Source: Sphingobacteriales bacterium
GTDB taxonomy: Bacteria > Bacteroidota > Bacteroidia > UKL13-3
Length of the DNA stretch: 49,062 nucleotides
Assembly: GCA_021298155.1 (NCBI GenBank)
Contig: JAJTEN010000038.1
Coordinates: 1-49,062 of the forward strand
Reading direction: 5' to 3'
Shown: one piece after another, positions 1 to 49,062 of the stretch
How the letters are laid out: each line of letters starts with the position of its first letter
Position numbering within the stretch: the stretch's first letter is position 1
The notes under the pieces: generated by a model
The model's database searches: none
Told to the model about the DNA's origin: nothing
What the model saw: only the letters and a program-made list of their open reading frames with translations
Program-made: the position numbers and the translations under genes

Positions 1-86
1 ACATATTTATTTGGTATGGATGTAAAACCAAATTTTGCTCCTAAAATACTCCCGGCAATACATGCATTTGTGTCGGCATCACCACC
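1..86 (-). pseudogene. ADP-ribosylglycohydrolase C-terminal fragment (5'-truncated remnant, runs off window edge)
   Basis: Read on the minus strand from base 86, 28 codons encode a peptide beginning GGDADTNACIAG and continuing ILGAKFG...SIPNKY. This is the metal-binding GGD(A/T)DTNA signature and following helix near the end of ADP-ribosylglycohydrolase (DraG/ARH) proteins. In-frame stops lie directly upstream (TGA at 87-89, and a TAA further up), and the stop of the next gene is at 124, so the N-terminal part cannot lie immediately upstream in this frame. The reading frame continues past base 1. It is either a decayed gene or a gene broken at this point. Family recognition rests on one motif only, so certainty is moderate. 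Confidence 0.5.
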
Positions 87-123
87 TCAGTCAATAAAGA
101 AAAGTAAGCATTACAATATGTCC

Positions 124-1614
124 CTAAAATACATTACCTGAATCCTTTTTTCTACTAAAAACCCGCAATGGCATAGCCGAACTATCTTCTTGCCAAAAGC
201 CACTTGTTCTGATGGAATCTAATAGATGAATTGCTTCGTTCGTTGGCAGCGGATACGCTTGGAGTTGAGGCTGCATGACAAGGATGATAGTAGCATCTTT
301 AATATAAGGAAAATGGTAAAGACTATCTCTATTGGCCACATGGGGCATAATATTGCTCTGGGCGCAAACGGCTTCATCACTTGGTATTTCGTTTAATTTA
401 GCTTTTACTTTGCTTATGTTAAATGGTGCTTGGTAGCGCTCTGCTAGAAACAAATTCTCGCGTATGGGTTGAAAATCGGCTTTGCGTTCATGCATAAATA
501 AATAGGTGGTAAAGGCAGTTAACAGGCAGGTTACCGCTAACAAAAGGCCTTTTATGTTTGTAGATTTAATCCGGCTCACATAAGCTATTATAGCCATGCT
601 AATAAGGGGCGCCAACTCTATTTGGTAATGATACGAAATGCCCCAGAATGCCAGTTCTTTATTCCATAATTTTTGCATAAAAATGGGCAAAGCTATCCAC
701 AAAAATTGTGGCTTAAACAATAGAAAAATTCCGCCTGATAATAAGGTTACAAACAGAAACTCTTGCTTTACCACTTCGAGTGGGTCGGGCTGTATCTGAC
801 TTTTATAAAACAGCTCAACCATGCGCAGCGGATGGCGAATGATATACCCAACAATTTCGGTTAAACTACTTCCCATGTAGGAATACCTATTCAATTGTTC
901 AAACTTTTGAAGGGGATTTAAACTTGGCATTATGACCAATGAAACAAGCAAAAACCAGCCCACCGAAAGGAGAAAAAGAAAGGCAGCAAAGGGCTTTAAG
1001 TTTTGGTTCAGCCTATAGGCATAAACCCACATTGCCAGAGAAAAAAACGCAGCAAAAATGGCTAAATTCTCTTTAGAAATTAATATGGCTACAAAGCAAA
1101 GCAGTGCCAGTGCGCGTTTGTTTTTAAAAAAATAATACCAAACCCAAGGAATAAAACAAGCACCTATAACATTGTCATGATAATCAAAAGCCAATGCCGC
1201 GTATAGCGAAAAGCCTGCATAAAATTGCACCAAAATCCAAGGCACAAAACTATCTTTAATACCTGCATCTTTAGCTAATTTTACTAGTCCAACCCCGGCA
1301 AAAACGAGCGCTAAACTCTGGAAAATAAGCAAAGTAAAGGAGCCAAAAATATAATAAAACGGACTTAATAATGGTACCCATAAACTTATATGTAAGGCAA
1401 AATAAGGCAAGGTTACGCCCGGTAAAAGTTGTGTTATTTGCGCATTTTCGCCATGTGCAAATTGATATAATGCCTGATTGGCTATCCCATAATCTAATCC
1501 TGCCGAACGAAAATAGTAATGATTAAGAATGGAAACACATCCAAAAATTAGGAAGAAGAAAACATGAACAAAAACCAGTAGCCTTTTCAAGGTTGGTGTG
1601 TTATTTAAGCCCAA
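124..1614 (-). CDS. DUF2079 family polytopic membrane protein
   Basis: A 496-residue, very hydrophobic protein with about ten or more predicted membrane segments. The first is near residues 12-32, and a loop with YGIANQALYQFAHG lies at about 41-54. That loop matches the start of DUF2079 proteins, which have a 'D-x-GI-x-x-Q-x-L-W' type motif and resemble GT-C glycosyltransferases that use lipid-linked sugars. The activity of the family is not established. The C-terminal ~110 residues look soluble and extracytoplasmic. The ATG at 1614 lies inside the upstream oxygenase gene (14-bp overlap), so the two are probably translated from one message. No partner glycan genes are adjacent. Confidence 0.8.
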   Translation of the reverse strand: MGLNNTPTLKRLLVFVHVFFFLIFGCVSILNHYYFRSAGLDYGIANQALYQFAHGENAQITQLLPGVTLPYFALHISLWVPLLSPFYYIFGSFTLLIFQSLALVFAGVGLVKLAKDAGIKDSFVPWILVQFYAGFSLYAALAFDYHDNVIGACFIPWVWYYFFKNKRALALLCFVAILISKENLAIFAAFFSLAMWVYAYRLNQNLKPFAAFLFLLSVGWFLLVSLVIMPSLNPLQKFEQLNRYSYMGSSLTEIVGYIIRHPLRMVELFYKSQIQPDPLEVVKQEFLFVTLLSGGIFLLFKPQFLWIALPIFMQKLWNKELAFWGISYHYQIELAPLISMAIIAYVSRIKSTNIKGLLLAVTCLLTAFTTYLFMHERKADFQPIRENLFLAERYQAPFNISKVKAKLNEIPSDEAVCAQSNIMPHVANRDSLYHFPYIKDATIILVMQPQLQAYPLPTNEAIHLLDSIRTSGFWQEDSSAMPLRVFSRKKDSGNVF

Positions 1615-2539
1615 TTTCTTTTAACCTTTGGGTTAAATACTCACCCGCCGAAATAGGTTCTTCTTTAACTGGATTAGCTTCACTAACACATTGCGGTAAA
1701 GCATCAAGTCGCATTTCACTGCGCGGATGTAAGAAGAAAGGAATAGAAAATCTGCTATTACTCCATTGTTCTCTGGGTGGATTAACTACTCGATGGGTAG
1801 TACTTTTAAGCACATTATTGGTTAAACGCTGTAACATATCCCCCACATTAACCACTAATTGATCGGGCAATGCTGTAATTGAGACCCACTCATTTTGTTT
1901 ATTTAAAACCTGCAATCCATCAGCACTAGCTCCCATTAATAAAGTAATCAAATTAATGTCTTCATGTTCGGCAGCGCGCACAGCTGTTTTAGGTTCAGCC
2001 GTTATAGGTGGATAATGAATAGGCCGTAAAATACTATTGCCATTTAAGATTTTATCATCAAAATAAAACTCATCTAATTTCAAAAATAAAGCAATTGCAC
2101 GAAGCATATATTTACCCGTTTCCTCTAATTGTTTATAGGCCAATACCCCATAATGATTAAATAAAGGTAATTCTTTAACAAATACATTTTCTGGGTATAC
2201 TTCCTCAGCATTTTGACCTGCCGTAACAGATTGTCCAAAATGCCAAAACTCCTTTAAATCTCCTTCATTTCTTCCTTTTGCATGTTCCTTTCCAAAACTT
2301 GTATATCCTCGTTGACCGGCTAATCCGGGGATTTCGTAATTTCTTTTTATCGAATCAGGTAATGCAAAAAAAGCTTTACTCTGCTCGTATAATTCTCTAC
2401 TAACATCATCCTGCAATAAATGACCCTTTAAAGCAACGAAACCAATATCTTGATAGGCCGAACCAAGCGCTTGCACAAAGGCTTCTTTTTTTATAGGATC
2501 ATTGCTCAAAAAATCTGTTAAATCAATAGATGGTATCAT
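1601..2539 (-). CDS. 2-oxoglutarate/Fe(II)-dependent oxygenase, isopenicillin N synthase family
   Basis: A 312-residue protein with the N-terminal DIOX_N region (about 1-120) and a C-terminal 2OG-Fe(II) double-stranded beta-helix domain (about 165-275). Iron ligands are visible as H192-E-D194 and H249. R263-x-S265 (RFS) is the motif that binds the 2-oxoglutarate or substrate carboxylate. The family includes isopenicillin N synthase, flavonoid and gibberellin oxygenases and many bacterial members of unknown substrate. The ATG at 2539 is only 11 bp downstream of the tamB stop codon, and the DUF2079 gene overlaps its 3' end, so tamB, this gene and the membrane protein could form one operon. The substrate cannot be told from sequence. 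Confidence 0.88.
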   Translation of the reverse strand: MIPSIDLTDFLSNDPIKKEAFVQALGSAYQDIGFVALKGHLLQDDVSRELYEQSKAFFALPDSIKRNYEIPGLAGQRGYTSFGKEHAKGRNEGDLKEFWHFGQSVTAGQNAEEVYPENVFVKELPLFNHYGVLAYKQLEETGKYMLRAIALFLKLDEFYFDDKILNGNSILRPIHYPPITAEPKTAVRAAEHEDINLITLLMGASADGLQVLNKQNEWVSITALPDQLVVNVGDMLQRLTNNVLKSTTHRVVNPPREQWSNSRFSIPFFLHPRSEMRLDALPQCVSEANPVKEEPISAGEYLTQRLKEIGLK

Positions 2540-2550
2540 AATATTTAGTT

Positions 2551-5500
2551 TTATTCGCTTGCGCTATTTGCTTGTTTTTTAAATAATTCGGTGAAACTAT
2601 TAAATTCTTTTCTATAGTACAAACCCGTACCTGAAGTAGTTACATTTCGGTTATACAAAGCATCAAAACCACTTTTATTAAATACTTTGACCTTGGTATT
2701 CCCGTTTTTCCTTAAACTATAATTAGCAGAGAAATTGGTTTGTGTTTGATCCATGGCATAACTAGTTTGAACCTCTAACCTATTATCCAAAAACTTTTTA
2801 GAGGCAGATAGCAATATAGTTCTACTTCTTGTTGGATCTGATGCATTTAATAAATTTACACTCAAATCAATGTTTGGTACAGCTTTACCTAACAACCCTG
2901 CAGCTTGTTTGCTCAATAAATCTGATACGGTTTGCGAGCCAACTGAATTACTTAAATTATTTGTAGTATTGTTAATAGGCACAAAACTACCTGAAATTAA
3001 TAAAAACAACATTTGTTGGTTCATCATCTCTGGTTCGCGCCTAAAATTTGAAACAACAGCATTTAACTCGGAGGCATTAGCGCCTGTTAAGTTATTTTGT
3101 AGGTCAGGGAAATTTAAATCAAAAACAAATTCAGGTTTTTCTACAATACCATTAATATTGATGATACATTCAACGGGCAAGCGTACATTAGGATCGGGCG
3201 CCTTACTCATATTTACAATTTCGCTAACACTGGTTTTTAGTCGGTAAATACCTTGAATATCTAACCTTCCCTTGAGCGGATCACCGCTCCACCTTATTTT
3301 ACTACCTTTCTTCAAATCAAACTTTTTAGCAACCACATTAAGTGCACTAAACCTATATTCCCCTTCGCTTAATTCATATATACCATTCATGGTAAAATTA
3401 CCATTAGGCAAATAATCTACACTTAATTTTCCTGACCCAATAGCTTTAATTCTATCATCAGACTTTGCATCAAAAACCAATTGAATTTCTGCATTTGGAT
3501 TTACATCTAGTTTCATAAAAACACCCACGCCAAAAGCTACTCCCCTTCCTTTGGATACATATTCAGACAAGGTATCTCTTGATACAAAATTGATATAATT
3601 TTCGCCAGTTTCATTGCTTGCTCCAAAGGGATTTATTCTAATTTTTGTCCCTTTTTCTGGTCTTGCATCTATATACATAGAAAGGTCTTTACTGGTTCCC
3701 TTCATCTCAAATTTTCCAGTAGCATAGGCACTGCCATAAAAAAGTTCATTGTCTTTTTGTGTAGTTTGCAATACATGAAAGGATTTAAAATTATCGATGG
3801 CAATATTATATTTTAAATCAGAAAAATTATTGTGTAGAATCTGACCACTTACCCCTGCAGTTTTTCCAAAAGCATCTTGGATTGTAAATGGAATTATTTG
3901 AACCAAATTATCATTTAAGTTGATTTTAGCTTGACCAATTTTATAATTGGTTTGTAAATAATCTACTTTTAAAAATACATTATCTAATACAACTTGTCCG
4001 TCTAAACTTAATTTATCAATAGGACCCGAAACCTTGGCATTCAATTTTGCTGTACCCTCATTTAATTTTACATAATCTTTTACAAAGGCTTGAAATGCTG
4101 TTATATTAGAATTGGCAAAATCTATATCAAAATTCAGGAATCTTTTACCAATGTCATATGCCCCTACACCCTTTAGATTTTTAAGTTTACCTTTGTTTGA
4201 ATGAAAATCAATAAGCAAATCTTCTTCAAATTCTCTGTAACCTATATTCAGTAAAAAATCTCCTAAAGTATCCTTATCCAAACATAAATCTGATGTGTTA
4301 ATTTTACCAATTACCACATCTCTGGATCCCATGTTTTTATAAACTAAAAACCCTTCGGCTAAACCATCCATATTAACACCCAAATTTCTAACAAATTGAT
4401 TGATTGTATTTAAGTTTAATTGGGAAATATTTGCACTAATATTTTTTGCATTACCTTTAAAATTATAATACCCATCTAATACAATTTGTTGATTTAAATT
4501 ACTAAGTGTAAAATTATCGAAGTCTACTTTTTCATTGTTTAAATACACTGATTTACCGGGTAGAATGCTCCATTTATCAGACCCAGTTTTAAGCCAAGAT
4601 GCTGCAAAATCAACCCAAAAACCATTCGATTCAAATAAAATTTTATTAGAAATATTACCGGTCAAAAAACTCAAACTATCTTCCACCTGGTATTGCATCG
4701 AAATTTGATTATTAAACCCTTCGGCTTTCAGGGCAAAATCGCCAATTAGCAATGTATCTGCTTTACCAAAACTTTTGCAACCAAGCAGAAATTTACAAGA
4801 TTCTGCTTTTTCCTCATTCAATTTAAAAGTAGTTTGATTGAGTTGCCAACCATTCACATTTAATTGACCAATATATCCAACCATCTCATACGTACTATTT
4901 ACACTACTTACCTCTCCTTCCAAATCAATATTACTGGCAGAAATACCCGGAAACAACAATGGAGAAATAGTATTAGTAGTATTAACTTGGAGATCAAATT
5001 TAAATGATTGATAATCTTGTTTAGGTTTTTTTACCTTAAAATATGAGTTTCCAAAGTTTAATGTCCAATAAGCAAGCTGATCTGTTAAATGTGTAAAATT
5101 AAACTGTCCCCAAATTTTAGCTTTCATAAAATCGCTGTTAACCAAAATAGATTCTTGGTCAATGCCATTATTTGTTTCAAGCTTAATTTGATTTACTCGA
5201 TAAGTATATCCATTTTTCTCATATTGAAAATCATCAAATACAATTACACCCTCATGTTCATTTAAATCTTTGAAAGAATAATCTGCCATAAAATTGGTGC
5301 TCAATGCAATTTCTGATTTACTCAATTTGATGTTCTTTAGTTTAGCCTCCTCCAAAAACCCATTCATTTTAACGTGGGTAAAAGGATTACTTAAGTCTAA
5401 TTCAATAGAGGCAGCAAGTGTTACATTGGAATCGTTTACCTGAATTTTTGAAATTAAATCTTTATGTTTTACTACCCCAACCACATCTATGTCTGTGTAG

Positions 5501-6906
5501 GTATATCCGCCAAATGTTATGGCATTTATTTGGGTTTCAAATTGCGTTTCTAATACATCCAGATTAAAGCCTTTTCCTTTCACCGTGGCCACTAGATCTA
5601 CTACTCCCAAATCTTTGTTTTTTAAATATTTACCTAATTCAAATTGTTTTAATTTTAGCAAACCATTGTATTCACTCAACTGTGTAGTTTCATTCAGTTT
5701 CATATTTAAATCTGTTTGGGCTGAACCAAACTGAGATTCTATGGAACCAAAACTTACAAAATCTTTATAAAAACCTGTAAAATTTCCTTTGTAAACCAAT
5801 TTTCCTAGGTCTAGCATTTCTTTAGGCAAGCTAACATCAATCATTTTCTCCAATTCAGAAGAAATGGTAGATGCATATTGCACTTTAAAATCCATAAATG
5901 TTTCGGCTACATTGGGTAAACCTCTGAAAGCCAAATCGCCCACAAAACGTGTATCCTGACCAACATTCACCAATACATTTTTAATTTTTAAGTTGCTAAT
6001 TGGACCTTTAGCCTCTCCGCTAACAAATGCTTTGTATTGGTAATTTTTGAGAGAGGGCACAAAATAGGCAATATCTTTGGCATCCACTTCAGATTGATTT
6101 AAACCAATCTTTAATGAAACTTTGTCTATAAAATCACCATAATCTGCATAGCTTTTTGTATGCAGTCCGAAATAATTTTTAATACGACTATGGGGTGTAA
6201 CTAAATCCATTTTAGTTAACTCAATTACACTTGGAGCTATAATGGTATTAGCGCTTAACCTAGTAATTTGAAAGCCGGAACGTTCAATACAAGATAAATT
6301 TTTAAGATCAAATGCTAAGGAGTCGTCTATAATTTGAAAACGTTTAGACCTAAAATTGGTATGAGAGATATCTATTCTTCTGTAGTCAAATCCTTCATCA
6401 ATAAATTGACCAGTTGAATCTATAAACATAAACCTAGAATCCATGCATTCTAAATTTCTAAATTCTAAAACAAATGGAATATGAGTTACAATTGGTATGG
6501 TATCATTTGGGTTAGAAAATAAATTAATGACATCAAAACTATATGTACCATCTTTATAGGTTGTCATTTTGCACAACCCCTCATCTAACACCAAATCGTT
6601 TAAAATAAAATGGGTTGAATCTATATTTAAACCGATTAAATTGAATTGAATTCTACCTGCATAAAAGGTAGTATCACCTTTTTGATCGGCAAAATTCACC
6701 TTTCTTAGACTAAAATATGTCCAACCATCATATTTAAATTCACCTATTGTAATTTGGGTATGAAAAGTGGTATTTAGCCAGGTAGTAAGCCTATTTTTAG
6801 CATAATTTTGAAAAGAATTTGAGTTTAATAACAGGTACAGAAGCATCAGCAAACCTAGGAGGCCTGCAAATAATACATAAGATATTTTGATAAACTTCTT
6901 TAGCAA
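2551..6906 (-). CDS. tamB: Translocation/assembly module TamB (AsmA/DUF490 family)
   Basis: A very long protein (about 1451 residues) with one N-terminal membrane anchor (KKFIKISYVLFAG...LLYLLL) followed by repetitive beta-strand-rich AsmA/TamB-like sequence. The C-terminal DUF490/TamB region (about the last 300 residues) contains ALNVVAKKFDL, RLDIQGIYRL and the QQMLFLLISGSF segment. TamB-like proteins form a long hydrophobic groove between inner and outer membrane, used for lipid transport and outer-membrane protein assembly. The frame is open up to 7041, but that would overlap tsaD by 100 bp. A TTG at 6906 gives MLKKFIKISY directly before the membrane anchor and is my preferred start. Divergent pairing with tsaD is common in Bacteroidota. 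No TamA partner is in the window. Confidence 0.87.
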   Translation of the reverse strand: MLKKFIKISYVLFAGLLGLLMLLYLLLNSNSFQNYAKNRLTTWLNTTFHTQITIGEFKYDGWTYFSLRKVNFADQKGDTTFYAGRIQFNLIGLNIDSTHFILNDLVLDEGLCKMTTYKDGTYSFDVINLFSNPNDTIPIVTHIPFVLEFRNLECMDSRFMFIDSTGQFIDEGFDYRRIDISHTNFRSKRFQIIDDSLAFDLKNLSCIERSGFQITRLSANTIIAPSVIELTKMDLVTPHSRIKNYFGLHTKSYADYGDFIDKVSLKIGLNQSEVDAKDIAYFVPSLKNYQYKAFVSGEAKGPISNLKIKNVLVNVGQDTRFVGDLAFRGLPNVAETFMDFKVQYASTISSELEKMIDVSLPKEMLDLGKLVYKGNFTGFYKDFVSFGSIESQFGSAQTDLNMKLNETTQLSEYNGLLKLKQFELGKYLKNKDLGVVDLVATVKGKGFNLDVLETQFETQINAITFGGYTYTDIDVVGVVKHKDLISKIQVNDSNVTLAASIELDLSNPFTHVKMNGFLEEAKLKNIKLSKSEIALSTNFMADYSFKDLNEHEGVIVFDDFQYEKNGYTYRVNQIKLETNNGIDQESILVNSDFMKAKIWGQFNFTHLTDQLAYWTLNFGNSYFKVKKPKQDYQSFKFDLQVNTTNTISPLLFPGISASNIDLEGEVSSVNSTYEMVGYIGQLNVNGWQLNQTTFKLNEEKAESCKFLLGCKSFGKADTLLIGDFALKAEGFNNQISMQYQVEDSLSFLTGNISNKILFESNGFWVDFAASWLKTGSDKWSILPGKSVYLNNEKVDFDNFTLSNLNQQIVLDGYYNFKGNAKNISANISQLNLNTINQFVRNLGVNMDGLAEGFLVYKNMGSRDVVIGKINTSDLCLDKDTLGDFLLNIGYREFEEDLLIDFHSNKGKLKNLKGVGAYDIGKRFLNFDIDFANSNITAFQAFVKDYVKLNEGTAKLNAKVSGPIDKLSLDGQVVLDNVFLKVDYLQTNYKIGQAKINLNDNLVQIIPFTIQDAFGKTAGVSGQILHNNFSDLKYNIAIDNFKSFHVLQTTQKDNELFYGSAYATGKFEMKGTSKDLSMYIDARPEKGTKIRINPFGASNETGENYINFVSRDTLSEYVSKGRGVAFGVGVFMKLDVNPNAEIQLVFDAKSDDRIKAIGSGKLSVDYLPNGNFTMNGIYELSEGEYRFSALNVVAKKFDLKKGSKIRWSGDPLKGRLDIQGIYRLKTSVSEIVNMSKAPDPNVRLPVECIININGIVEKPEFVFDLNFPDLQNNLTGANASELNAVVSNFRREPEMMNQQMLFLLISGSFVPINNTTNNLSNSVGSQTVSDLLSKQAAGLLGKAVPNIDLSVNLLNASDPTRSRTILLSASKKFLDNRLEVQTSYAMDQTQTNFSANYSLRKNGNTKVKVFNKSGFDALYNRNVTTSGTGLYYRKEFNSFTELFKKQANSASE

Positions 6907-6929
6907 CGTAGTTTTGCGAGAAAGATAAA

Positions 6930-6959
6930 CAATAATATTTGTGAGCGCAAATTTGCAAA
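6930..6959 (-). promoter_or_regulatory. Putative tamB promoter, overlapping the tsaD promoter region
   Basis: On the minus strand, TTTG (6959-6956) is followed after 18 bp by TATTATTG (6937-6930). This matches the Bacteroidota -33/-7 consensus TTTG/TAnnTTTG with one mismatch. It would place transcription start near 6923 and leave a short leader before the TTG at 6906. On the plus strand the same bases carry TTTG (6913-6916) and AATATTTG (6934-6941), a weaker tsaD promoter candidate with 17-bp spacing. The two would interfere with each other. Confidence 0.35.
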
Positions 6960-7954
6960 AAGATATTTTAATTCTCGCTATTGAATCTTCATGCGATGAT
7001 ACGGCTGCTGCTGTTATTAGGAATGGGAAAATCCTCGCCAATAAAGTTGCAACCCAAGGAATTCATGAGCAGTATGGTGGTGTAGTGCCTGAATTAGCAG
7101 GAAGAGCGCACCAACAAAATATAATTCCGGTAGTAGATATTGCACTAAATAATGCAGGGGTAACGCTACAGCAATTGAGTGCTATTGCATTTACAAAAGG
7201 TCCAGGATTAATTGGTTCATTAATGGTTGGCAGTTCTTTTGCCAAATCTTTAGCCCAATCTCTGGAGATACCACTCATCGGAATTCACCATATGGAAGCG
7301 CATATACTGGCTCATTTTATAGATGATCCGAAACCGAGTTTTCCATTTTTATGTTTAACAGTTAGTGGCGGTCATACCCAAATTGTTAAAATGAATGATT
7401 ATTTTGATTCTGAAATTATAGGCAAAACAATTGATGATGCGGCTGGTGAAGCATTTGATAAAGCTGCAAAAATATTACAATTACCTTATCCTGGAGGACC
7501 ACTGATAGATAAATATGCCAAGCTTGGAAACCCACATGCATACGTTTTTCCACAACCACAAATTCCAGATTTAGATTATAGCTTTAGTGGATTAAAAACA
7601 TCGATTTTATATTTTTTACAAAAGAAAATGAAGGAAAATCCAAATTTTATTGAAGACGAACTAAATCATTTGTGTGCGTCAATTCAATATACTTTTGTTA
7701 AACACCTGATGAAAAAATTAATTCTCGCATCGGAGCAAACCAATATAAAAGAGATAAGTGTAGCAGGTGGAGTATCAGCAAATTCTGGCTTAAGATTAGC
7801 ATTGAGTGAAGAGGGAAAAAACAGAAATTGGAACACTTTTATTCCAGCATTTGAATATTGTACAGACAATGCTGCCATGATTGCTATAGCGGCACATTTT
7901 AAATTTTTAAAAGGAGAATTTGAAACCTTACAAGTAGCTCCTTTTGCGCGTTAA
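6941..7954 (+). CDS. tsaD: tRNA N6-adenosine threonylcarbamoyltransferase TsaD
   Basis: Transfers the threonylcarbamoyl group from threonylcarbamoyl-AMP to A37 of ANN-decoding tRNAs (t6A synthesis), with TsaB and TsaE in bacteria. The 337-residue product has the family hallmarks: ILAIESSCDDTAAAV at the N-terminus, GGVVPELAGRAH, KGPGLIGSL, the metal-binding HxxxH (H117-MEA-H121), SGGHTQ at about 142-147, and the late VAGGVSANSGLR and CTDNAAM motifs. The frame opens with GTG at 6941. A TTG at 6953 would give MQKDILILAIESS, closer to usual N-termini, so the exact start is uncertain. It is divergent from tamB, and the stop codon lies within a hairpin. Confidence 0.97.
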   Translation: MSANLQKDILILAIESSCDDTAAAVIRNGKILANKVATQGIHEQYGGVVPELAGRAHQQNIIPVVDIALNNAGVTLQQLSAIAFTKGPGLIGSLMVGSSFAKSLAQSLEIPLIGIHHMEAHILAHFIDDPKPSFPFLCLTVSGGHTQIVKMNDYFDSEIIGKTIDDAAGEAFDKAAKILQLPYPGGPLIDKYAKLGNPHAYVFPQPQIPDLDYSFSGLKTSILYFLQKKMKENPNFIEDELNHLCASIQYTFVKHLMKKLILASEQTNIKEISVAGGVSANSGLRLALSEEGKNRNWNTFIPAFEYCTDNAAMIAIAAHFKFLKGEFETLQVAPFAR

Positions 7955-7965
7955 TATGCGCAAAA
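7942..7965 (+). terminator. Hairpin at the end of tsaD
   Basis: TTTTGCGC (7942-7949) and GCGCAAAA (7958-7965) form a perfect 8-bp stem with an 8-base loop that contains the tsaD stop codon. The T-rich tail is weak (AAAATAAG follows), so termination may be inefficient. Confidence 0.4.
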
Positions 7966-7971
7966 TAAGTG

Positions 7972-8003
7972 TTTGTAAAAGTTAATTGTTAGCCCTATAT
8001 TTA
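7972..8003 (+). promoter_or_regulatory. Bacteroidota-type promoter for the SixA-like gene
   Basis: TTTG (7972-7975), 20 bp, then TATATTTA (7996-8003). This fits TTTG-N18-20-TAnnTTTG with a single mismatch. Transcription would begin about 8010, just before the TTG start codon at 8019. This supports the short start over any upstream one. Confidence 0.5.
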
Positions 8004-8018
8004 TCAAAAAATTTAGCA

Positions 8019-8510
8019 TTGAAAAAAATTATTCTTTTGCGACACGCCAAAGCAGAAAAATTGATTTCTGAATCTTCAGATTTTGAAAGGAATTTAACAG
8101 AGCGTGGAAAAAATGATGCACTGCAAATGGCGCATCAACTGGCAAAAACCAAACATATACCAGAATATATCATCGCTAGTCCGGCCAACAGAACCAAACA
8201 AACAGCCAGTATTTTCCAGAAAGAGCTGCACATTAAACAAATAGCATTAGACAGCAATATATATGAGGCAGACTTATCAGACCTAATTCATGTGATTAAA
8301 GAAATAGATGACCAATATGAGCAAATTTTACTTGTAGGTCACAACCCAAGTATCACTGGTTTAGTTGGGTATATCAGTCAAACTTTTATTGCACACATTC
8401 CTACTTCTGGCATTGTTGTTGTTGAGCTACCCATAACAAGTTGGCCACTCATTCAAAATAGAATAGGCAAAGTAATTTGGCAAACATCTCCAATAGAAAT
8501 GTCGTTCTAA
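8019..8510 (+). CDS. SixA-like histidine phosphatase family protein
   Basis: A small (163-residue) histidine-phosphatase-superfamily enzyme. The N-terminal MKKIILLRHAKAEK carries the RH-A motif with the nucleophilic H9, followed by ERNLTERGKNDA, an ASPANRTKQTA segment and the second catalytic histidine in LLVGHNPS. This is the compact arrangement of SixA, which removes phosphate from phosphohistidine in phosphorelay or phosphotransfer proteins. Bacteroidota homologues are not characterised well enough to name a target. I chose the TTG at 8019 because it opens directly onto the KKIILLRH strand and follows a promoter-like element; the frame stays open to a TTG at 7986. Confidence 0.87.
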   Translation: MKKIILLRHAKAEKLISESSDFERNLTERGKNDALQMAHQLAKTKHIPEYIIASPANRTKQTASIFQKELHIKQIALDSNIYEADLSDLIHVIKEIDDQYEQILLVGHNPSITGLVGYISQTFIAHIPTSGIVVVELPITSWPLIQNRIGKVIWQTSPIEMSF

Positions 8511-8531
8511 TAAACTTACTAAACTTAATCC

Positions 8532-10430
8532 ATGTTACACAAAACCTTTCTTTTCTTATTAGCAAGTTTCTACTTCTTCACGGCACAAGCCCAGGAATTA
8601 CCATTTAGTGGCACCAAAAATAAAAAAGCTGAATACCATTTTGGAGAAGCTTTAAAAACATTTCAGCTACAAGATTATGACAGAACACAAATTGCCTTAA
8701 ATAAGGCTATTTCAATTGATCCCAATTTTATTGATGCCTATATGATGATGGCAGAAATGAAAAAGGACAATGAAAAATATGATGAGGCGATTGCACTTTA
8801 CAATAAAATAATTACAATCAACCCCGAATTCCCTATGAGTTACTTTGGAAGAAGTAGGTGTTATTTTATGCAAAGAAAATTCGAAGAGGCATTTAATGAT
8901 GCTTCAAAGTTTATGGAGTTCCCAGATTATTACCAAAAACATGATCAAATTAAGACGGTAAAAGAAAATGCAAATTATGCCAGATCTGCAGTAAATAAAC
9001 CGTTTCCGTTTACCCCAATTAATTTAGGTAACATGGTAAATTCAATGGATAATGAATATTTTCCTGGTATTACTGCCGATGAACAAATTTTGATTTTTAC
9101 GCGTTTGGTAAATGGTCGCGATGAAGAATTTTACAGAAGCACCAAAGTAGATGGCAAATATACCTTAGCCCAAAACATGGGATATCCTGTAAATACAGAA
9201 AGAAATGAGGGTACTGTCTCACTATCAGCAGATGGCCAATATATTTTTTATACTGCCTGTAACCGACCAGGCGCAAAGGGTAGTTGCGATTTATACTTAA
9301 GTAAATTAGATGGCAATAGCTGGTCTGAACCCATTAACCTTGGTGCACCTGTAAATACTGCTTCTTGGGAAAGTCAGCCTAGTTTAAGTTTTGATGGAAA
9401 AGTACTTTATTTTAGCAGTAATAGACCCGGAGGGTATGGTGAAAGCGATATTTGGTACACCACTTTTAAGAATGGCCGTTGGACACCGCCCGTTAACGCT
9501 GGACCTGAAATAAATACCCCTGGCGACGAACAATCACCATTCATAGCTAAAGATGATCAAACCCTATATTTTAACAGTGAAGGTCACCCAGGTATGGGCG
9601 GTATTGACCTATTTTATGCCAGACGCGGTGAAGATGGCAGATGGAATAAACCTGTAAATCTTGGTTACCCAATCAATAGCGAAAAAGATGAAACTTGTAT
9701 CGTTATCGCTTCCAATGGGAAAGATGCTTTTATGGCTAGAGATGGCGCTGATAGTAAAGGTGGATTAGATATTTACAGTTTTGAACTATATGAAGAAGCG
9801 CGACCTAAAAAAACGGGCTATGCTAAAGGCGTTGTATATGATGCCATCACAAAAAAGAAATTAAGTGCCAGAGTAGAATTAATTGATATTGCAACAGAGC
9901 GATTGGTAGTTGAATCATATGCAAACAAAACAAGTGGCGAGTTCTTAGTTTGTTTGCAAGGAAATAAAAACTATGCCCTCAATGTTGCACAAGCGGGTTA
10001 TTTATTTTATTCCGAAAACTTTGCATTAGAAAATCAAAGTGCCACAGAACCATTGGTTCTCTCTGTACCATTACAACCCATTACTGCTGGCGCTAAAGTT
10101 GTCTTGAAAAATATATTTTTTGATTCAGACAAGTTTGAATTAAAACCTCAGTCAAAGGCTGAATTAAATAAATTGGGTCAATTTTTAATGGCTAATCCTA
10201 CTGTTAAAATTGAGGTTGGTGGACATACAGACAATACAGGTGAATTTACCAAAAACACCAATCTTTCGGCTAAACGAGCCCTAGCGGTAAAAACTTTTTT
10301 GGTAAATGCTGGTATAGATGCCGGTAGGCTTACTACCAAAGGATATGCAGATACACAATCGCTTGCAGATAATAAAACGCCCGAAGGTAGAGCCCAAAAT
10401 AGGCGAACCGAAATCAAAATTATGCCATAA
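8532..10430 (+). CDS. PorE-like outer-membrane-associated protein: TPR, PD40 propeller, regulatory-like and OmpA domains
   Basis: A 632-residue secreted protein. It has a signal peptide at 1-20 (ending AQAQE), TPR repeats at about 25-130, PD40/WD40-like beta-propeller blades at about 155-420 (repeated LSFDGKVLYFSSNRPGG and NLGxPxN motifs), a carboxypeptidase-regulatory-like domain at about 430-510 and a C-terminal OmpA domain at about 525-630. The OmpA domain contains FFDSDKFELKP, GGHTDNTG and LSAKRA, the residues that hold peptidoglycan. The order TPR-propeller-CRD-OmpA matches PorE, a type IX secretion system component of Porphyromonas gingivalis that links the outer membrane to peptidoglycan. 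Many Bacteroidota carry several paralogues with this layout, so a direct T9SS role is inference. It follows the SixA-like gene by 21 bp. Confidence 0.85.
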   Translation: MLHKTFLFLLASFYFFTAQAQELPFSGTKNKKAEYHFGEALKTFQLQDYDRTQIALNKAISIDPNFIDAYMMMAEMKKDNEKYDEAIALYNKIITINPEFPMSYFGRSRCYFMQRKFEEAFNDASKFMEFPDYYQKHDQIKTVKENANYARSAVNKPFPFTPINLGNMVNSMDNEYFPGITADEQILIFTRLVNGRDEEFYRSTKVDGKYTLAQNMGYPVNTERNEGTVSLSADGQYIFYTACNRPGAKGSCDLYLSKLDGNSWSEPINLGAPVNTASWESQPSLSFDGKVLYFSSNRPGGYGESDIWYTTFKNGRWTPPVNAGPEINTPGDEQSPFIAKDDQTLYFNSEGHPGMGGIDLFYARRGEDGRWNKPVNLGYPINSEKDETCIVIASNGKDAFMARDGADSKGGLDIYSFELYEEARPKKTGYAKGVVYDAITKKKLSARVELIDIATERLVVESYANKTSGEFLVCLQGNKNYALNVAQAGYLFYSENFALENQSATEPLVLSVPLQPITAGAKVVLKNIFFDSDKFELKPQSKAELNKLGQFLMANPTVKIEVGGHTDNTGEFTKNTNLSAKRALAVKTFLVNAGIDAGRLTTKGYADTQSLADNKTPEGRAQNRRTEIKIMP

Positions 10431-10503
10431 TATTACCCTAGGCTTATAAAGTGCTTTTGTAAAAAAAAATTATTACTGCATATTGCAGGCTCAATTCAAA
10501 TTT

Positions 10504-11451
10504 ATGGAAGCCCTTGTTTCAACTCATTTTAATTTCAACGGACAGGTAAACTTTTACAAAGGTAAGGTACGCGATGTTTACAATATAAATAATACCTATT
10601 TGGCCATGGTTGCTTGCGATAGAATCTCAGCTTTTGATGTTGTGTTGCCCAAGCCAATTCCATTTAAAGGTCAAGTGCTTAATCAAATTGCCGCCCATTT
10701 CCTTGAATTAACTAAAGATATTGTACCAAATTGGCTTATTGCTTGTCCTGATCCAAATGTTAGCATTGGCCATTGTTGTGAACCCTTTAAAGTTGAAATG
10801 GTAATTAGAGGGTATTTAGCTGGACATGCCTGGAGAGAATATAAAAGCGGTAAAAGACTCATTTGTGGCGTTAACATGCCAGATGGATTAAGAGAAAACG
10901 ACCCATTCCCTGAACCTATCATTACTCCAACCATAAAGGCAAGCGAAGGTCATGATGAAGATATAACCCGAGAAGAAATTATTGCTAGCGGTTTGGTTAA
11001 AGAAAGTGAGTATATTCAATTAGAAAATTATACACGTAAACTATTCGCATTTGGTTCAAACTATGCGCTAAAACAAGGTTTAATACTTGTTGATACCAAA
11101 TATGAATTTGGCAAATTTGGAAATACCCTTATGTTGATGGATGAGATACACACCCCTGATTCTAGCAGGTATTTTTATTCCGACACCTATGAGCAAATTC
11201 AGGCGAAAGATCAGCAACAAAGGCAATTATCAAAAGAATTTGTGAGGCAATATTTAATTGAAAATGGCTTTCAAGGATTAGACGGACAACAAGCGCCAAT
11301 ATTCACTGAAGAATTTATTCAACTAGTTTCTACGCGTTACATAGAATTATTTGAAAAAATTACTGGAAAGACATTTGAACCCCAAGATTATTCAAACACC
11401 TTAATTCGAGTAGAAAATAACCTAGCCTCTGCCCTTTCGAAACTAAGTTAA
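10504..11451 (+). CDS. purC: Phosphoribosylaminoimidazole-succinocarboxamide synthase (SAICAR synthetase)
   Basis: Purine biosynthesis: joins aspartate to CAIR with ATP to give SAICAR. The 315-residue product from the ATG at 10504 begins [11 protein letters not shown] and contains the signature [11 protein letters not shown], the [11 protein letters not shown] motif, [17 protein letters not shown] and LVDTKYEFG. At about 315 residues it belongs to the longer PurC group (as in yeast Ade1) rather than the ~240-residue E. coli type. The frame extends upstream to a TTG at 10483, but the ATG gives the expected N-terminus. The EamA gene starts 3 bp after its stop, suggesting co-transcription. Confidence 0.96.
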
Positions 11452-11454
11452 GTG

Positions 11455-12297
11455 ATGAATGCGATTGGATTTTCCTTACTAGTAAATACTAGCTTTTTTT
11501 TAGCAGATGTTTGTATTAAACTAGGGAGTATTCAATTAAGTGCAAGTAGACTCATATACATACGCTCAATTTTTACTGTACTTTTTTCGGGTATTTGGTT
11601 AATTCTTTCGGGAGAATTTGCCACTCCACCTGCTGCGCCAGATATGGCATGGCTAATTTTATGTAGCATACTTTGTGCCATTGGATTATTTTATTATGTT
11701 AAAGCTTTACAGCATTTACACTTTGTAAACGTGGCTGTAATTGGAATTATGGGCGCATTTATTCATTATGGATTAGCCGCTTTTATAAATAATGAACAAG
11801 TAAACAATTGGTTTTATATAGCTAGCCTATTTAGCTCACTCGGAATTGCAATTCAATGGAAAAAAACCAAAGCACATACAGGTCTATTGGAGGCATTAAT
11901 ATCAGCAATTTGTTGGGGTTTTGGATATGCCTTATTAAGCATTCCTTTAGCCAATACAAGTGCAGAATGGGGTACATTTATAACAGAATTTAGTATATTA
12001 CTGTTGGCAGCATTAACACTCATTATAACAGATAGTGAATTTACACTTCTAAAACCACCTTTAAATAATATCTACATAATAGGAATTGCCGTATTTACTA
12101 TTTTAGGCTCCTTACTGATAAACCTGAGCTATCAACTTTTCTCCTTAAATACATTAGGATTTATGCAATTGGCTTTTTTTCCCTATTCTCTTATTGCTGG
12201 TTATTTTCTATTTAAAGAAAAACTTAATGTTTGGGAATGGGTTGGAAACACCTTAGTAGTCATAGGACTGATCCTATATTTCTACTTTTGCCAATAA
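11455..12297 (+). CDS. EamA-family (DMT superfamily) transporter
   Basis: A 280-residue protein with about ten hydrophobic segments in two repeated halves (about 5-130 and 140-278), the usual form of a drug/metabolite transporter of the EamA type. The last segment (NTLVVIGLILYFYF) follows the typical FKEKLNVWEWVGNTLVVIG stretch near the end of DMT proteins. A GTG sits between the purC stop and the ATG at 11455; the ATG is preferred. The substrate cannot be predicted. It ends 13 bp before the convergent SDR-like gene, with no clear terminator in between. Confidence 0.85.
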   Translation: MNAIGFSLLVNTSFFLADVCIKLGSIQLSASRLIYIRSIFTVLFSGIWLILSGEFATPPAAPDMAWLILCSILCAIGLFYYVKALQHLHFVNVAVIGIMGAFIHYGLAAFINNEQVNNWFYIASLFSSLGIAIQWKKTKAHTGLLEALISAICWGFGYALLSIPLANTSAEWGTFITEFSILLLAALTLIITDSEFTLLKPPLNNIYIIGIAVFTILGSLLINLSYQLFSLNTLGFMQLAFFPYSLIAGYFLFKEKLNVWEWVGNTLVVIGLILYFYFCQ

Positions 12298-12309
12298 TGT
12301 ATAACAAGC

Positions 12310-12975
12310 TTAAGCATCGGCCAATTCAAAAATCTTATCATTTTGATGGGTAAAATTACCTTGTTTATTTAACAAGGCTGCTTTCAACATTGCCTTTGCT
12401 ACCACCGTACCCTGTATTGCCTTATATTTTTTTGCTGGTCCAATAAAGAAAATATTCAAAACACGCATGAGATATTGAGAAATGGTTTCTAATGGTCTAC
12501 TTTCATTTCTTGCACCAAGCAAAAGCGAAGGCCTAAAAATACGGTAGGTTTGATAATTCAATTCAGCAATCGCAATTTCAATTTCACCCTTCAATCTACT
12601 ATAAAAAATACGCGAATGCACATCAGCACCCATAGAACTAACTAACAAAAATTGAGTGGCACCCTGCTCTTTCGCAATGGTTGCTACTTGTAAAGGATAA
12701 GTATAATCAATTTTTCTATATGTATCTAAATTAGGCGTTTTAGTTTGGGTCGACCCCATACAACAAAATACATCATCCACTTGCATGTGATTAGAGTAAT
12801 CAGCTAAAAAATCGAAGTCAATCAAATGTTGCTCCAATTTTGGATGTTTAATTACTAAATCTTTTCTTGATAAAACGATAACAAGATTGTAGGCATCGGA
12901 TTTTAGTAATTCAAATACCAAACTTCTTCCAATTAATCCGCTTGCTCCAATAACTAAGGCTTTTCTATTATTCAT
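12310..12975 (-). CDS. NAD(P)-binding Rossmann-fold oxidoreductase, atypical SDR (HTATIP2/TIP30-like)
   Basis: A 221-residue protein with an N-terminal nucleotide-binding loop GASGLIG (residues 10-16), a DVFCCMGST strand, LLVSSMGAD, and a YSRLK sequence matching the YxxxK catalytic pair of short-chain dehydrogenases. The size and CMGST-TKT pattern resemble the HTATIP2/TIP30-like atypical SDRs, for which no general bacterial substrate is known. It directly follows a paralogue (start 7 bp downstream of that gene's stop) and is convergent with the EamA transporter. Unlike the paralogue, its active-site residues look intact. Confidence 0.8.
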   Translation of the reverse strand: MNNRKALVIGASGLIGRSLVFELLKSDAYNLVIVLSRKDLVIKHPKLEQHLIDFDFLADYSNHMQVDDVFCCMGSTQTKTPNLDTYRKIDYTYPLQVATIAKEQGATQFLLVSSMGADVHSRIFYSRLKGEIEIAIAELNYQTYRIFRPSLLLGARNESRPLETISQYLMRVLNIFFIGPAKKYKAIQGTVVAKAMLKAALLNKQGNFTHQNDKIFELADA

Positions 12976-12981
12976 TTTGTG

Positions 12982-13629
12982 TTAATAGTCGCTCGGACTA
13001 AATTCTCTATTATCTAGTGTGTCTACAGAGACAGCATTAACCATCTTCTGGGCCAAAACATTAGCAGGTGTTGGCAAATATTTATTCAACTTCCCAAAAC
13101 TGGTTACCTGCATAAAATTCCAAATAACCTTGCTGAATGAGAAGTAATTGTTTTTACTCTCTATGGATTTGGCAATTTTGTTCACTCTAAATATATAGAG
13201 ATTTTCAAATTGTAATCTTTGAATTTCCAATTCCAAGGCAGCGCGTTTTGCAAACTTTGGATGTTGAAGTGCTAAACTAGATTTGCTATTGTTTAACAAA
13301 ACAAAACTTTTTACACCCGCTTGTTTAGCAACCTTAGCTATACTTAATGGATATTCATAATCAAATAAATCGGTATCTGTTACCTGTGTTGTATTAATAA
13401 AATCTGAACCCAATAAACAGAAAACGCAATCTATACCCTCGAAGCTACTTAGGTGCTCTGCTATATTTGAAAAATCAACCTTAACTTTTTTAACATGAAT
13501 ATTTCTGAGTCGTTTACCCTCATAACGCGTTAAAACAGTAATTCCTTTATACCTAATATCATTGAGCAAAGCATCTAAAAGAGCACTGCCAAGTTTACCA
13601 GAAATTCCAACTAAAAGCGCTTTTCTCAT
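12982..13629 (-). CDS. NAD(P)-binding Rossmann-fold protein, paralogue of the adjacent gene, probably catalytically altered
   Basis: A 215-residue protein that aligns along its length with its downstream neighbour: MRKALLVGISGKLG versus RKALVIGASGLIG, DCVFCLLGS versus DVFCCMGST, and LYIFR versus TYRIFR. The coenzyme loop GISGKLG is kept. In the stretch aligning with YSRLK of the neighbour it reads FAKRA, so both the catalytic tyrosine and lysine seem lost. It may be a regulatory or structural partner formed by tandem duplication. Upstream (13630-13817) is a 188-bp AT-rich gap shared with the divergent AIM24 gene, in which I see no convincing promoter pair. Confidence 0.75.
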   Translation of the reverse strand: MRKALLVGISGKLGSALLDALLNDIRYKGITVLTRYEGKRLRNIHVKKVKVDFSNIAEHLSSFEGIDCVFCLLGSDFINTTQVTDTDLFDYEYPLSIAKVAKQAGVKSFVLLNNSKSSLALQHPKFAKRAALELEIQRLQFENLYIFRVNKIAKSIESKNNYFSFSKVIWNFMQVTSFGKLNKYLPTPANVLAQKMVNAVSVDTLDNREFSPSDY

Positions 13630-13817
13630 GTTGCAATAAAGTTAAAATTAAGAATCTTTTTAGTTTATTTTATAATTCTCATCATTTTATAACACTGCAA
13701 TGTAAGATTTCATCCTGATTTTGCATCAAATTATTTACAAATTTAACAATGAAATAAAAAAATGCTGAGCCTAAATATTTTTTTGAATAATTTCGAAGGT
13801 TTAATAAATGTTACATT

Positions 13818-14612
13818 ATGATTAATAACCATGAAATAGACTACCGAATTTTTGGTAGCGAAATGCAATGTGTAGAGGTAGAATTGGATCCACAAGAAAC
13901 GGTAATGGCTGAACCAGGAAGTTTTATGATGATGACAGATGGTATCCAAATGAATACCTTACTAGGCGACGGATCACAAGAAAATAATAGTATTTTCGGA
14001 AAGTTAATGTCGGCCGGAAAACGATTACTTACCGGTGAAAGTTTATTCATGACCGCCTACACCAATATGGGTTCGGGCAAAAAAACAATTACTTTTGCAG
14101 CGCCTTATCCAGGCAAAATAATTCCATTTGATTTAAGCAAAAGAGGAGGCCGAATTACCTGTCAAAAAGATTCGTTTCTGTGCGCAGCAAAAGGAGTAAG
14201 CGTTGGAATAGAATTCCAGCGAAAACTTGGTACTGGCCTATTTGGTGGAGAAGGATTTATTATGCAAAAATTAGAAGGCGATGGAATGGCATTTGTGCAT
14301 GCTGGCGGTCATGTAGAAGAGAGAGACTTAGCTGCTGGAGAAATTTTAAAGGTAGATACAGGCTGTATTGTTGCCTTTACAAAAGACATAAACTACGACA
14401 TTCAATTTGTGGGAGGAATAAAAAATACCCTTTTTGGTGGAGAAGGCGTTTTCTTTGCTACCTTGCAGGGCCCCGGAACAGTGTGGATTCAATCTTTACC
14501 AATTTCTAGATTAGCAAGCAGAATTGTAGCCTACAGTGGTATCGGACAAAGAAGAGAAGAAGGTGGAATATTGGGTGGATTAGGAAATATTTTTGATGGA
14601 GATGGGAATTAA
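13818..14612 (+). CDS. TIGR00266/AIM24 family protein
   Basis: A 264-residue protein of the AIM24 family, with a beta-sandwich fold related to tubby C-terminal domains. Visible features are the N-terminal QCVEVELDPQETVMAEPGSF motif, the glycine-rich LFGGEGFIMQKLEGDG repeat with its partner LFGGEGVFFATLQGPG, and the C-terminal glycine-rich tail. The molecular function is not established in bacteria; in yeast mitochondria AIM24 affects inner-membrane organisation. It overlaps the following ACMSD gene by 11 bp, so the two are likely translated together. I have no basis for linking their functions. Confidence 0.88.
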   Translation: MINNHEIDYRIFGSEMQCVEVELDPQETVMAEPGSFMMMTDGIQMNTLLGDGSQENNSIFGKLMSAGKRLLTGESLFMTAYTNMGSGKKTITFAAPYPGKIIPFDLSKRGGRITCQKDSFLCAAKGVSVGIEFQRKLGTGLFGGEGFIMQKLEGDGMAFVHAGGHVEERDLAAGEILKVDTGCIVAFTKDINYDIQFVGGIKNTLFGGEGVFFATLQGPGTVWIQSLPISRLASRIVAYSGIGQRREEGGILGGLGNIFDGDGN

Positions 14613-15615
14613 TTATAAAAAAATAGACGTACACGCGCACATTTTGCCGCAAAACATGCCAAACCTAAAAGAAAAATATGGGTATGGTGATGATTTTATT
14701 TACCTAGATCATTTTCAACCGGGCAAGGCAAATATGATGAAAGCTGATGGAAGTTTTTTTAGAGTAATAGATGAACTTTGTTGGAATCCAGATGCCATTA
14801 TAGCCCACATGGATAAAAATGATGTAGAGTTAATGGCGCTTTCCATTGTACCTGTATTGTTTTATTATTGGGCTGAACCAAAACATACGCTTGAATGGGC
14901 CAGGTATTTTAATGATTATATTTCAAATATTCAGGAGAGTTATCCCAAGCGTTTTGTTGGATTAGCTACGCTGCCAATGCAAGATATTACGCTGGCTTGC
15001 GAGGAATTAACGAGGTGCAAATATGAGCTTAACCTACCTGGTGTTGAAATTGGCACACACATAGAACATAGAAATTTAGACGACCCATATTATTATCCTT
15101 TTTACGAAACCGCAGAAAAATTAGGGATGTGTTTATTTGTGCACCCTTGGGATATGATGGCGCAGGAAAAAATGCCAAACTATTTTTTACCTTGGTTAGT
15201 TGGAATGCCTGCCGAAACTTCTTTGGCTATTTGCAGCATGATGTTTGGAGGTATATTCGACAAATTCCCAAAACTAAGGGTGTTATTTGCACATGGAGGA
15301 GGCTGTTTTCCGCAAACGCTTGGCAGAATATCGCATGCATACCATGCTCGCCCTGATTTATGCAATGTTCATAAAGTATCTGACCCAACAAGTTATACAG
15401 ATAAATTTTATATCGATTCTTTAGTTCATGATGAAGAAACATTTAAATTCATTCTCAACATGTTTGGACCTGATAAAATTGCCATGGGTTCAGATTTTCC
15501 TTTCCCATTAGGAGACTTAGAGCATGGAAAATTTATCACTTTAATGAAAGATTTAGATGAATCTACCAAAGCCAAACTACTCAGAGAAACTGCAAAAAAA
15601 TGGCTAGGCATCTAA
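14602..15615 (+). CDS. 2-amino-3-carboxymuconate-6-semialdehyde decarboxylase (ACMSD), amidohydrolase family
   Basis: A TIM-barrel amidohydrolase-family decarboxylase of the tryptophan-kynurenine pathway. It removes CO2 from ACMS, steering carbon away from quinolinate and NAD. Similarity to animal and Pseudomonas ACMSD runs over the full ~337 residues: DVHAHILP (HxH metal ligands), FRVIDELCWNP, LSIVPVLFYYWAEP, FVGLATLPMQ, FVHPWDM (third histidine), WLVGMPAETSLAICSM, FAHGGGCFP and GSDFPFPLGDLE (metal aspartate). ATG codons at 14596 and 14602 are both possible; the latter gives MGINYKKIDVHAH. The ACMS-producing dioxygenase is encoded at 25581. No other kynurenine genes are in the window. Confidence 0.93.
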   Translation: MGINYKKIDVHAHILPQNMPNLKEKYGYGDDFIYLDHFQPGKANMMKADGSFFRVIDELCWNPDAIIAHMDKNDVELMALSIVPVLFYYWAEPKHTLEWARYFNDYISNIQESYPKRFVGLATLPMQDITLACEELTRCKYELNLPGVEIGTHIEHRNLDDPYYYPFYETAEKLGMCLFVHPWDMMAQEKMPNYFLPWLVGMPAETSLAICSMMFGGIFDKFPKLRVLFAHGGGCFPQTLGRISHAYHARPDLCNVHKVSDPTSYTDKFYIDSLVHDEETFKFILNMFGPDKIAMGSDFPFPLGDLEHGKFITLMKDLDESTKAKLLRETAKKWLGI

Positions 15616-15641
15616 ACTAAAAACTATAATCAACAATTAAC

Positions 15642-16985
15642 ATGCTAAACTTTGAAGACCTAAATCTTACTAAACCTTATCTCAATGCATTGCAAGATTT
15701 AGAGTTTATTCACCCCACTCCCATACAGGCACAAACCTATTCAGTCATTATGTCGGGAGCCGATGTAATTGGTTTGGCTCAGACAGGAACAGGTAAAACC
15801 ATAGCCTATTTACTCCCTGTTTTGCGAATGCTTAAGTATTCTGAACAAAAAGCACCTCGCGTATTGGTTATTGTACCTACCCGAGAATTGGTAGTACAGG
15901 TGTTGGGGGAAATAGAAAAATTGTGCAAATATGCTGCGATACGCGCTGGAGGAATTTATGGCGGAAGCAATATAAATCCGCAGAAAAAACTGGTGTTAGA
16001 TGGCTTAGATATCCTGGTTTCAACTCCCGGACGTTTAGTTGATTTAGCGATGTTGGGAATCTTAAAATTAAAACAAGTTCAACATTTTATCATTGATGAA
16101 GTAGATGAAATGTTGGAAACGGGCTTCAGGGCGCAGCTAACCACAGTATTAGATTTATTGCCCCTCAAAAGACAAAACATATTTTTCTCTGCCACCATGA
16201 ACAAAGAAGTTCAGGTGCTTATACAAACATTTACCAAAAACCCAACCAAAATAGAGGTTGTTCCACATGGCACTCCGCTCAAAAAAATCAAACAAACCGC
16301 ATTTGCTGTACCTAACTATTATACCAAAGTAAATTTATTGGTTCATTTACTCAACAATAAAAAAACACTCACAAAAGTTTTAGTATTTGTAGCCAATATA
16401 AAGTTAGCAGATAGACTATACGGTGATATAAAAAGACATTTTGGTGAGGAATTAAATAGTATTCACTCAAAAAAAACACAACCTGTTCGCTTTGCTGCTT
16501 TATCACAGTTTAAAGAGGGATTGAACCGAATTTTAATTGCAACTGACATTGCCGCGAGGGGTTTAGATATACTAGATGTAACCCACGTCATAAATTTTGA
16601 CACTCCCCTTGAGGCAGGTGATTACCTGCATAGAATTGGAAGAACTGGCAGAGCTGGAAAAATTGGTAAGGCAATCACTTTTTATAATGAACCTGAGAAA
16701 GCGTTCTTAGATAATATTGAAGATTTAATGGCCTTAACTATTAAACGTGAAAGCTTCCCAAAAGAAGTGGCTGTTTCGAAACAATTTTTAGATGAGGAAT
16801 TACCAAAGGTTGTACAAAAAAATTACTTAGAAAAAGTGCAAACCAAAGTGCTTCCCAAGGGTTTTCATGAAAAGAAAGAAAAAAATAAAAAGGTTAATTT
16901 AGGTGGACCAAGGAAACGAAATCCAAATAAAACGAAACCCAGAAACAGAGCTGTTGAAAGAAACAGAGCTAGAAAAAAAAGTTAA
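15642..16985 (+). CDS. DEAD-box ATP-dependent RNA helicase
   Basis: A 447-residue helicase. It has the Q motif (FIHPTPIQAQT) near residue 25, Walker A AQTGTGKT, PTRELVVQ (Ia), STPGRLVD (Ib), motif II as DEVD in IIDEVDEML rather than DEAD, SAT as FFSATM, then the second RecA domain with ATDIAARGLDI and HRIGRTGRAG. The C-terminal ~60 residues are strongly basic (repeated K/R/N), typical of RNA-binding tails of RhlE/DbpA-like proteins. Members remodel ribosomal or messenger RNA; the exact target is unknown. The gap to trxB (16986-17091) holds a 12-bp palindrome, GTTGAATTCAAC, but no clear terminator. Confidence 0.93.
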   Translation: MLNFEDLNLTKPYLNALQDLEFIHPTPIQAQTYSVIMSGADVIGLAQTGTGKTIAYLLPVLRMLKYSEQKAPRVLVIVPTRELVVQVLGEIEKLCKYAAIRAGGIYGGSNINPQKKLVLDGLDILVSTPGRLVDLAMLGILKLKQVQHFIIDEVDEMLETGFRAQLTTVLDLLPLKRQNIFFSATMNKEVQVLIQTFTKNPTKIEVVPHGTPLKKIKQTAFAVPNYYTKVNLLVHLLNNKKTLTKVLVFVANIKLADRLYGDIKRHFGEELNSIHSKKTQPVRFAALSQFKEGLNRILIATDIAARGLDILDVTHVINFDTPLEAGDYLHRIGRTGRAGKIGKAITFYNEPEKAFLDNIEDLMALTIKRESFPKEVAVSKQFLDEELPKVVQKNYLEKVQTKVLPKGFHEKKEKNKKVNLGGPRKRNPNKTKPRNRAVERNRARKKS

Positions 16986-17091
16986 AACTAACTTGGTTGA
17001 ATTCAACTCCTTTAGCTTTTGTTACATGAGTAGCATAAAATATCAAAAATAGACCCTTAATTTGCTTTCCAAATAAAGTTAATATAAAAAA

Positions 17092-18036
17092 ATGAGTACA
17101 CATATTGAACACATTGAATGTCTGATCGTAGGATCAGGTCCTGCTGGATATACAGCAGCAATTTATGCAGCTAGAGCTGATATGAAGCCTGTGATGTATG
17201 CAGGTATGCAGCCTGGTGGACAACTAACCATAACTACTGATGTTGAAAATTATCCAGGCTATCCAGAAGGAATAATGGGTCCGGAAATGATGGAATTATT
17301 CAGAAAACAAGCAGAAAGATTTGGTACAGACATTAGATATGGGATGATTACTGAGGTAGACTTTTCGGGCAAACCTCCCTATAAATTAATTGCAGATGAA
17401 ACACATGAAATTCATGCTGAAACAGTAATTATTGCAACAGGTGCAAGTGCAAAATGGCTAGGAATACCTTCTGAGGAAAAATTAAATGGCCGCGGAGTAA
17501 GTGCTTGCGCAGTATGCGACGGATTCTTTTTTAGAGGAAAAGACGTTGCGATTGTTGGAGCTGGAGATACTGCTTGTGAGGAAGCGAGTTACTTGGCAAA
17601 AATCTGTAGCAAGGTTTATATGATAGTAAGAAGAGATGAATTTAGGGCTTCAAAAGCAATGCAAAACCGCGTGCTAGCTACCCCAAACATAGAGGTTATA
17701 TTTGATGCTGAAACCGACGAGATATTAGGTGAAAATAAAGTTGAAGGCGCGCGAATTAAAAACCGAAAAACAGGCGAAATGCGTGAGATAGCCGTAAGTG
17801 GTTTTTTTGTGGCGATCGGACATCAGCCAAACACAGGTATATTTAAGAATTATTTAACAATGGACGAAACTGGCTATTTAATGACAGTTCCTGGCACAAG
17901 TAAAACCAATATAGAAGGCGTATTTGCTTGTGGAGATGCACAAGACAAAGTTTACCGTCAGGCAGTTACAGCTGCAGGTAGTGGCTGTATGGCTGCCCTT
18001 GATGCTGAGAGATATTTGGCAGCCAAAGGAGATTAA
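17092..18036 (+). CDS. trxB: Thioredoxin reductase (NADPH)
   Basis: A 314-residue FAD- and NADPH-dependent flavoprotein that reduces thioredoxin. Motifs in order: FAD-binding GSGPAGYTAAIYAAR near residue 14, GMQPGGQL, ATGASAKWLG, the redox-active CAVC in VSACAVCDGFFF (around 135-145; CATC is more usual), the NADPH loop VGAGDTACEEA, and the C-terminal FACGDAQDKVYRQAVTAAGSG. The length is typical of low-molecular-weight bacterial TrxB. A strong hairpin about 50 bp downstream probably ends the transcript. Confidence 0.96.
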   Translation: MSTHIEHIECLIVGSGPAGYTAAIYAARADMKPVMYAGMQPGGQLTITTDVENYPGYPEGIMGPEMMELFRKQAERFGTDIRYGMITEVDFSGKPPYKLIADETHEIHAETVIIATGASAKWLGIPSEEKLNGRGVSACAVCDGFFFRGKDVAIVGAGDTACEEASYLAKICSKVYMIVRRDEFRASKAMQNRVLATPNIEVIFDAETDEILGENKVEGARIKNRKTGEMREIAVSGFFVAIGHQPNTGIFKNYLTMDETGYLMTVPGTSKTNIEGVFACGDAQDKVYRQAVTAAGSGCMAALDAERYLAAKGD

Positions 18037-18089
18037 AATGGTCACCAATCTACCAAGTAAAAATTGTGTATAACTAAATTTTAGTTTAT

Positions 18090-18135
18090 AAAATGGTTTA
18101 TGAATCTTCGGAAAAGAAGTTTCATAAACCATTTT
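18090..18135 (+). terminator. Long perfect hairpin between trxB and phoH (terminator and/or translational element)
   Basis: AAAATGGTTTATGAA (18090-18104) pairs perfectly with 18121-18135. After one T-T mismatch, a further 4 bp (CTTC/GAAG) close a GGAAAA loop. The 3' arm ends in a short T run (ATTTTTAT). This looks like a rho-independent terminator for trxB. It ends only 3 bp before the likely phoH ATG at 18139, so any phoH leader transcribed from upstream would have its ribosome-binding region locked in the stem. Confidence 0.6.
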
Positions 18136-18138
18136 TAT

Positions 18139-19542
18139 ATGACAGCAAAAAAACAAGTTGCCACTAAAAAAATTACCCGAAAGACAAGTACAAAAGCCTC
18201 CATCTTGGCCAAGTCTGGCACCAAAATAAAGAAAATTTTTGTTCTCGACACATCTGTTATCTTATATGATAGCATGTCTATCAAGAACTTTGCTGAACAC
18301 GACGTTGCGATTCCGATTACAGTTTTAGAAGAATTGGATAATTTTAAAAAAGGCAATGATTCTTTAAACTTCGAAGCACGCGCATTTATTCGATACATAG
18401 ATAAACTTTCTGGTGAATTTACCCTTAGTCAATGGATTCCGATTAACGGAAATAATAGAGGCAAATTCAAGGTAGTTATGCATGAAAAGGCAAAATTAGA
18501 TGCCCAAATTGTTTTTCAGGATAATAAAGCAGACCATCGCATTCTAAACGCTGCACTATCGATGCAGGAGCAGCATGTAAACAGACCTGTTATTTTAGTT
18601 ACAAAGGATGTAAATCTCAGACTTAAAGCAAAATCACTTGGACTCCAAGCAGAGGATTATGAAACGGGTAAAATAAAAAATTTAGATACCCTTCACACAG
18701 GTTCTGCTACCATCCAAAAAGTTAAACAATCTGTTATAGAAGAAATTTATGCAAGGGGTTTTGCAGCGGCCAACTTGGTCAGCAAAAATAAATTTATTGC
18801 CAACCATTATTATATCTTGAAAAATGCGCAAAACGCTGTGCTTTCTTTCTATAATGCAGAAACCGATTGCTTAGAAAAAGTAAATAAGCAGAGTGCTTAT
18901 GGAATAAAGCCGCGTAATGCAGAACAGGCTTTCGCACTACATGCGGTTTTAAATCCCGATATAAAATTAGTGAGCATACAAGGGGTTGCTGGAACGGGTA
19001 AAACCTTATTGGCCCTTGCCGCCGCCCTAGAACAGAAAGGGAATTACCGTCAAATTTATTTAGCAAGGCCTATCGTACCGCTGGGTAATAAAGATATAGG
19101 ATTTTTACCGGGTGATGCCAAATCTAAAATCAATCCATATATGGAGCCGCTGTGGGACAATTTAAAGCTTATTCAAAATCAATGGAAAGAAACCGATAAA
19201 GAATATCAAAAAATAACAGATATGGTGAACCAAGAAAAATTAATTGTTTCACCCTTAGCCTATATCAGAGGTAGGAGTTTATCTAATATTATTTTTATTG
19301 TTGATGAAGCGCAAAACCTCACACCACTTGAGGTAAAAACAATTATTACAAGAGCTGGTGAGGGATGTAAAATAGTTTTCACTGGGGATGTATACCAAAT
19401 AGACACGCCATATTTAGATTCTCAATCTAATGGGTTATCTTATTTAATAGATAGGTTAAAAGACAACCCATTATATGCTCATATTACCTTAGAAAAAGGG
19501 GAGCGTTCTGCACTAGCCAACCTTGCCAATCAATTACTTTAA
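18139..19542 (+). CDS. PhoH family protein with N-terminal PIN domain (YlaK-like)
   Basis: A 467-residue two-domain protein. An N-terminal PIN nuclease-like domain (about 35-165) has FVLDTSVILYD and the VTKDVNLRLKAKSLGL acidic motif. A PhoH P-loop ATPase domain (about 250-465) has Walker A GVAGTGKTLLALA, FLPGDAKSKINPYMEP, Walker B IIFIVDEAQNLTPLE and FTGDVYQIDTPYLD. PIN-PhoH proteins (PhoH2) are reported to act as RNA helicase-ribonucleases. An in-frame ATG at 18100 lies in the hairpin, so the ATG at 18139 (MTAKKQVATKK) is preferred. The first ~30 residues are lysine-rich. The name reflects homology to phosphate-starvation PhoH and does not imply Pho control here. Confidence 0.92.
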   Translation: MTAKKQVATKKITRKTSTKASILAKSGTKIKKIFVLDTSVILYDSMSIKNFAEHDVAIPITVLEELDNFKKGNDSLNFEARAFIRYIDKLSGEFTLSQWIPINGNNRGKFKVVMHEKAKLDAQIVFQDNKADHRILNAALSMQEQHVNRPVILVTKDVNLRLKAKSLGLQAEDYETGKIKNLDTLHTGSATIQKVKQSVIEEIYARGFAAANLVSKNKFIANHYYILKNAQNAVLSFYNAETDCLEKVNKQSAYGIKPRNAEQAFALHAVLNPDIKLVSIQGVAGTGKTLLALAAALEQKGNYRQIYLARPIVPLGNKDIGFLPGDAKSKINPYMEPLWDNLKLIQNQWKETDKEYQKITDMVNQEKLIVSPLAYIRGRSLSNIIFIVDEAQNLTPLEVKTIITRAGEGCKIVFTGDVYQIDTPYLDSQSNGLSYLIDRLKDNPLYAHITLEKGERSALANLANQLL

Positions 19543-19547
19543 GCCCC

Positions 19548-20013
19548 ATGCAAATGACAAACGAAGAATTAAAAACATTTAGGAAAAAATACAGCCATAG
19601 TGAGCGAAGATTTTTAGAAGGACCTCGCTCCCGTCAGAAAGAATTTTTATTTACATTCAAGGTTCTATTAGAATTCATACGTGGATTTAGAAAATTACAT
19701 TTTTTAGGTCCTTGTATCACTGTATTTGGGAGTGCCCGATTTAAAGAAGACCGCTTTAACGCTCATTCAAACAGGTAAAATTCAAGAATTCCCTGTTGTT
19801 TTATTTGGAAAAGAATATTGGAAAAATTTAATAGAACTCATCCAGGATATGATAAGCTATCAAACAGTATCAGAGGGAGAATTGAAAGAATATTTATTAA
19901 TTACAGATTCAATTGATGAGGCTATGGAACACATTCAAAAACATGCGATACATAAATTTAAACTAAAGGAAGGTAAGAAATTTAAACCTATGTCGCTGTT
20001 AGGAGAACGTTAG
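19548..20013 (+). pseudogene. LOG family (TIGR00730) protein gene with internal deletion and frameshift
   Basis: Two reading frames carry the two ends of one family. The first, from the ATG at 19548, encodes the N-terminal part of long LOG/TIGR00730 proteins (RFLEGPRSRQKEF, GPCITVFGSARFKED), then runs out of frame. The second frame, recognisable from about 19753, encodes the C-terminal part (ALTLIQTGKIQEFPVVLFG, KEYWKNLIELIQDM). The middle is gone, including the GGGPGIMEAANRG region and the PGGFGTLDE motif required for phosphoribohydrolase activity. By family length roughly 100 residues are missing, and the remainder is frameshifted. The junction lies at about 19751-19753. Intact members release cytokinin-like bases from nucleotide monophosphates. 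An assembly artefact cannot be ruled out. Confidence 0.8.
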
Positions 20014-20498
20014 TCTTTTTGCAACTTAATAGCCCGCATAAAATTGGCATAAAAGCCAGCGCCTGGAGTTGATTTATAGTGACAATGATTACTTATTGTT
20101 CCTGTTTCTTCGCATTTGCATGCTACAATTTTATTGTTCTCTAAAAAGAATTTGCAGGTTTCACAGGCCACAGCAGAACACATTTTATATTGGGCATCAT
20201 CTGTTAGCACAAAACGAATACCTTCTTGTTCTAAATTTAGTGCAGCAATCCTTTTTCGTCCCTGGTAGGCACAAGTAGCAACAAGGAAATAGGAATTACT
20301 TAATTGTTCAATTTTTAAATCAATTACCTTGGTTCCATCCCTAAAAGTCCACTCAAATGCTTTTACCAATGCACCCTGATGCTGATTTAGCTCATATACG
20401 CCATTATTTAATTCTCCAATAACCGTGCTTCCTGTTTGAGCAGTTATTTGCGAGGTACAAAAAGATATGAAAAGAAGTATGAGTAGTTTTTTAATCAT
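20010..20498 (-). CDS. Secreted cysteine-rich protein of unknown function
   Basis: A 162-residue protein not assignable to a known family. It has a clear signal peptide (MIKKLLILLFISF, cleavage probably after QITAQ) and a mature part with seven cysteines, six of them packed between residues ~107 and ~140 (MCSAVACETC, then ACKCE and HCH). The clustered cysteines and nearby histidines could make disulphides or hold a metal; neither can be decided from sequence. The C-terminus GAGFYANFMRAIK is weakly amphipathic. It is convergent with the broken LOG gene (stop codons overlap) and follows the VIT1-like gene by 27 bp on the same strand. Confidence 0.6.
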   Translation of the reverse strand: MIKKLLILLFISFCTSQITAQTGSTVIGELNNGVYELNQHQGALVKAFEWTFRDGTKVIDLKIEQLSNSYFLVATCAYQGRKRIAALNLEQEGIRFVLTDDAQYKMCSAVACETCKFFLENNKIVACKCEETGTISNHCHYKSTPGAGFYANFMRAIKLQKD

Positions 20499-20525
20499 AT
20501 GTATAAATTGCTTACAAATGTAGTA

Positions 20526-21233
20526 TTATCCTCCAATTAACCTAGCGATACCGAAGGCAGCAAAAGCGGCAACTGCTCCAATAAGTAAGGTTTTAATTGC
20601 ACCATAAATTGGTGGTTGTCCAATAATTTTTGTTTTAAAATAACCAAAAACCAGCAAACAAACAGCTGTAATTATACATGAATAGAATAAACCATCTTTG
20701 GCATTATCTGTAAATATTGGAAAATACGCACTAAGCGGTACAATTCCTCCTATAATATATGATAACCCAATGGTTAAGGCACTCTCTCTTGCCCTGTTAA
20801 TGTCGGGTTTCTCTAGGCCTAATTCATAACGCATCATAAACTGAACCCATTTATCCTTATTCTGAGAAAGTTCATTCACAATCGCTTCAGTTGATGCTTT
20901 GCTTAGACCATACTCCTCAAATACCTCTCTCACTTCCTGTTTTTCTTTTTCAGGGTACAAATCTACCTCTAAATACTCTCTTCGAAGTTCGCTGGCATAA
21001 TGATCTATTTCAGTTTTACCTGCTAAATAACCTCCCAATCCCATTGCAATACTTCCTGCAACAATCTCGGCTAAACCTGCTGTAATAATAATATCATTTC
21101 CTTGCGACGCGCCTGTTAAACCCGCTGCCAAAGCAAATGGAACAGTTAATCCATCACTCATGCCAATAACGGCATCTCTTACCATTTCGCTTCCGCTAAA
21201 ATGTTCTTCATTGTGTTGATGTGGGTTCGACAT
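20526..21233 (-). CDS. VIT1/CCC1 family divalent metal (iron/manganese) transporter
   Basis: A 235-residue membrane protein of the vacuolar iron transporter family, which moves Fe2+ or Mn2+ out of the cytosol. It starts with a His-rich segment (HQHNEEHF), then MVRDAVIGMSDGLTVPFALAAGLTG, the family's first-helix signature. The second conserved helix pair (AEIVAGSIAMGLGGYLAGKTE) precedes a charged cytoplasmic segment with glutamates at about 82-145, the region that binds metal in plant VIT1. Three hydrophobic helices follow. The start lies 5 bp from the stop of the DUF4835 gene, so co-transcription with the bamD-coaBC group is likely, where recN is the more usual next gene in Bacteroidota. Confidence 0.88.
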   Translation of the reverse strand: MSNPHQHNEEHFSGSEMVRDAVIGMSDGLTVPFALAAGLTGASQGNDIIITAGLAEIVAGSIAMGLGGYLAGKTEIDHYASELRREYLEVDLYPEKEKQEVREVFEEYGLSKASTEAIVNELSQNKDKWVQFMMRYELGLEKPDINRARESALTIGLSYIIGGIVPLSAYFPIFTDNAKDGLFYSCIITAVCLLVFGYFKTKIIGQPPIYGAIKTLLIGAVAAFAAFGIARLIGG

Positions 21234-21238
21234 AATTC

Positions 21239-22147
21239 CTATGATTTTATTTTTTCGTATTTGCTAATATTGGCAATATTAATCTCATTGAGTAAGTCAA
21301 TTACCTTAGGTTTTTCAATGGCCTCCGCGCCTTTAAAAATATTCACTAACTCATCGCTTTTGGCATCAAAAAACACCAACAACATTACGGTATTTGGAGA
21401 TATTTTAAATACTTTTTTCACCTGTTCTAGGGCCAACATAATTTGTTTTCTGCCTTGAAATGGATCTTTAGCGAATTGGTCTAAGGCTTTTCTATGATAA
21501 ATATAATAGGCATTTCTGAGGGGTCTAAAACGTTCATTTAACATATTATCAATTAAATTGTAACGCGTTCTGATTGTTCTTTCAAATGGTTTCCAACCTG
21601 CTCTTGCACTTGTTTGCTGAGCCAAATTAGCAATTTGAAATGCTTTATTAAAAAATGGAGTACCACCTTCTAATGCAAAACTATCAAAATCCAATCCAAG
21701 CACATAATAGGCATAAAAACTCATTAAAGAGGATAAATCACCTAAGTATTGACCATCCTGAAATTCTAATCGATCTTGCTCTTGGTATTTAAAATCCCAA
21801 TTCTCATCATTAAAACTCAACAAGGTAGTATTATAATTAGAACCAAAAACAGGTCGTCTACTTTGAATAATTGCCGATGCACGGTATTCATAAGTATTCT
21901 GATCATATCCAGATAAAATAATTTCAATATTTAAATCTATTCGCTCTTGAACAGCTATTGGTTCATTCGTCCAACGGGTATTATTTATAAATTCTTGTAA
22001 ACGTTGTTCTAGTGACCTAAAAATTGATTTATCAGATATTTGAACCTGTTGGTCATTTATCTTTACCCTACAATTAAATTCTTGGGAAAATCCTTTATTT
22101 AAAAGGAGAAGTAAAAAGAAATTAACGAATATAATAAATCTATACAT
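21239..22147 (-). CDS. DUF4835 family protein (probable exported envelope protein)
   Basis: A 302-residue protein with a signal peptide (MYRFIIFVNFFLLLLLNKGFSQ). The mature start FNCRVKINDQQVQ and the internal SFYAYYVLGLDFDSF and ARAGWKPFE segments are characteristic of DUF4835 proteins, which are found in Bacteroidota directly downstream of coaBC. Some recent annotation names this family PorD and links it to type IX secretion; I cannot verify that from sequence. It overlaps coaBC by 8 bp, indicating translational coupling. The C-terminal ~60 residues resemble a conserved helix-strand module (NTVMLLVFFDAKSDELVNIF). Confidence 0.85.
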   Translation of the reverse strand: MYRFIIFVNFFLLLLLNKGFSQEFNCRVKINDQQVQISDKSIFRSLEQRLQEFINNTRWTNEPIAVQERIDLNIEIILSGYDQNTYEYRASAIIQSRRPVFGSNYNTTLLSFNDENWDFKYQEQDRLEFQDGQYLGDLSSLMSFYAYYVLGLDFDSFALEGGTPFFNKAFQIANLAQQTSARAGWKPFERTIRTRYNLIDNMLNERFRPLRNAYYIYHRKALDQFAKDPFQGRKQIMLALEQVKKVFKISPNTVMLLVFFDAKSDELVNIFKGAEAIEKPKVIDLLNEINIANISKYEKIKS

Positions 22148-23342
22148 GTAGCATTTGCTTAATTTTATTTACGATGTCGAGGGCAACCTGATGTTTTAAT
22201 TTTTTTTCGAAGCGCGTAATCGTCCCTCCTTTTTCTATTATTTGAATTTGATTGGTATCAAACCCAAACCCGGTTTGTTCATTATTCAATGAATTTAAAA
22301 CAATAAAATCCAAGTTTTTTTCAGTTAACTTTTTAATCGCATTTGCCTCTTCATCTTGGGTTTCTAGCGCAAATCCAATTAAAATTTGTTTCTCAGTTTT
22401 CAAGCTTCCTAATTCTTTTAAGATATCTTTGGTTTGAAACAATTCTATGCTTAGTTCGCTTGTTTTCTTTTTTATCTTTTGGGCGCTAACCTGAGATGGG
22501 GTGTAATCGGCAACTGCAGCGGCCATTAGTATAATATCTGCAGATTGATAATTGTCTATCACTGCTGCATGCATATCATGTGCAGATTTAACGTTTAAAA
22601 CAGTTATCAAATTGTGCTTAAGATGCAAATGGGTTGGCCCAGATACTAAAACCACTTCTGCGCCATGGTTGGCAAAAACTTCAGCTAATGCAAAACCCAT
22701 TTTACCACTGCTATGATTTCCTATAAACCTAACTGGATCTATTGCTTCGTAGGTGGGACCCGCGGTGATGAGCACCCTTTTGCCTTTAAATGACATTCCT
22801 AATTGAGCTTGTTTTGAAATAAAGTCAACAATTTCCTCAGGCTCAGCCATTCTACCTGCTCCTATTAAACCACTTGCCAATTCCCCTGAATTTGGTGGAA
22901 TAATCAAATTACCATATGATTTTATGATGCTTAAATTGTTTTGAGTAGCAGGATGGGCATACATGTCTAAATCCATAGCTGGCGCAACAATAACCTTACA
23001 ACGAGCAGACAAATAGCTTGCTAAAAGTAAATTGTCGCTGTTACCCATTGCCATTTTAGACAATGTACTGGCAGATAAAGGAGCAATTACAAAATAATCA
23101 GCCCATAATCCCAACTCAACGTGATTTATCCATTCGCCTTGACTTCCTTCAGTAAAACTGGAATAAACTGGTTTTTTACTGAGGGTAGATAATGTGAGTG
23201 GGGTAATAAAAGCCTTGGCAGAGGGAGTAAGTATTACCTTAACTTCTGCACCAGCTTTAACAAATAAGCGGGTCAATGCAGCTGTTTTGTAGGCTGCAAT
23301 GCTCCCGCTTATTCCCAATAGTATTTTTTTTCCTTCAAGCAT
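22140..23342 (-). CDS. coaBC: Bifunctional phosphopantothenoylcysteine decarboxylase / phosphopantothenate-cysteine ligase
   Basis: Coenzyme A synthesis: CoaB joins phosphopantothenate to cysteine and CoaC decarboxylates the product. The 400-residue protein has the FMN-binding CoaC domain (about 1-180) with GISGSIAAYK, active-site H74 (WINHVEL) and PAMDLDMY at 121-128. The CoaB domain (about 185-400) has ITAGPTYEAIDPVRFIGNHS and the AAVADYTP...QKIKK segment. Two CoaC motifs differ from E. coli Dfp: PxMN reads PAMD (D124), and the reductive cysteine in the ACG motif reads ASG (S157). This may be a lineage trait. It lies in the conserved order bamD-(small gene)-rpoZ-coaBC-DUF4835. Confidence 0.95.
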   Translation of the reverse strand: MLEGKKILLGISGSIAAYKTAALTRLFVKAGAEVKVILTPSAKAFITPLTLSTLSKKPVYSSFTEGSQGEWINHVELGLWADYFVIAPLSASTLSKMAMGNSDNLLLASYLSARCKVIVAPAMDLDMYAHPATQNNLSIIKSYGNLIIPPNSGELASGLIGAGRMAEPEEIVDFISKQAQLGMSFKGKRVLITAGPTYEAIDPVRFIGNHSSGKMGFALAEVFANHGAEVVLVSGPTHLHLKHNLITVLNVKSAHDMHAAVIDNYQSADIILMAAAVADYTPSQVSAQKIKKKTSELSIELFQTKDILKELGSLKTEKQILIGFALETQDEEANAIKKLTEKNLDFIVLNSLNNEQTGFGFDTNQIQIIEKGGTITRFEKKLKHQVALDIVNKIKQMLHV

Positions 23343-23361
23343 TTGAAGGCAAATTAATGAT

Positions 23362-23706
23362 TTAGTTCTCTTCTGCCAAACGCTTTTCTTTTTCCGGGTT
23401 ACGGAAATGTATTTTTTCAGCTAAAAACTCTTCTGTAGCAATCAAACTTGGCTTAGGTAAGCGTTCATATTGCATGCTAATTTCAATTTGTTCACGATTT
23501 TCAAAAACCTCTTCTAGGGTATCACTATCGTTGTTGAATTCATCCAATTTTGCATGCAACTCTTCCTTTAATTGTGCTCCAATTTGGTTGGCACGCTTAG
23601 AAATGATGGCAATAGACTCATAAATATTGTCTGTGCCTTTTTCTAACTTCCTCAAATCACGAGCAACCGTAGTTGAGGGTACATTTTGATAATTATTATT
23701 TGCCAT
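23362..23706 (-). CDS. rpoZ: DNA-directed RNA polymerase omega subunit, Rpb6-like Bacteroidota type
   Basis: A 114-residue small RNA polymerase subunit. The central helix block TDNIYESIAIISKRANQIG is the equivalent of the omega/Rpb6 conserved segment that clamps the beta-prime subunit. It is followed by an acidic helix and the conserved PKPSLIATEEFLAEKIHFRNP tail of the Bacteroidota form. Synteny with coaBC (19 bp downstream) and bamD supports the call. Its ATG lies 12 bp after the stop of the small membrane protein gene. Confidence 0.9.
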   Translation of the reverse strand: MANNNYQNVPSTTVARDLRKLEKGTDNIYESIAIISKRANQIGAQLKEELHAKLDEFNNDSDTLEEVFENREQIEISMQYERLPKPSLIATEEFLAEKIHFRNPEKEKRLAEEN

Positions 23707-23718
23707 ATCTTAAAAAAT

Positions 23719-24117
23719 TTATTTACTGTTTACATTATCTACTACACAAATACCATTATGAAAAAAAAGCTCATGATGGTTTCCATTTACCATAAAATTG
23801 ATCGTTTCTGTTCCATCATGACCATCATTTACATCAAAAATTTTGCCATCTGGCCAATCATAAACAGACTGCATACATTTAGAAAATGACTTCCCTAAAA
23901 AGGTTTCTGTTAATGGCTCAATATAAGTTCCTGGTTCATAATTTGCCAAATCTGGCCCATTACCACCAGATTCTAAATAGGCAGTTTTCACGGTAGTAAC
24001 CGAATCAATATTCAATTTGGAGTATGGAATTTTATATTCGTCTTGACTCATGACATATAACGCTGCCAAAACCGACATCCCAAAGAAAACCCAAAGAAAG
24101 TTCATTTTACGTCCCAT
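23719..24117 (-). CDS. Small membrane-anchored protein of unknown function between bamD and rpoZ
   Basis: A 132-residue protein I do not recognise. Residues about 6-23 (NFLWVFFGMSVLAALYVM) form a single membrane anchor or uncleaved signal. The rest is a small soluble domain, presumably periplasmic, with two cysteines (C about 101 and C about 124), a WPDGKIFDVNDGHDG acidic loop and a C-terminal strand pair (NFMVNGNHHELFFHNGICVV). Its ATG shares a base with the bamD stop codon (TAATG), so it is translationally coupled to bamD. It sits inside an otherwise conserved gene order, which suggests an envelope-related accessory role; that is inference. Confidence 0.7.
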   Translation of the reverse strand: MGRKMNFLWVFFGMSVLAALYVMSQDEYKIPYSKLNIDSVTTVKTAYLESGGNGPDLANYEPGTYIEPLTETFLGKSFSKCMQSVYDWPDGKIFDVNDGHDGTETINFMVNGNHHELFFHNGICVVDNVNSK

Positions 24118-24926
24118 TAACTTTTGTTCTCCAATTTCTTGAGTGCTAATTGAGATTTCAAGGCAATTTCTTTAGCCTCTTTCATGAATTTACTTGCTTC
24201 AGTATATTGCTCATTAAGCTCCTCAAAAGCGGTCAACGTATTTCTGTATCGCTCGATTTGCTTTTCTGCCACGCTATTTTGAGCAAGTAAATAATGCGAT
24301 TTTACAATTAAAAAATCTACTTCCTCTTTTTGAACCATTTCTGGAAATTCCCTGGAAATATTTTTCAATGTTACAATAGCACTTTTATATTCTCCCATGT
24401 TGAAATATAATTTAGCTGTTCTGTAGGCTTTAAAACTCAGTTTTGCCCGCAATTCATCTAAATAGGTATTGCATTCGTTAATATATTTGCTATCTGGGTA
24501 CACATTGATAAAAATCCTAAATGTTTCAATGGCTTTGTAGGTATCGGTTTGATCCAATTCTGCATCAAAAGATTCGAGATAGGCACAATATGCATTCATG
24601 TACAAAGATTCTTCAGCATTTGAACCCGATGGAAAATTTTCAAAATATGTTTTGAACTGAAAACCGGCTAAGGCATACATCTTCAGGCCGAAATTACATT
24701 GAGCACTATTGTACAATATTTTTTCAGCAAAGGGAGTAGCACTGTATACCTCTTCAATTTGCTCATATAAACTGATTGCGCGAACAAAATCTTTCTTTTT
24801 ATAATACGCATCTGCCATCTCCAACTTTACTTTATTGTCTGGATTTTTTAACGCCTTTTGATACTTATTTGAACAAGCAGATAAGGTAAGGGCTAACAGA
24901 ATGATATGTAAAATAAAATACCTCAT
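24117..24926 (-). CDS. bamD: Outer membrane assembly lipoprotein BamD
   Basis: A lipoprotein component of the BAM machine that folds beta-barrel proteins into the outer membrane. From the ATG at 24926 the 269-residue product has a lipoprotein signal peptide with lipobox LSAC. TPR repeats follow: KVKLEMADAYYKKKDFVRAISLYEQ, then SAQCNFGLKMYALAGFQFKTYFENFPSG and NAEESLYMNAYC. The frame is open to 24965, but the shorter start gives a normal signal peptide. The spacing to the divergent NlpC/P60 gene is 60 bp, AT-rich, without a clear promoter. Confidence 0.92.
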   Translation of the reverse strand: MRYFILHIILLALTLSACSNKYQKALKNPDNKVKLEMADAYYKKKDFVRAISLYEQIEEVYSATPFAEKILYNSAQCNFGLKMYALAGFQFKTYFENFPSGSNAEESLYMNAYCAYLESFDAELDQTDTYKAIETFRIFINVYPDSKYINECNTYLDELRAKLSFKAYRTAKLYFNMGEYKSAIVTLKNISREFPEMVQKEEVDFLIVKSHYLLAQNSVAEKQIERYRNTLTAFEELNEQYTEASKFMKEAKEIALKSQLALKKLENKS

Positions 24927-24986
24927 TGATAGGATACTGCAAACATACACTTTTTTTTCTCTCAAATTGAATTATTTTTACAAAGT

Positions 24987-25526
24987 TTGACGCTCAAAAA
25001 ACTACATATAACCCTAATAATGTGTTTATTATTTGGCTCGACCCGAATTTGGGCTCAAGCAGATACTGCTGTGCAATTACACCTATGGCTAGCAAAATCA
25101 GACTCTATAGCGTTAAAACCCACTGCTAAGTTACATCCAGACTCCATTATTTCTTATGCCTATTATTTTATGGGCGACAAATACAAAAGAGGTGGTTCAA
25201 GCACTAAAGGCTTTGATTGTAGTGGATATACGATGACCGTTTACAGAAAATTCAATATCAAATTACCTCACACCTCTGCTGGGCAAAGTCATATTGGTGT
25301 AGAAATTAATAAAAGGTTAATTGCCAAAGGGGATTTGGTATTTTTTAGAGGTAGAAATAGCAGAAGGCGTGGTATAGGCCATGTGGGTATTGTTATTTCT
25401 AAAAAAGGGGAACCGATCCAATTTATACACTCAAGCACAAGTCACGGCGTTAGAATAGACAGGCTCGACTCAGAATATTATAAAAAAAGATTTATAAAAG
25501 CTACCAGAGTATTACCTTTACAATAA
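24987..25526 (+). CDS. NlpC/P60 family (C40) cysteine peptidase, secreted
   Basis: A 179-residue exported cell-wall hydrolase. A TTG at 24987 is the only start that yields a full signal peptide (TLKKLHITLIMCLLFGSTRIWAQ). The C-terminal domain (about 48-175) has the catalytic triad of NlpC/P60 enzymes: cysteine in STKGFDCSGYT, histidine in GIGHVGIVI and a third polar residue in FIHSSTSHGV. Such enzymes cut gamma-D-glutamyl-diaminopimelate bonds in peptidoglycan stem peptides. No LysM or SH3 anchoring domain is present, so it is a single-domain soluble or loosely bound hydrolase. It is divergent from bamD, and its downstream neighbour HAAO has its own promoter-like element. Confidence 0.9.
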   Translation: MTLKKLHITLIMCLLFGSTRIWAQADTAVQLHLWLAKSDSIALKPTAKLHPDSIISYAYYFMGDKYKRGGSSTKGFDCSGYTMTVYRKFNIKLPHTSAGQSHIGVEINKRLIAKGDLVFFRGRNSRRRGIGHVGIVISKKGEPIQFIHSSTSHGVRIDRLDSEYYKKRFIKATRVLPLQ

Positions 25527-25544
25527 AATGATAGCACCTTTCAA

Positions 25545-25552
25545 TATATTTG
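25545..25552 (+). promoter_or_regulatory. -7 promoter element upstream of the 3-hydroxyanthranilate dioxygenase gene
   Basis: TATATTTG is a perfect match to the Bacteroidota -7 consensus TAnnTTTG. A start of transcription near 25559 would give a leader of about 22 bases to the ATG at 25581. No good TTTG lies at the expected -33 distance, so a regulator may be needed. Confidence 0.4.
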
Positions 25553-25580
25553 TTCCATCTGCTAAACTAATTTAAAACAC

Positions 25581-26111
25581 ATGAGTATCAGAAAACCATT
25601 TAACCTACAAAAGTGGATTGATGAAAATCGCCACCTACTTCAGCCACCGGTTGCAAACAAAAATCTATACCCAGAAGGCACAGATTATATTGTAATGATT
25701 GTGGGTGGACCAAATGCGAGAAAAGACTATCACTATAACGAAACAGAAGAATTATTTTACCAATTAGAGGGTAATATCACCATAAATATTCAGGAGGATG
25801 GAAAAGCAGTTCCCATACATTTAGGGCCTGGAGATATGTTTTTATGTCCACCTAAAGTGCCACACTCGCCCGGTAGAACCGCTGGTTCAATCGGATTAGT
25901 AATTGAACGCGTTAGAAAAGGATCAAATTTGAAAGATGGTTTATTGTGGTTTTGCGAAAAATGTAATACTAAATTGCATGAAACCTATTTTGAACAAAAT
26001 AATATTGAGACCGATTTTCAACCAAAATTTAAAGAATTTTATACTTCTGAGGAATTAAGAACCTGCAATTCATGCGGCCATGTAATGGAAACAGACCCAA
26101 GATTTTTGTAA
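25581..26111 (+). CDS. 3-hydroxyanthranilate 3,4-dioxygenase (HAAO/NbaC)
   Basis: Kynurenine pathway: opens 3-hydroxyanthranilate with O2 to ACMS, the substrate of the ACMSD encoded at 14602. The 176-residue cupin protein has the Fe(II) ligands H51, E57 and H95 at the same positions as in the Cupriavidus enzyme. The substrate arginines R47 and R99 are also present. The C-terminal rubredoxin-like iron site C125-x-x-C128 ... C162-x-x-C165 is intact, as in other bacterial and some fungal forms. All catalytic residues are present, so it should be active. No kynureninase or monooxygenase genes are nearby. Confidence 0.96.
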   Translation: MSIRKPFNLQKWIDENRHLLQPPVANKNLYPEGTDYIVMIVGGPNARKDYHYNETEELFYQLEGNITINIQEDGKAVPIHLGPGDMFLCPPKVPHSPGRTAGSIGLVIERVRKGSNLKDGLLWFCEKCNTKLHETYFEQNNIETDFQPKFKEFYTSEELRTCNSCGHVMETDPRFL

Positions 26112-26220
26112 ATTGGTTCCTCTTAAATTATGGCTGATTGGTAGGAATTAACAATTTCTTTATCTTAAATGATGATCATTACACTCATTTTTATTGGATA
26201 TAAACCTTAGTATTGGTATA

Positions 26221-28299
26221 ATGATTAAAGAAAGAAAAGGACATTTATATAAAGACAGAGAAATAAGTTGGTTAAATTTTAATGGTCGGGTTTTGCAAGA
26301 AGCAGAAAACCCCAACAACCCATTAATGGAAAGGATCAAGTTCTTAGCCATTTTCTCTTCAAACCTAGATGAATTTTTCAGGGTGCGCGTGGCACAAATC
26401 CGTCGCTTACAAAAAGTAAATGGTAAAAAAGCCATTTCAGAATTTCAATCAAGTCCAGATGAAATTCTATCAGAAATACAGCGAACAGTTTTGATATTAC
26501 AGGATAAGTTTACTGAGATTTATGAAAACAAAGTTTTACCGCAATTAAACAAAGAAAATATATTTTTAATTGAAGAAAATCAGGTTTCTGAAAGTGAGGC
26601 AGAATTGGTTCAGCAATACTTTAAAACCAATATTATCAATCAGCTTTTTCCTGTTATTATAGACGATTTAAGGCATATTCCTCACTTGCGCGATCGAAGT
26701 ATTTACTTGGCGGTAAGAATGAAAAAAAGCTTGAGTTTCCAAGAGCCCAAACATGCAATCATTGAAATACCAACAGGCATAATAAATCGCTTTTATACCC
26801 TACCAGCAAGCAATCAAAGCACACATATTATCCTGCTTGAAAATATCATACGCTTGAATTTTAAACGCATATTCTCGATATTCGACTATCAGGAATTTGA
26901 ATCCTATATCATTAAAATAACGAGAGATGCAGAATATGAAATTTCGAAAGACGAAAATGATTATCAAGTTAACTTTCTAGATAAAATTCAAAAAAGTCTT
27001 AAACAAAGGTCTAAAGGCATACCCACCAGGTTTGTATATGATGAAACAATGCCAAAAGACATGTTATCACTCATAACACAAAAACTAGAATTAAAAAATG
27101 TAAACCTTATCCCAGGTGGAAGGTATCATAACTTCAAAGATTTTATGGATTTCCCTAAAGTTGGAAAGCCAGAAAACTATTTCAAACCATTGGTTCAGCT
27201 ACCAGTAGGTCATTTTGATAACTACCAAACTATGTTTGAGGCCATATCAAACAGAGATGTTTTACTTCACCAACCCTATCAAAGTTTTGATTATCTGATC
27301 AGGCTATTGCGTGAGGCGGCTATCGACCCAAAGGTTAGCACCATTAAGATAACATTGTATCGCGTTGCCAAGCATAGTAATGTAGTAAATGCACTTATCA
27401 ATGCCGTAAAGAATGGCAAAAAGGTTATCGTATTAATGGAGCTTCAAGCCAGATTTGATGAAGAATCAAATATCTATTGGACAAACCAATTACAAGAAGC
27501 TGGAGCTCAAGTTCACTTTGGTAAACCAGGTCAGAAAGTACATGCGAAAATGTGTTTAATTTACCGAAAAGAAGATAAGGAGTTGGTAAAATATGCGCAT
27601 GTTTCAACAGGAAATTACAATGGGGTAACAGCTAAGATCTATAGCGACTTTAGTTTATTTACTAAGGATACAAGGCTAACGGGAGAACTTGATGCTTTGT
27701 CAGATTTATTATTTGTAAACCTGAAAAGAAGCGGATATAAGCATTTGTTGGTAGCCCCAGATTTCATGAAAAAACAGCTCCTTCAATTAATTGACCAAGA
27801 AGCAAGAAATGCAAGGGAAGGAAAACCAGCTTATATTAAAGCTAAAATGAATTCTCTGGTAGATACAGATATTATTCAAAAATTGTATGAAGCAAGCAAT
27901 GCAGGAGTGAACATTCAATTAATTGTTCGAGGTATTTGTTGTCTTGTACCTAATGTGCCAAGAAGCAGCGAAAATATTGAAGTTAAGAGTATTATTGATC
28001 GCTTTCTAGAACATGCTAGGCTATTTATATTTTGTAATGATTCAAACGAAAAATACTATCTGTCTTCGGCAGATTGGATGACAAGAAATTTAGTGAATAG
28101 AATTGAATGTGCCTTCCCTATTTATGACATTTACAACCAAAAGATAATTTCTGACATCTTCAATTTACAATGGAATGATCCGAAAAAAGCGAGAAAAATC
28201 GATGGTTTGAGCGATAGCAATTATTGCCATGTAAGCTTTGAAAACGATACATTAAGCGCACAAGAAGGCACGTTTAATTATTTAAAAAACAACTTCTAA
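26221..28299 (+). CDS. ppk1: Polyphosphate kinase 1
   Basis: Makes inorganic polyphosphate from ATP via a phosphohistidine intermediate. The ~692-residue product from the ATG at 26221 has the N-terminal domain (DREISWLNFNGRVL, NLDEFFRVRVAQIR), the head domain and the two C-terminal phospholipase-D-like domains. The active histidine lies in GQKVHAKMCLIYR, and the second conserved histidine region is RFLEHARLFIFCN. The length is typical (about 690). The frame is open to a TTG at 26194. The upstream gap (26112-26220) shows no promoter that I trust. A role in phosphate storage fits the several phosphate-transport genes further along. Confidence 0.96.
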   Translation: MIKERKGHLYKDREISWLNFNGRVLQEAENPNNPLMERIKFLAIFSSNLDEFFRVRVAQIRRLQKVNGKKAISEFQSSPDEILSEIQRTVLILQDKFTEIYENKVLPQLNKENIFLIEENQVSESEAELVQQYFKTNIINQLFPVIIDDLRHIPHLRDRSIYLAVRMKKSLSFQEPKHAIIEIPTGIINRFYTLPASNQSTHIILLENIIRLNFKRIFSIFDYQEFESYIIKITRDAEYEISKDENDYQVNFLDKIQKSLKQRSKGIPTRFVYDETMPKDMLSLITQKLELKNVNLIPGGRYHNFKDFMDFPKVGKPENYFKPLVQLPVGHFDNYQTMFEAISNRDVLLHQPYQSFDYLIRLLREAAIDPKVSTIKITLYRVAKHSNVVNALINAVKNGKKVIVLMELQARFDEESNIYWTNQLQEAGAQVHFGKPGQKVHAKMCLIYRKEDKELVKYAHVSTGNYNGVTAKIYSDFSLFTKDTRLTGELDALSDLLFVNLKRSGYKHLLVAPDFMKKQLLQLIDQEARNAREGKPAYIKAKMNSLVDTDIIQKLYEASNAGVNIQLIVRGICCLVPNVPRSSENIEVKSIIDRFLEHARLFIFCNDSNEKYYLSSADWMTRNLVNRIECAFPIYDIYNQKIISDIFNLQWNDPKKARKIDGLSDSNYCHVSFENDTLSAQEGTFNYLKNNF

Positions 28300-28304
28300 C
28301 AGAA

Positions 28305-29015
28305 CTATCTGTTTACAATAATTCCATTCTCTACCGTATAAAAAGGAACAATTACAGACTGCCTCTGAGTTAAATAGGTATGATATGCCGCAGAAAAGTT
28401 TTTGCGTTCCGTTATACATTCATCAAAATTACCATATAAACCCATCAATAACTCGCTGACTTCTCGAACTGCAAAACCACCACTTTGCTCTGCTGTTATA
28501 TAATCTACCAATTGATTAGTCACTAAATATTTATTAAATAAGGGATTTGCCTTCCGCCCAATTGCCATTCTAAGTCCACACATTTCTGCCAAGCTAACAT
28601 CTAAAACATCATCAAACACATAGCAAACCTCCTTAGGTTCAAGTCCTTTCTCTTTGCAAAAATGCTGTAAGGCAATGGTTTTATCAGCCACTTTAAAATA
28701 ACAAGCATTAAAATGTTCTCGATCTGCAAAATAAAATGCCATTTCATTTTTTTCGCCTGAAATGATGGCTGTATTGGGCAATTTACCATGCTTCTGGAAA
28801 TAACTAAAGCGAAGCATATTGGTGCCCATACTATCTATTTCATTAAAGTTACTGCTTTTATTTTCGTTTTTAACCCCATTATTAAAAACACCATCCCAAT
28901 CAAAAACAAAGGCTTTAATTTGCTTTAACTTTTGCTCAATTTCTGCAATAGGACTAATAAACTGTGCGCCTATCTGAGAATAAATAACTTCAAGTTCTTG
29001 TATTGAATATGCCAT
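28305..29015 (-). CDS. HAD-family phosphatase, KdsC-like (probable Kdo-8-phosphate phosphatase)
   Basis: A 236-residue HAD protein. The nucleophile motif FDWDGVFNNG (D39 and D41) is preceded by a ~34-residue N-terminal extension. Motif II serine is in TAIISGEKNEMA, and the acidic motif IV is VFDDVLDVSLAEMCG, in the pattern of KdsC (DxDGV...D). KdsC removes phosphate from Kdo-8-P, and the kdsA product lies in the same gene group. A C-terminal extension of about 60 residues is not found in ordinary ~170-residue KdsC. A strong hairpin separates it from the transaldolase-CBS gene, so it may be only partly co-transcribed. KdsC identity is supported by context more than by sequence. Confidence 0.7.
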   Translation of the reverse strand: MAYSIQELEVIYSQIGAQFISPIAEIEQKLKQIKAFVFDWDGVFNNGVKNENKSSNFNEIDSMGTNMLRFSYFQKHGKLPNTAIISGEKNEMAFYFADREHFNACYFKVADKTIALQHFCKEKGLEPKEVCYVFDDVLDVSLAEMCGLRMAIGRKANPLFNKYLVTNQLVDYITAEQSGGFAVREVSELLMGLYGNFDECITERKNFSAAYHTYLTQRQSVIVPFYTVENGIIVNR

Positions 29016-29040
29016 ATTTCTAATTCTTGCTAGTAAATAA

Positions 29041-29073
29041 AATAGGTCGTGTTAACTATTAACACGACCTATT
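29041..29073 (-). terminator. Perfect 15-bp hairpin after the transaldolase-CBS gene
   Basis: AATAGGTCGTGTTAA (29041-29055) is followed by a 3-base loop and its exact complement (29059-29073). Read on the minus strand the stem is followed by TTTATTTAC, a fair terminator tail. It lies 22 bp after the stop of the transaldolase-CBS gene and 26 bp before the HAD phosphatase start, so it may end or attenuate the operon. Confidence 0.6.
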
Positions 29074-29094
29074 ATTACCTTTTGAAACCTAATA

Positions 29095-30105
29095 TTATGC
29101 TTCTAAATCCTGAATGTCTATCATTCCAATAGGCTTACCCTGGTCAACTACCAAAATAGTATCTACTTTAGTCGCTTTAAATACAGTAGCTGCATCATTT
29201 AATAAGGCATTAGCATCAATTGAGATTGCAGTATTGTATGTAAAATCACCAATTTTCTGACTCAAAACATCTCTCCCATCTGTTTGGATTTTTCTTCTTA
29301 AATCGCCATCTGTGAACACACCTTTAAGACTACCATCATGATTTACAACCGTGATAGCTCCAAATCCAAACTCAGTCATTTTAACAATTGCATCAGCTAG
29401 GTTTGTATCTCCGCTAACGATAGGATTCACAGCATTTATTGCTTCTTTCACCCTTACAGTCATTAAACGAGTATCTCTAATAAATTGATCTGTTCCTACA
29501 GTTGTAAAATGATTCTCTGTTAATTGTTTCATAATTTTTAGCGGCACAGTAATCGTATGCACACCCAAGTTTAATGCATTTCTTACATGCTCTAAAGTTC
29601 TCACTGAAGAGAACATCACTTTAGTATCATAACCATAATGATCTACCGCATCTACAATTTGAGAAACCAAATCTAGGGCATCATGACCTTGATCTTGTAA
29701 TCTACCTACAAGCGGACAAACATAAGTAGCACCAGCTTGCATAGCCATGTATGCTTGTTGCAGGGTATAAACTAAATGAACATTTACTAATAAACCTTCG
29801 TTACGTAATAATTTACAAGCACGAACGCCTTCCAAAGAAACCGGAATTTTAAATACAGTTTTCTTAGGATCAAGTCCTAATGCCAATTGCCTTTGAGCTT
29901 CTTTTAACACATCTTCTGCCGTATCCCCAAGAGCTTCAATTTGAAGAACAGGCACCATTTTAGATAGTTTTACAATCATGCCATCAATGTCGGTTATACC
30001 TTCACGTTGCATAAATGTTGGAGTAGTGGTTAATCCATTAAGGAAGCCTAATTTAAAACCTTCTTCAATTTCTTTTAGGTTAGCTGAGTCTAAATATAAT
30101 TCCAT
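29095..30105 (-). CDS. Transaldolase-family (TalC/FSA type) enzyme fused to KdsD-type CBS domain pair
   Basis: A 336-residue fusion. Residues 1-~222 are a class I aldolase of the small transaldolase/fructose-6-phosphate aldolase type (MELYLDSAN; Schiff-base K86 in VFKIPVS; YVCPLVGRLQDQG). Residues ~228-336 are two CBS domains whose GVFTDGDLRR (262-271) and GMIDIQDL motifs match the CBS pair of KdsD, the arabinose-5-phosphate isomerase of Kdo synthesis. The SIS isomerase domain of KdsD is absent. By hand alignment to E. coli FSA, pocket residues differ: Asn28 is Thr, Gln59 is Glu (as in true transaldolases), Thr109 is His and Tyr131 is Leu. It sits in the kdsA-kdnB-kdnA group. It may supply or regulate the sugar-phosphate precursor; the reaction is unknown. 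Confidence 0.85.
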   Translation of the reverse strand: MELYLDSANLKEIEEGFKLGFLNGLTTTPTFMQREGITDIDGMIVKLSKMVPVLQIEALGDTAEDVLKEAQRQLALGLDPKKTVFKIPVSLEGVRACKLLRNEGLLVNVHLVYTLQQAYMAMQAGATYVCPLVGRLQDQGHDALDLVSQIVDAVDHYGYDTKVMFSSVRTLEHVRNALNLGVHTITVPLKIMKQLTENHFTTVGTDQFIRDTRLMTVRVKEAINAVNPIVSGDTNLADAIVKMTEFGFGAITVVNHDGSLKGVFTDGDLRRKIQTDGRDVLSQKIGDFTYNTAISIDANALLNDAATVFKATKVDTILVVDQGKPIGMIDIQDLEA

Positions 30106-30182
30106 TTTTTAGTAATATTCAATTTTTGTTAATGGGCGAAAATAAGCTTTTGGTAGAAATATTCAATAAATCCTAATTTTTA

Positions 30183-30836
30183 TCACAATCCAAAATTAAA
30201 ACTCATCCCCAATTTCAATCCACTTGGTCGCAACAATTCAAAAGTTGATTTTTGCAAATCTGAGAATTCTAGTTCGTAAGTATTGATGGTATTACCATTA
30301 ATTTTCACAAATTTCTCTGAAAAGGAATAACCAGGGTTATTAAGTGCGATTGCTAATCCAATATCAAAAGCTAAATTATTGCCATTTCTAAATAGGATAA
30401 CCCGTTGGAATCCTGGCACCAATACGTATGCTGGTTCTAAATCTATTTTTGCATTGATATTTTGGTTATTCAATTGATATATAACCTCCACATCCAGATC
30501 TTGATTTTCTGAACCAGATGCTCTGCTAAATCCAATGCTTGGGCGCCATTTTTTATTCGACCCCGCATTGAATATTGCCGTAAAACCAGATTTAAAACCA
30601 TAGCCGCCGATACCTACATTTAGTTCACCCAATACCTGTTCATTCAGCATCATACCATAACCCAATCCAATCAAACCGTATTTATAGTGTATGCCTGAAC
30701 CAATACTAATAAAAGCATTACGCTTTCTGCTATCATTGGACTCAGACGACCTTGGTCTTTCATATTGCGCCATGCCAAGAAAACTAATGCCAAGCAAAAA
30801 AAGTGTTGTTAGATAACGTTTTTTAAGGTTCTTCAT
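30183..30836 (-). CDS. Predicted outer-membrane beta-barrel protein, paralogue A
   Basis: A 217-residue protein with a signal peptide (MKNLKKRYLTTLFLLGISFLGMAQ) and alternating glycine/aromatic beta strands. Recognisable strands are ISIGSGIHYKYGLIGLGYG, LNVGIGGYGFKSG and a C-terminal GLKLGMSFNFGL. It shares this layout with the next gene upstream, so the two arose by duplication. I know no function for them. The position inside a Kdo/Kdo8N gene group suggests a role at the lipopolysaccharide-bearing outer membrane, which is inference. It is one of few genes here that end in TGA (followed at once by TAA). Confidence 0.65.
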   Translation of the reverse strand: MKNLKKRYLTTLFLLGISFLGMAQYERPRSSESNDSRKRNAFISIGSGIHYKYGLIGLGYGMMLNEQVLGELNVGIGGYGFKSGFTAIFNAGSNKKWRPSIGFSRASGSENQDLDVEVIYQLNNQNINAKIDLEPAYVLVPGFQRVILFRNGNNLAFDIGLAIALNNPGYSFSEKFVKINGNTINTYELEFSDLQKSTFELLRPSGLKLGMSFNFGL

Positions 30837-30848
30837 ATGGTTTCAAGT

Positions 30849-31493
30849 TTACTTTTTTCCGATGCCAAATTGATAAGATAGATTTAGCATTATTCCGTTT
30901 GGTGATAAAATATCAAAAATTCTATTCTGTTGATTGGTAAAAGTGATATCTTTTTTTGGAATAAACTGATTATAAAAAATAATACCATCTGCAGAAATGG
31001 TAACATTGGGTTCATTTAAGGCAATCGAATAACCCATTTCTAGCACAAACTTATTTCCTCTTTTACCTACCCATTGTCTTTGAATGCCTAGGTGAAGAAT
31101 ATTTACATCATTATAATCTAAACCGTCTGAATAGTCTATTGTAGTAGTACCACCTTGGTAAGTTATTTGCGTGGCTAAAGGCAGCTTTTTTGCACCAAAA
31201 TTTTTAGTATAACCAACAGATGGTAACCATTTCTTGCTAAAACTTGAATTACTGAGTGATATTCCTGCTTTGTTTCCCCAACCGCCCATACCCATATTTA
31301 GTTCGAGCAAGGTTTCTGGTAAAACCCTAATACCTATTACGGCGCCAATTAATCCAAATTTACCATACAAACCACTTCCAACACCAATATAAACAGGTGG
31401 ATTCGACTTATTGACAGGCAACACACCATCAACAGGTTGCGCTGATAATTTGAAAAAAGAAAGACATAATAAAGCTATAACTAACTGTTTCAT
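30849..31493 (-). CDS. Predicted outer-membrane beta-barrel protein, paralogue B
   Basis: A 214-residue protein with a signal peptide (MKQLVIALLCLSFFKLSAQ). Strands matching its neighbour are IGVGSGLYGKFGLIGAVIG, LELNMGMGGWGNKAG, KKWLPSVGYTKNFG and the C-terminal NGIMLNLSYQFGIG. It lies 17 bp after kdsA and 12 bp before paralogue A on the same strand, consistent with one operon. The mature length (about 195 residues) would fit an 8-strand barrel. No homology to a characterised family is evident to me. Confidence 0.65.
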   Translation of the reverse strand: MKQLVIALLCLSFFKLSAQPVDGVLPVNKSNPPVYIGVGSGLYGKFGLIGAVIGIRVLPETLLELNMGMGGWGNKAGISLSNSSFSKKWLPSVGYTKNFGAKKLPLATQITYQGGTTTIDYSDGLDYNDVNILHLGIQRQWVGKRGNKFVLEMGYSIALNEPNVTISADGIIFYNQFIPKKDITFTNQQNRIFDILSPNGIMLNLSYQFGIGKK

Positions 31494-31510
31494 AGGAATA
31501 AAAAGTATAT

Positions 31511-32338
31511 TTATCTGTATTTAACTTCAATGGCATGCATTTCGATAAGTGGTTTTAAAAACTCCTCCAAATCATATACGCACAACTGCGAAGCCGCATC
31601 GCACAGCGCTTTGGCTGGTTCAGGATGTGTTTCAATAAAAATTCCATCAACGCCTGCTGCAACGCCTGCTCGACTCAATACAGGTAAAAATTCGCGCATT
31701 CCACCATTTGGATCGGCGCTTGGAATTCCATATTTACGAACGCAATGGGTAACATCAAAAACCACAGGGTAGCCAATATTTCTGAGGTGAAAAAAGCTTC
31801 TTGGGTCAACAATTAAATCATTGTATCCAAATGTATATCCACGTTCTGTTAATATGATTTGATCATTGCCACTTTCAACACATTTGGCGGCAGGATGCTT
31901 CATATTATCAGGTGCCAAAAACTGACCATGTTTAATATTAACTACCTTTCCTGTTTTTGCCGCAGCAACCAATAAAGTACTTTGCATACACAAGTAGGCA
32001 GGAATTTGGATAACATCCACCACTTCACCTGCCGCAGTGGCTTGTTCTGGGTAATGTACATCTGTAATAATTGGAAAACCAAATTGATCCCGAATTTTTG
32101 ATAATATGGCAAGACCTTTTTCTAAACCCGGACCATCATAATATTTGAGAGAACTACGGTTGTCTTTTTGAAAAGAAGACTTGTAGATTAGTTTTATTTT
32201 TAAACGCTCCGAAACTTCTTTAAGCTTCTCAGCCGTTTTTAACATGGTTAATTCATCTTCTATTACACATGGACCGCTGATTAAAAATAACTCATCGCTG
32301 CCGCATGCTATATCTCCAACTTTTACAATTTTTGTCAT
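31511..32338 (-). CDS. kdsA: 3-deoxy-8-phosphooctulonate synthase (Kdo-8-phosphate synthase)
   Basis: Condenses phosphoenolpyruvate with D-arabinose-5-phosphate to Kdo-8-phosphate for lipopolysaccharide. The ~275-residue product has the family motifs LISGPCVIE, KSSFQKDNRSS, ITDVHYPEQ, DVIQIPAYLCMQ, VNIKHGQFLAP, TERGYTFGYNDLIVDPR, FDVTHCVRKYG and GIFIETHPEP. The asparagine in IKHG is replaced (IKHGQF rather than KKxQF/KPxF patterns), so I cannot assign metal dependence safely. The frame is open to 32374, inside kdnB, but the ATG at 32338, 11 bp after the kdnB stop, gives a normal N-terminus (MTKIVKVGD). It lies with kdnB and kdnA upstream. Confidence 0.95.
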   Translation of the reverse strand: MTKIVKVGDIACGSDELFLISGPCVIEDELTMLKTAEKLKEVSERLKIKLIYKSSFQKDNRSSLKYYDGPGLEKGLAILSKIRDQFGFPIITDVHYPEQATAAGEVVDVIQIPAYLCMQSTLLVAAAKTGKVVNIKHGQFLAPDNMKHPAAKCVESGNDQIILTERGYTFGYNDLIVDPRSFFHLRNIGYPVVFDVTHCVRKYGIPSADPNGGMREFLPVLSRAGVAAGVDGIFIETHPEPAKALCDAASQLCVYDLEEFLKPLIEMHAIEVKYR

Positions 32339-32348
32339 GGTGTTGTTA

Positions 32349-33431
32349 TTACATTCTTCTAAATAAATCTTCAATTCTTTCTATGGTAATTTTGTCTTGC
32401 CAATCGGTTCCTACCGCATGATTCCACATATGTGGCAGATTGTAGGAAACATGAGCCATAGCTGTTATGGTTTCATCACTCCAGTTAGCACTTAAGTTTT
32501 GAGGCAAGACTATACCGTGTTTTTTTAGCATGGTTTTAAACTCTGCAACACCTTCAGGGTAATAATCTCCCAAATGTTGGAAGGCTAAACAATTGGCATA
32601 ACAATGTTTCTCTCCTAATATTTTACCTAAACCATAACTTAAGGCATGACAAACGCCAACTTCCGAATAGGTTAAACTTAGGCCACCCATTAAAGATGCT
32701 ACCATCAATTTATCATCATTTTCAGGATTTTGTCCGGCATTATCACCCAAATAAATGTCTCTGCAAAGCTTTAGAGATTGTTCTCCATAAGCCATACTGT
32801 AGGCATTGTTTAGAATACCATCTCTGCTTTCTATACAGTGAATAAAGGTATCCATTCCAGTATAAAACCACTTATCAACGGGAACACTTGCAGTAAGTTC
32901 CGAATCTAAAATCACTTGATCGAAAATAGTCCATTCACACTTTAAACCCAGCTTTTTCTCCGGACCAGTTAAAACTGCTGTCATGCTACATTCTGCTCCT
33001 GTTCCAGAAATGCTTGGAACTCCAACATGATAAACACCGGGATTTTTAATTAAGTTTAATCCTTGATATTGTTGCGACTTCCCTTCATTACACAACATTA
33101 AAGAAAGTGCCTTGGCAATATCCATAATACTTCCCCCACCAATTCCAATAACACCCGATGGTAACCCTTTTGTAGCTAAAATTTCATCTCGAAGTGCATC
33201 TATTTGTTCTGTAGTTGGTTCATGCGGGTCTACATCAATAAAATAAATCAGGTCTTCAGCTTGTTGTTGTAATCTATTTTCGAGCTCTTTACCCTTAAAA
33301 TACTGGTCAACCACATACACAAAATACTGTTGGTTCAAACCACGTTTTGGGGCAATAATTTCTGCTAATTGATTAAAACTACCACGACCAAAAACTGTTT
33401 TTTCTATTGATTTAAAATTTTTATGTGTCAT
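32349..33431 (-). CDS. kdnB: Iron-containing alcohol dehydrogenase family; probable Kdo 8-oxidase KdnB
   Basis: A 360-residue Fe-ADH-fold protein. It contains VFGRGSFNQL near the N-terminus, the nucleotide loop GVIGIGGGSIMDIAKAL, PSISGTGAECSM, and metal-ligand segments (YTGMDTFIHCIE, VCHALSYGLG, WNHAVG). In Shewanella oneidensis KdnB oxidises the C8 alcohol of Kdo to the aldehyde, and KdnA then aminates it to 8-amino-3,8-dideoxy-Kdo (Kdo8N). Adjacency here to a DegT-type aminotransferase on one side (4 bp) and kdsA on the other (10 bp) makes the KdnB assignment much more likely than a general alcohol dehydrogenase. Activity remains untested. Confidence 0.83.
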   Translation of the reverse strand: MTHKNFKSIEKTVFGRGSFNQLAEIIAPKRGLNQQYFVYVVDQYFKGKELENRLQQQAEDLIYFIDVDPHEPTTEQIDALRDEILATKGLPSGVIGIGGGSIMDIAKALSLMLCNEGKSQQYQGLNLIKNPGVYHVGVPSISGTGAECSMTAVLTGPEKKLGLKCEWTIFDQVILDSELTASVPVDKWFYTGMDTFIHCIESRDGILNNAYSMAYGEQSLKLCRDIYLGDNAGQNPENDDKLMVASLMGGLSLTYSEVGVCHALSYGLGKILGEKHCYANCLAFQHLGDYYPEGVAEFKTMLKKHGIVLPQNLSANWSDETITAMAHVSYNLPHMWNHAVGTDWQDKITIERIEDLFRRM

Positions 33432-33435
33432 TATT

Positions 33436-34641
33436 TTAAGCGGTTTGACCCAAAACCTGATGTAAAGACTGGCTCATTTTATTTAGTAACTCATCTAACT
33501 CGGCATCTGTCCATGAAGCTTTAATACCAAAAGAAATAAGTCTACCAATTGTTTCTTGAGTTTTTGGCAAATCAAGATTTAAATAATCTTGCGGAGCACC
33601 CAATAACTGAATATTGGTTTTAGCAGCTACCTTACCCTCCTTTATATGTTCCCATTGATTGATGAAATGGTACATATTTGTGAACCAATAATTAAAACCT
33701 GATATACCATTTGCATTAAAGGTATCTACTGCTTTTTGAGCCAATTCTGTATTGGGAAGCATTAGGTTTAAGAAAGTTGCAGAGTCGCCCTTTGGATCAG
33801 GAATAGTAGCAAAAGAAACTCCTGCAATTTTACCAAGCTCCTGCATCATTTTCGACTTAATGCGGTTATTGTTTTCTCTTATCATAGGAACTCTTCTGGT
33901 CTGAACCAAACCAATGGCTGCATGTAACTCAGAAATTCTGTAATTAAACCCTAGAACAGGATGGGTTTCCATACCACGGTTGTTCCCAATGTGACTGTGA
34001 CCGTGATCTGAGTAATTATCTGCTAATTTATAGGCTTCTTCGCTATTTGTAACAAATACACCACCCTCTCCAGCAGTAGCTATTTTGAAAAAATCAAAAC
34101 TATAACATCCAGTGGCACCAAATAATCCAGTTGAGGTACCTTTAAAACTTGCTGCCATTGCCTGACCAGCATCCTCAACCAATACCAAATTATGCTCTTT
34201 AACCACAGCCATAATCTCATCCATTTGAGCCATCTGTCCGCACATATGAACTAAAAGTACTGCTTTTGTTTTTGGTGTAATGGCTTTTTTTATACCTTCC
34301 GCACTTAAGCACAAGGTTTCATCAATTTCGGCAAATACAGGAAGTGCACCTGCAAAAATAACAGCTTCAACACTGGCTATATAAGTAAATGGAGGCACAA
34401 TAACTTCGTCGCCAGCGCCTATACCTGCGGCAGCCAATGCACAAGAAACTGCAGTACTTCCGCTTGAAACTGCATGTGCATATTTTGCCCCCACTAATTT
34501 GGCAACTTCTGATTCAAATTCTTTGGCTTTCCAGATACCATTGCGCTGGGCATCATGGTTAAACCTAAAAAATATTCCAGTCTCTAACACATCGTTAATT
34601 TCTTTGCGCTCTTCAGCGCCATAATATTCTGTTCCTGCCAT
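33436..34641 (-). CDS. kdnA: DegT/DnrJ/EryC1 aminotransferase; probable 8-amino-3,8-dideoxy-Kdo synthase KdnA
   Basis: A 401-residue PLP-dependent sugar aminotransferase. Motifs are the SSGSTAVSCALAA phosphate-binding region (59-71), PPFTYIAS, the PLP-ring aspartate in VEDAGQA (about 155-161) and the Schiff-base K186 in SFDFFKIATAGEGG. It is the first gene of the kdnA-kdnB-kdsA group. KdnA of Shewanella uses glutamate to aminate the C8 aldehyde of Kdo, which lowers the negative charge of the lipopolysaccharide core and alters polymyxin susceptibility. Upstream, a TATTTTTG element fits a -7 box. Confidence 0.82.
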   Translation of the reverse strand: MAGTEYYGAEERKEINDVLETGIFFRFNHDAQRNGIWKAKEFESEVAKLVGAKYAHAVSSGSTAVSCALAAAGIGAGDEVIVPPFTYIASVEAVIFAGALPVFAEIDETLCLSAEGIKKAITPKTKAVLLVHMCGQMAQMDEIMAVVKEHNLVLVEDAGQAMAASFKGTSTGLFGATGCYSFDFFKIATAGEGGVFVTNSEEAYKLADNYSDHGHSHIGNNRGMETHPVLGFNYRISELHAAIGLVQTRRVPMIRENNNRIKSKMMQELGKIAGVSFATIPDPKGDSATFLNLMLPNTELAQKAVDTFNANGISGFNYWFTNMYHFINQWEHIKEGKVAAKTNIQLLGAPQDYLNLDLPKTQETIGRLISFGIKASWTDAELDELLNKMSQSLHQVLGQTA

Positions 34642-34661
34642 GTTAATTAATTATAAAGATG

Positions 34662-34669
34662 CAAAAATA
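34662..34669 (-). promoter_or_regulatory. -7 promoter element for the kdnA-kdnB-kdsA operon
   Basis: On the minus strand 34669-34662 reads TATTTTTG, a perfect TAnnTTTG. A start near 34655 leaves about 14 bases before the ATG at 34641. No TTTG lies at the -33 distance. The rest of the 108-bp gap (34642-34749) is AT-rich with no other element I can support. Confidence 0.35.
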
Positions 34670-34749
34670 TCATTTATTTGGGAAAATCGCTCTTAATTTG
34701 TTTGTAATGATTTGAACAAAAACTTGATAATAATCAAATTTAATATACT

Positions 34750-35772
34750 TTAATTGCTACCAGTATAAGAAATAGAATGCAGGTAATTGATTAAGTGTTC
34801 TCCAACTAAATTAATTTTTTCACTTTGATTATCTCTCCTTTTACCAAAACCAAAAAGATATTGTTTATCATAGTGTTTTAATACCAGAGTAGCCCAAGTT
34901 TTTATATCACCAGACTCCAGAGATTCTATAGCAAGTCGATTGGTTAAATCTCCCATTCTCTTTTTCAATTTAAAAGTAGTCTCTATCAGCGTCTTTGTTT
35001 CAAAAACGCCATATTCTTGAATGATATGATCTAATCTTTTTTCGAAGGAATAATCTAAAAAATATACAAAACCACTTCTTATACCAGCATAAATGCCCGG
35101 AGGAACTTGAAGTCGTCCAATTAATCTGCTTTCATCCTCCACCCAAACTGGCATTTCCCAATTAAAATTTACACAATGCATGAAAATATTGTTTTCAAAT
35201 TGCTCTTGTGTTGGTTGCTCTGGTAGGCCTAATGCCCCAAAAGCTGAACCTTTATGAGAAGCTAACTGCTCAATATCTATTACTTGAGCACCAGCCTTTG
35301 CTAATTCACCTAATACCTCTGTTTTTCCACTTCCAGTTAAGCCCCCCAAAACATTCAAATTGAAATTTGCATGTAAAAAGTCAAGTGCAGTGTTTCTAAA
35401 GGTTTTGTATCCGCCAGCAATAATAGTTACATCAAAACCAGCAGAACTGAGCAAATTAGCCATAATTCTACTTCTCAATCCTCCACGCCAACAATGAATA
35501 AATAGTTCTTTGTCCTCAAAATGGGTGTAAGCATAAGCCAAATAAGATGTAAACTTTGGACCAACGAGTTCATAACCCAATAAAACCGCCGAATTATGTC
35601 CTTTCTGTTTATAACAGGTACCAACCAATTTTCTTTCTTCATTGTTCAAAATAGGAAAAGAAATGGCCCCCGGAATATGCCCTTGATTAAATTCTCCTTC
35701 ACTCCTTACATCCAGTAGCAAAGCCTTTATAGGCATGTTTAGGTATTCTTCAATAGTAGATATTTTTAACAT
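34750..35772 (-). CDS. mnmH: tRNA 2-selenouridine synthase SelU/MnmH
   Basis: Replaces sulphur with selenium (through a geranylated intermediate) in 2-thiouridine at the wobble base of Lys, Glu and Gln tRNAs, using selenophosphate. The 340-residue protein has an N-terminal rhodanese domain (LLLDVRSEGEFNQGHIPGA; catalytic C94 in FIHCWRGGLRS) and a C-terminal P-loop domain with GGLTGSGKTE (143-152) and the WVEDESRLIG motif. The gene for selenophosphate synthetase (SelD) is not in this window. It is divergent from guaA; the 54-bp gap between start codons contains no complete promoter that I can support. Confidence 0.93.
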   Translation of the reverse strand: MLKISTIEEYLNMPIKALLLDVRSEGEFNQGHIPGAISFPILNNEERKLVGTCYKQKGHNSAVLLGYELVGPKFTSYLAYAYTHFEDKELFIHCWRGGLRSRIMANLLSSAGFDVTIIAGGYKTFRNTALDFLHANFNLNVLGGLTGSGKTEVLGELAKAGAQVIDIEQLASHKGSAFGALGLPEQPTQEQFENNIFMHCVNFNWEMPVWVEDESRLIGRLQVPPGIYAGIRSGFVYFLDYSFEKRLDHIIQEYGVFETKTLIETTFKLKKRMGDLTNRLAIESLESGDIKTWATLVLKHYDKQYLFGFGKRRDNQSEKINLVGEHLINYLHSISYTGSN

Positions 35773-35826
35773 AATTTTTCATTAAACTAAATTTCTCCAA
35801 AAAATACGTCAAATTTGCAATCGTAT

Positions 35827-37353
35827 ATGGAAGAAAAAGTCCTCATTATTGATTTTGGGTCGCAATATACCCAATTAATCGCCCGCAGATTACGTGAATT
35901 AAATGTTTATTCTGAAATTCACCCTTGTACGCACATTCCGGTATTGGATGTGCATACCAAAGCCGTTATTTTAAGTGGCAGTCCTTATTCCGTTAACGAT
36001 GGCATATTACCAGATGTAGACCTAAGTGCTTATCGAGGTAAATTACCATTATTAGGTGTTTGTTATGGCGCCCAATTATTAGCAAAACAAAATGGCGGTT
36101 ATGTGGTACCCAGTAAAATCAGGGAATATGGTAGGGCAAATTTAAAAGCAGTGCATTCCTCACCTCTATTGGCCGATGTGCCATTAGACAGTCAGGTTTG
36201 GATGAGTCATGGAGATACCATTCAAGACATACCAGAAAATTTCGAAATTATTGCAAGTACAGAGAGTGTTAAAGTTGCTGCCTTCAAAATTAAGGAAGAA
36301 GATACCTACGCTATTCAATTTCATCCTGAAGTTACGCACAGTGTGGATGGATTAACCTTGCTACACAATTTCATTTCAAAAATTGCAGGTTTACAACAAA
36401 ATTGGACGCCCGCACATTTTATTGAAAATACCACTAGTGAGTTAAAACAAAAATTAGGCTCAGATAAAGTAATTTTAGGTTTATCTGGAGGTGTTGATTC
36501 CTCTGTTGCAGCTATGCTTTTAAAAGAGGCAATTGGATCGAACCTAACCGGTATATTTATAGACAATGGGTTACTCAGAAAAGATGAGTTTAACCAGGTT
36601 TTGCATGCCTACAAGAATATGGGAATTCATGTAATAGGTGTAGATGCGCGCAAAAAGTTTATAGATGCGTTGGCAGGCATTAGCGACCCTGAGCAAAAAC
36701 GTAAAACCATTGGTAGAGTTTTCATAGAGGTATTTGATGAGGAAGCAAACAAGATCGAAAATACACAATGGTTGGCACAAGGAACCATTTACCCTGATGT
36801 AATTGAAAGCGTGAGCGTTAAAGGACCATCAGCAACCATTAAATCTCACCATAATGTGGGTGGATTGCCCGAAACAATGAAGTTAAAAATTGTGGAGCCG
36901 CTGAGAATGTTGTTTAAGGATGAGGTAAGAAATGTGGGAACAGCTTTGGGGATGGAGCGCATTATTTTAGACCGCCATCCATTTCCTGGACCGGGTTTAG
37001 CGATCAGAATTTTAGGTGAAATAACGGAGGATAAGATTCGTATTTTACAAGAAGCAGACCATATTTTTATTTCAGAATTAAAAGATAAGGGACATTACCA
37101 ACAGGTATGGCAAGCGGGTGCAATCTTTTTACCTATTCAATCTGTTGGTGTAATGGGCGATGAAAGAACCTATGAAAATGTAATTTGTTTGCGTGCAGTA
37201 ACTTCTGTAGACGGTATGACAGCAGATTTTTGCCACCTCCCACACGACTTTTTAGGCATGGTAGCAAATAGAATTATAAATGAAGTAAAAGGAATTAATA
37301 GAGTAGTTTATGATATTAGTTCTAAGCCGCCAGCAACCATTGAATGGGAGTAA
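35827..37353 (+). CDS. guaA: GMP synthase (glutamine-hydrolysing)
   Basis: Final step of GMP synthesis: aminates XMP using glutamine and ATP. The ~508-residue product has a class I glutamine amidotransferase domain (about 1-190; nucleophile cysteine in GVCYGAQLL, catalytic HPE in QFHPEVTHS), the ATP-PPase domain with the PPi loop [11 protein letters not shown], and the C-terminal dimerisation domain ([14 protein letters not shown], ending [12 protein letters not shown]). The frame begins at a TTG at 35815, but the ATG at 35827 ([15 protein letters not shown]) is the expected start. The next gene begins 2 bp after the stop, so they are co-transcribed. Confidence 0.97.
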
Positions 37354-37355
37354 AT

Positions 37356-38516
37356 ATGTTCACTAAGCATGTCATTTTTTGTATAAGTTTTAGCTTATTT
37401 TTTTCATTGGCGAATGCCCAAACAGATGAAAAAATAAATGCAATAGATAGTGTAAAGAAAGAATTACACATCTCACTTATTATGCCCTTTTGTAGTGCAG
37501 ATATTTTAGAGAATACAAAACATAAAAATGCAGCAATTAGTGAAGCATGTAGAAATTATTACGAAGGATTTTTGCTCGCACTCGATTCATTCAAAACCAC
37601 TGAAACGCCAATTTCCATTGAAGTTTTAGATACGAAACGAGATAGTTTAACATTTAGCAAATTATTGGCGAAAAAAGAAGTGGTTAATTCAGATTTGATC
37701 ATTGGTCCGGTTTTGAAAGAAGGCAACGAAATGATGCTTGATTATTGTAAAAAATATAAAAAGTATCATGTTTCTCCCTTTTTAACCTTAACCAAAAGTG
37801 CCATAAACAATCCATATTTAATCTCAGTTTACCCTGATTTAAGCTATTATGCTGATTTCATTTTAGAAACAATCAAACAAAACAATAAAGAAGGTGCGCA
37901 TGTATTTGTAGCTTATGGGAAAGAAACCAATGATAAAGTTATTAATGCCAGAATTAGTGCGATAAAAACAAGATACCCACAACTGATTATTAAGCAATTG
38001 GATATTAGCAAGATAAATGATTTTTCTAAAACATTTGATCCGCAAAAAAAGAACTATTTTATCCTGGCAAGTGAAAATGAGTACGCAGTTGGTTCAGCCT
38101 TAAGAAATTTAAGCGATACCCTACATTTTACCAATTTTGAAGTATATGGCTTTAGAAAATGGCTAGAATTTAAATCCCCTAATATTCATTTATTAGAAAG
38201 ATTGAATGTAAAATTAATTTCTCCTTTTTATTTCGACTATTCGGAGGAAAGGAATAAAATCTTTGTATCTAATTACAGAGAGAAATACCATACTGAACCA
38301 GGAGAATATGCCATTGCAGGATTTGAACAAGGCTTATTTTTTATACGTTCTTTAATACTTCAACAAGGTAATATGAAAGATATTATCAATCAAAGCAGCA
38401 TACAGCATCTGAGCAACAGGTATCAAATTAGGCAAAAAGACAATTCAAAAAGCTTACAAAACGATCAGTTAAATATTCTATTTTTTCAAGACGGAAAATT
38501 AAATCGTTTAAACTAG
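37356..38516 (+). CDS. Periplasmic type-1 binding-fold protein (ABC-transporter substrate-binding-like)
   Basis: A 386-residue exported protein with signal peptide MFTKHVIFCISFSLFFSLANA. The mature part has two alternating alpha/beta lobes in the type-1 periplasmic binding protein pattern: LHISLIMPFC at the first strand, DLIIGPVLKEGNEMM, HVSPFLTLTKSAINNPYLISVYP, FYFDYSEERNKIFVSNYREKYHTEPGEYAIAGFEQG. In Bacteroidota such proteins, often with LysM domains, occur next to guaA; no LysM is seen here. The ligand is unknown and no permease genes are adjacent, so a sensory or cell-wall role is as likely as transport. Its stop codon overlaps the convergent PiT gene's stop (CTAG). Confidence 0.75.
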   Translation: MFTKHVIFCISFSLFFSLANAQTDEKINAIDSVKKELHISLIMPFCSADILENTKHKNAAISEACRNYYEGFLLALDSFKTTETPISIEVLDTKRDSLTFSKLLAKKEVVNSDLIIGPVLKEGNEMMLDYCKKYKKYHVSPFLTLTKSAINNPYLISVYPDLSYYADFILETIKQNNKEGAHVFVAYGKETNDKVINARISAIKTRYPQLIIKQLDISKINDFSKTFDPQKKNYFILASENEYAVGSALRNLSDTLHFTNFEVYGFRKWLEFKSPNIHLLERLNVKLISPFYFDYSEERNKIFVSNYREKYHTEPGEYAIAGFEQGLFFIRSLILQQGNMKDIINQSSIQHLSNRYQIRQKDNSKSLQNDQLNILFFQDGKLNRLN

Positions 38517-39847
38517 AGAACTGAACGAAATAATATAAATAAGGCCCCAGAAACAACAATAGATACGGGCAAGGTAAGAAGCCAAGCAATGGCAATACTT
38601 TTTATTGTTTTAGCCTGCAAATTCTTAATTCCTTTACTCGCAACCATTGACCCTGCAATTCCAGAAGATAGCACATGCGTTGTGCTTACGGGCAAACCCA
38701 ACCAAGTGGAAATTCCAATAGTTGATGCAGCTACTAATTCTGCACTCGCTCCTTGCGCATAGGTTAAATGTTGTTTTCCTATTTTCTCTCCTATGGTAAT
38801 AACGATTCGCTTCCACCCTACCATGGTTCCGAAGCCCAAACTCAAAGAAATCATTAGAATAACCCAAATAGGGGCATATTCGGTAATACTTTTTAGCTCA
38901 TCTACTTCACTTTTTAGCTTTTGTTTATTGCTTAGGCTTAAATTTAGATTTTTACTTTTCAATAAGGTTTTAACCTCTTTACCTAATAACACCATATCTT
39001 TTCTGATACCAGCCTTTTGATGATTTTGAAGATCTGCAAGTACAACTCCTGTGGCTAAAATAGAATCAAAATTAGCAATATAATATTGGGTTTTGGAAAG
39101 GCTCAATTTTTCATCTGCATTGAGTTCATTGGCATCAATTTTTGAAACAATGGTATGAACTACACTTACATGGTCTCTAACATCTGATGTGTTTTTAGAT
39201 AAATTTAAAGTAAAATATCCAGGAACTATGGCAATTAAAATGAGCATAACCAACCCAACACCTTTTTGACCATCATTAGAACCGTGAGAAAAACTAACGC
39301 CCGTGCAGGTTAATAACAATAGTAATCTGATCCAAAATGGAGGGGGTGCATTGGTAGCAGGCTCTTTAAAAATAAGTCTGCTTTTAACCACTTGGCGCAA
39401 TACATACATTAAAAAGATTGCAAAGCTAAAACCAATTAGTGGTGACAAAATTAGTGAGAGTCCGATATCGCTGGCTTTAGCCCAATTTACATAACTAAAG
39501 CTGTTGTCTGTAGATACAAAGGCAAAGCCCAAACCAACGCCAATAATTGATCCAATTAAAGTGTGTGAGCTTGAACATGGCAAGCCTAGATACCAAGTTC
39601 CTAAATTCCAGGCAATTGCAGTTATAAGTAATGACAAAATGAGGGCTATATTGTGGTAGATATTTGTATCTAATAATAATTCTGTTGGTAACAGATTTGT
39701 AATACCCATAGCTACGGCTATTCCCCCAGCAAATACACCAATTGCATTCCATATACCACTCCAAATTACAGCAGCCCAAGGCTTTAATGAATTGGTATAA
39801 ATTACAGTTGCAACCGCATTTGCCGCATCGTGAAACCCATTAAACAT
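38513..39847 (-). CDS. Inorganic phosphate transporter, PiT family (short N-terminus)
   Basis: A 444-residue polytopic membrane protein of the PiT family, which takes up phosphate with H+ or Na+. The two inverted signature segments are present: FNGFHDAANAVATVI at the very N-terminus and WLGLPVSTTHVLSSGIAGSM near residue 400, plus LPCSSSHTLIGSIIG. A ~75-residue soluble loop (about 215-315) splits the halves. The ATG at 39847 opens directly at the first signature, without the ~15 residues that form the start of helix 1 in the PiT encoded at 44302. An in-frame TAA lies just upstream, so a longer start is not available. It is either a real variant or an N-terminally damaged gene. Confidence 0.88.
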   Translation of the reverse strand: MFNGFHDAANAVATVIYTNSLKPWAAVIWSGIWNAIGVFAGGIAVAMGITNLLPTELLLDTNIYHNIALILSLLITAIAWNLGTWYLGLPCSSSHTLIGSIIGVGLGFAFVSTDNSFSYVNWAKASDIGLSLILSPLIGFSFAIFLMYVLRQVVKSRLIFKEPATNAPPPFWIRLLLLLTCTGVSFSHGSNDGQKGVGLVMLILIAIVPGYFTLNLSKNTSDVRDHVSVVHTIVSKIDANELNADEKLSLSKTQYYIANFDSILATGVVLADLQNHQKAGIRKDMVLLGKEVKTLLKSKNLNLSLSNKQKLKSEVDELKSITEYAPIWVILMISLSLGFGTMVGWKRIVITIGEKIGKQHLTYAQGASAELVAASTIGISTWLGLPVSTTHVLSSGIAGSMVASKGIKNLQAKTIKSIAIAWLLTLPVSIVVSGALFILFRSVL

Positions 39848-39996
39848 AATTATTCTACAATATTAGGTAGTCTTCCTAAGGTTCAATATTATGGAATTGT
39901 GAAATAATTGTTAGCAAAGGCATTACCTTTTATCAAAAAAAATCAGGTTGTATGAGTTAATGTATTTACTTTCGCCACATTAAATTTTTTAAAATA

Positions 39997-42138
39997 ATGA
40001 AAAAACTGCTTTACACAATGATGGCACTCCTAATTTTAAGCACAGGAGTAAAAGCCGATGAAGGAATGTGGATTCCACTTTTGTTAAAAAAGTACAATTA
40101 TGAGGAGATGAAAGCTAAAGGATTAAAGCTTACTGCCGAACAATTGTATGATGTGAATAATAGCTCTATGAAGGATGCTATTGTTTGGTTTAATGGTGGT
40201 TGTACGGGTGAAATTATTTCGAACAAGGGTCTAGTATTAACAAACCACCACTGTGGTTATGGTGCAATTGCAGAAAAATCTACCCCTCAGGATAATATCT
40301 TAGACAATGGTTTTTGGGCTAAAAATAATGGAGAAGAGAAACCTATTCAAGGTATGTGGGTTTCAATTGTTCAAAAAATTGAGGATGTAAGTGATAAAAT
40401 TATCCCTGAATTGAAAGGACTTACAGAAAAAGAAAGAGCTGCTAAACTTCAAACCATTAGCAAACAATTAATTGATGAAGCCAAAAAAGGCAACAAATTA
40501 GAAGTGCAATTAAGAGAAATGTTTAAAGGTAACGCCTACTATTTGTTTACATTTCAGCGTTTCACAGATATTAGATTAGTGGGTACACCACCTCAATCTG
40601 TGGGTAAATTTGGTGGGGATGCCGACAATTGGATGTGGCCAAGACATACAGGTGATTTTAGTATGTTTAGAATTTATGCCAATAAAAATAATGAAGCCGC
40701 ATCGTATGCCCCAGATAATGTTCCTTATGTACCTAAGCATTCTTTGCCAGTAAATACCAAAGGTGTTAAAGAAGGAGATTTTGCCATGGTTTATGGTTTT
40801 CCGGGAAGAACAAATAGATATGAATTCTCGCAAGGCATTGATCTAGCTGTAGAAAAAATCAATCCAACCATTGTAAATTTAAGAGATATTCGTTTAAAGG
40901 CTTGGAAAGAAGTAATGGATAAAAATGAGGGCGACAGACTAAAACTGTCTGCTAATTATGCGCAAATTGCGAACTATTGGAAATATTTTATCGGACAAAC
41001 AGAGCAGTTAAAGCGTTTAAAAGTATATGATTTCAAGAAAGAAAATGAAGCCAAATTTAACGCTTTTGCTAAGGGTAAGGCTGAATATGAAAATGTATTA
41101 ACGAATGTTGAAAAAGCCTATCAAGCCTACAAACCATATGCTTTACAAAGAACCTATTTATCGGAAGGAATTTTAGGTGTGTCTATGAATGCCAAGGCAA
41201 GTGCTTTACTTGGGTATGCAAATAATATCAACAAAGACACTGCCGCTGCAAACAAAGCACTTAAAAGTGCAATGGCTTCAAATGCAGAATTTTATGACGC
41301 CTTTTTTCCAAGTGCTGATGAGAAAATTTTAGCTCAAATATTAGAAATGTATTTCAATTCTATTCCAAGCGATCAGCATCCTGCCTATATGGCAACCATT
41401 TTGAAAAGCAAGGGTAAAACCAATACTGAGAAATTCAGAAATTTTGCCAAAATGGTTTATACAAAAAGTATGTTTACCAGTTTAGAAAAGTTAGATGCCT
41501 TTGCAAAATCTCCAAGTTACAAAAAGTTAATGGCCGATCCATGTTTTGCGATGGTAAATGCATTTTATAATCACTATTTAAATAATTATAAAGAAAAAGT
41601 AGACGCTTTCAACGATGCAATTGGGCCAGAAGGCAGAAGTTATATTAAAGGTTTAATGGAAATGAACCCAAATAAAACCTTTTATCCAGATGCTAATTCA
41701 TCATTACGTTTAACCTATGGAAGCGTTCAGTCGTACGAACCTAAAGATGCCGTAAAATTTGATTATATCACAACCATGGATGGTATTATGGAAAAATATA
41801 ATCCTTCAGATTTTGAATTTAATGCGCCACAGAAACTAATAGATTTATATCATGCAAAGGATTTTGGTGATTATAAAAATGCCGATGGTAAAATGCCAGT
41901 TGCGTTCATAACCAACAATGATATTACTGGAGGAAACTCTGGGAGTCCGGTTATAGACGGTAATGGAAATCTTATTGGCCTTGCATTTGACGGAAATTGG
42001 GAAGCTATGAGCGGAGATATTGTGTTTGATGCCAAATATAAAAGAACGATAAATGTAGATATACGCTATGTCCTTTTCTTGATCGACAAATTAGGAGGAG
42101 CACCTCATATTGTGCAAGAAATGAATTTAGTTAAATAG
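39997..42138 (+). CDS. S46 family dipeptidyl-peptidase (DPP7/DPP11 type)
   Basis: A 713-residue periplasmic serine peptidase that removes dipeptides from oligopeptides, supporting amino-acid nutrition. The signal peptide is at 1-20 (ending GVKA). The catalytic triad is seen as histidine in LTNHHCGYGA (82-90), aspartate in GGDADNWMWPRHTGDF, and serine in TGGNSGSPVI near residue 650. Downstream of the serine, the S1-pocket position in AFDGNWEAMSGD is glycine, as in DPP7 (hydrophobic P1), rather than the arginine of DPP11 (acidic P1); this assignment is by memory of the family. The upstream gap (39848-39996) has a weak -7 candidate, TACTTTCG (39967-39974). A strong terminator follows. Confidence 0.93.
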   Translation: MKKLLYTMMALLILSTGVKADEGMWIPLLLKKYNYEEMKAKGLKLTAEQLYDVNNSSMKDAIVWFNGGCTGEIISNKGLVLTNHHCGYGAIAEKSTPQDNILDNGFWAKNNGEEKPIQGMWVSIVQKIEDVSDKIIPELKGLTEKERAAKLQTISKQLIDEAKKGNKLEVQLREMFKGNAYYLFTFQRFTDIRLVGTPPQSVGKFGGDADNWMWPRHTGDFSMFRIYANKNNEAASYAPDNVPYVPKHSLPVNTKGVKEGDFAMVYGFPGRTNRYEFSQGIDLAVEKINPTIVNLRDIRLKAWKEVMDKNEGDRLKLSANYAQIANYWKYFIGQTEQLKRLKVYDFKKENEAKFNAFAKGKAEYENVLTNVEKAYQAYKPYALQRTYLSEGILGVSMNAKASALLGYANNINKDTAAANKALKSAMASNAEFYDAFFPSADEKILAQILEMYFNSIPSDQHPAYMATILKSKGKTNTEKFRNFAKMVYTKSMFTSLEKLDAFAKSPSYKKLMADPCFAMVNAFYNHYLNNYKEKVDAFNDAIGPEGRSYIKGLMEMNPNKTFYPDANSSLRLTYGSVQSYEPKDAVKFDYITTMDGIMEKYNPSDFEFNAPQKLIDLYHAKDFGDYKNADGKMPVAFITNNDITGGNSGSPVIDGNGNLIGLAFDGNWEAMSGDIVFDAKYKRTINVDIRYVLFLIDKLGGAPHIVQEMNLVK

Positions 42139-42142
42139 AAAT

Positions 42143-42201
42143 ATTTAAGTATAAAAAAAAGCCCGGCGTTAATTACGCTGGGCTTTTTTTTATACTTAAA
42201 T
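42143..42201. terminator. Strong bidirectional terminator between the S46 peptidase and porin genes
   Basis: A 27-bp stem: ATTTAAGTAT, eight A, GCCC, G, GCGT (42143-42169) pairs with ACGC, T, GGGC, eight T, ATACTTAAAT (42175-42201). The only imperfect pair can form a G-U wobble in the plus-strand RNA. The loop has 5 bases. A-tract and T-tract flank the GC core, so it can act on both strands for these convergent genes. Confidence 0.9.
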
Positions 42202-42208
42202 TATGGTT

Positions 42209-43429
42209 TTAAAAATTCAATTGGGCTTGAATTCTCATTAATTGTCCAATCTGACGGTTATTCTGTAAAGCAAAATCTTCAAACCTGCGGTTAGAAAAAG
42301 TATACATTACAACTAACTCAAAGTTTTTATTTGGTTGCCATTCTGTGCCAATTTCAAGCTCTTTAACATCATAACTTCTTGCATCTCTTTCGTGTTTTTT
42401 CCCTCCTTGATAGTATTGAACCCTAGAAAATGGAATGAGTAATTGATTACCTATCTTCTGATAATAGCTTAAAGTTACATATCCACCATGTAAATCTCGC
42501 AATTCAATTGAATCAGTTTCTTTATTAAATTCTGGCCCCCTACCTACATTATATTCTGCCATAATTCCAAAAGGTTTAGGATATAAAATAAATGAAGCAG
42601 CTGCACGCTGGTCTAAGTAATTTAAGTCGGCATTTGTTTTTACCCCAGTACTTAATTGATCTTTTGCCACAACAAATTTACCAGAATACGCTTGAAGTGA
42701 AGGCTCAATAATCTGATTGCCAATCTTAAATGGATAGGCTATTCGGGTAAAGGCATGAGGTTCATTGTTCAACTCAGGTTTATTGGCTGTTTGTCCGTTA
42801 TATAATCAAAAACCAAAAACCCCATAATCTCCGCTACCTTTTAAGCCAGAACTAACCAATTCACTGAATAATTTCCTTACCTCTTTTGGTGCGTAGTAAA
42901 AAAACACACCTAAATCACGCTCGTTTGATACCGCGCTATTTAAGGCATCATTTCTATCTAGGGCTAATCTATTCTGACTTGATTGCATATTTTCAAAACC
43001 ATAGGCAATCTTACTTTGCCCAATTCGGAATCTAAATTCATTATTATCATCTAAACCAATATCAAAATATGCATCTCTTAATTGACCAAAATGCAAACTT
43101 GTAGTGCTTGCAGAACTGGCAAAATCTGGTTGTAAGTAAAAATATACCCGTTTATTTATTTGTCCGAATAAAATTACGCGCATACGACGAATAAAAAAAC
43201 CACCATCCGCACCCCAAGAACGGTCACATTGTTCGCATTTCAATTTATCATTCGTTTCAAAAAGTCTATTATACCTTACTTGCTGGTATCCCCTTATTGA
43301 GAATGATTCAAACCATTTTTTTGAAATAGGCGCAGGTAAGCTTTCAGATTTCTCTTGACCGAACCCATTTTTAGATAAAACTACCAGTAAAAGTAGCATA
43401 ATGATTGAAAACTTGTTTTGTAAACGCAT
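42209..43429 (-). pseudogene. Phosphate-selective porin (OprO/OprP family) interrupted by an in-frame TGA
   Basis: From the ATG at 43429 the frame encodes a signal peptide (MRLQNKFSIIMLLLLVVLSKNGFGQ). A porin O/P barrel follows: SIRGYQQVRYNRLFE, FFIRRMRVILFGQINKRVYFYLQPDFA, EFRFRIGQSKIAYGFENMQSS, NERDLGVFF. A TGA at 42808-42806 then stops it, and the same frame continues immediately (LYNGQTANKP) to a normal C-terminus (MRIQAQLNF). Without the stop it would be about 406 residues. A single change from GGA (Gly) or CGA (Arg) would explain the stop. Porins of this family bring phosphate or polyphosphate across the outer membrane, which fits the divergent DUF47-PiT pair. A sequencing error is possible. 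Confidence 0.85.
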
Positions 43430-43522
43430 ACAATTGCTTAACATTAAATTTAAATAGTTAAAGTGGTAAAATTTTCTTAATATATTAATTATTAAATATT
43501 TAACTAAACAGAAAACCTCTAT

Positions 43523-43595
43523 TTGTTAATTAATTGCTAATTAATTGTTAAGAACTCGGCACAAGAATATTAAGTTATTGTTAACATAATGTTAA
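43523..43595. promoter_or_regulatory. Six-unit heptamer array in 11-bp register (Pho-box-like operator)
   Basis: Direct heptamers occur at 43523 TTGTTAA, 43534 TTGCTAA, 43545 TTGTTAA, 43567 ATATTAA, 43578 TTGTTAA and 43589 ATGTTAA. All lie in one 11-bp register with one empty slot (43556). The first three are separated by identical TTAA spacers. Seven-base direct repeats with 4-base spacers are the architecture of the PhoB box (E. coli CTGTCAT repeats). The array lies between the phosphate porin (-) and the DUF47-PiT pair (+), and ends 16 bp before a -7 element, covering the place of the missing -33 box. Confidence 0.55.
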
Positions 43596-43611
43596 GTCCA
43601 AACATTTATTT

Positions 43612-43619
43612 TAAGTTTG
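43612..43619 (+). promoter_or_regulatory. -7 promoter element for the DUF47-PiT operon
   Basis: TAAGTTTG matches TAnnTTTG perfectly. Transcription would start near 43626, about 13 bases before the ATG at 43639. No TTTG is present at the -33 distance; the last heptamers of the array occupy that place, as expected for an activator-dependent promoter. Confidence 0.5.
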
Positions 43620-43638
43620 CCTCCAGAAAATTAATACC

Positions 43639-44286
43639 ATGAACTTTAACACAATCATCCAATTATTTACACCTAAAGACAAGGTGTTTTATTCTTTATT
43701 TGAACAAGTTGCATTAAATGTGGCAGAAATGGGTCGACTCATGAAAGATGTTGTTGCGGAGCCCGATTTCAGTAAGAGAGGAGTTGTTATCAAAAAATTA
43801 GAAGATTTAGAGCATAACAACGACAATCTAACCCATCAAATTTTTAATGAGCTAGGCAGAAATTTCATCACGCCATTCGACAGAGAAGACATTCATCATT
43901 TGGCAAATGCCTTAGATGATATTTGTGATTATATTTATGCTTCTGCGAAAAAAATAAACTTTTATAAAGTTGACCCTAGTGATAGTGGCATTCAAAAAAT
44001 GGCGGATATTATTTCTATGGGAGCAGAATCTATTAAAATTGCTGTTTTAGAACTTCGTAATATGAAAAATATGCGAAATATTACGGATGCCATCGCAAAA
44101 GTAAATACTTACGAAAATCAGGCAGACGACTTATTTGATATGTGTATTGAACGACTTTTTGAAACCGAAAATGATGTGAAAATGCTGATCAAGAAGAGAG
44201 AAATTTATCAGGTAATGGAAATTGCCACAGATAAATTTGAAGATGCGGCGAATGTGATGGAATCTATAGTAGTTAAGTACGCATAA
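43639..44286 (+). CDS. DUF47 (PhoU-like) phosphate transport regulator
   Basis: A 215-residue all-helical protein of the DUF47 family, related to PhoU and usually encoded next to PiT transporters. Characteristic segments are VKKLEDLEHNNDNLTHQIFNELG-like helix 2 (here VVIKKLEDLEHNNDNL), FITPFDREDIHHLANALDDICDYIY and YENQADDLFDMCIERLF, with the E/DxxxD metal-binding patterns of PhoU bundles. It probably acts on or controls the PiT transporter encoded 15 bp downstream. Its promoter region contains the heptamer array, suggesting phosphate-dependent control. Confidence 0.93.
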   Translation: MNFNTIIQLFTPKDKVFYSLFEQVALNVAEMGRLMKDVVAEPDFSKRGVVIKKLEDLEHNNDNLTHQIFNELGRNFITPFDREDIHHLANALDDICDYIYASAKKINFYKVDPSDSGIQKMADIISMGAESIKIAVLELRNMKNMRNITDAIAKVNTYENQADDLFDMCIERLFETENDVKMLIKKREIYQVMEIATDKFEDAANVMESIVVKYA

Positions 44287-44301
44287 ACCAAAGCGTTAAC
44301 C

Positions 44302-45696
44302 ATGACATTCCTTGTAATTATTATTATATTGGCATTGGTATTTGATTATATCAATGGCTTTCACGATGCGGCAAACTCTATTGCTACCATTGTTTCAACC
44401 AAAGTTCTTACACCTGTTCAGGCTGTAATTTGGGCGGCATTTTTCAACTTTGTGGCTTTCTTTATTTTTAAAGACCATGCGGTGGCTAACACCATTGGTA
44501 AAACGGTTCATAAAGAATTTATTACTTTAGAAGTAATTTTTGCCGGCCTTATTGCTGCCATCATCTGGAATTTATTTACCTGGTGGTACGGAATTCCATC
44601 TAGTTCTTCGCATACATTAATTGGTGGATTTGCTGGCGCAGCTATCGCACATGCATTCATAACCGTAGACGGCGTTACCATTCCTAAAATTGTAGAAATG
44701 GATAAAATTACCAAAACCGTTCTATTTATTTTTATTGCACCCATTATGGGAATGGCCATATCCATGTTTATCACGCTAATCACTATAATCCGAAATGTTT
44801 GGTATAGGATAGGGCTGATCATTTTGGTGGCAATCGGTACATTCTTTTTATTTGATCAATTAGAGCAAAGTAAACTTGAAACAAACCTGGCTAAATATTA
44901 CCAAATTGAGAAATATCAAAAAGCAGTTGCAACTGATACTTCCATACAAGCTAAATTAGATTTGGCCATCAGTCATTTTGATCAAACTAAACCATTAATA
45001 AAAGATTATAATAGCCTTGGTGCTGAAAATTTAGCCACTGAAATGGCCAAAATTGATTCAAGTATTGATGTCAAAAAACTTAGTAAAGACCTATCAAAAG
45101 CTGATAATTCGAGCATTGTTTGGGGAATTATGATATTAATAGGAGTATTTATTTTAACCTATATCTATGTTGAAAAAGTAAAAACGCCAAGCGCATTTAG
45201 AATTTCCAATATGTTTAAAAAGCTTCAATTGCTATCCTCTGCTGCATTTAGTATTGGGCATGGAGGTAATGATGCGCAAAAAGTAATGGGAATTATATCT
45301 GCAGCAATGTTGGCCAATGGAAATATTACAGATTTTAAACAAATGCCAGATTGGGTTCCTTTGGCTTGCTATGCCGCCATTGGCTTAGGAACTTTAAGTG
45401 GGGGCTGGAAAATTGTTAAAACCATGGGTTCAAAAATTACAAAAGTTACCCCATTAGAAGGTGTAACAGCAGAATCTGCAGGTGCATTAACCTTATTTAT
45501 GACAGAACAAATGGGAATTCCTGTAAGTACCACTCATACAATTACAGGTTCTATTATTGGAGTAGGAGCAACAAAAAGATTATCTGCTGTGAGATGGGGC
45601 GTAACGGTAAACTTGCTTTGGGCATGGATATTAACCATCCCTGTAAGTGCCTTATTAGCCGCTTTAACCTATTACATAGTTAAACTATTCATATAA
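44302..45696 (+). CDS. Inorganic phosphate transporter, PiT family
   Basis: A 464-residue transporter with a complete N-terminal helix (MTFLVIIIILALVFDYINGF) before the first signature NGFHDAANSIATIVSTK. It also has IPSSSSHTLIGGFAGA, a soluble central loop (about 185-265), GHGGNDAQKVMGI and the second signature MGIPVSTTHTITGSIIGVGA. It pairs with the DUF47 gene upstream, the standard arrangement for low-affinity phosphate uptake. Compared with the PiT at 38513 it has intact ends. A strong terminator follows 12 bp after the stop. Confidence 0.95.
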   Translation: MTFLVIIIILALVFDYINGFHDAANSIATIVSTKVLTPVQAVIWAAFFNFVAFFIFKDHAVANTIGKTVHKEFITLEVIFAGLIAAIIWNLFTWWYGIPSSSSHTLIGGFAGAAIAHAFITVDGVTIPKIVEMDKITKTVLFIFIAPIMGMAISMFITLITIIRNVWYRIGLIILVAIGTFFLFDQLEQSKLETNLAKYYQIEKYQKAVATDTSIQAKLDLAISHFDQTKPLIKDYNSLGAENLATEMAKIDSSIDVKKLSKDLSKADNSSIVWGIMILIGVFILTYIYVEKVKTPSAFRISNMFKKLQLLSSAAFSIGHGGNDAQKVMGIISAAMLANGNITDFKQMPDWVPLACYAAIGLGTLSGGWKIVKTMGSKITKVTPLEGVTAESAGALTLFMTEQMGIPVSTTHTITGSIIGVGATKRLSAVRWGVTVNLLWAWILTIPVSALLAALTYYIVKLFI

Positions 45697-45707
45697 GCTA
45701 TCATACC

Positions 45708-45747
45708 AAAAAAGCCCTTGAATCTGAATTGATTCAAGGGCTTTTTT
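45708..45747. terminator. Perfect bidirectional terminator after the PiT gene
   Basis: AAAAAAGCCCTTGAATC (45708-45724) and its exact complement (45731-45747) form a 17-bp stem with a 6-base loop, flanked by A and T tracts. It lies between the convergent PiT gene and the small anti-sigma-like gene and should serve both. Confidence 0.9.
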
Positions 45748-45748
45748 A

Positions 45749-45991
45749 TTAAACAATTTCTAGATTTTTACTCGAAGTTTCTTGCGAATAACTTAAGATA
45801 ATATCTATACTAGTTTGACTGGGTTCTTGCGCCAATTGCTCCAAGTTTGAGATCCCATTTTGTAATTGAATAAATGCTTTGTTTAAGTGATTATCTAGCA
45901 TCATTTGAGATTCAATTTCCAGTGTTTCTTGTGCAGATAACTCCCCATACAAGTATCTCAATAAATCGTTTTCAGTGTAATTTTTTGCCAT
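45749..45991 (-). CDS. Small anti-sigma-factor-like protein
   Basis: An 80-residue protein from the ATG at 45991 (MAKNYTENDLLRYLYGELSAQE). The N-terminal N-Y-T-x-x-D-L-x-x-Y-L-Y-G-E-L-S pattern resembles the first helices of anti-sigma factors, but there is no HxxxCxxC zinc site and no membrane segment. It could be a cytoplasmic partner of the ECF sigma factor encoded two genes upstream on the same strand; similar small genes occur near Bacteroidota ECF genes. The rest is helical and acidic. The frame is open to 46033, but the shorter start looks natural. The function is inferred from context. Confidence 0.55.
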   Translation of the reverse strand: MAKNYTENDLLRYLYGELSAQETLEIESQMMLDNHLNKAFIQLQNGISNLEQLAQEPSQTSIDIILSYSQETSSKNLEIV

Positions 45992-46055
45992 AAGCAGGAA
46001 TTTCTTTTGCCTAGATAACGCCTGCCACTGCAAATTTATTTTACTTAATTAAGAA

Positions 46056-46634
46056 TTACTCTTCAAATCCAAGATTAGTTGGTTGATTATGAGGATCTTT
46101 TTCTTTAGCATAAGGAATGGTTGGCCTAACTGAAGCATCCACCAGTTCAAAAGTAATATCATCAAACCACAACTGGCCTCCCCCGCTTAGTAAGGCTCCA
46201 TATGCAATATTGGTAGCTTTTTTAGGTACATCTACCACTATTTCATAGCGTTGAAAATCATTTGAACCTTTTATTTTACGATTTGCCATATTATCAAAAA
46301 CGCAAGGATCAGTTGGTTTATTTCCATCTATACGTAACCAAAATCCAGCCCAACCATTTACATCAGCAGTTTTTATATAACCAGAAAAACGAATTCGCTT
46401 ACCAGCAAAATTTCCCGGTTTTAAATTCTGCACAAGTGTACCAAATCCCCTAACCCGAGTGCTCGCTGAACGAATAGTTGCCGCATTTGTTCCATTAATT
46501 CCTGCTCCATTTTCAATACCTATCTCGTATTGATCTGGATTACTTCCGGCTTTGTACCAGCCTTTTGGAACTTCGAAAGAAAACATTGCTACTAGAGCTA
46601 CCAATAGCAATGCCATTTTTGCTTTTGCATTCAT
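46056..46634 (-). CDS. Exported protein with carbohydrate-binding-like (galactose-binding fold) domain
   Basis: A 192-residue protein with signal peptide MNAKAKMALLLVALVAMFSFE followed by one beta-sandwich domain: GWYKAGSNPDQYEIGI, NAATIRSAS, GFGTLVQNLKP, AGKRIRFSGYIKTADVNGWAGFWLRID, NFGALLSGGGQLWFDDITFE-like strands (here YGALLSGGGQLWFDDITFE). Similar domains are appended to AraC-type regulators and to secreted hydrolases, where they are thought to bind ligands. No enzyme domain is present. It lies between the ECF sigma gene (57 bp upstream) and the anti-sigma-like gene, so it may be part of the same regulated unit. Confidence 0.7.
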   Translation of the reverse strand: MNAKAKMALLLVALVAMFSFEVPKGWYKAGSNPDQYEIGIENGAGINGTNAATIRSASTRVRGFGTLVQNLKPGNFAGKRIRFSGYIKTADVNGWAGFWLRIDGNKPTDPCVFDNMANRKIKGSNDFQRYEIVVDVPKKATNIAYGALLSGGGQLWFDDITFELVDASVRPTIPYAKEKDPHNQPTNLGFEE

Positions 46635-46691
46635 AACATTGATAATTAAAGGGTTTATAAAAAAACAAGTTGTGTAAAAAATGAGATTTAA

Positions 46692-47270
46692 TTAAATCTG
46701 CATTCCTTTAGCAACCATCAATTTGCGTAAATTATTTAAGGCATAACGCATTCTGCCTAAAGCAGTATTTATACTTACGCCTGTTTTATCTGCAATTTCT
46801 TTGAAGCTCATATCGCCCCAATGACGCATGATAAGCACTTCACGTTGTTCTAAAGGCAAACGCTTAATGAGATTTTTGATCTCTGTTTCAGTTTGCAGTT
46901 TCATAATCTTATCTTCTTTGCTTTCATCGGCAAATACCAAATAATCAAAAATGCCATTTCCCTCACTATCGGTAATGGTAACATCTCTTTTTATTTTTCT
47001 GAGATAATCAATTGTTAGGTTTCTACCCACGCGCACTGCCCAAGCTCCAAATTTGCCTTCTTCATTATAATTACCAGACCGTAAGGTGTTGATAATTTTA
47101 ATAAATGTTTCCTGAAAAATATCTTCAGCTAAAGGTCTATCCCTTACCAAAAGATAAATTGCAGAAAAAACACTACGCTTGTTGCGTTTGATTAATTCTT
47201 CGAGAGCTGCTTGTGTGCCTGATTGGTATAGCTTTACCAGTTCGTGGTCACTAATTTTCTGCATGTTCAT
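46692..47270 (-). CDS. ECF-type RNA polymerase sigma factor
   Basis: A 192-residue sigma-70 family protein of the extracytoplasmic-function type. Region 2 is at about 25-95 (AEDIFQETFIKIINTL, FGAWAVRVGRNLTIDYLRK; core and -10 binding). Region 4 is at about 130-185 (LPLEQREVLIMRHWGDMSFKEIADKTGVSINTALGRMRYAL; helix-turn-helix for the -35). Regions 1 and 3 are absent. Many Bacteroidota have paralogues of this type, which control envelope or stress genes. Its own targets are not visible here. The 148-bp gap upstream (47271-47418) is shared with the end of a barrel-protein gene on the same strand and shows only a weak -7 candidate (TCTCTTTG). Confidence 0.93.
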   Translation of the reverse strand: MNMQKISDHELVKLYQSGTQAALEELIKRNKRSVFSAIYLLVRDRPLAEDIFQETFIKIINTLRSGNYNEEGKFGAWAVRVGRNLTIDYLRKIKRDVTITDSEGNGIFDYLVFADESKEDKIMKLQTETEIKNLIKRLPLEQREVLIMRHWGDMSFKEIADKTGVSINTALGRMRYALNNLRKLMVAKGMQI

Positions 47271-47418
47271 GGTTGTTTAAATTTAAAGGTGAAACCAAAG
47301 AGAAATATTAGTGTAGAATTTGTAATCTATAAGCTATGTATTTTTAGGTGTTGTAAATTGTTTTGTAAAACGAATATAGCATTTGAAATGAGAAAAACAA
47401 GCGTTAGGAAAAAAAAAT

Positions 47419-48153
47419 TTATTTTTTTCTGTTTGACCCTAAATGAAATATTAAACCGCAATAATAATTTCCAAGCATAAAGTTTGGTTTCACTTCTACT
47501 TGCAAGGCTGCAGGTATAGGACCATTTACATTTGAATATTTTTCATATCCAAAATTATTTTGTGCAAACAAAAAATCATATCCAAGGCTTAAAGATACAT
47601 GCTGCTTAATGTATATATTAGCACCAATCCCTCCCTGAAAAACCAAGGTATTAACCCGAAGCGGATTAAATTTTATAACACCTATAGAATCTGAATAGAT
47701 ATTATATCCATGGGTTTGCATCCATCCAAATCCGAGACCACCTTTTACAAATAAATCGAAACTCTCCTGAAAATAACTTGCTTTTGCACCTGCCAACAAA
47801 ATATTCTGACGCCAAGGTTCAAATACTTGCACGGTTCTATAATTAAATTGATAAATTTTAATTAAGGCTGCCTCATCCACTTCATTGGTATTGTTAACAT
47901 ACTGCAAGTAGGGTTGTAGCATTTTTTGTTTGCGATTATCTTCTACCGATATACTAATACTCCTTCCTCCTATTGCCATTCCTGCATAGGTATTGTATAC
48001 ATCTTTACTACCATACAATCCATAAGGAATGCTTGAACCAAAATAAACCCCAACAGATTGTGGATAAACCGGTGCAGAGAAATGTATAAAGATGAAAATA
48101 AAAACTCCGGAAGCGATAGTTTTTTTTAATCTTGCAGTGCTATTCATATTCAA
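47419..48153 (-). CDS. Predicted outer-membrane beta-barrel protein
   Basis: A 244-residue exported protein. The signal peptide covers about 1-32 (IASGVFIFIFIHFSAPVYPQ). The mature part has repeating amphipathic strands with glycines: AKASYFQESFDLFVKGGLGFGW, LVFQGGIGANIYIKQHVSLSLGYDFLF, and a last strand LGNYYCGLIFHLG. This fits an 8- to 10-strand outer-membrane barrel, but I cannot place it in a named family. The start codon is only 17 bp from the divergent uvrA start, so the promoters of both must overlap the neighbouring coding sequence. ATG codons at 48153 and 48147 are both possible. Confidence 0.7.
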   Translation of the reverse strand: MNMNSTARLKKTIASGVFIFIFIHFSAPVYPQSVGVYFGSSIPYGLYGSKDVYNTYAGMAIGGRSISISVEDNRKQKMLQPYLQYVNNTNEVDEAALIKIYQFNYRTVQVFEPWRQNILLAGAKASYFQESFDLFVKGGLGFGWMQTHGYNIYSDSIGVIKFNPLRVNTLVFQGGIGANIYIKQHVSLSLGYDFLFAQNNFGYEKYSNVNGPIPAALQVEVKPNFMLGNYYCGLIFHLGSNRKK

Positions 48154-48170
48154 TATTCGTAATTACCGAC

Positions 48171-49062
48171 ATGCAAGATAAAAATATTCTGATAAAAGGT
48201 GCGAGGATGCATAATTTGAAAAATGTTTCCTTAACAATTGAACGAAATAAATTAACCATTGTTACTGGTGTTTCTGGTTCTGGCAAGAGTAGCTTAGTTT
48301 TTGATACGCTCTATGCCGAGGGACAAAGAAGATATGTAGAAAGTTTATCTGCCTATGCAAGGCAATTTCTTGGCAAAATGAACAAACCAGATGTGGATAC
48401 CATCCAAGGAATTTCACCAGCCATAGCCATAGAACAAAAAGTAAATACCAAAAATCCTAGAAGTACGGTTGCTACAAGCACTGAAATCTACGATTATTTA
48501 AAATTATTATTTGCTAGAATTGGTGTAACCTTCTCCCCTATTTCTGGAAAACGGGTAATTAGGCATACCATTGAAAATGTTTGCGATGCCATTTTATCTT
48601 ATCCAGACGCAACCAAAATATACCTTTTGGTTGCCTTGCAAACATCATCCGATTCATTATCTAAAGAACTAGAATTACATTTAAAGAATGGTTTCAATCG
48701 GATGTATGCAAATGAGGAAATCAAAGATATAGAAGACTATTTAACTGAACTTTCAGCAAAAAGTAATGACTCAGCTCAATCGAATAAAACAAAGAAAAAG
48801 CAGGCTGAACCCAAGCAAAACACTTATCTAATGATTGATCGATTTGCGGTGGAACATTTTAATGAAGATTTCAATAACAGAATAAGCGATTCGGTTCAAA
48901 CCGCTTTTGCCGAAGGCCAAGGAGAATTGGTAATTATGGTAGATGGAATTGAAAAAAAATGGGTTTACTTTAATAATCGTTTTGAAGAAGATGGGATGAG
49001 CTTTGAAGAACCTAGCGTTAATTTTTTTAGCTTTAATAACCCATATGGCGCATGCAAAACCT
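48171..49062 (+). CDS. uvrA: UvrABC excinuclease subunit A (5' part; runs off the window)
   Basis: The first ~297 codons of UvrA, the ATPase that finds DNA damage and loads UvrB in nucleotide excision repair. Visible motifs are IKGARMHNLKNVSL, Walker A TGVSGSGKSSLVFDTLYAEGQ (about 33-53) and RRYVESLSAYARQFLG. After these come MNKPDVDTIQGISPAIAIEQK, with the Q-loop, NPRSTVATSTEIYDYLKLLFARIG, and part of the UvrB-binding and insertion region. The zinc-binding C-x-x-C at the usual site after FARIG reads SPISG, which as I recall is common in Bacteroidota. No stop appears before 49062. Members are about 940 residues long, so roughly two thirds of the gene lies outside. Confidence 0.96.
   Translation, partial: MQDKNILIKGARMHNLKNVSLTIERNKLTIVTGVSGSGKSSLVFDTLYAEGQRRYVESLSAYARQFLGKMNKPDVDTIQGISPAIAIEQKVNTKNPRSTVATSTEIYDYLKLLFARIGVTFSPISGKRVIRHTIENVCDAILSYPDATKIYLLVALQTSSDSLSKELELHLKNGFNRMYANEEIKDIEDYLTELSAKSNDSAQSNKTKKKQAEPKQNTYLMIDRFAVEHFNEDFNNRISDSVQTAFAEGQGELVIMVDGIEKKWVYFNNRFEEDGMSFEEPSVNFFSFNNPYGACKT

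Follow-up and report, generated by a model that had tools for sequence, protein, structure and literature searches.

We propose that a 336-residue protein encoded in the window (the whole 49,062-nucleotide stretch of DNA analysed here) supplies the cell with D-arabinose 5-phosphate (A5P), the substrate of the Kdo-8-phosphate synthase KdsA, and that it is a non-orthologous replacement of the SIS-type isomerase KdsD, working by Lys86 aldol chemistry under CBS-mediated feedback. We hold this reading with a probability of roughly three in four. The protein is a fusion of a transaldolase barrel with a KdsD-type CBS pair. A preliminary description of this DNA had suggested a different route to, or control of, A5P, and the suggestion is supported by the mutual exclusivity of the fusion with KdsD, its linkage to KdsA, the exchange of the two enzymes in one genome (G340) and the pairing of the barrel with KdsA on viral contigs. 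From these observations, together with the architecture of the protein and its pocket, we infer the product, the chemistry, the two-carbon donor and the CBS ligand.

Architecture and active-site pocket of the fusion

The open reading frame occupies positions 29095..30105 of the minus strand and opens with ATG. Residues 1-211 (29473..30105, minus strand) form a TAL/FSA barrel, of which residues 3-201 match Pfam TAL_FSA (PF00923) at 121 bits against a cut-off of 27. Residues 215-334 (29104..29463, minus strand) form the CBS pair, in which Pfam recognises two CBS stretches (56 bits, cut-off 24) and which carries the motif FTDGDLRR at residues 264-271 (29293-29316, minus strand). The best NCBIfam match of this part is TIGR00393 (KpsF/KdsD). 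Because residues 215-329 match only profile positions 153-267, the SIS isomerase part is missing, and the score of 62 bits lies below the cut-off of 203.7. The solved structures nearest to the CBS pair are three arabinose-5-phosphate isomerases (4o9k, 3k2v and 3fna). Structure prediction of the fusion gave a pLDDT of 88.5 and a pTM of 0.58, and at this pTM the relative orientation of the domains was left unused. The barrel model superposed on the transaldolase 1vpx with a Z of 29.1 and an rmsd of 1.4 over 193 residues; the structure-search matches listed were matches to the barrel, to which our structural conclusions are confined. Pfam, TIGR00393 and the structure matches all agree with the earlier reading of the protein as a small transaldolase barrel fused to a KdsD-type CBS pair in place of the SIS domain. 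Full-length homologues with the same architecture and an invariant pocket occur in many genomes, so the frame is not a chance ORF.

Aligned with the E. coli FsaA reference sequence (a full-length match to 1l6w), the fusion has T28 (codon 30022-30024), E57, H110 (29776-29778) and L132 in the places of Asn28, Gln59, Thr109 and Tyr131, and it keeps D6, T26 and K86 (29848-29850; all codons on the minus strand). The four exchanges and the retention of K86 are exactly those of the alignment made by hand for the preliminary description. Glu is the normal transaldolase state at the Gln59 position, being found in 11 of 12 ordinary relatives with E. coli FSA as the exception, and therefore only T28, H110 and L132 of the four changed residues are unusual. 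C130, M164 and S166 are further unusual residues; all six are identical across 42 fusions and three viral copies of the barrel and different in the 12 ordinary relatives. At the donor site, the canonical Asn28, Thr110, Ser130 and Phe132 are present in 11-12 of the 12 ordinary relatives, whereas the fusions and viral copies have Thr, His, Cys and Leu. K86 and Asp6 are invariant throughout the same 42 fusions and three viral copies, and the phosphate-site residues Arg135, Ser167 and Arg169 are kept in the fusion family. In place of the FSA combination of Gln59 and Tyr131 the fusion has Glu57 and Leu132, and it scores 165.8 bits against the FSA equivalog TIGR00875, below the cut-off of 245.95. 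By the features tested, the fusion is a member of the TAL/FSA superfamily that is neither an FSA equivalog, nor a canonical transaldolase in its pocket, nor a KdsD.

Five other full-length fusions, at 37-41% identity, lie in L222 5889-6890(-), L223 5927-6937(-), L224 5777-6781(-), L225 5632-6651(+) and L226 5374-6417(+), from genomes G494, G524, G551, G576 and G624, all of family f3. Their barrels have R or S in place of Lys86 and lack Thr26 and the phosphate-site arginines, and their CBS pairs still carry FTDGDLRR. By these residues they make up a predicted pseudoenzyme branch. No Kdo genes were found in the 12-kb stretches around them, and neighbours in L222, L224 and L225 resemble an M61-type peptidase and a PafA-like phosphatase.

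Gene group and distribution relative to KdsD

The gene order on the minus strand is kdnA, kdnB, kdsA, two OMP-like genes, the fusion and a KdsC-like HAD gene. KdnA, the 8-amino-Kdo transaminase (33436..34641), matches Shewanella KdnA (5k8b) at 441.6 bits with the next best match at 164, and KdnB, a Kdo 8-oxidase of the iron-dependent alcohol dehydrogenase family (32349..33431), matches Shewanella KdnB (5k8c) at 420.5 bits. With scores far above those of other families, the two are orthologues of the Kdo8N genes. KdsA (31511..32374), which is probably translated from the internal Met 13, scores 333.4 bits against TIGR01362 (cut-off 314). These matches confirm the kdnA-kdnB-kdsA context noted earlier. 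Directly downstream of the fusion, the 236-residue HAD phosphatase (28305..29015) reaches 56 bits with PRK09484 (KdsC), a family whose cut-off is 208. No glycolaldehyde-producing gene was found in the window's gene group.

A scan of 84,980 species gave 80 fusion loci. Partners near the fusion were KdsA in 53 of the 80, HAD in 56, KdnA in 44 and KdnB likewise in 44, counts that are lowered by contig ends. Carriers include the cultured Chitinophagaceae bacterium LGM1 (complete genome CP075895.1, locus L100). Many carriers have KdsA, the fusion and HAD without kdnA and kdnB, and hence the constant link is to the Kdo pathway and not to Kdo8N as such. The preliminary description had named the absence of conserved linkage to the kdsA/kdn genes as a finding that would refute it. 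These counts show such linkage, which for the Kdo8N genes in particular is not general. The OMP-like proteins between KdsA and the fusion have 217 residues (30183..30836, minus strand; a homologue of its type in 10 of the 80 loci) and 214 residues (30849..31493, minus strand; 5 of the 80). The latter has no Pfam or NCBIfam match, and in some other loci OMP-like homologues occupy the same place between kdsA and the fusion.

The host genome is 98.7% complete and encodes KdsA and KdsB; no SIS-type KdsD was found in it. Its TIGR00393 matches are confined to the fusion CBS pair and one CBS pair in a 497-residue frame that is IMPDH-like by length. Another SIS isomerase as A5P source was considered and rejected, the PF01380 inventory of the host comprising only GlmS, GmhA-like, MurQ-like and PGI/PMI-like proteins. 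Among 98 relatives, the fusion is present in 36, SIS-KdsD in 43 (a count that takes in three matches below the curated cut-off, in G080, G085 and G089) and both in none. The 77 relatives with KdsA divide into 35 with the fusion only, 39 with SIS-KdsD only and 3 with neither, so that 74 have exactly one of the two enzymes; 16 of the 21 relatives that lack KdsA have neither. The three exceptions with KdsA are draft genomes: the completeness of G045 is 70% and its KdsA is of the fusion-linked kind, a contig end of G070 holds a CBS fragment resembling that of the fusion, and G033 belongs to a genus with SIS-KdsD.

A class-wide draw of 395 genomes contained 76 with the fusion, 225 with SIS-KdsD and 5 with both, as against 43 expected. 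The Fisher p-values of about 1e-18 to 1e-25 overstate the exclusivity because related genomes are not independent samples; more weight attaches to the fact that the change recurs within families. In a phylum-wide draw, fusion carriers occurred in families f14, f35 (two genera), f45 and, in another class, f51. The carriers G238, G183, G383, G282 and G476 of these families are 99-100% complete and lack SIS-KdsD, which is present in 28 of their 29 family relatives; the 29th lacks KdsA too. The overlap in the class draw is genuine in G662, G681 and G746, all of genus g292, and in G729; the fifth genome, G576, has a degenerate fusion. By eye, SIS-KdsD lies in the same kind of chromosomal neighbourhood in G662 and G729, beside tatC-, lptB- and recQ-like genes, and the g292 genomes and G729 are possible transitional states. 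A normal kdsD in all fusion carriers had been named as a finding that would speak against the original suggestion; kdsD was found in none of the 36 carriers among the relatives and in 5 of the 76 in the class draw. A search for plasmid copies gave 213 matching records; the ones listed match the barrel alone, with identities no higher than 38%, and none covers 80% of the query.

Two alternatives bear on this pattern. The fusion might be an ordinary allosteric transaldolase or fructose-6-phosphate aldolase whose role in Kdo synthesis is to keep pentose phosphates in balance, with A5P coming from an unrecognised isomerase. In favour of this reading, the fusion retains the barrel fold, Lys86, Asp6 and the arginines of the phosphate site. 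However, the host already encodes a normal transaldolase with a canonical pocket, the donor-site residues of the fusion are changed, the SIS inventory offers no spare isomerase, and the replacement pattern with KdsD would go unexplained; we regard this reading as quite improbable. More improbable still, the whole kdn/kdsA group might spread as a unit and the loss of KdsD be incidental. The fusion-linked KdsA and the fusion do often move together, but a Kdo-making cell with KdsA could not lose KdsD without another A5P source, and in several genomes (e.g., G034 and G282) the fusion lies far from its KdsA while KdsD is still excluded.

The fusion-linked KdsA clade and viral copies of the barrel

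The KdsA proteins linked to the fusion form a distinct clade, here called KdsA*, with a support of 100/100 and a stem of 0.91 changes per site. D71, M130 and H149 are invariant or near-invariant in it, compared with A, R and K in 17 ordinary KdsAs. Within the motifs concerned, KDNRSS replaces KANRSS, and M replaces the conserved R in PA(F/Y)LC(R)Q; these are invariant in 72 sequences. Because the changes (Asp for Ala in KANRS and Met for R130) are lineage-wide and lie close to the active site, the substrate of KdsA* might not be plain A5P. The fusion would then make some other aldose phosphate, which a KdsA with altered specificity would turn into the precursor of an unusual Kdo-like acid, and the separate clade with its D71, M130 and H149 is what speaks for this. 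Three observations argue against it, and we think it improbable. The near-complete, single-contig genome G340 has a kdnA-kdnB-KdsA*-HAD group without the fusion, encodes SIS-KdsD elsewhere and has a single KdsA, a KdsA* that groups as sister with the one from the fusion carrier G282; the same type of KdsA is thus fed by KdsD in one genome and, apparently, by the fusion in another. Viral barrels are paired with KdsAs bearing the ordinary KANR motif. Finally, G024 has both types of KdsA and only the fusion. In this genome (L045 and L046) the two KdsAs fall one in each clade, and the fusion is the only candidate A5P source.

Three IMG/VR contigs encode the barrel alone, as a 213-residue protein without CBS domains that is 64-66% identical to the barrel of the window and has the same pocket. 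KdsA is present on all three, overlapping the upstream barrel gene by 1 bp in two and lying 7 kb away in the third. Among 2.9 million viral contigs, no more than 34 stretches with a KdsA of this kind were found, and its presence on all three barrel contigs is therefore not due to chance. On L207, PHROGs matches to a homing endonuclease and a phosphoesterase are compatible with a phage origin; no structural phage genes were identified in the viral stretches scanned. Copies in isolate phages were sought and rejected, since all 505 matches were below 60% identity and, among the matches listed, were ordinary transaldolases.

Other viral contigs encode KdsA in different company. On L171, L172 and L184-L200, KdsA mostly adjoins or lies near a KdsB-like gene, with no A5P source in the stretch read; judged by gene content, these are putative viral Kdo activation cassettes. 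On L174-L182, a KdnA-like aminotransferase of the DegT family lies about 2 kb downstream of KdsA, which may point to a viral pathway for amino-Kdo or another aminosugar.

Proposed chemistry and comparison with known systems

Lys86 would form an imine and enamine with a two-carbon glycolaldehyde unit, and the enamine would add to D-glyceraldehyde 3-phosphate (GAP) held by Arg135, Ser167 and Arg169 to give A5P, with Asp6 as the acid/base on the acceptor oxygen; the roles assigned here follow those of the residues in transaldolases. The two-carbon unit would be glycolaldehyde itself, which E. coli FSA uses in free form, or would come from a pentose phosphate, e.g., from ribose 5-phosphate by retro-aldol cleavage. 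Free glycolaldehyde is scarce in most cells, and for this reason the unit may come from ribose 5-phosphate; the net reaction would then be a C2 epimerisation, since ribose 5-phosphate and A5P differ only at C2. The CBS pair would sense a late pathway product, with CMP-Kdo or CMP-Kdo8N as the first candidate, and throttle the barrel. KdsD CBS domains probably bind CMP-Kdo. The viral barrels without CBS fit the view of the pair as a feedback device. Enamine addition to GAP appears to us the most likely chemistry given that E. coli FsaA and FsaB are reported to prefer glycolaldehyde as their donor and GAP as their acceptor and so to make A5P (PMC6298115), that a transaldolase has been crystallised with covalently bound A5P (3upb, from the entry title), and that the fusion combines kept Lys86, Asp6 and phosphate-site residues with altered donor surroundings.

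The nearest rival to this addition is direct imine-enol epimerisation or isomerisation of an aldose, in which Lys86 would form an imine at C1 of ribose 5-phosphate and E57 and H110 would shift the C2 proton between faces with no C-C cleavage. The covalent A5P complex suits this reaction as well. Its substrate would come from the pentose-phosphate pool, so that free glycolaldehyde would not be required, and the new invariant His110 at the FSA Thr109 position also speaks in its favour. Against it stands the invariance of Asp6 in the fusions and viral copies, a residue that in transaldolases presumably serves C-C bond chemistry, and we know of no such epimerase in the TAL/FSA family. We consider direct epimerisation unlikely, though less so than the other alternatives.

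We think it likely that the fusion is a second, unrelated enzyme of transaldolase fold for making A5P, the committed precursor of Kdo. It would have taken over the regulatory CBS pair of KdsD and displaced KdsD in many families of Bacteroidota, and viruses would have acquired the barrel without the regulator, beside a viral KdsA. A known fold and a known sensor would be joined into a new pathway enzyme that apparently does the work of KdsD. Textbook Kdo synthesis begins with the isomerisation of ribulose 5-phosphate by a SIS enzyme. If our reading is true, a large bacterial group uses Schiff-base barrel chemistry for this step, the absence of KdsD no longer implies the absence of Kdo, and annotation of the fusion as a transaldolase or fructose-6-phosphate aldolase is wrong. 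It would also be a clear natural case of catalytic-domain exchange under a conserved sensor domain. Synthetic pathways for glycolaldehyde assimilation, which at present rely on E. coli FsaA, would gain a naturally occurring aldolase (or 2-epimerase) that forms A5P. In a search that included a minority of subscription journals, we found no paper linking a transaldolase-CBS protein with Kdo or A5P.

Among known systems, KdsD/KpsF/GutQ (TIGR00393) shares with the fusion the CBS pair with FTDGDLRR, the place in the pathway before KdsA and near-exclusive presence in genomes with KdsA. Its catalytic domain is SIS, whereas that of the fusion is an unrelated Lys Schiff-base barrel, and so the chemistry of the fusion cannot be that of KdsD. 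E. coli FsaA/FsaB (TIGR00875) has the same barrel, with Lys85/86, and is reported to make A5P (PMC6298115), but has Gln59, Tyr131, Thr109 and Asn28 where the fusion has Glu, Leu, His and Thr, and has no CBS domains. The closest fold is that of the small transaldolases of T. acidophilum (3s0c), T. maritima (1vpx) and B. subtilis (3r8r), with Z about 29 and 33-34% identity. They share Asp6, Glu57/60, Lys86, Arg135, Ser167 and Arg169 with the fusion and differ at five positions, where the fusion has Thr for Asn28, His for Thr110, Cys for Ser130, Leu for Phe132 and Ser for Ala166; none of these replacements varies among the 42 fusions and three viral copies aligned. The Kdo8N genes of Shewanella oneidensis are orthologous to the KdnA and KdnB genes that here lie beside KdsA; unlike the Shewanella group, the fusion group is also found without kdnA and kdnB in many genomes.
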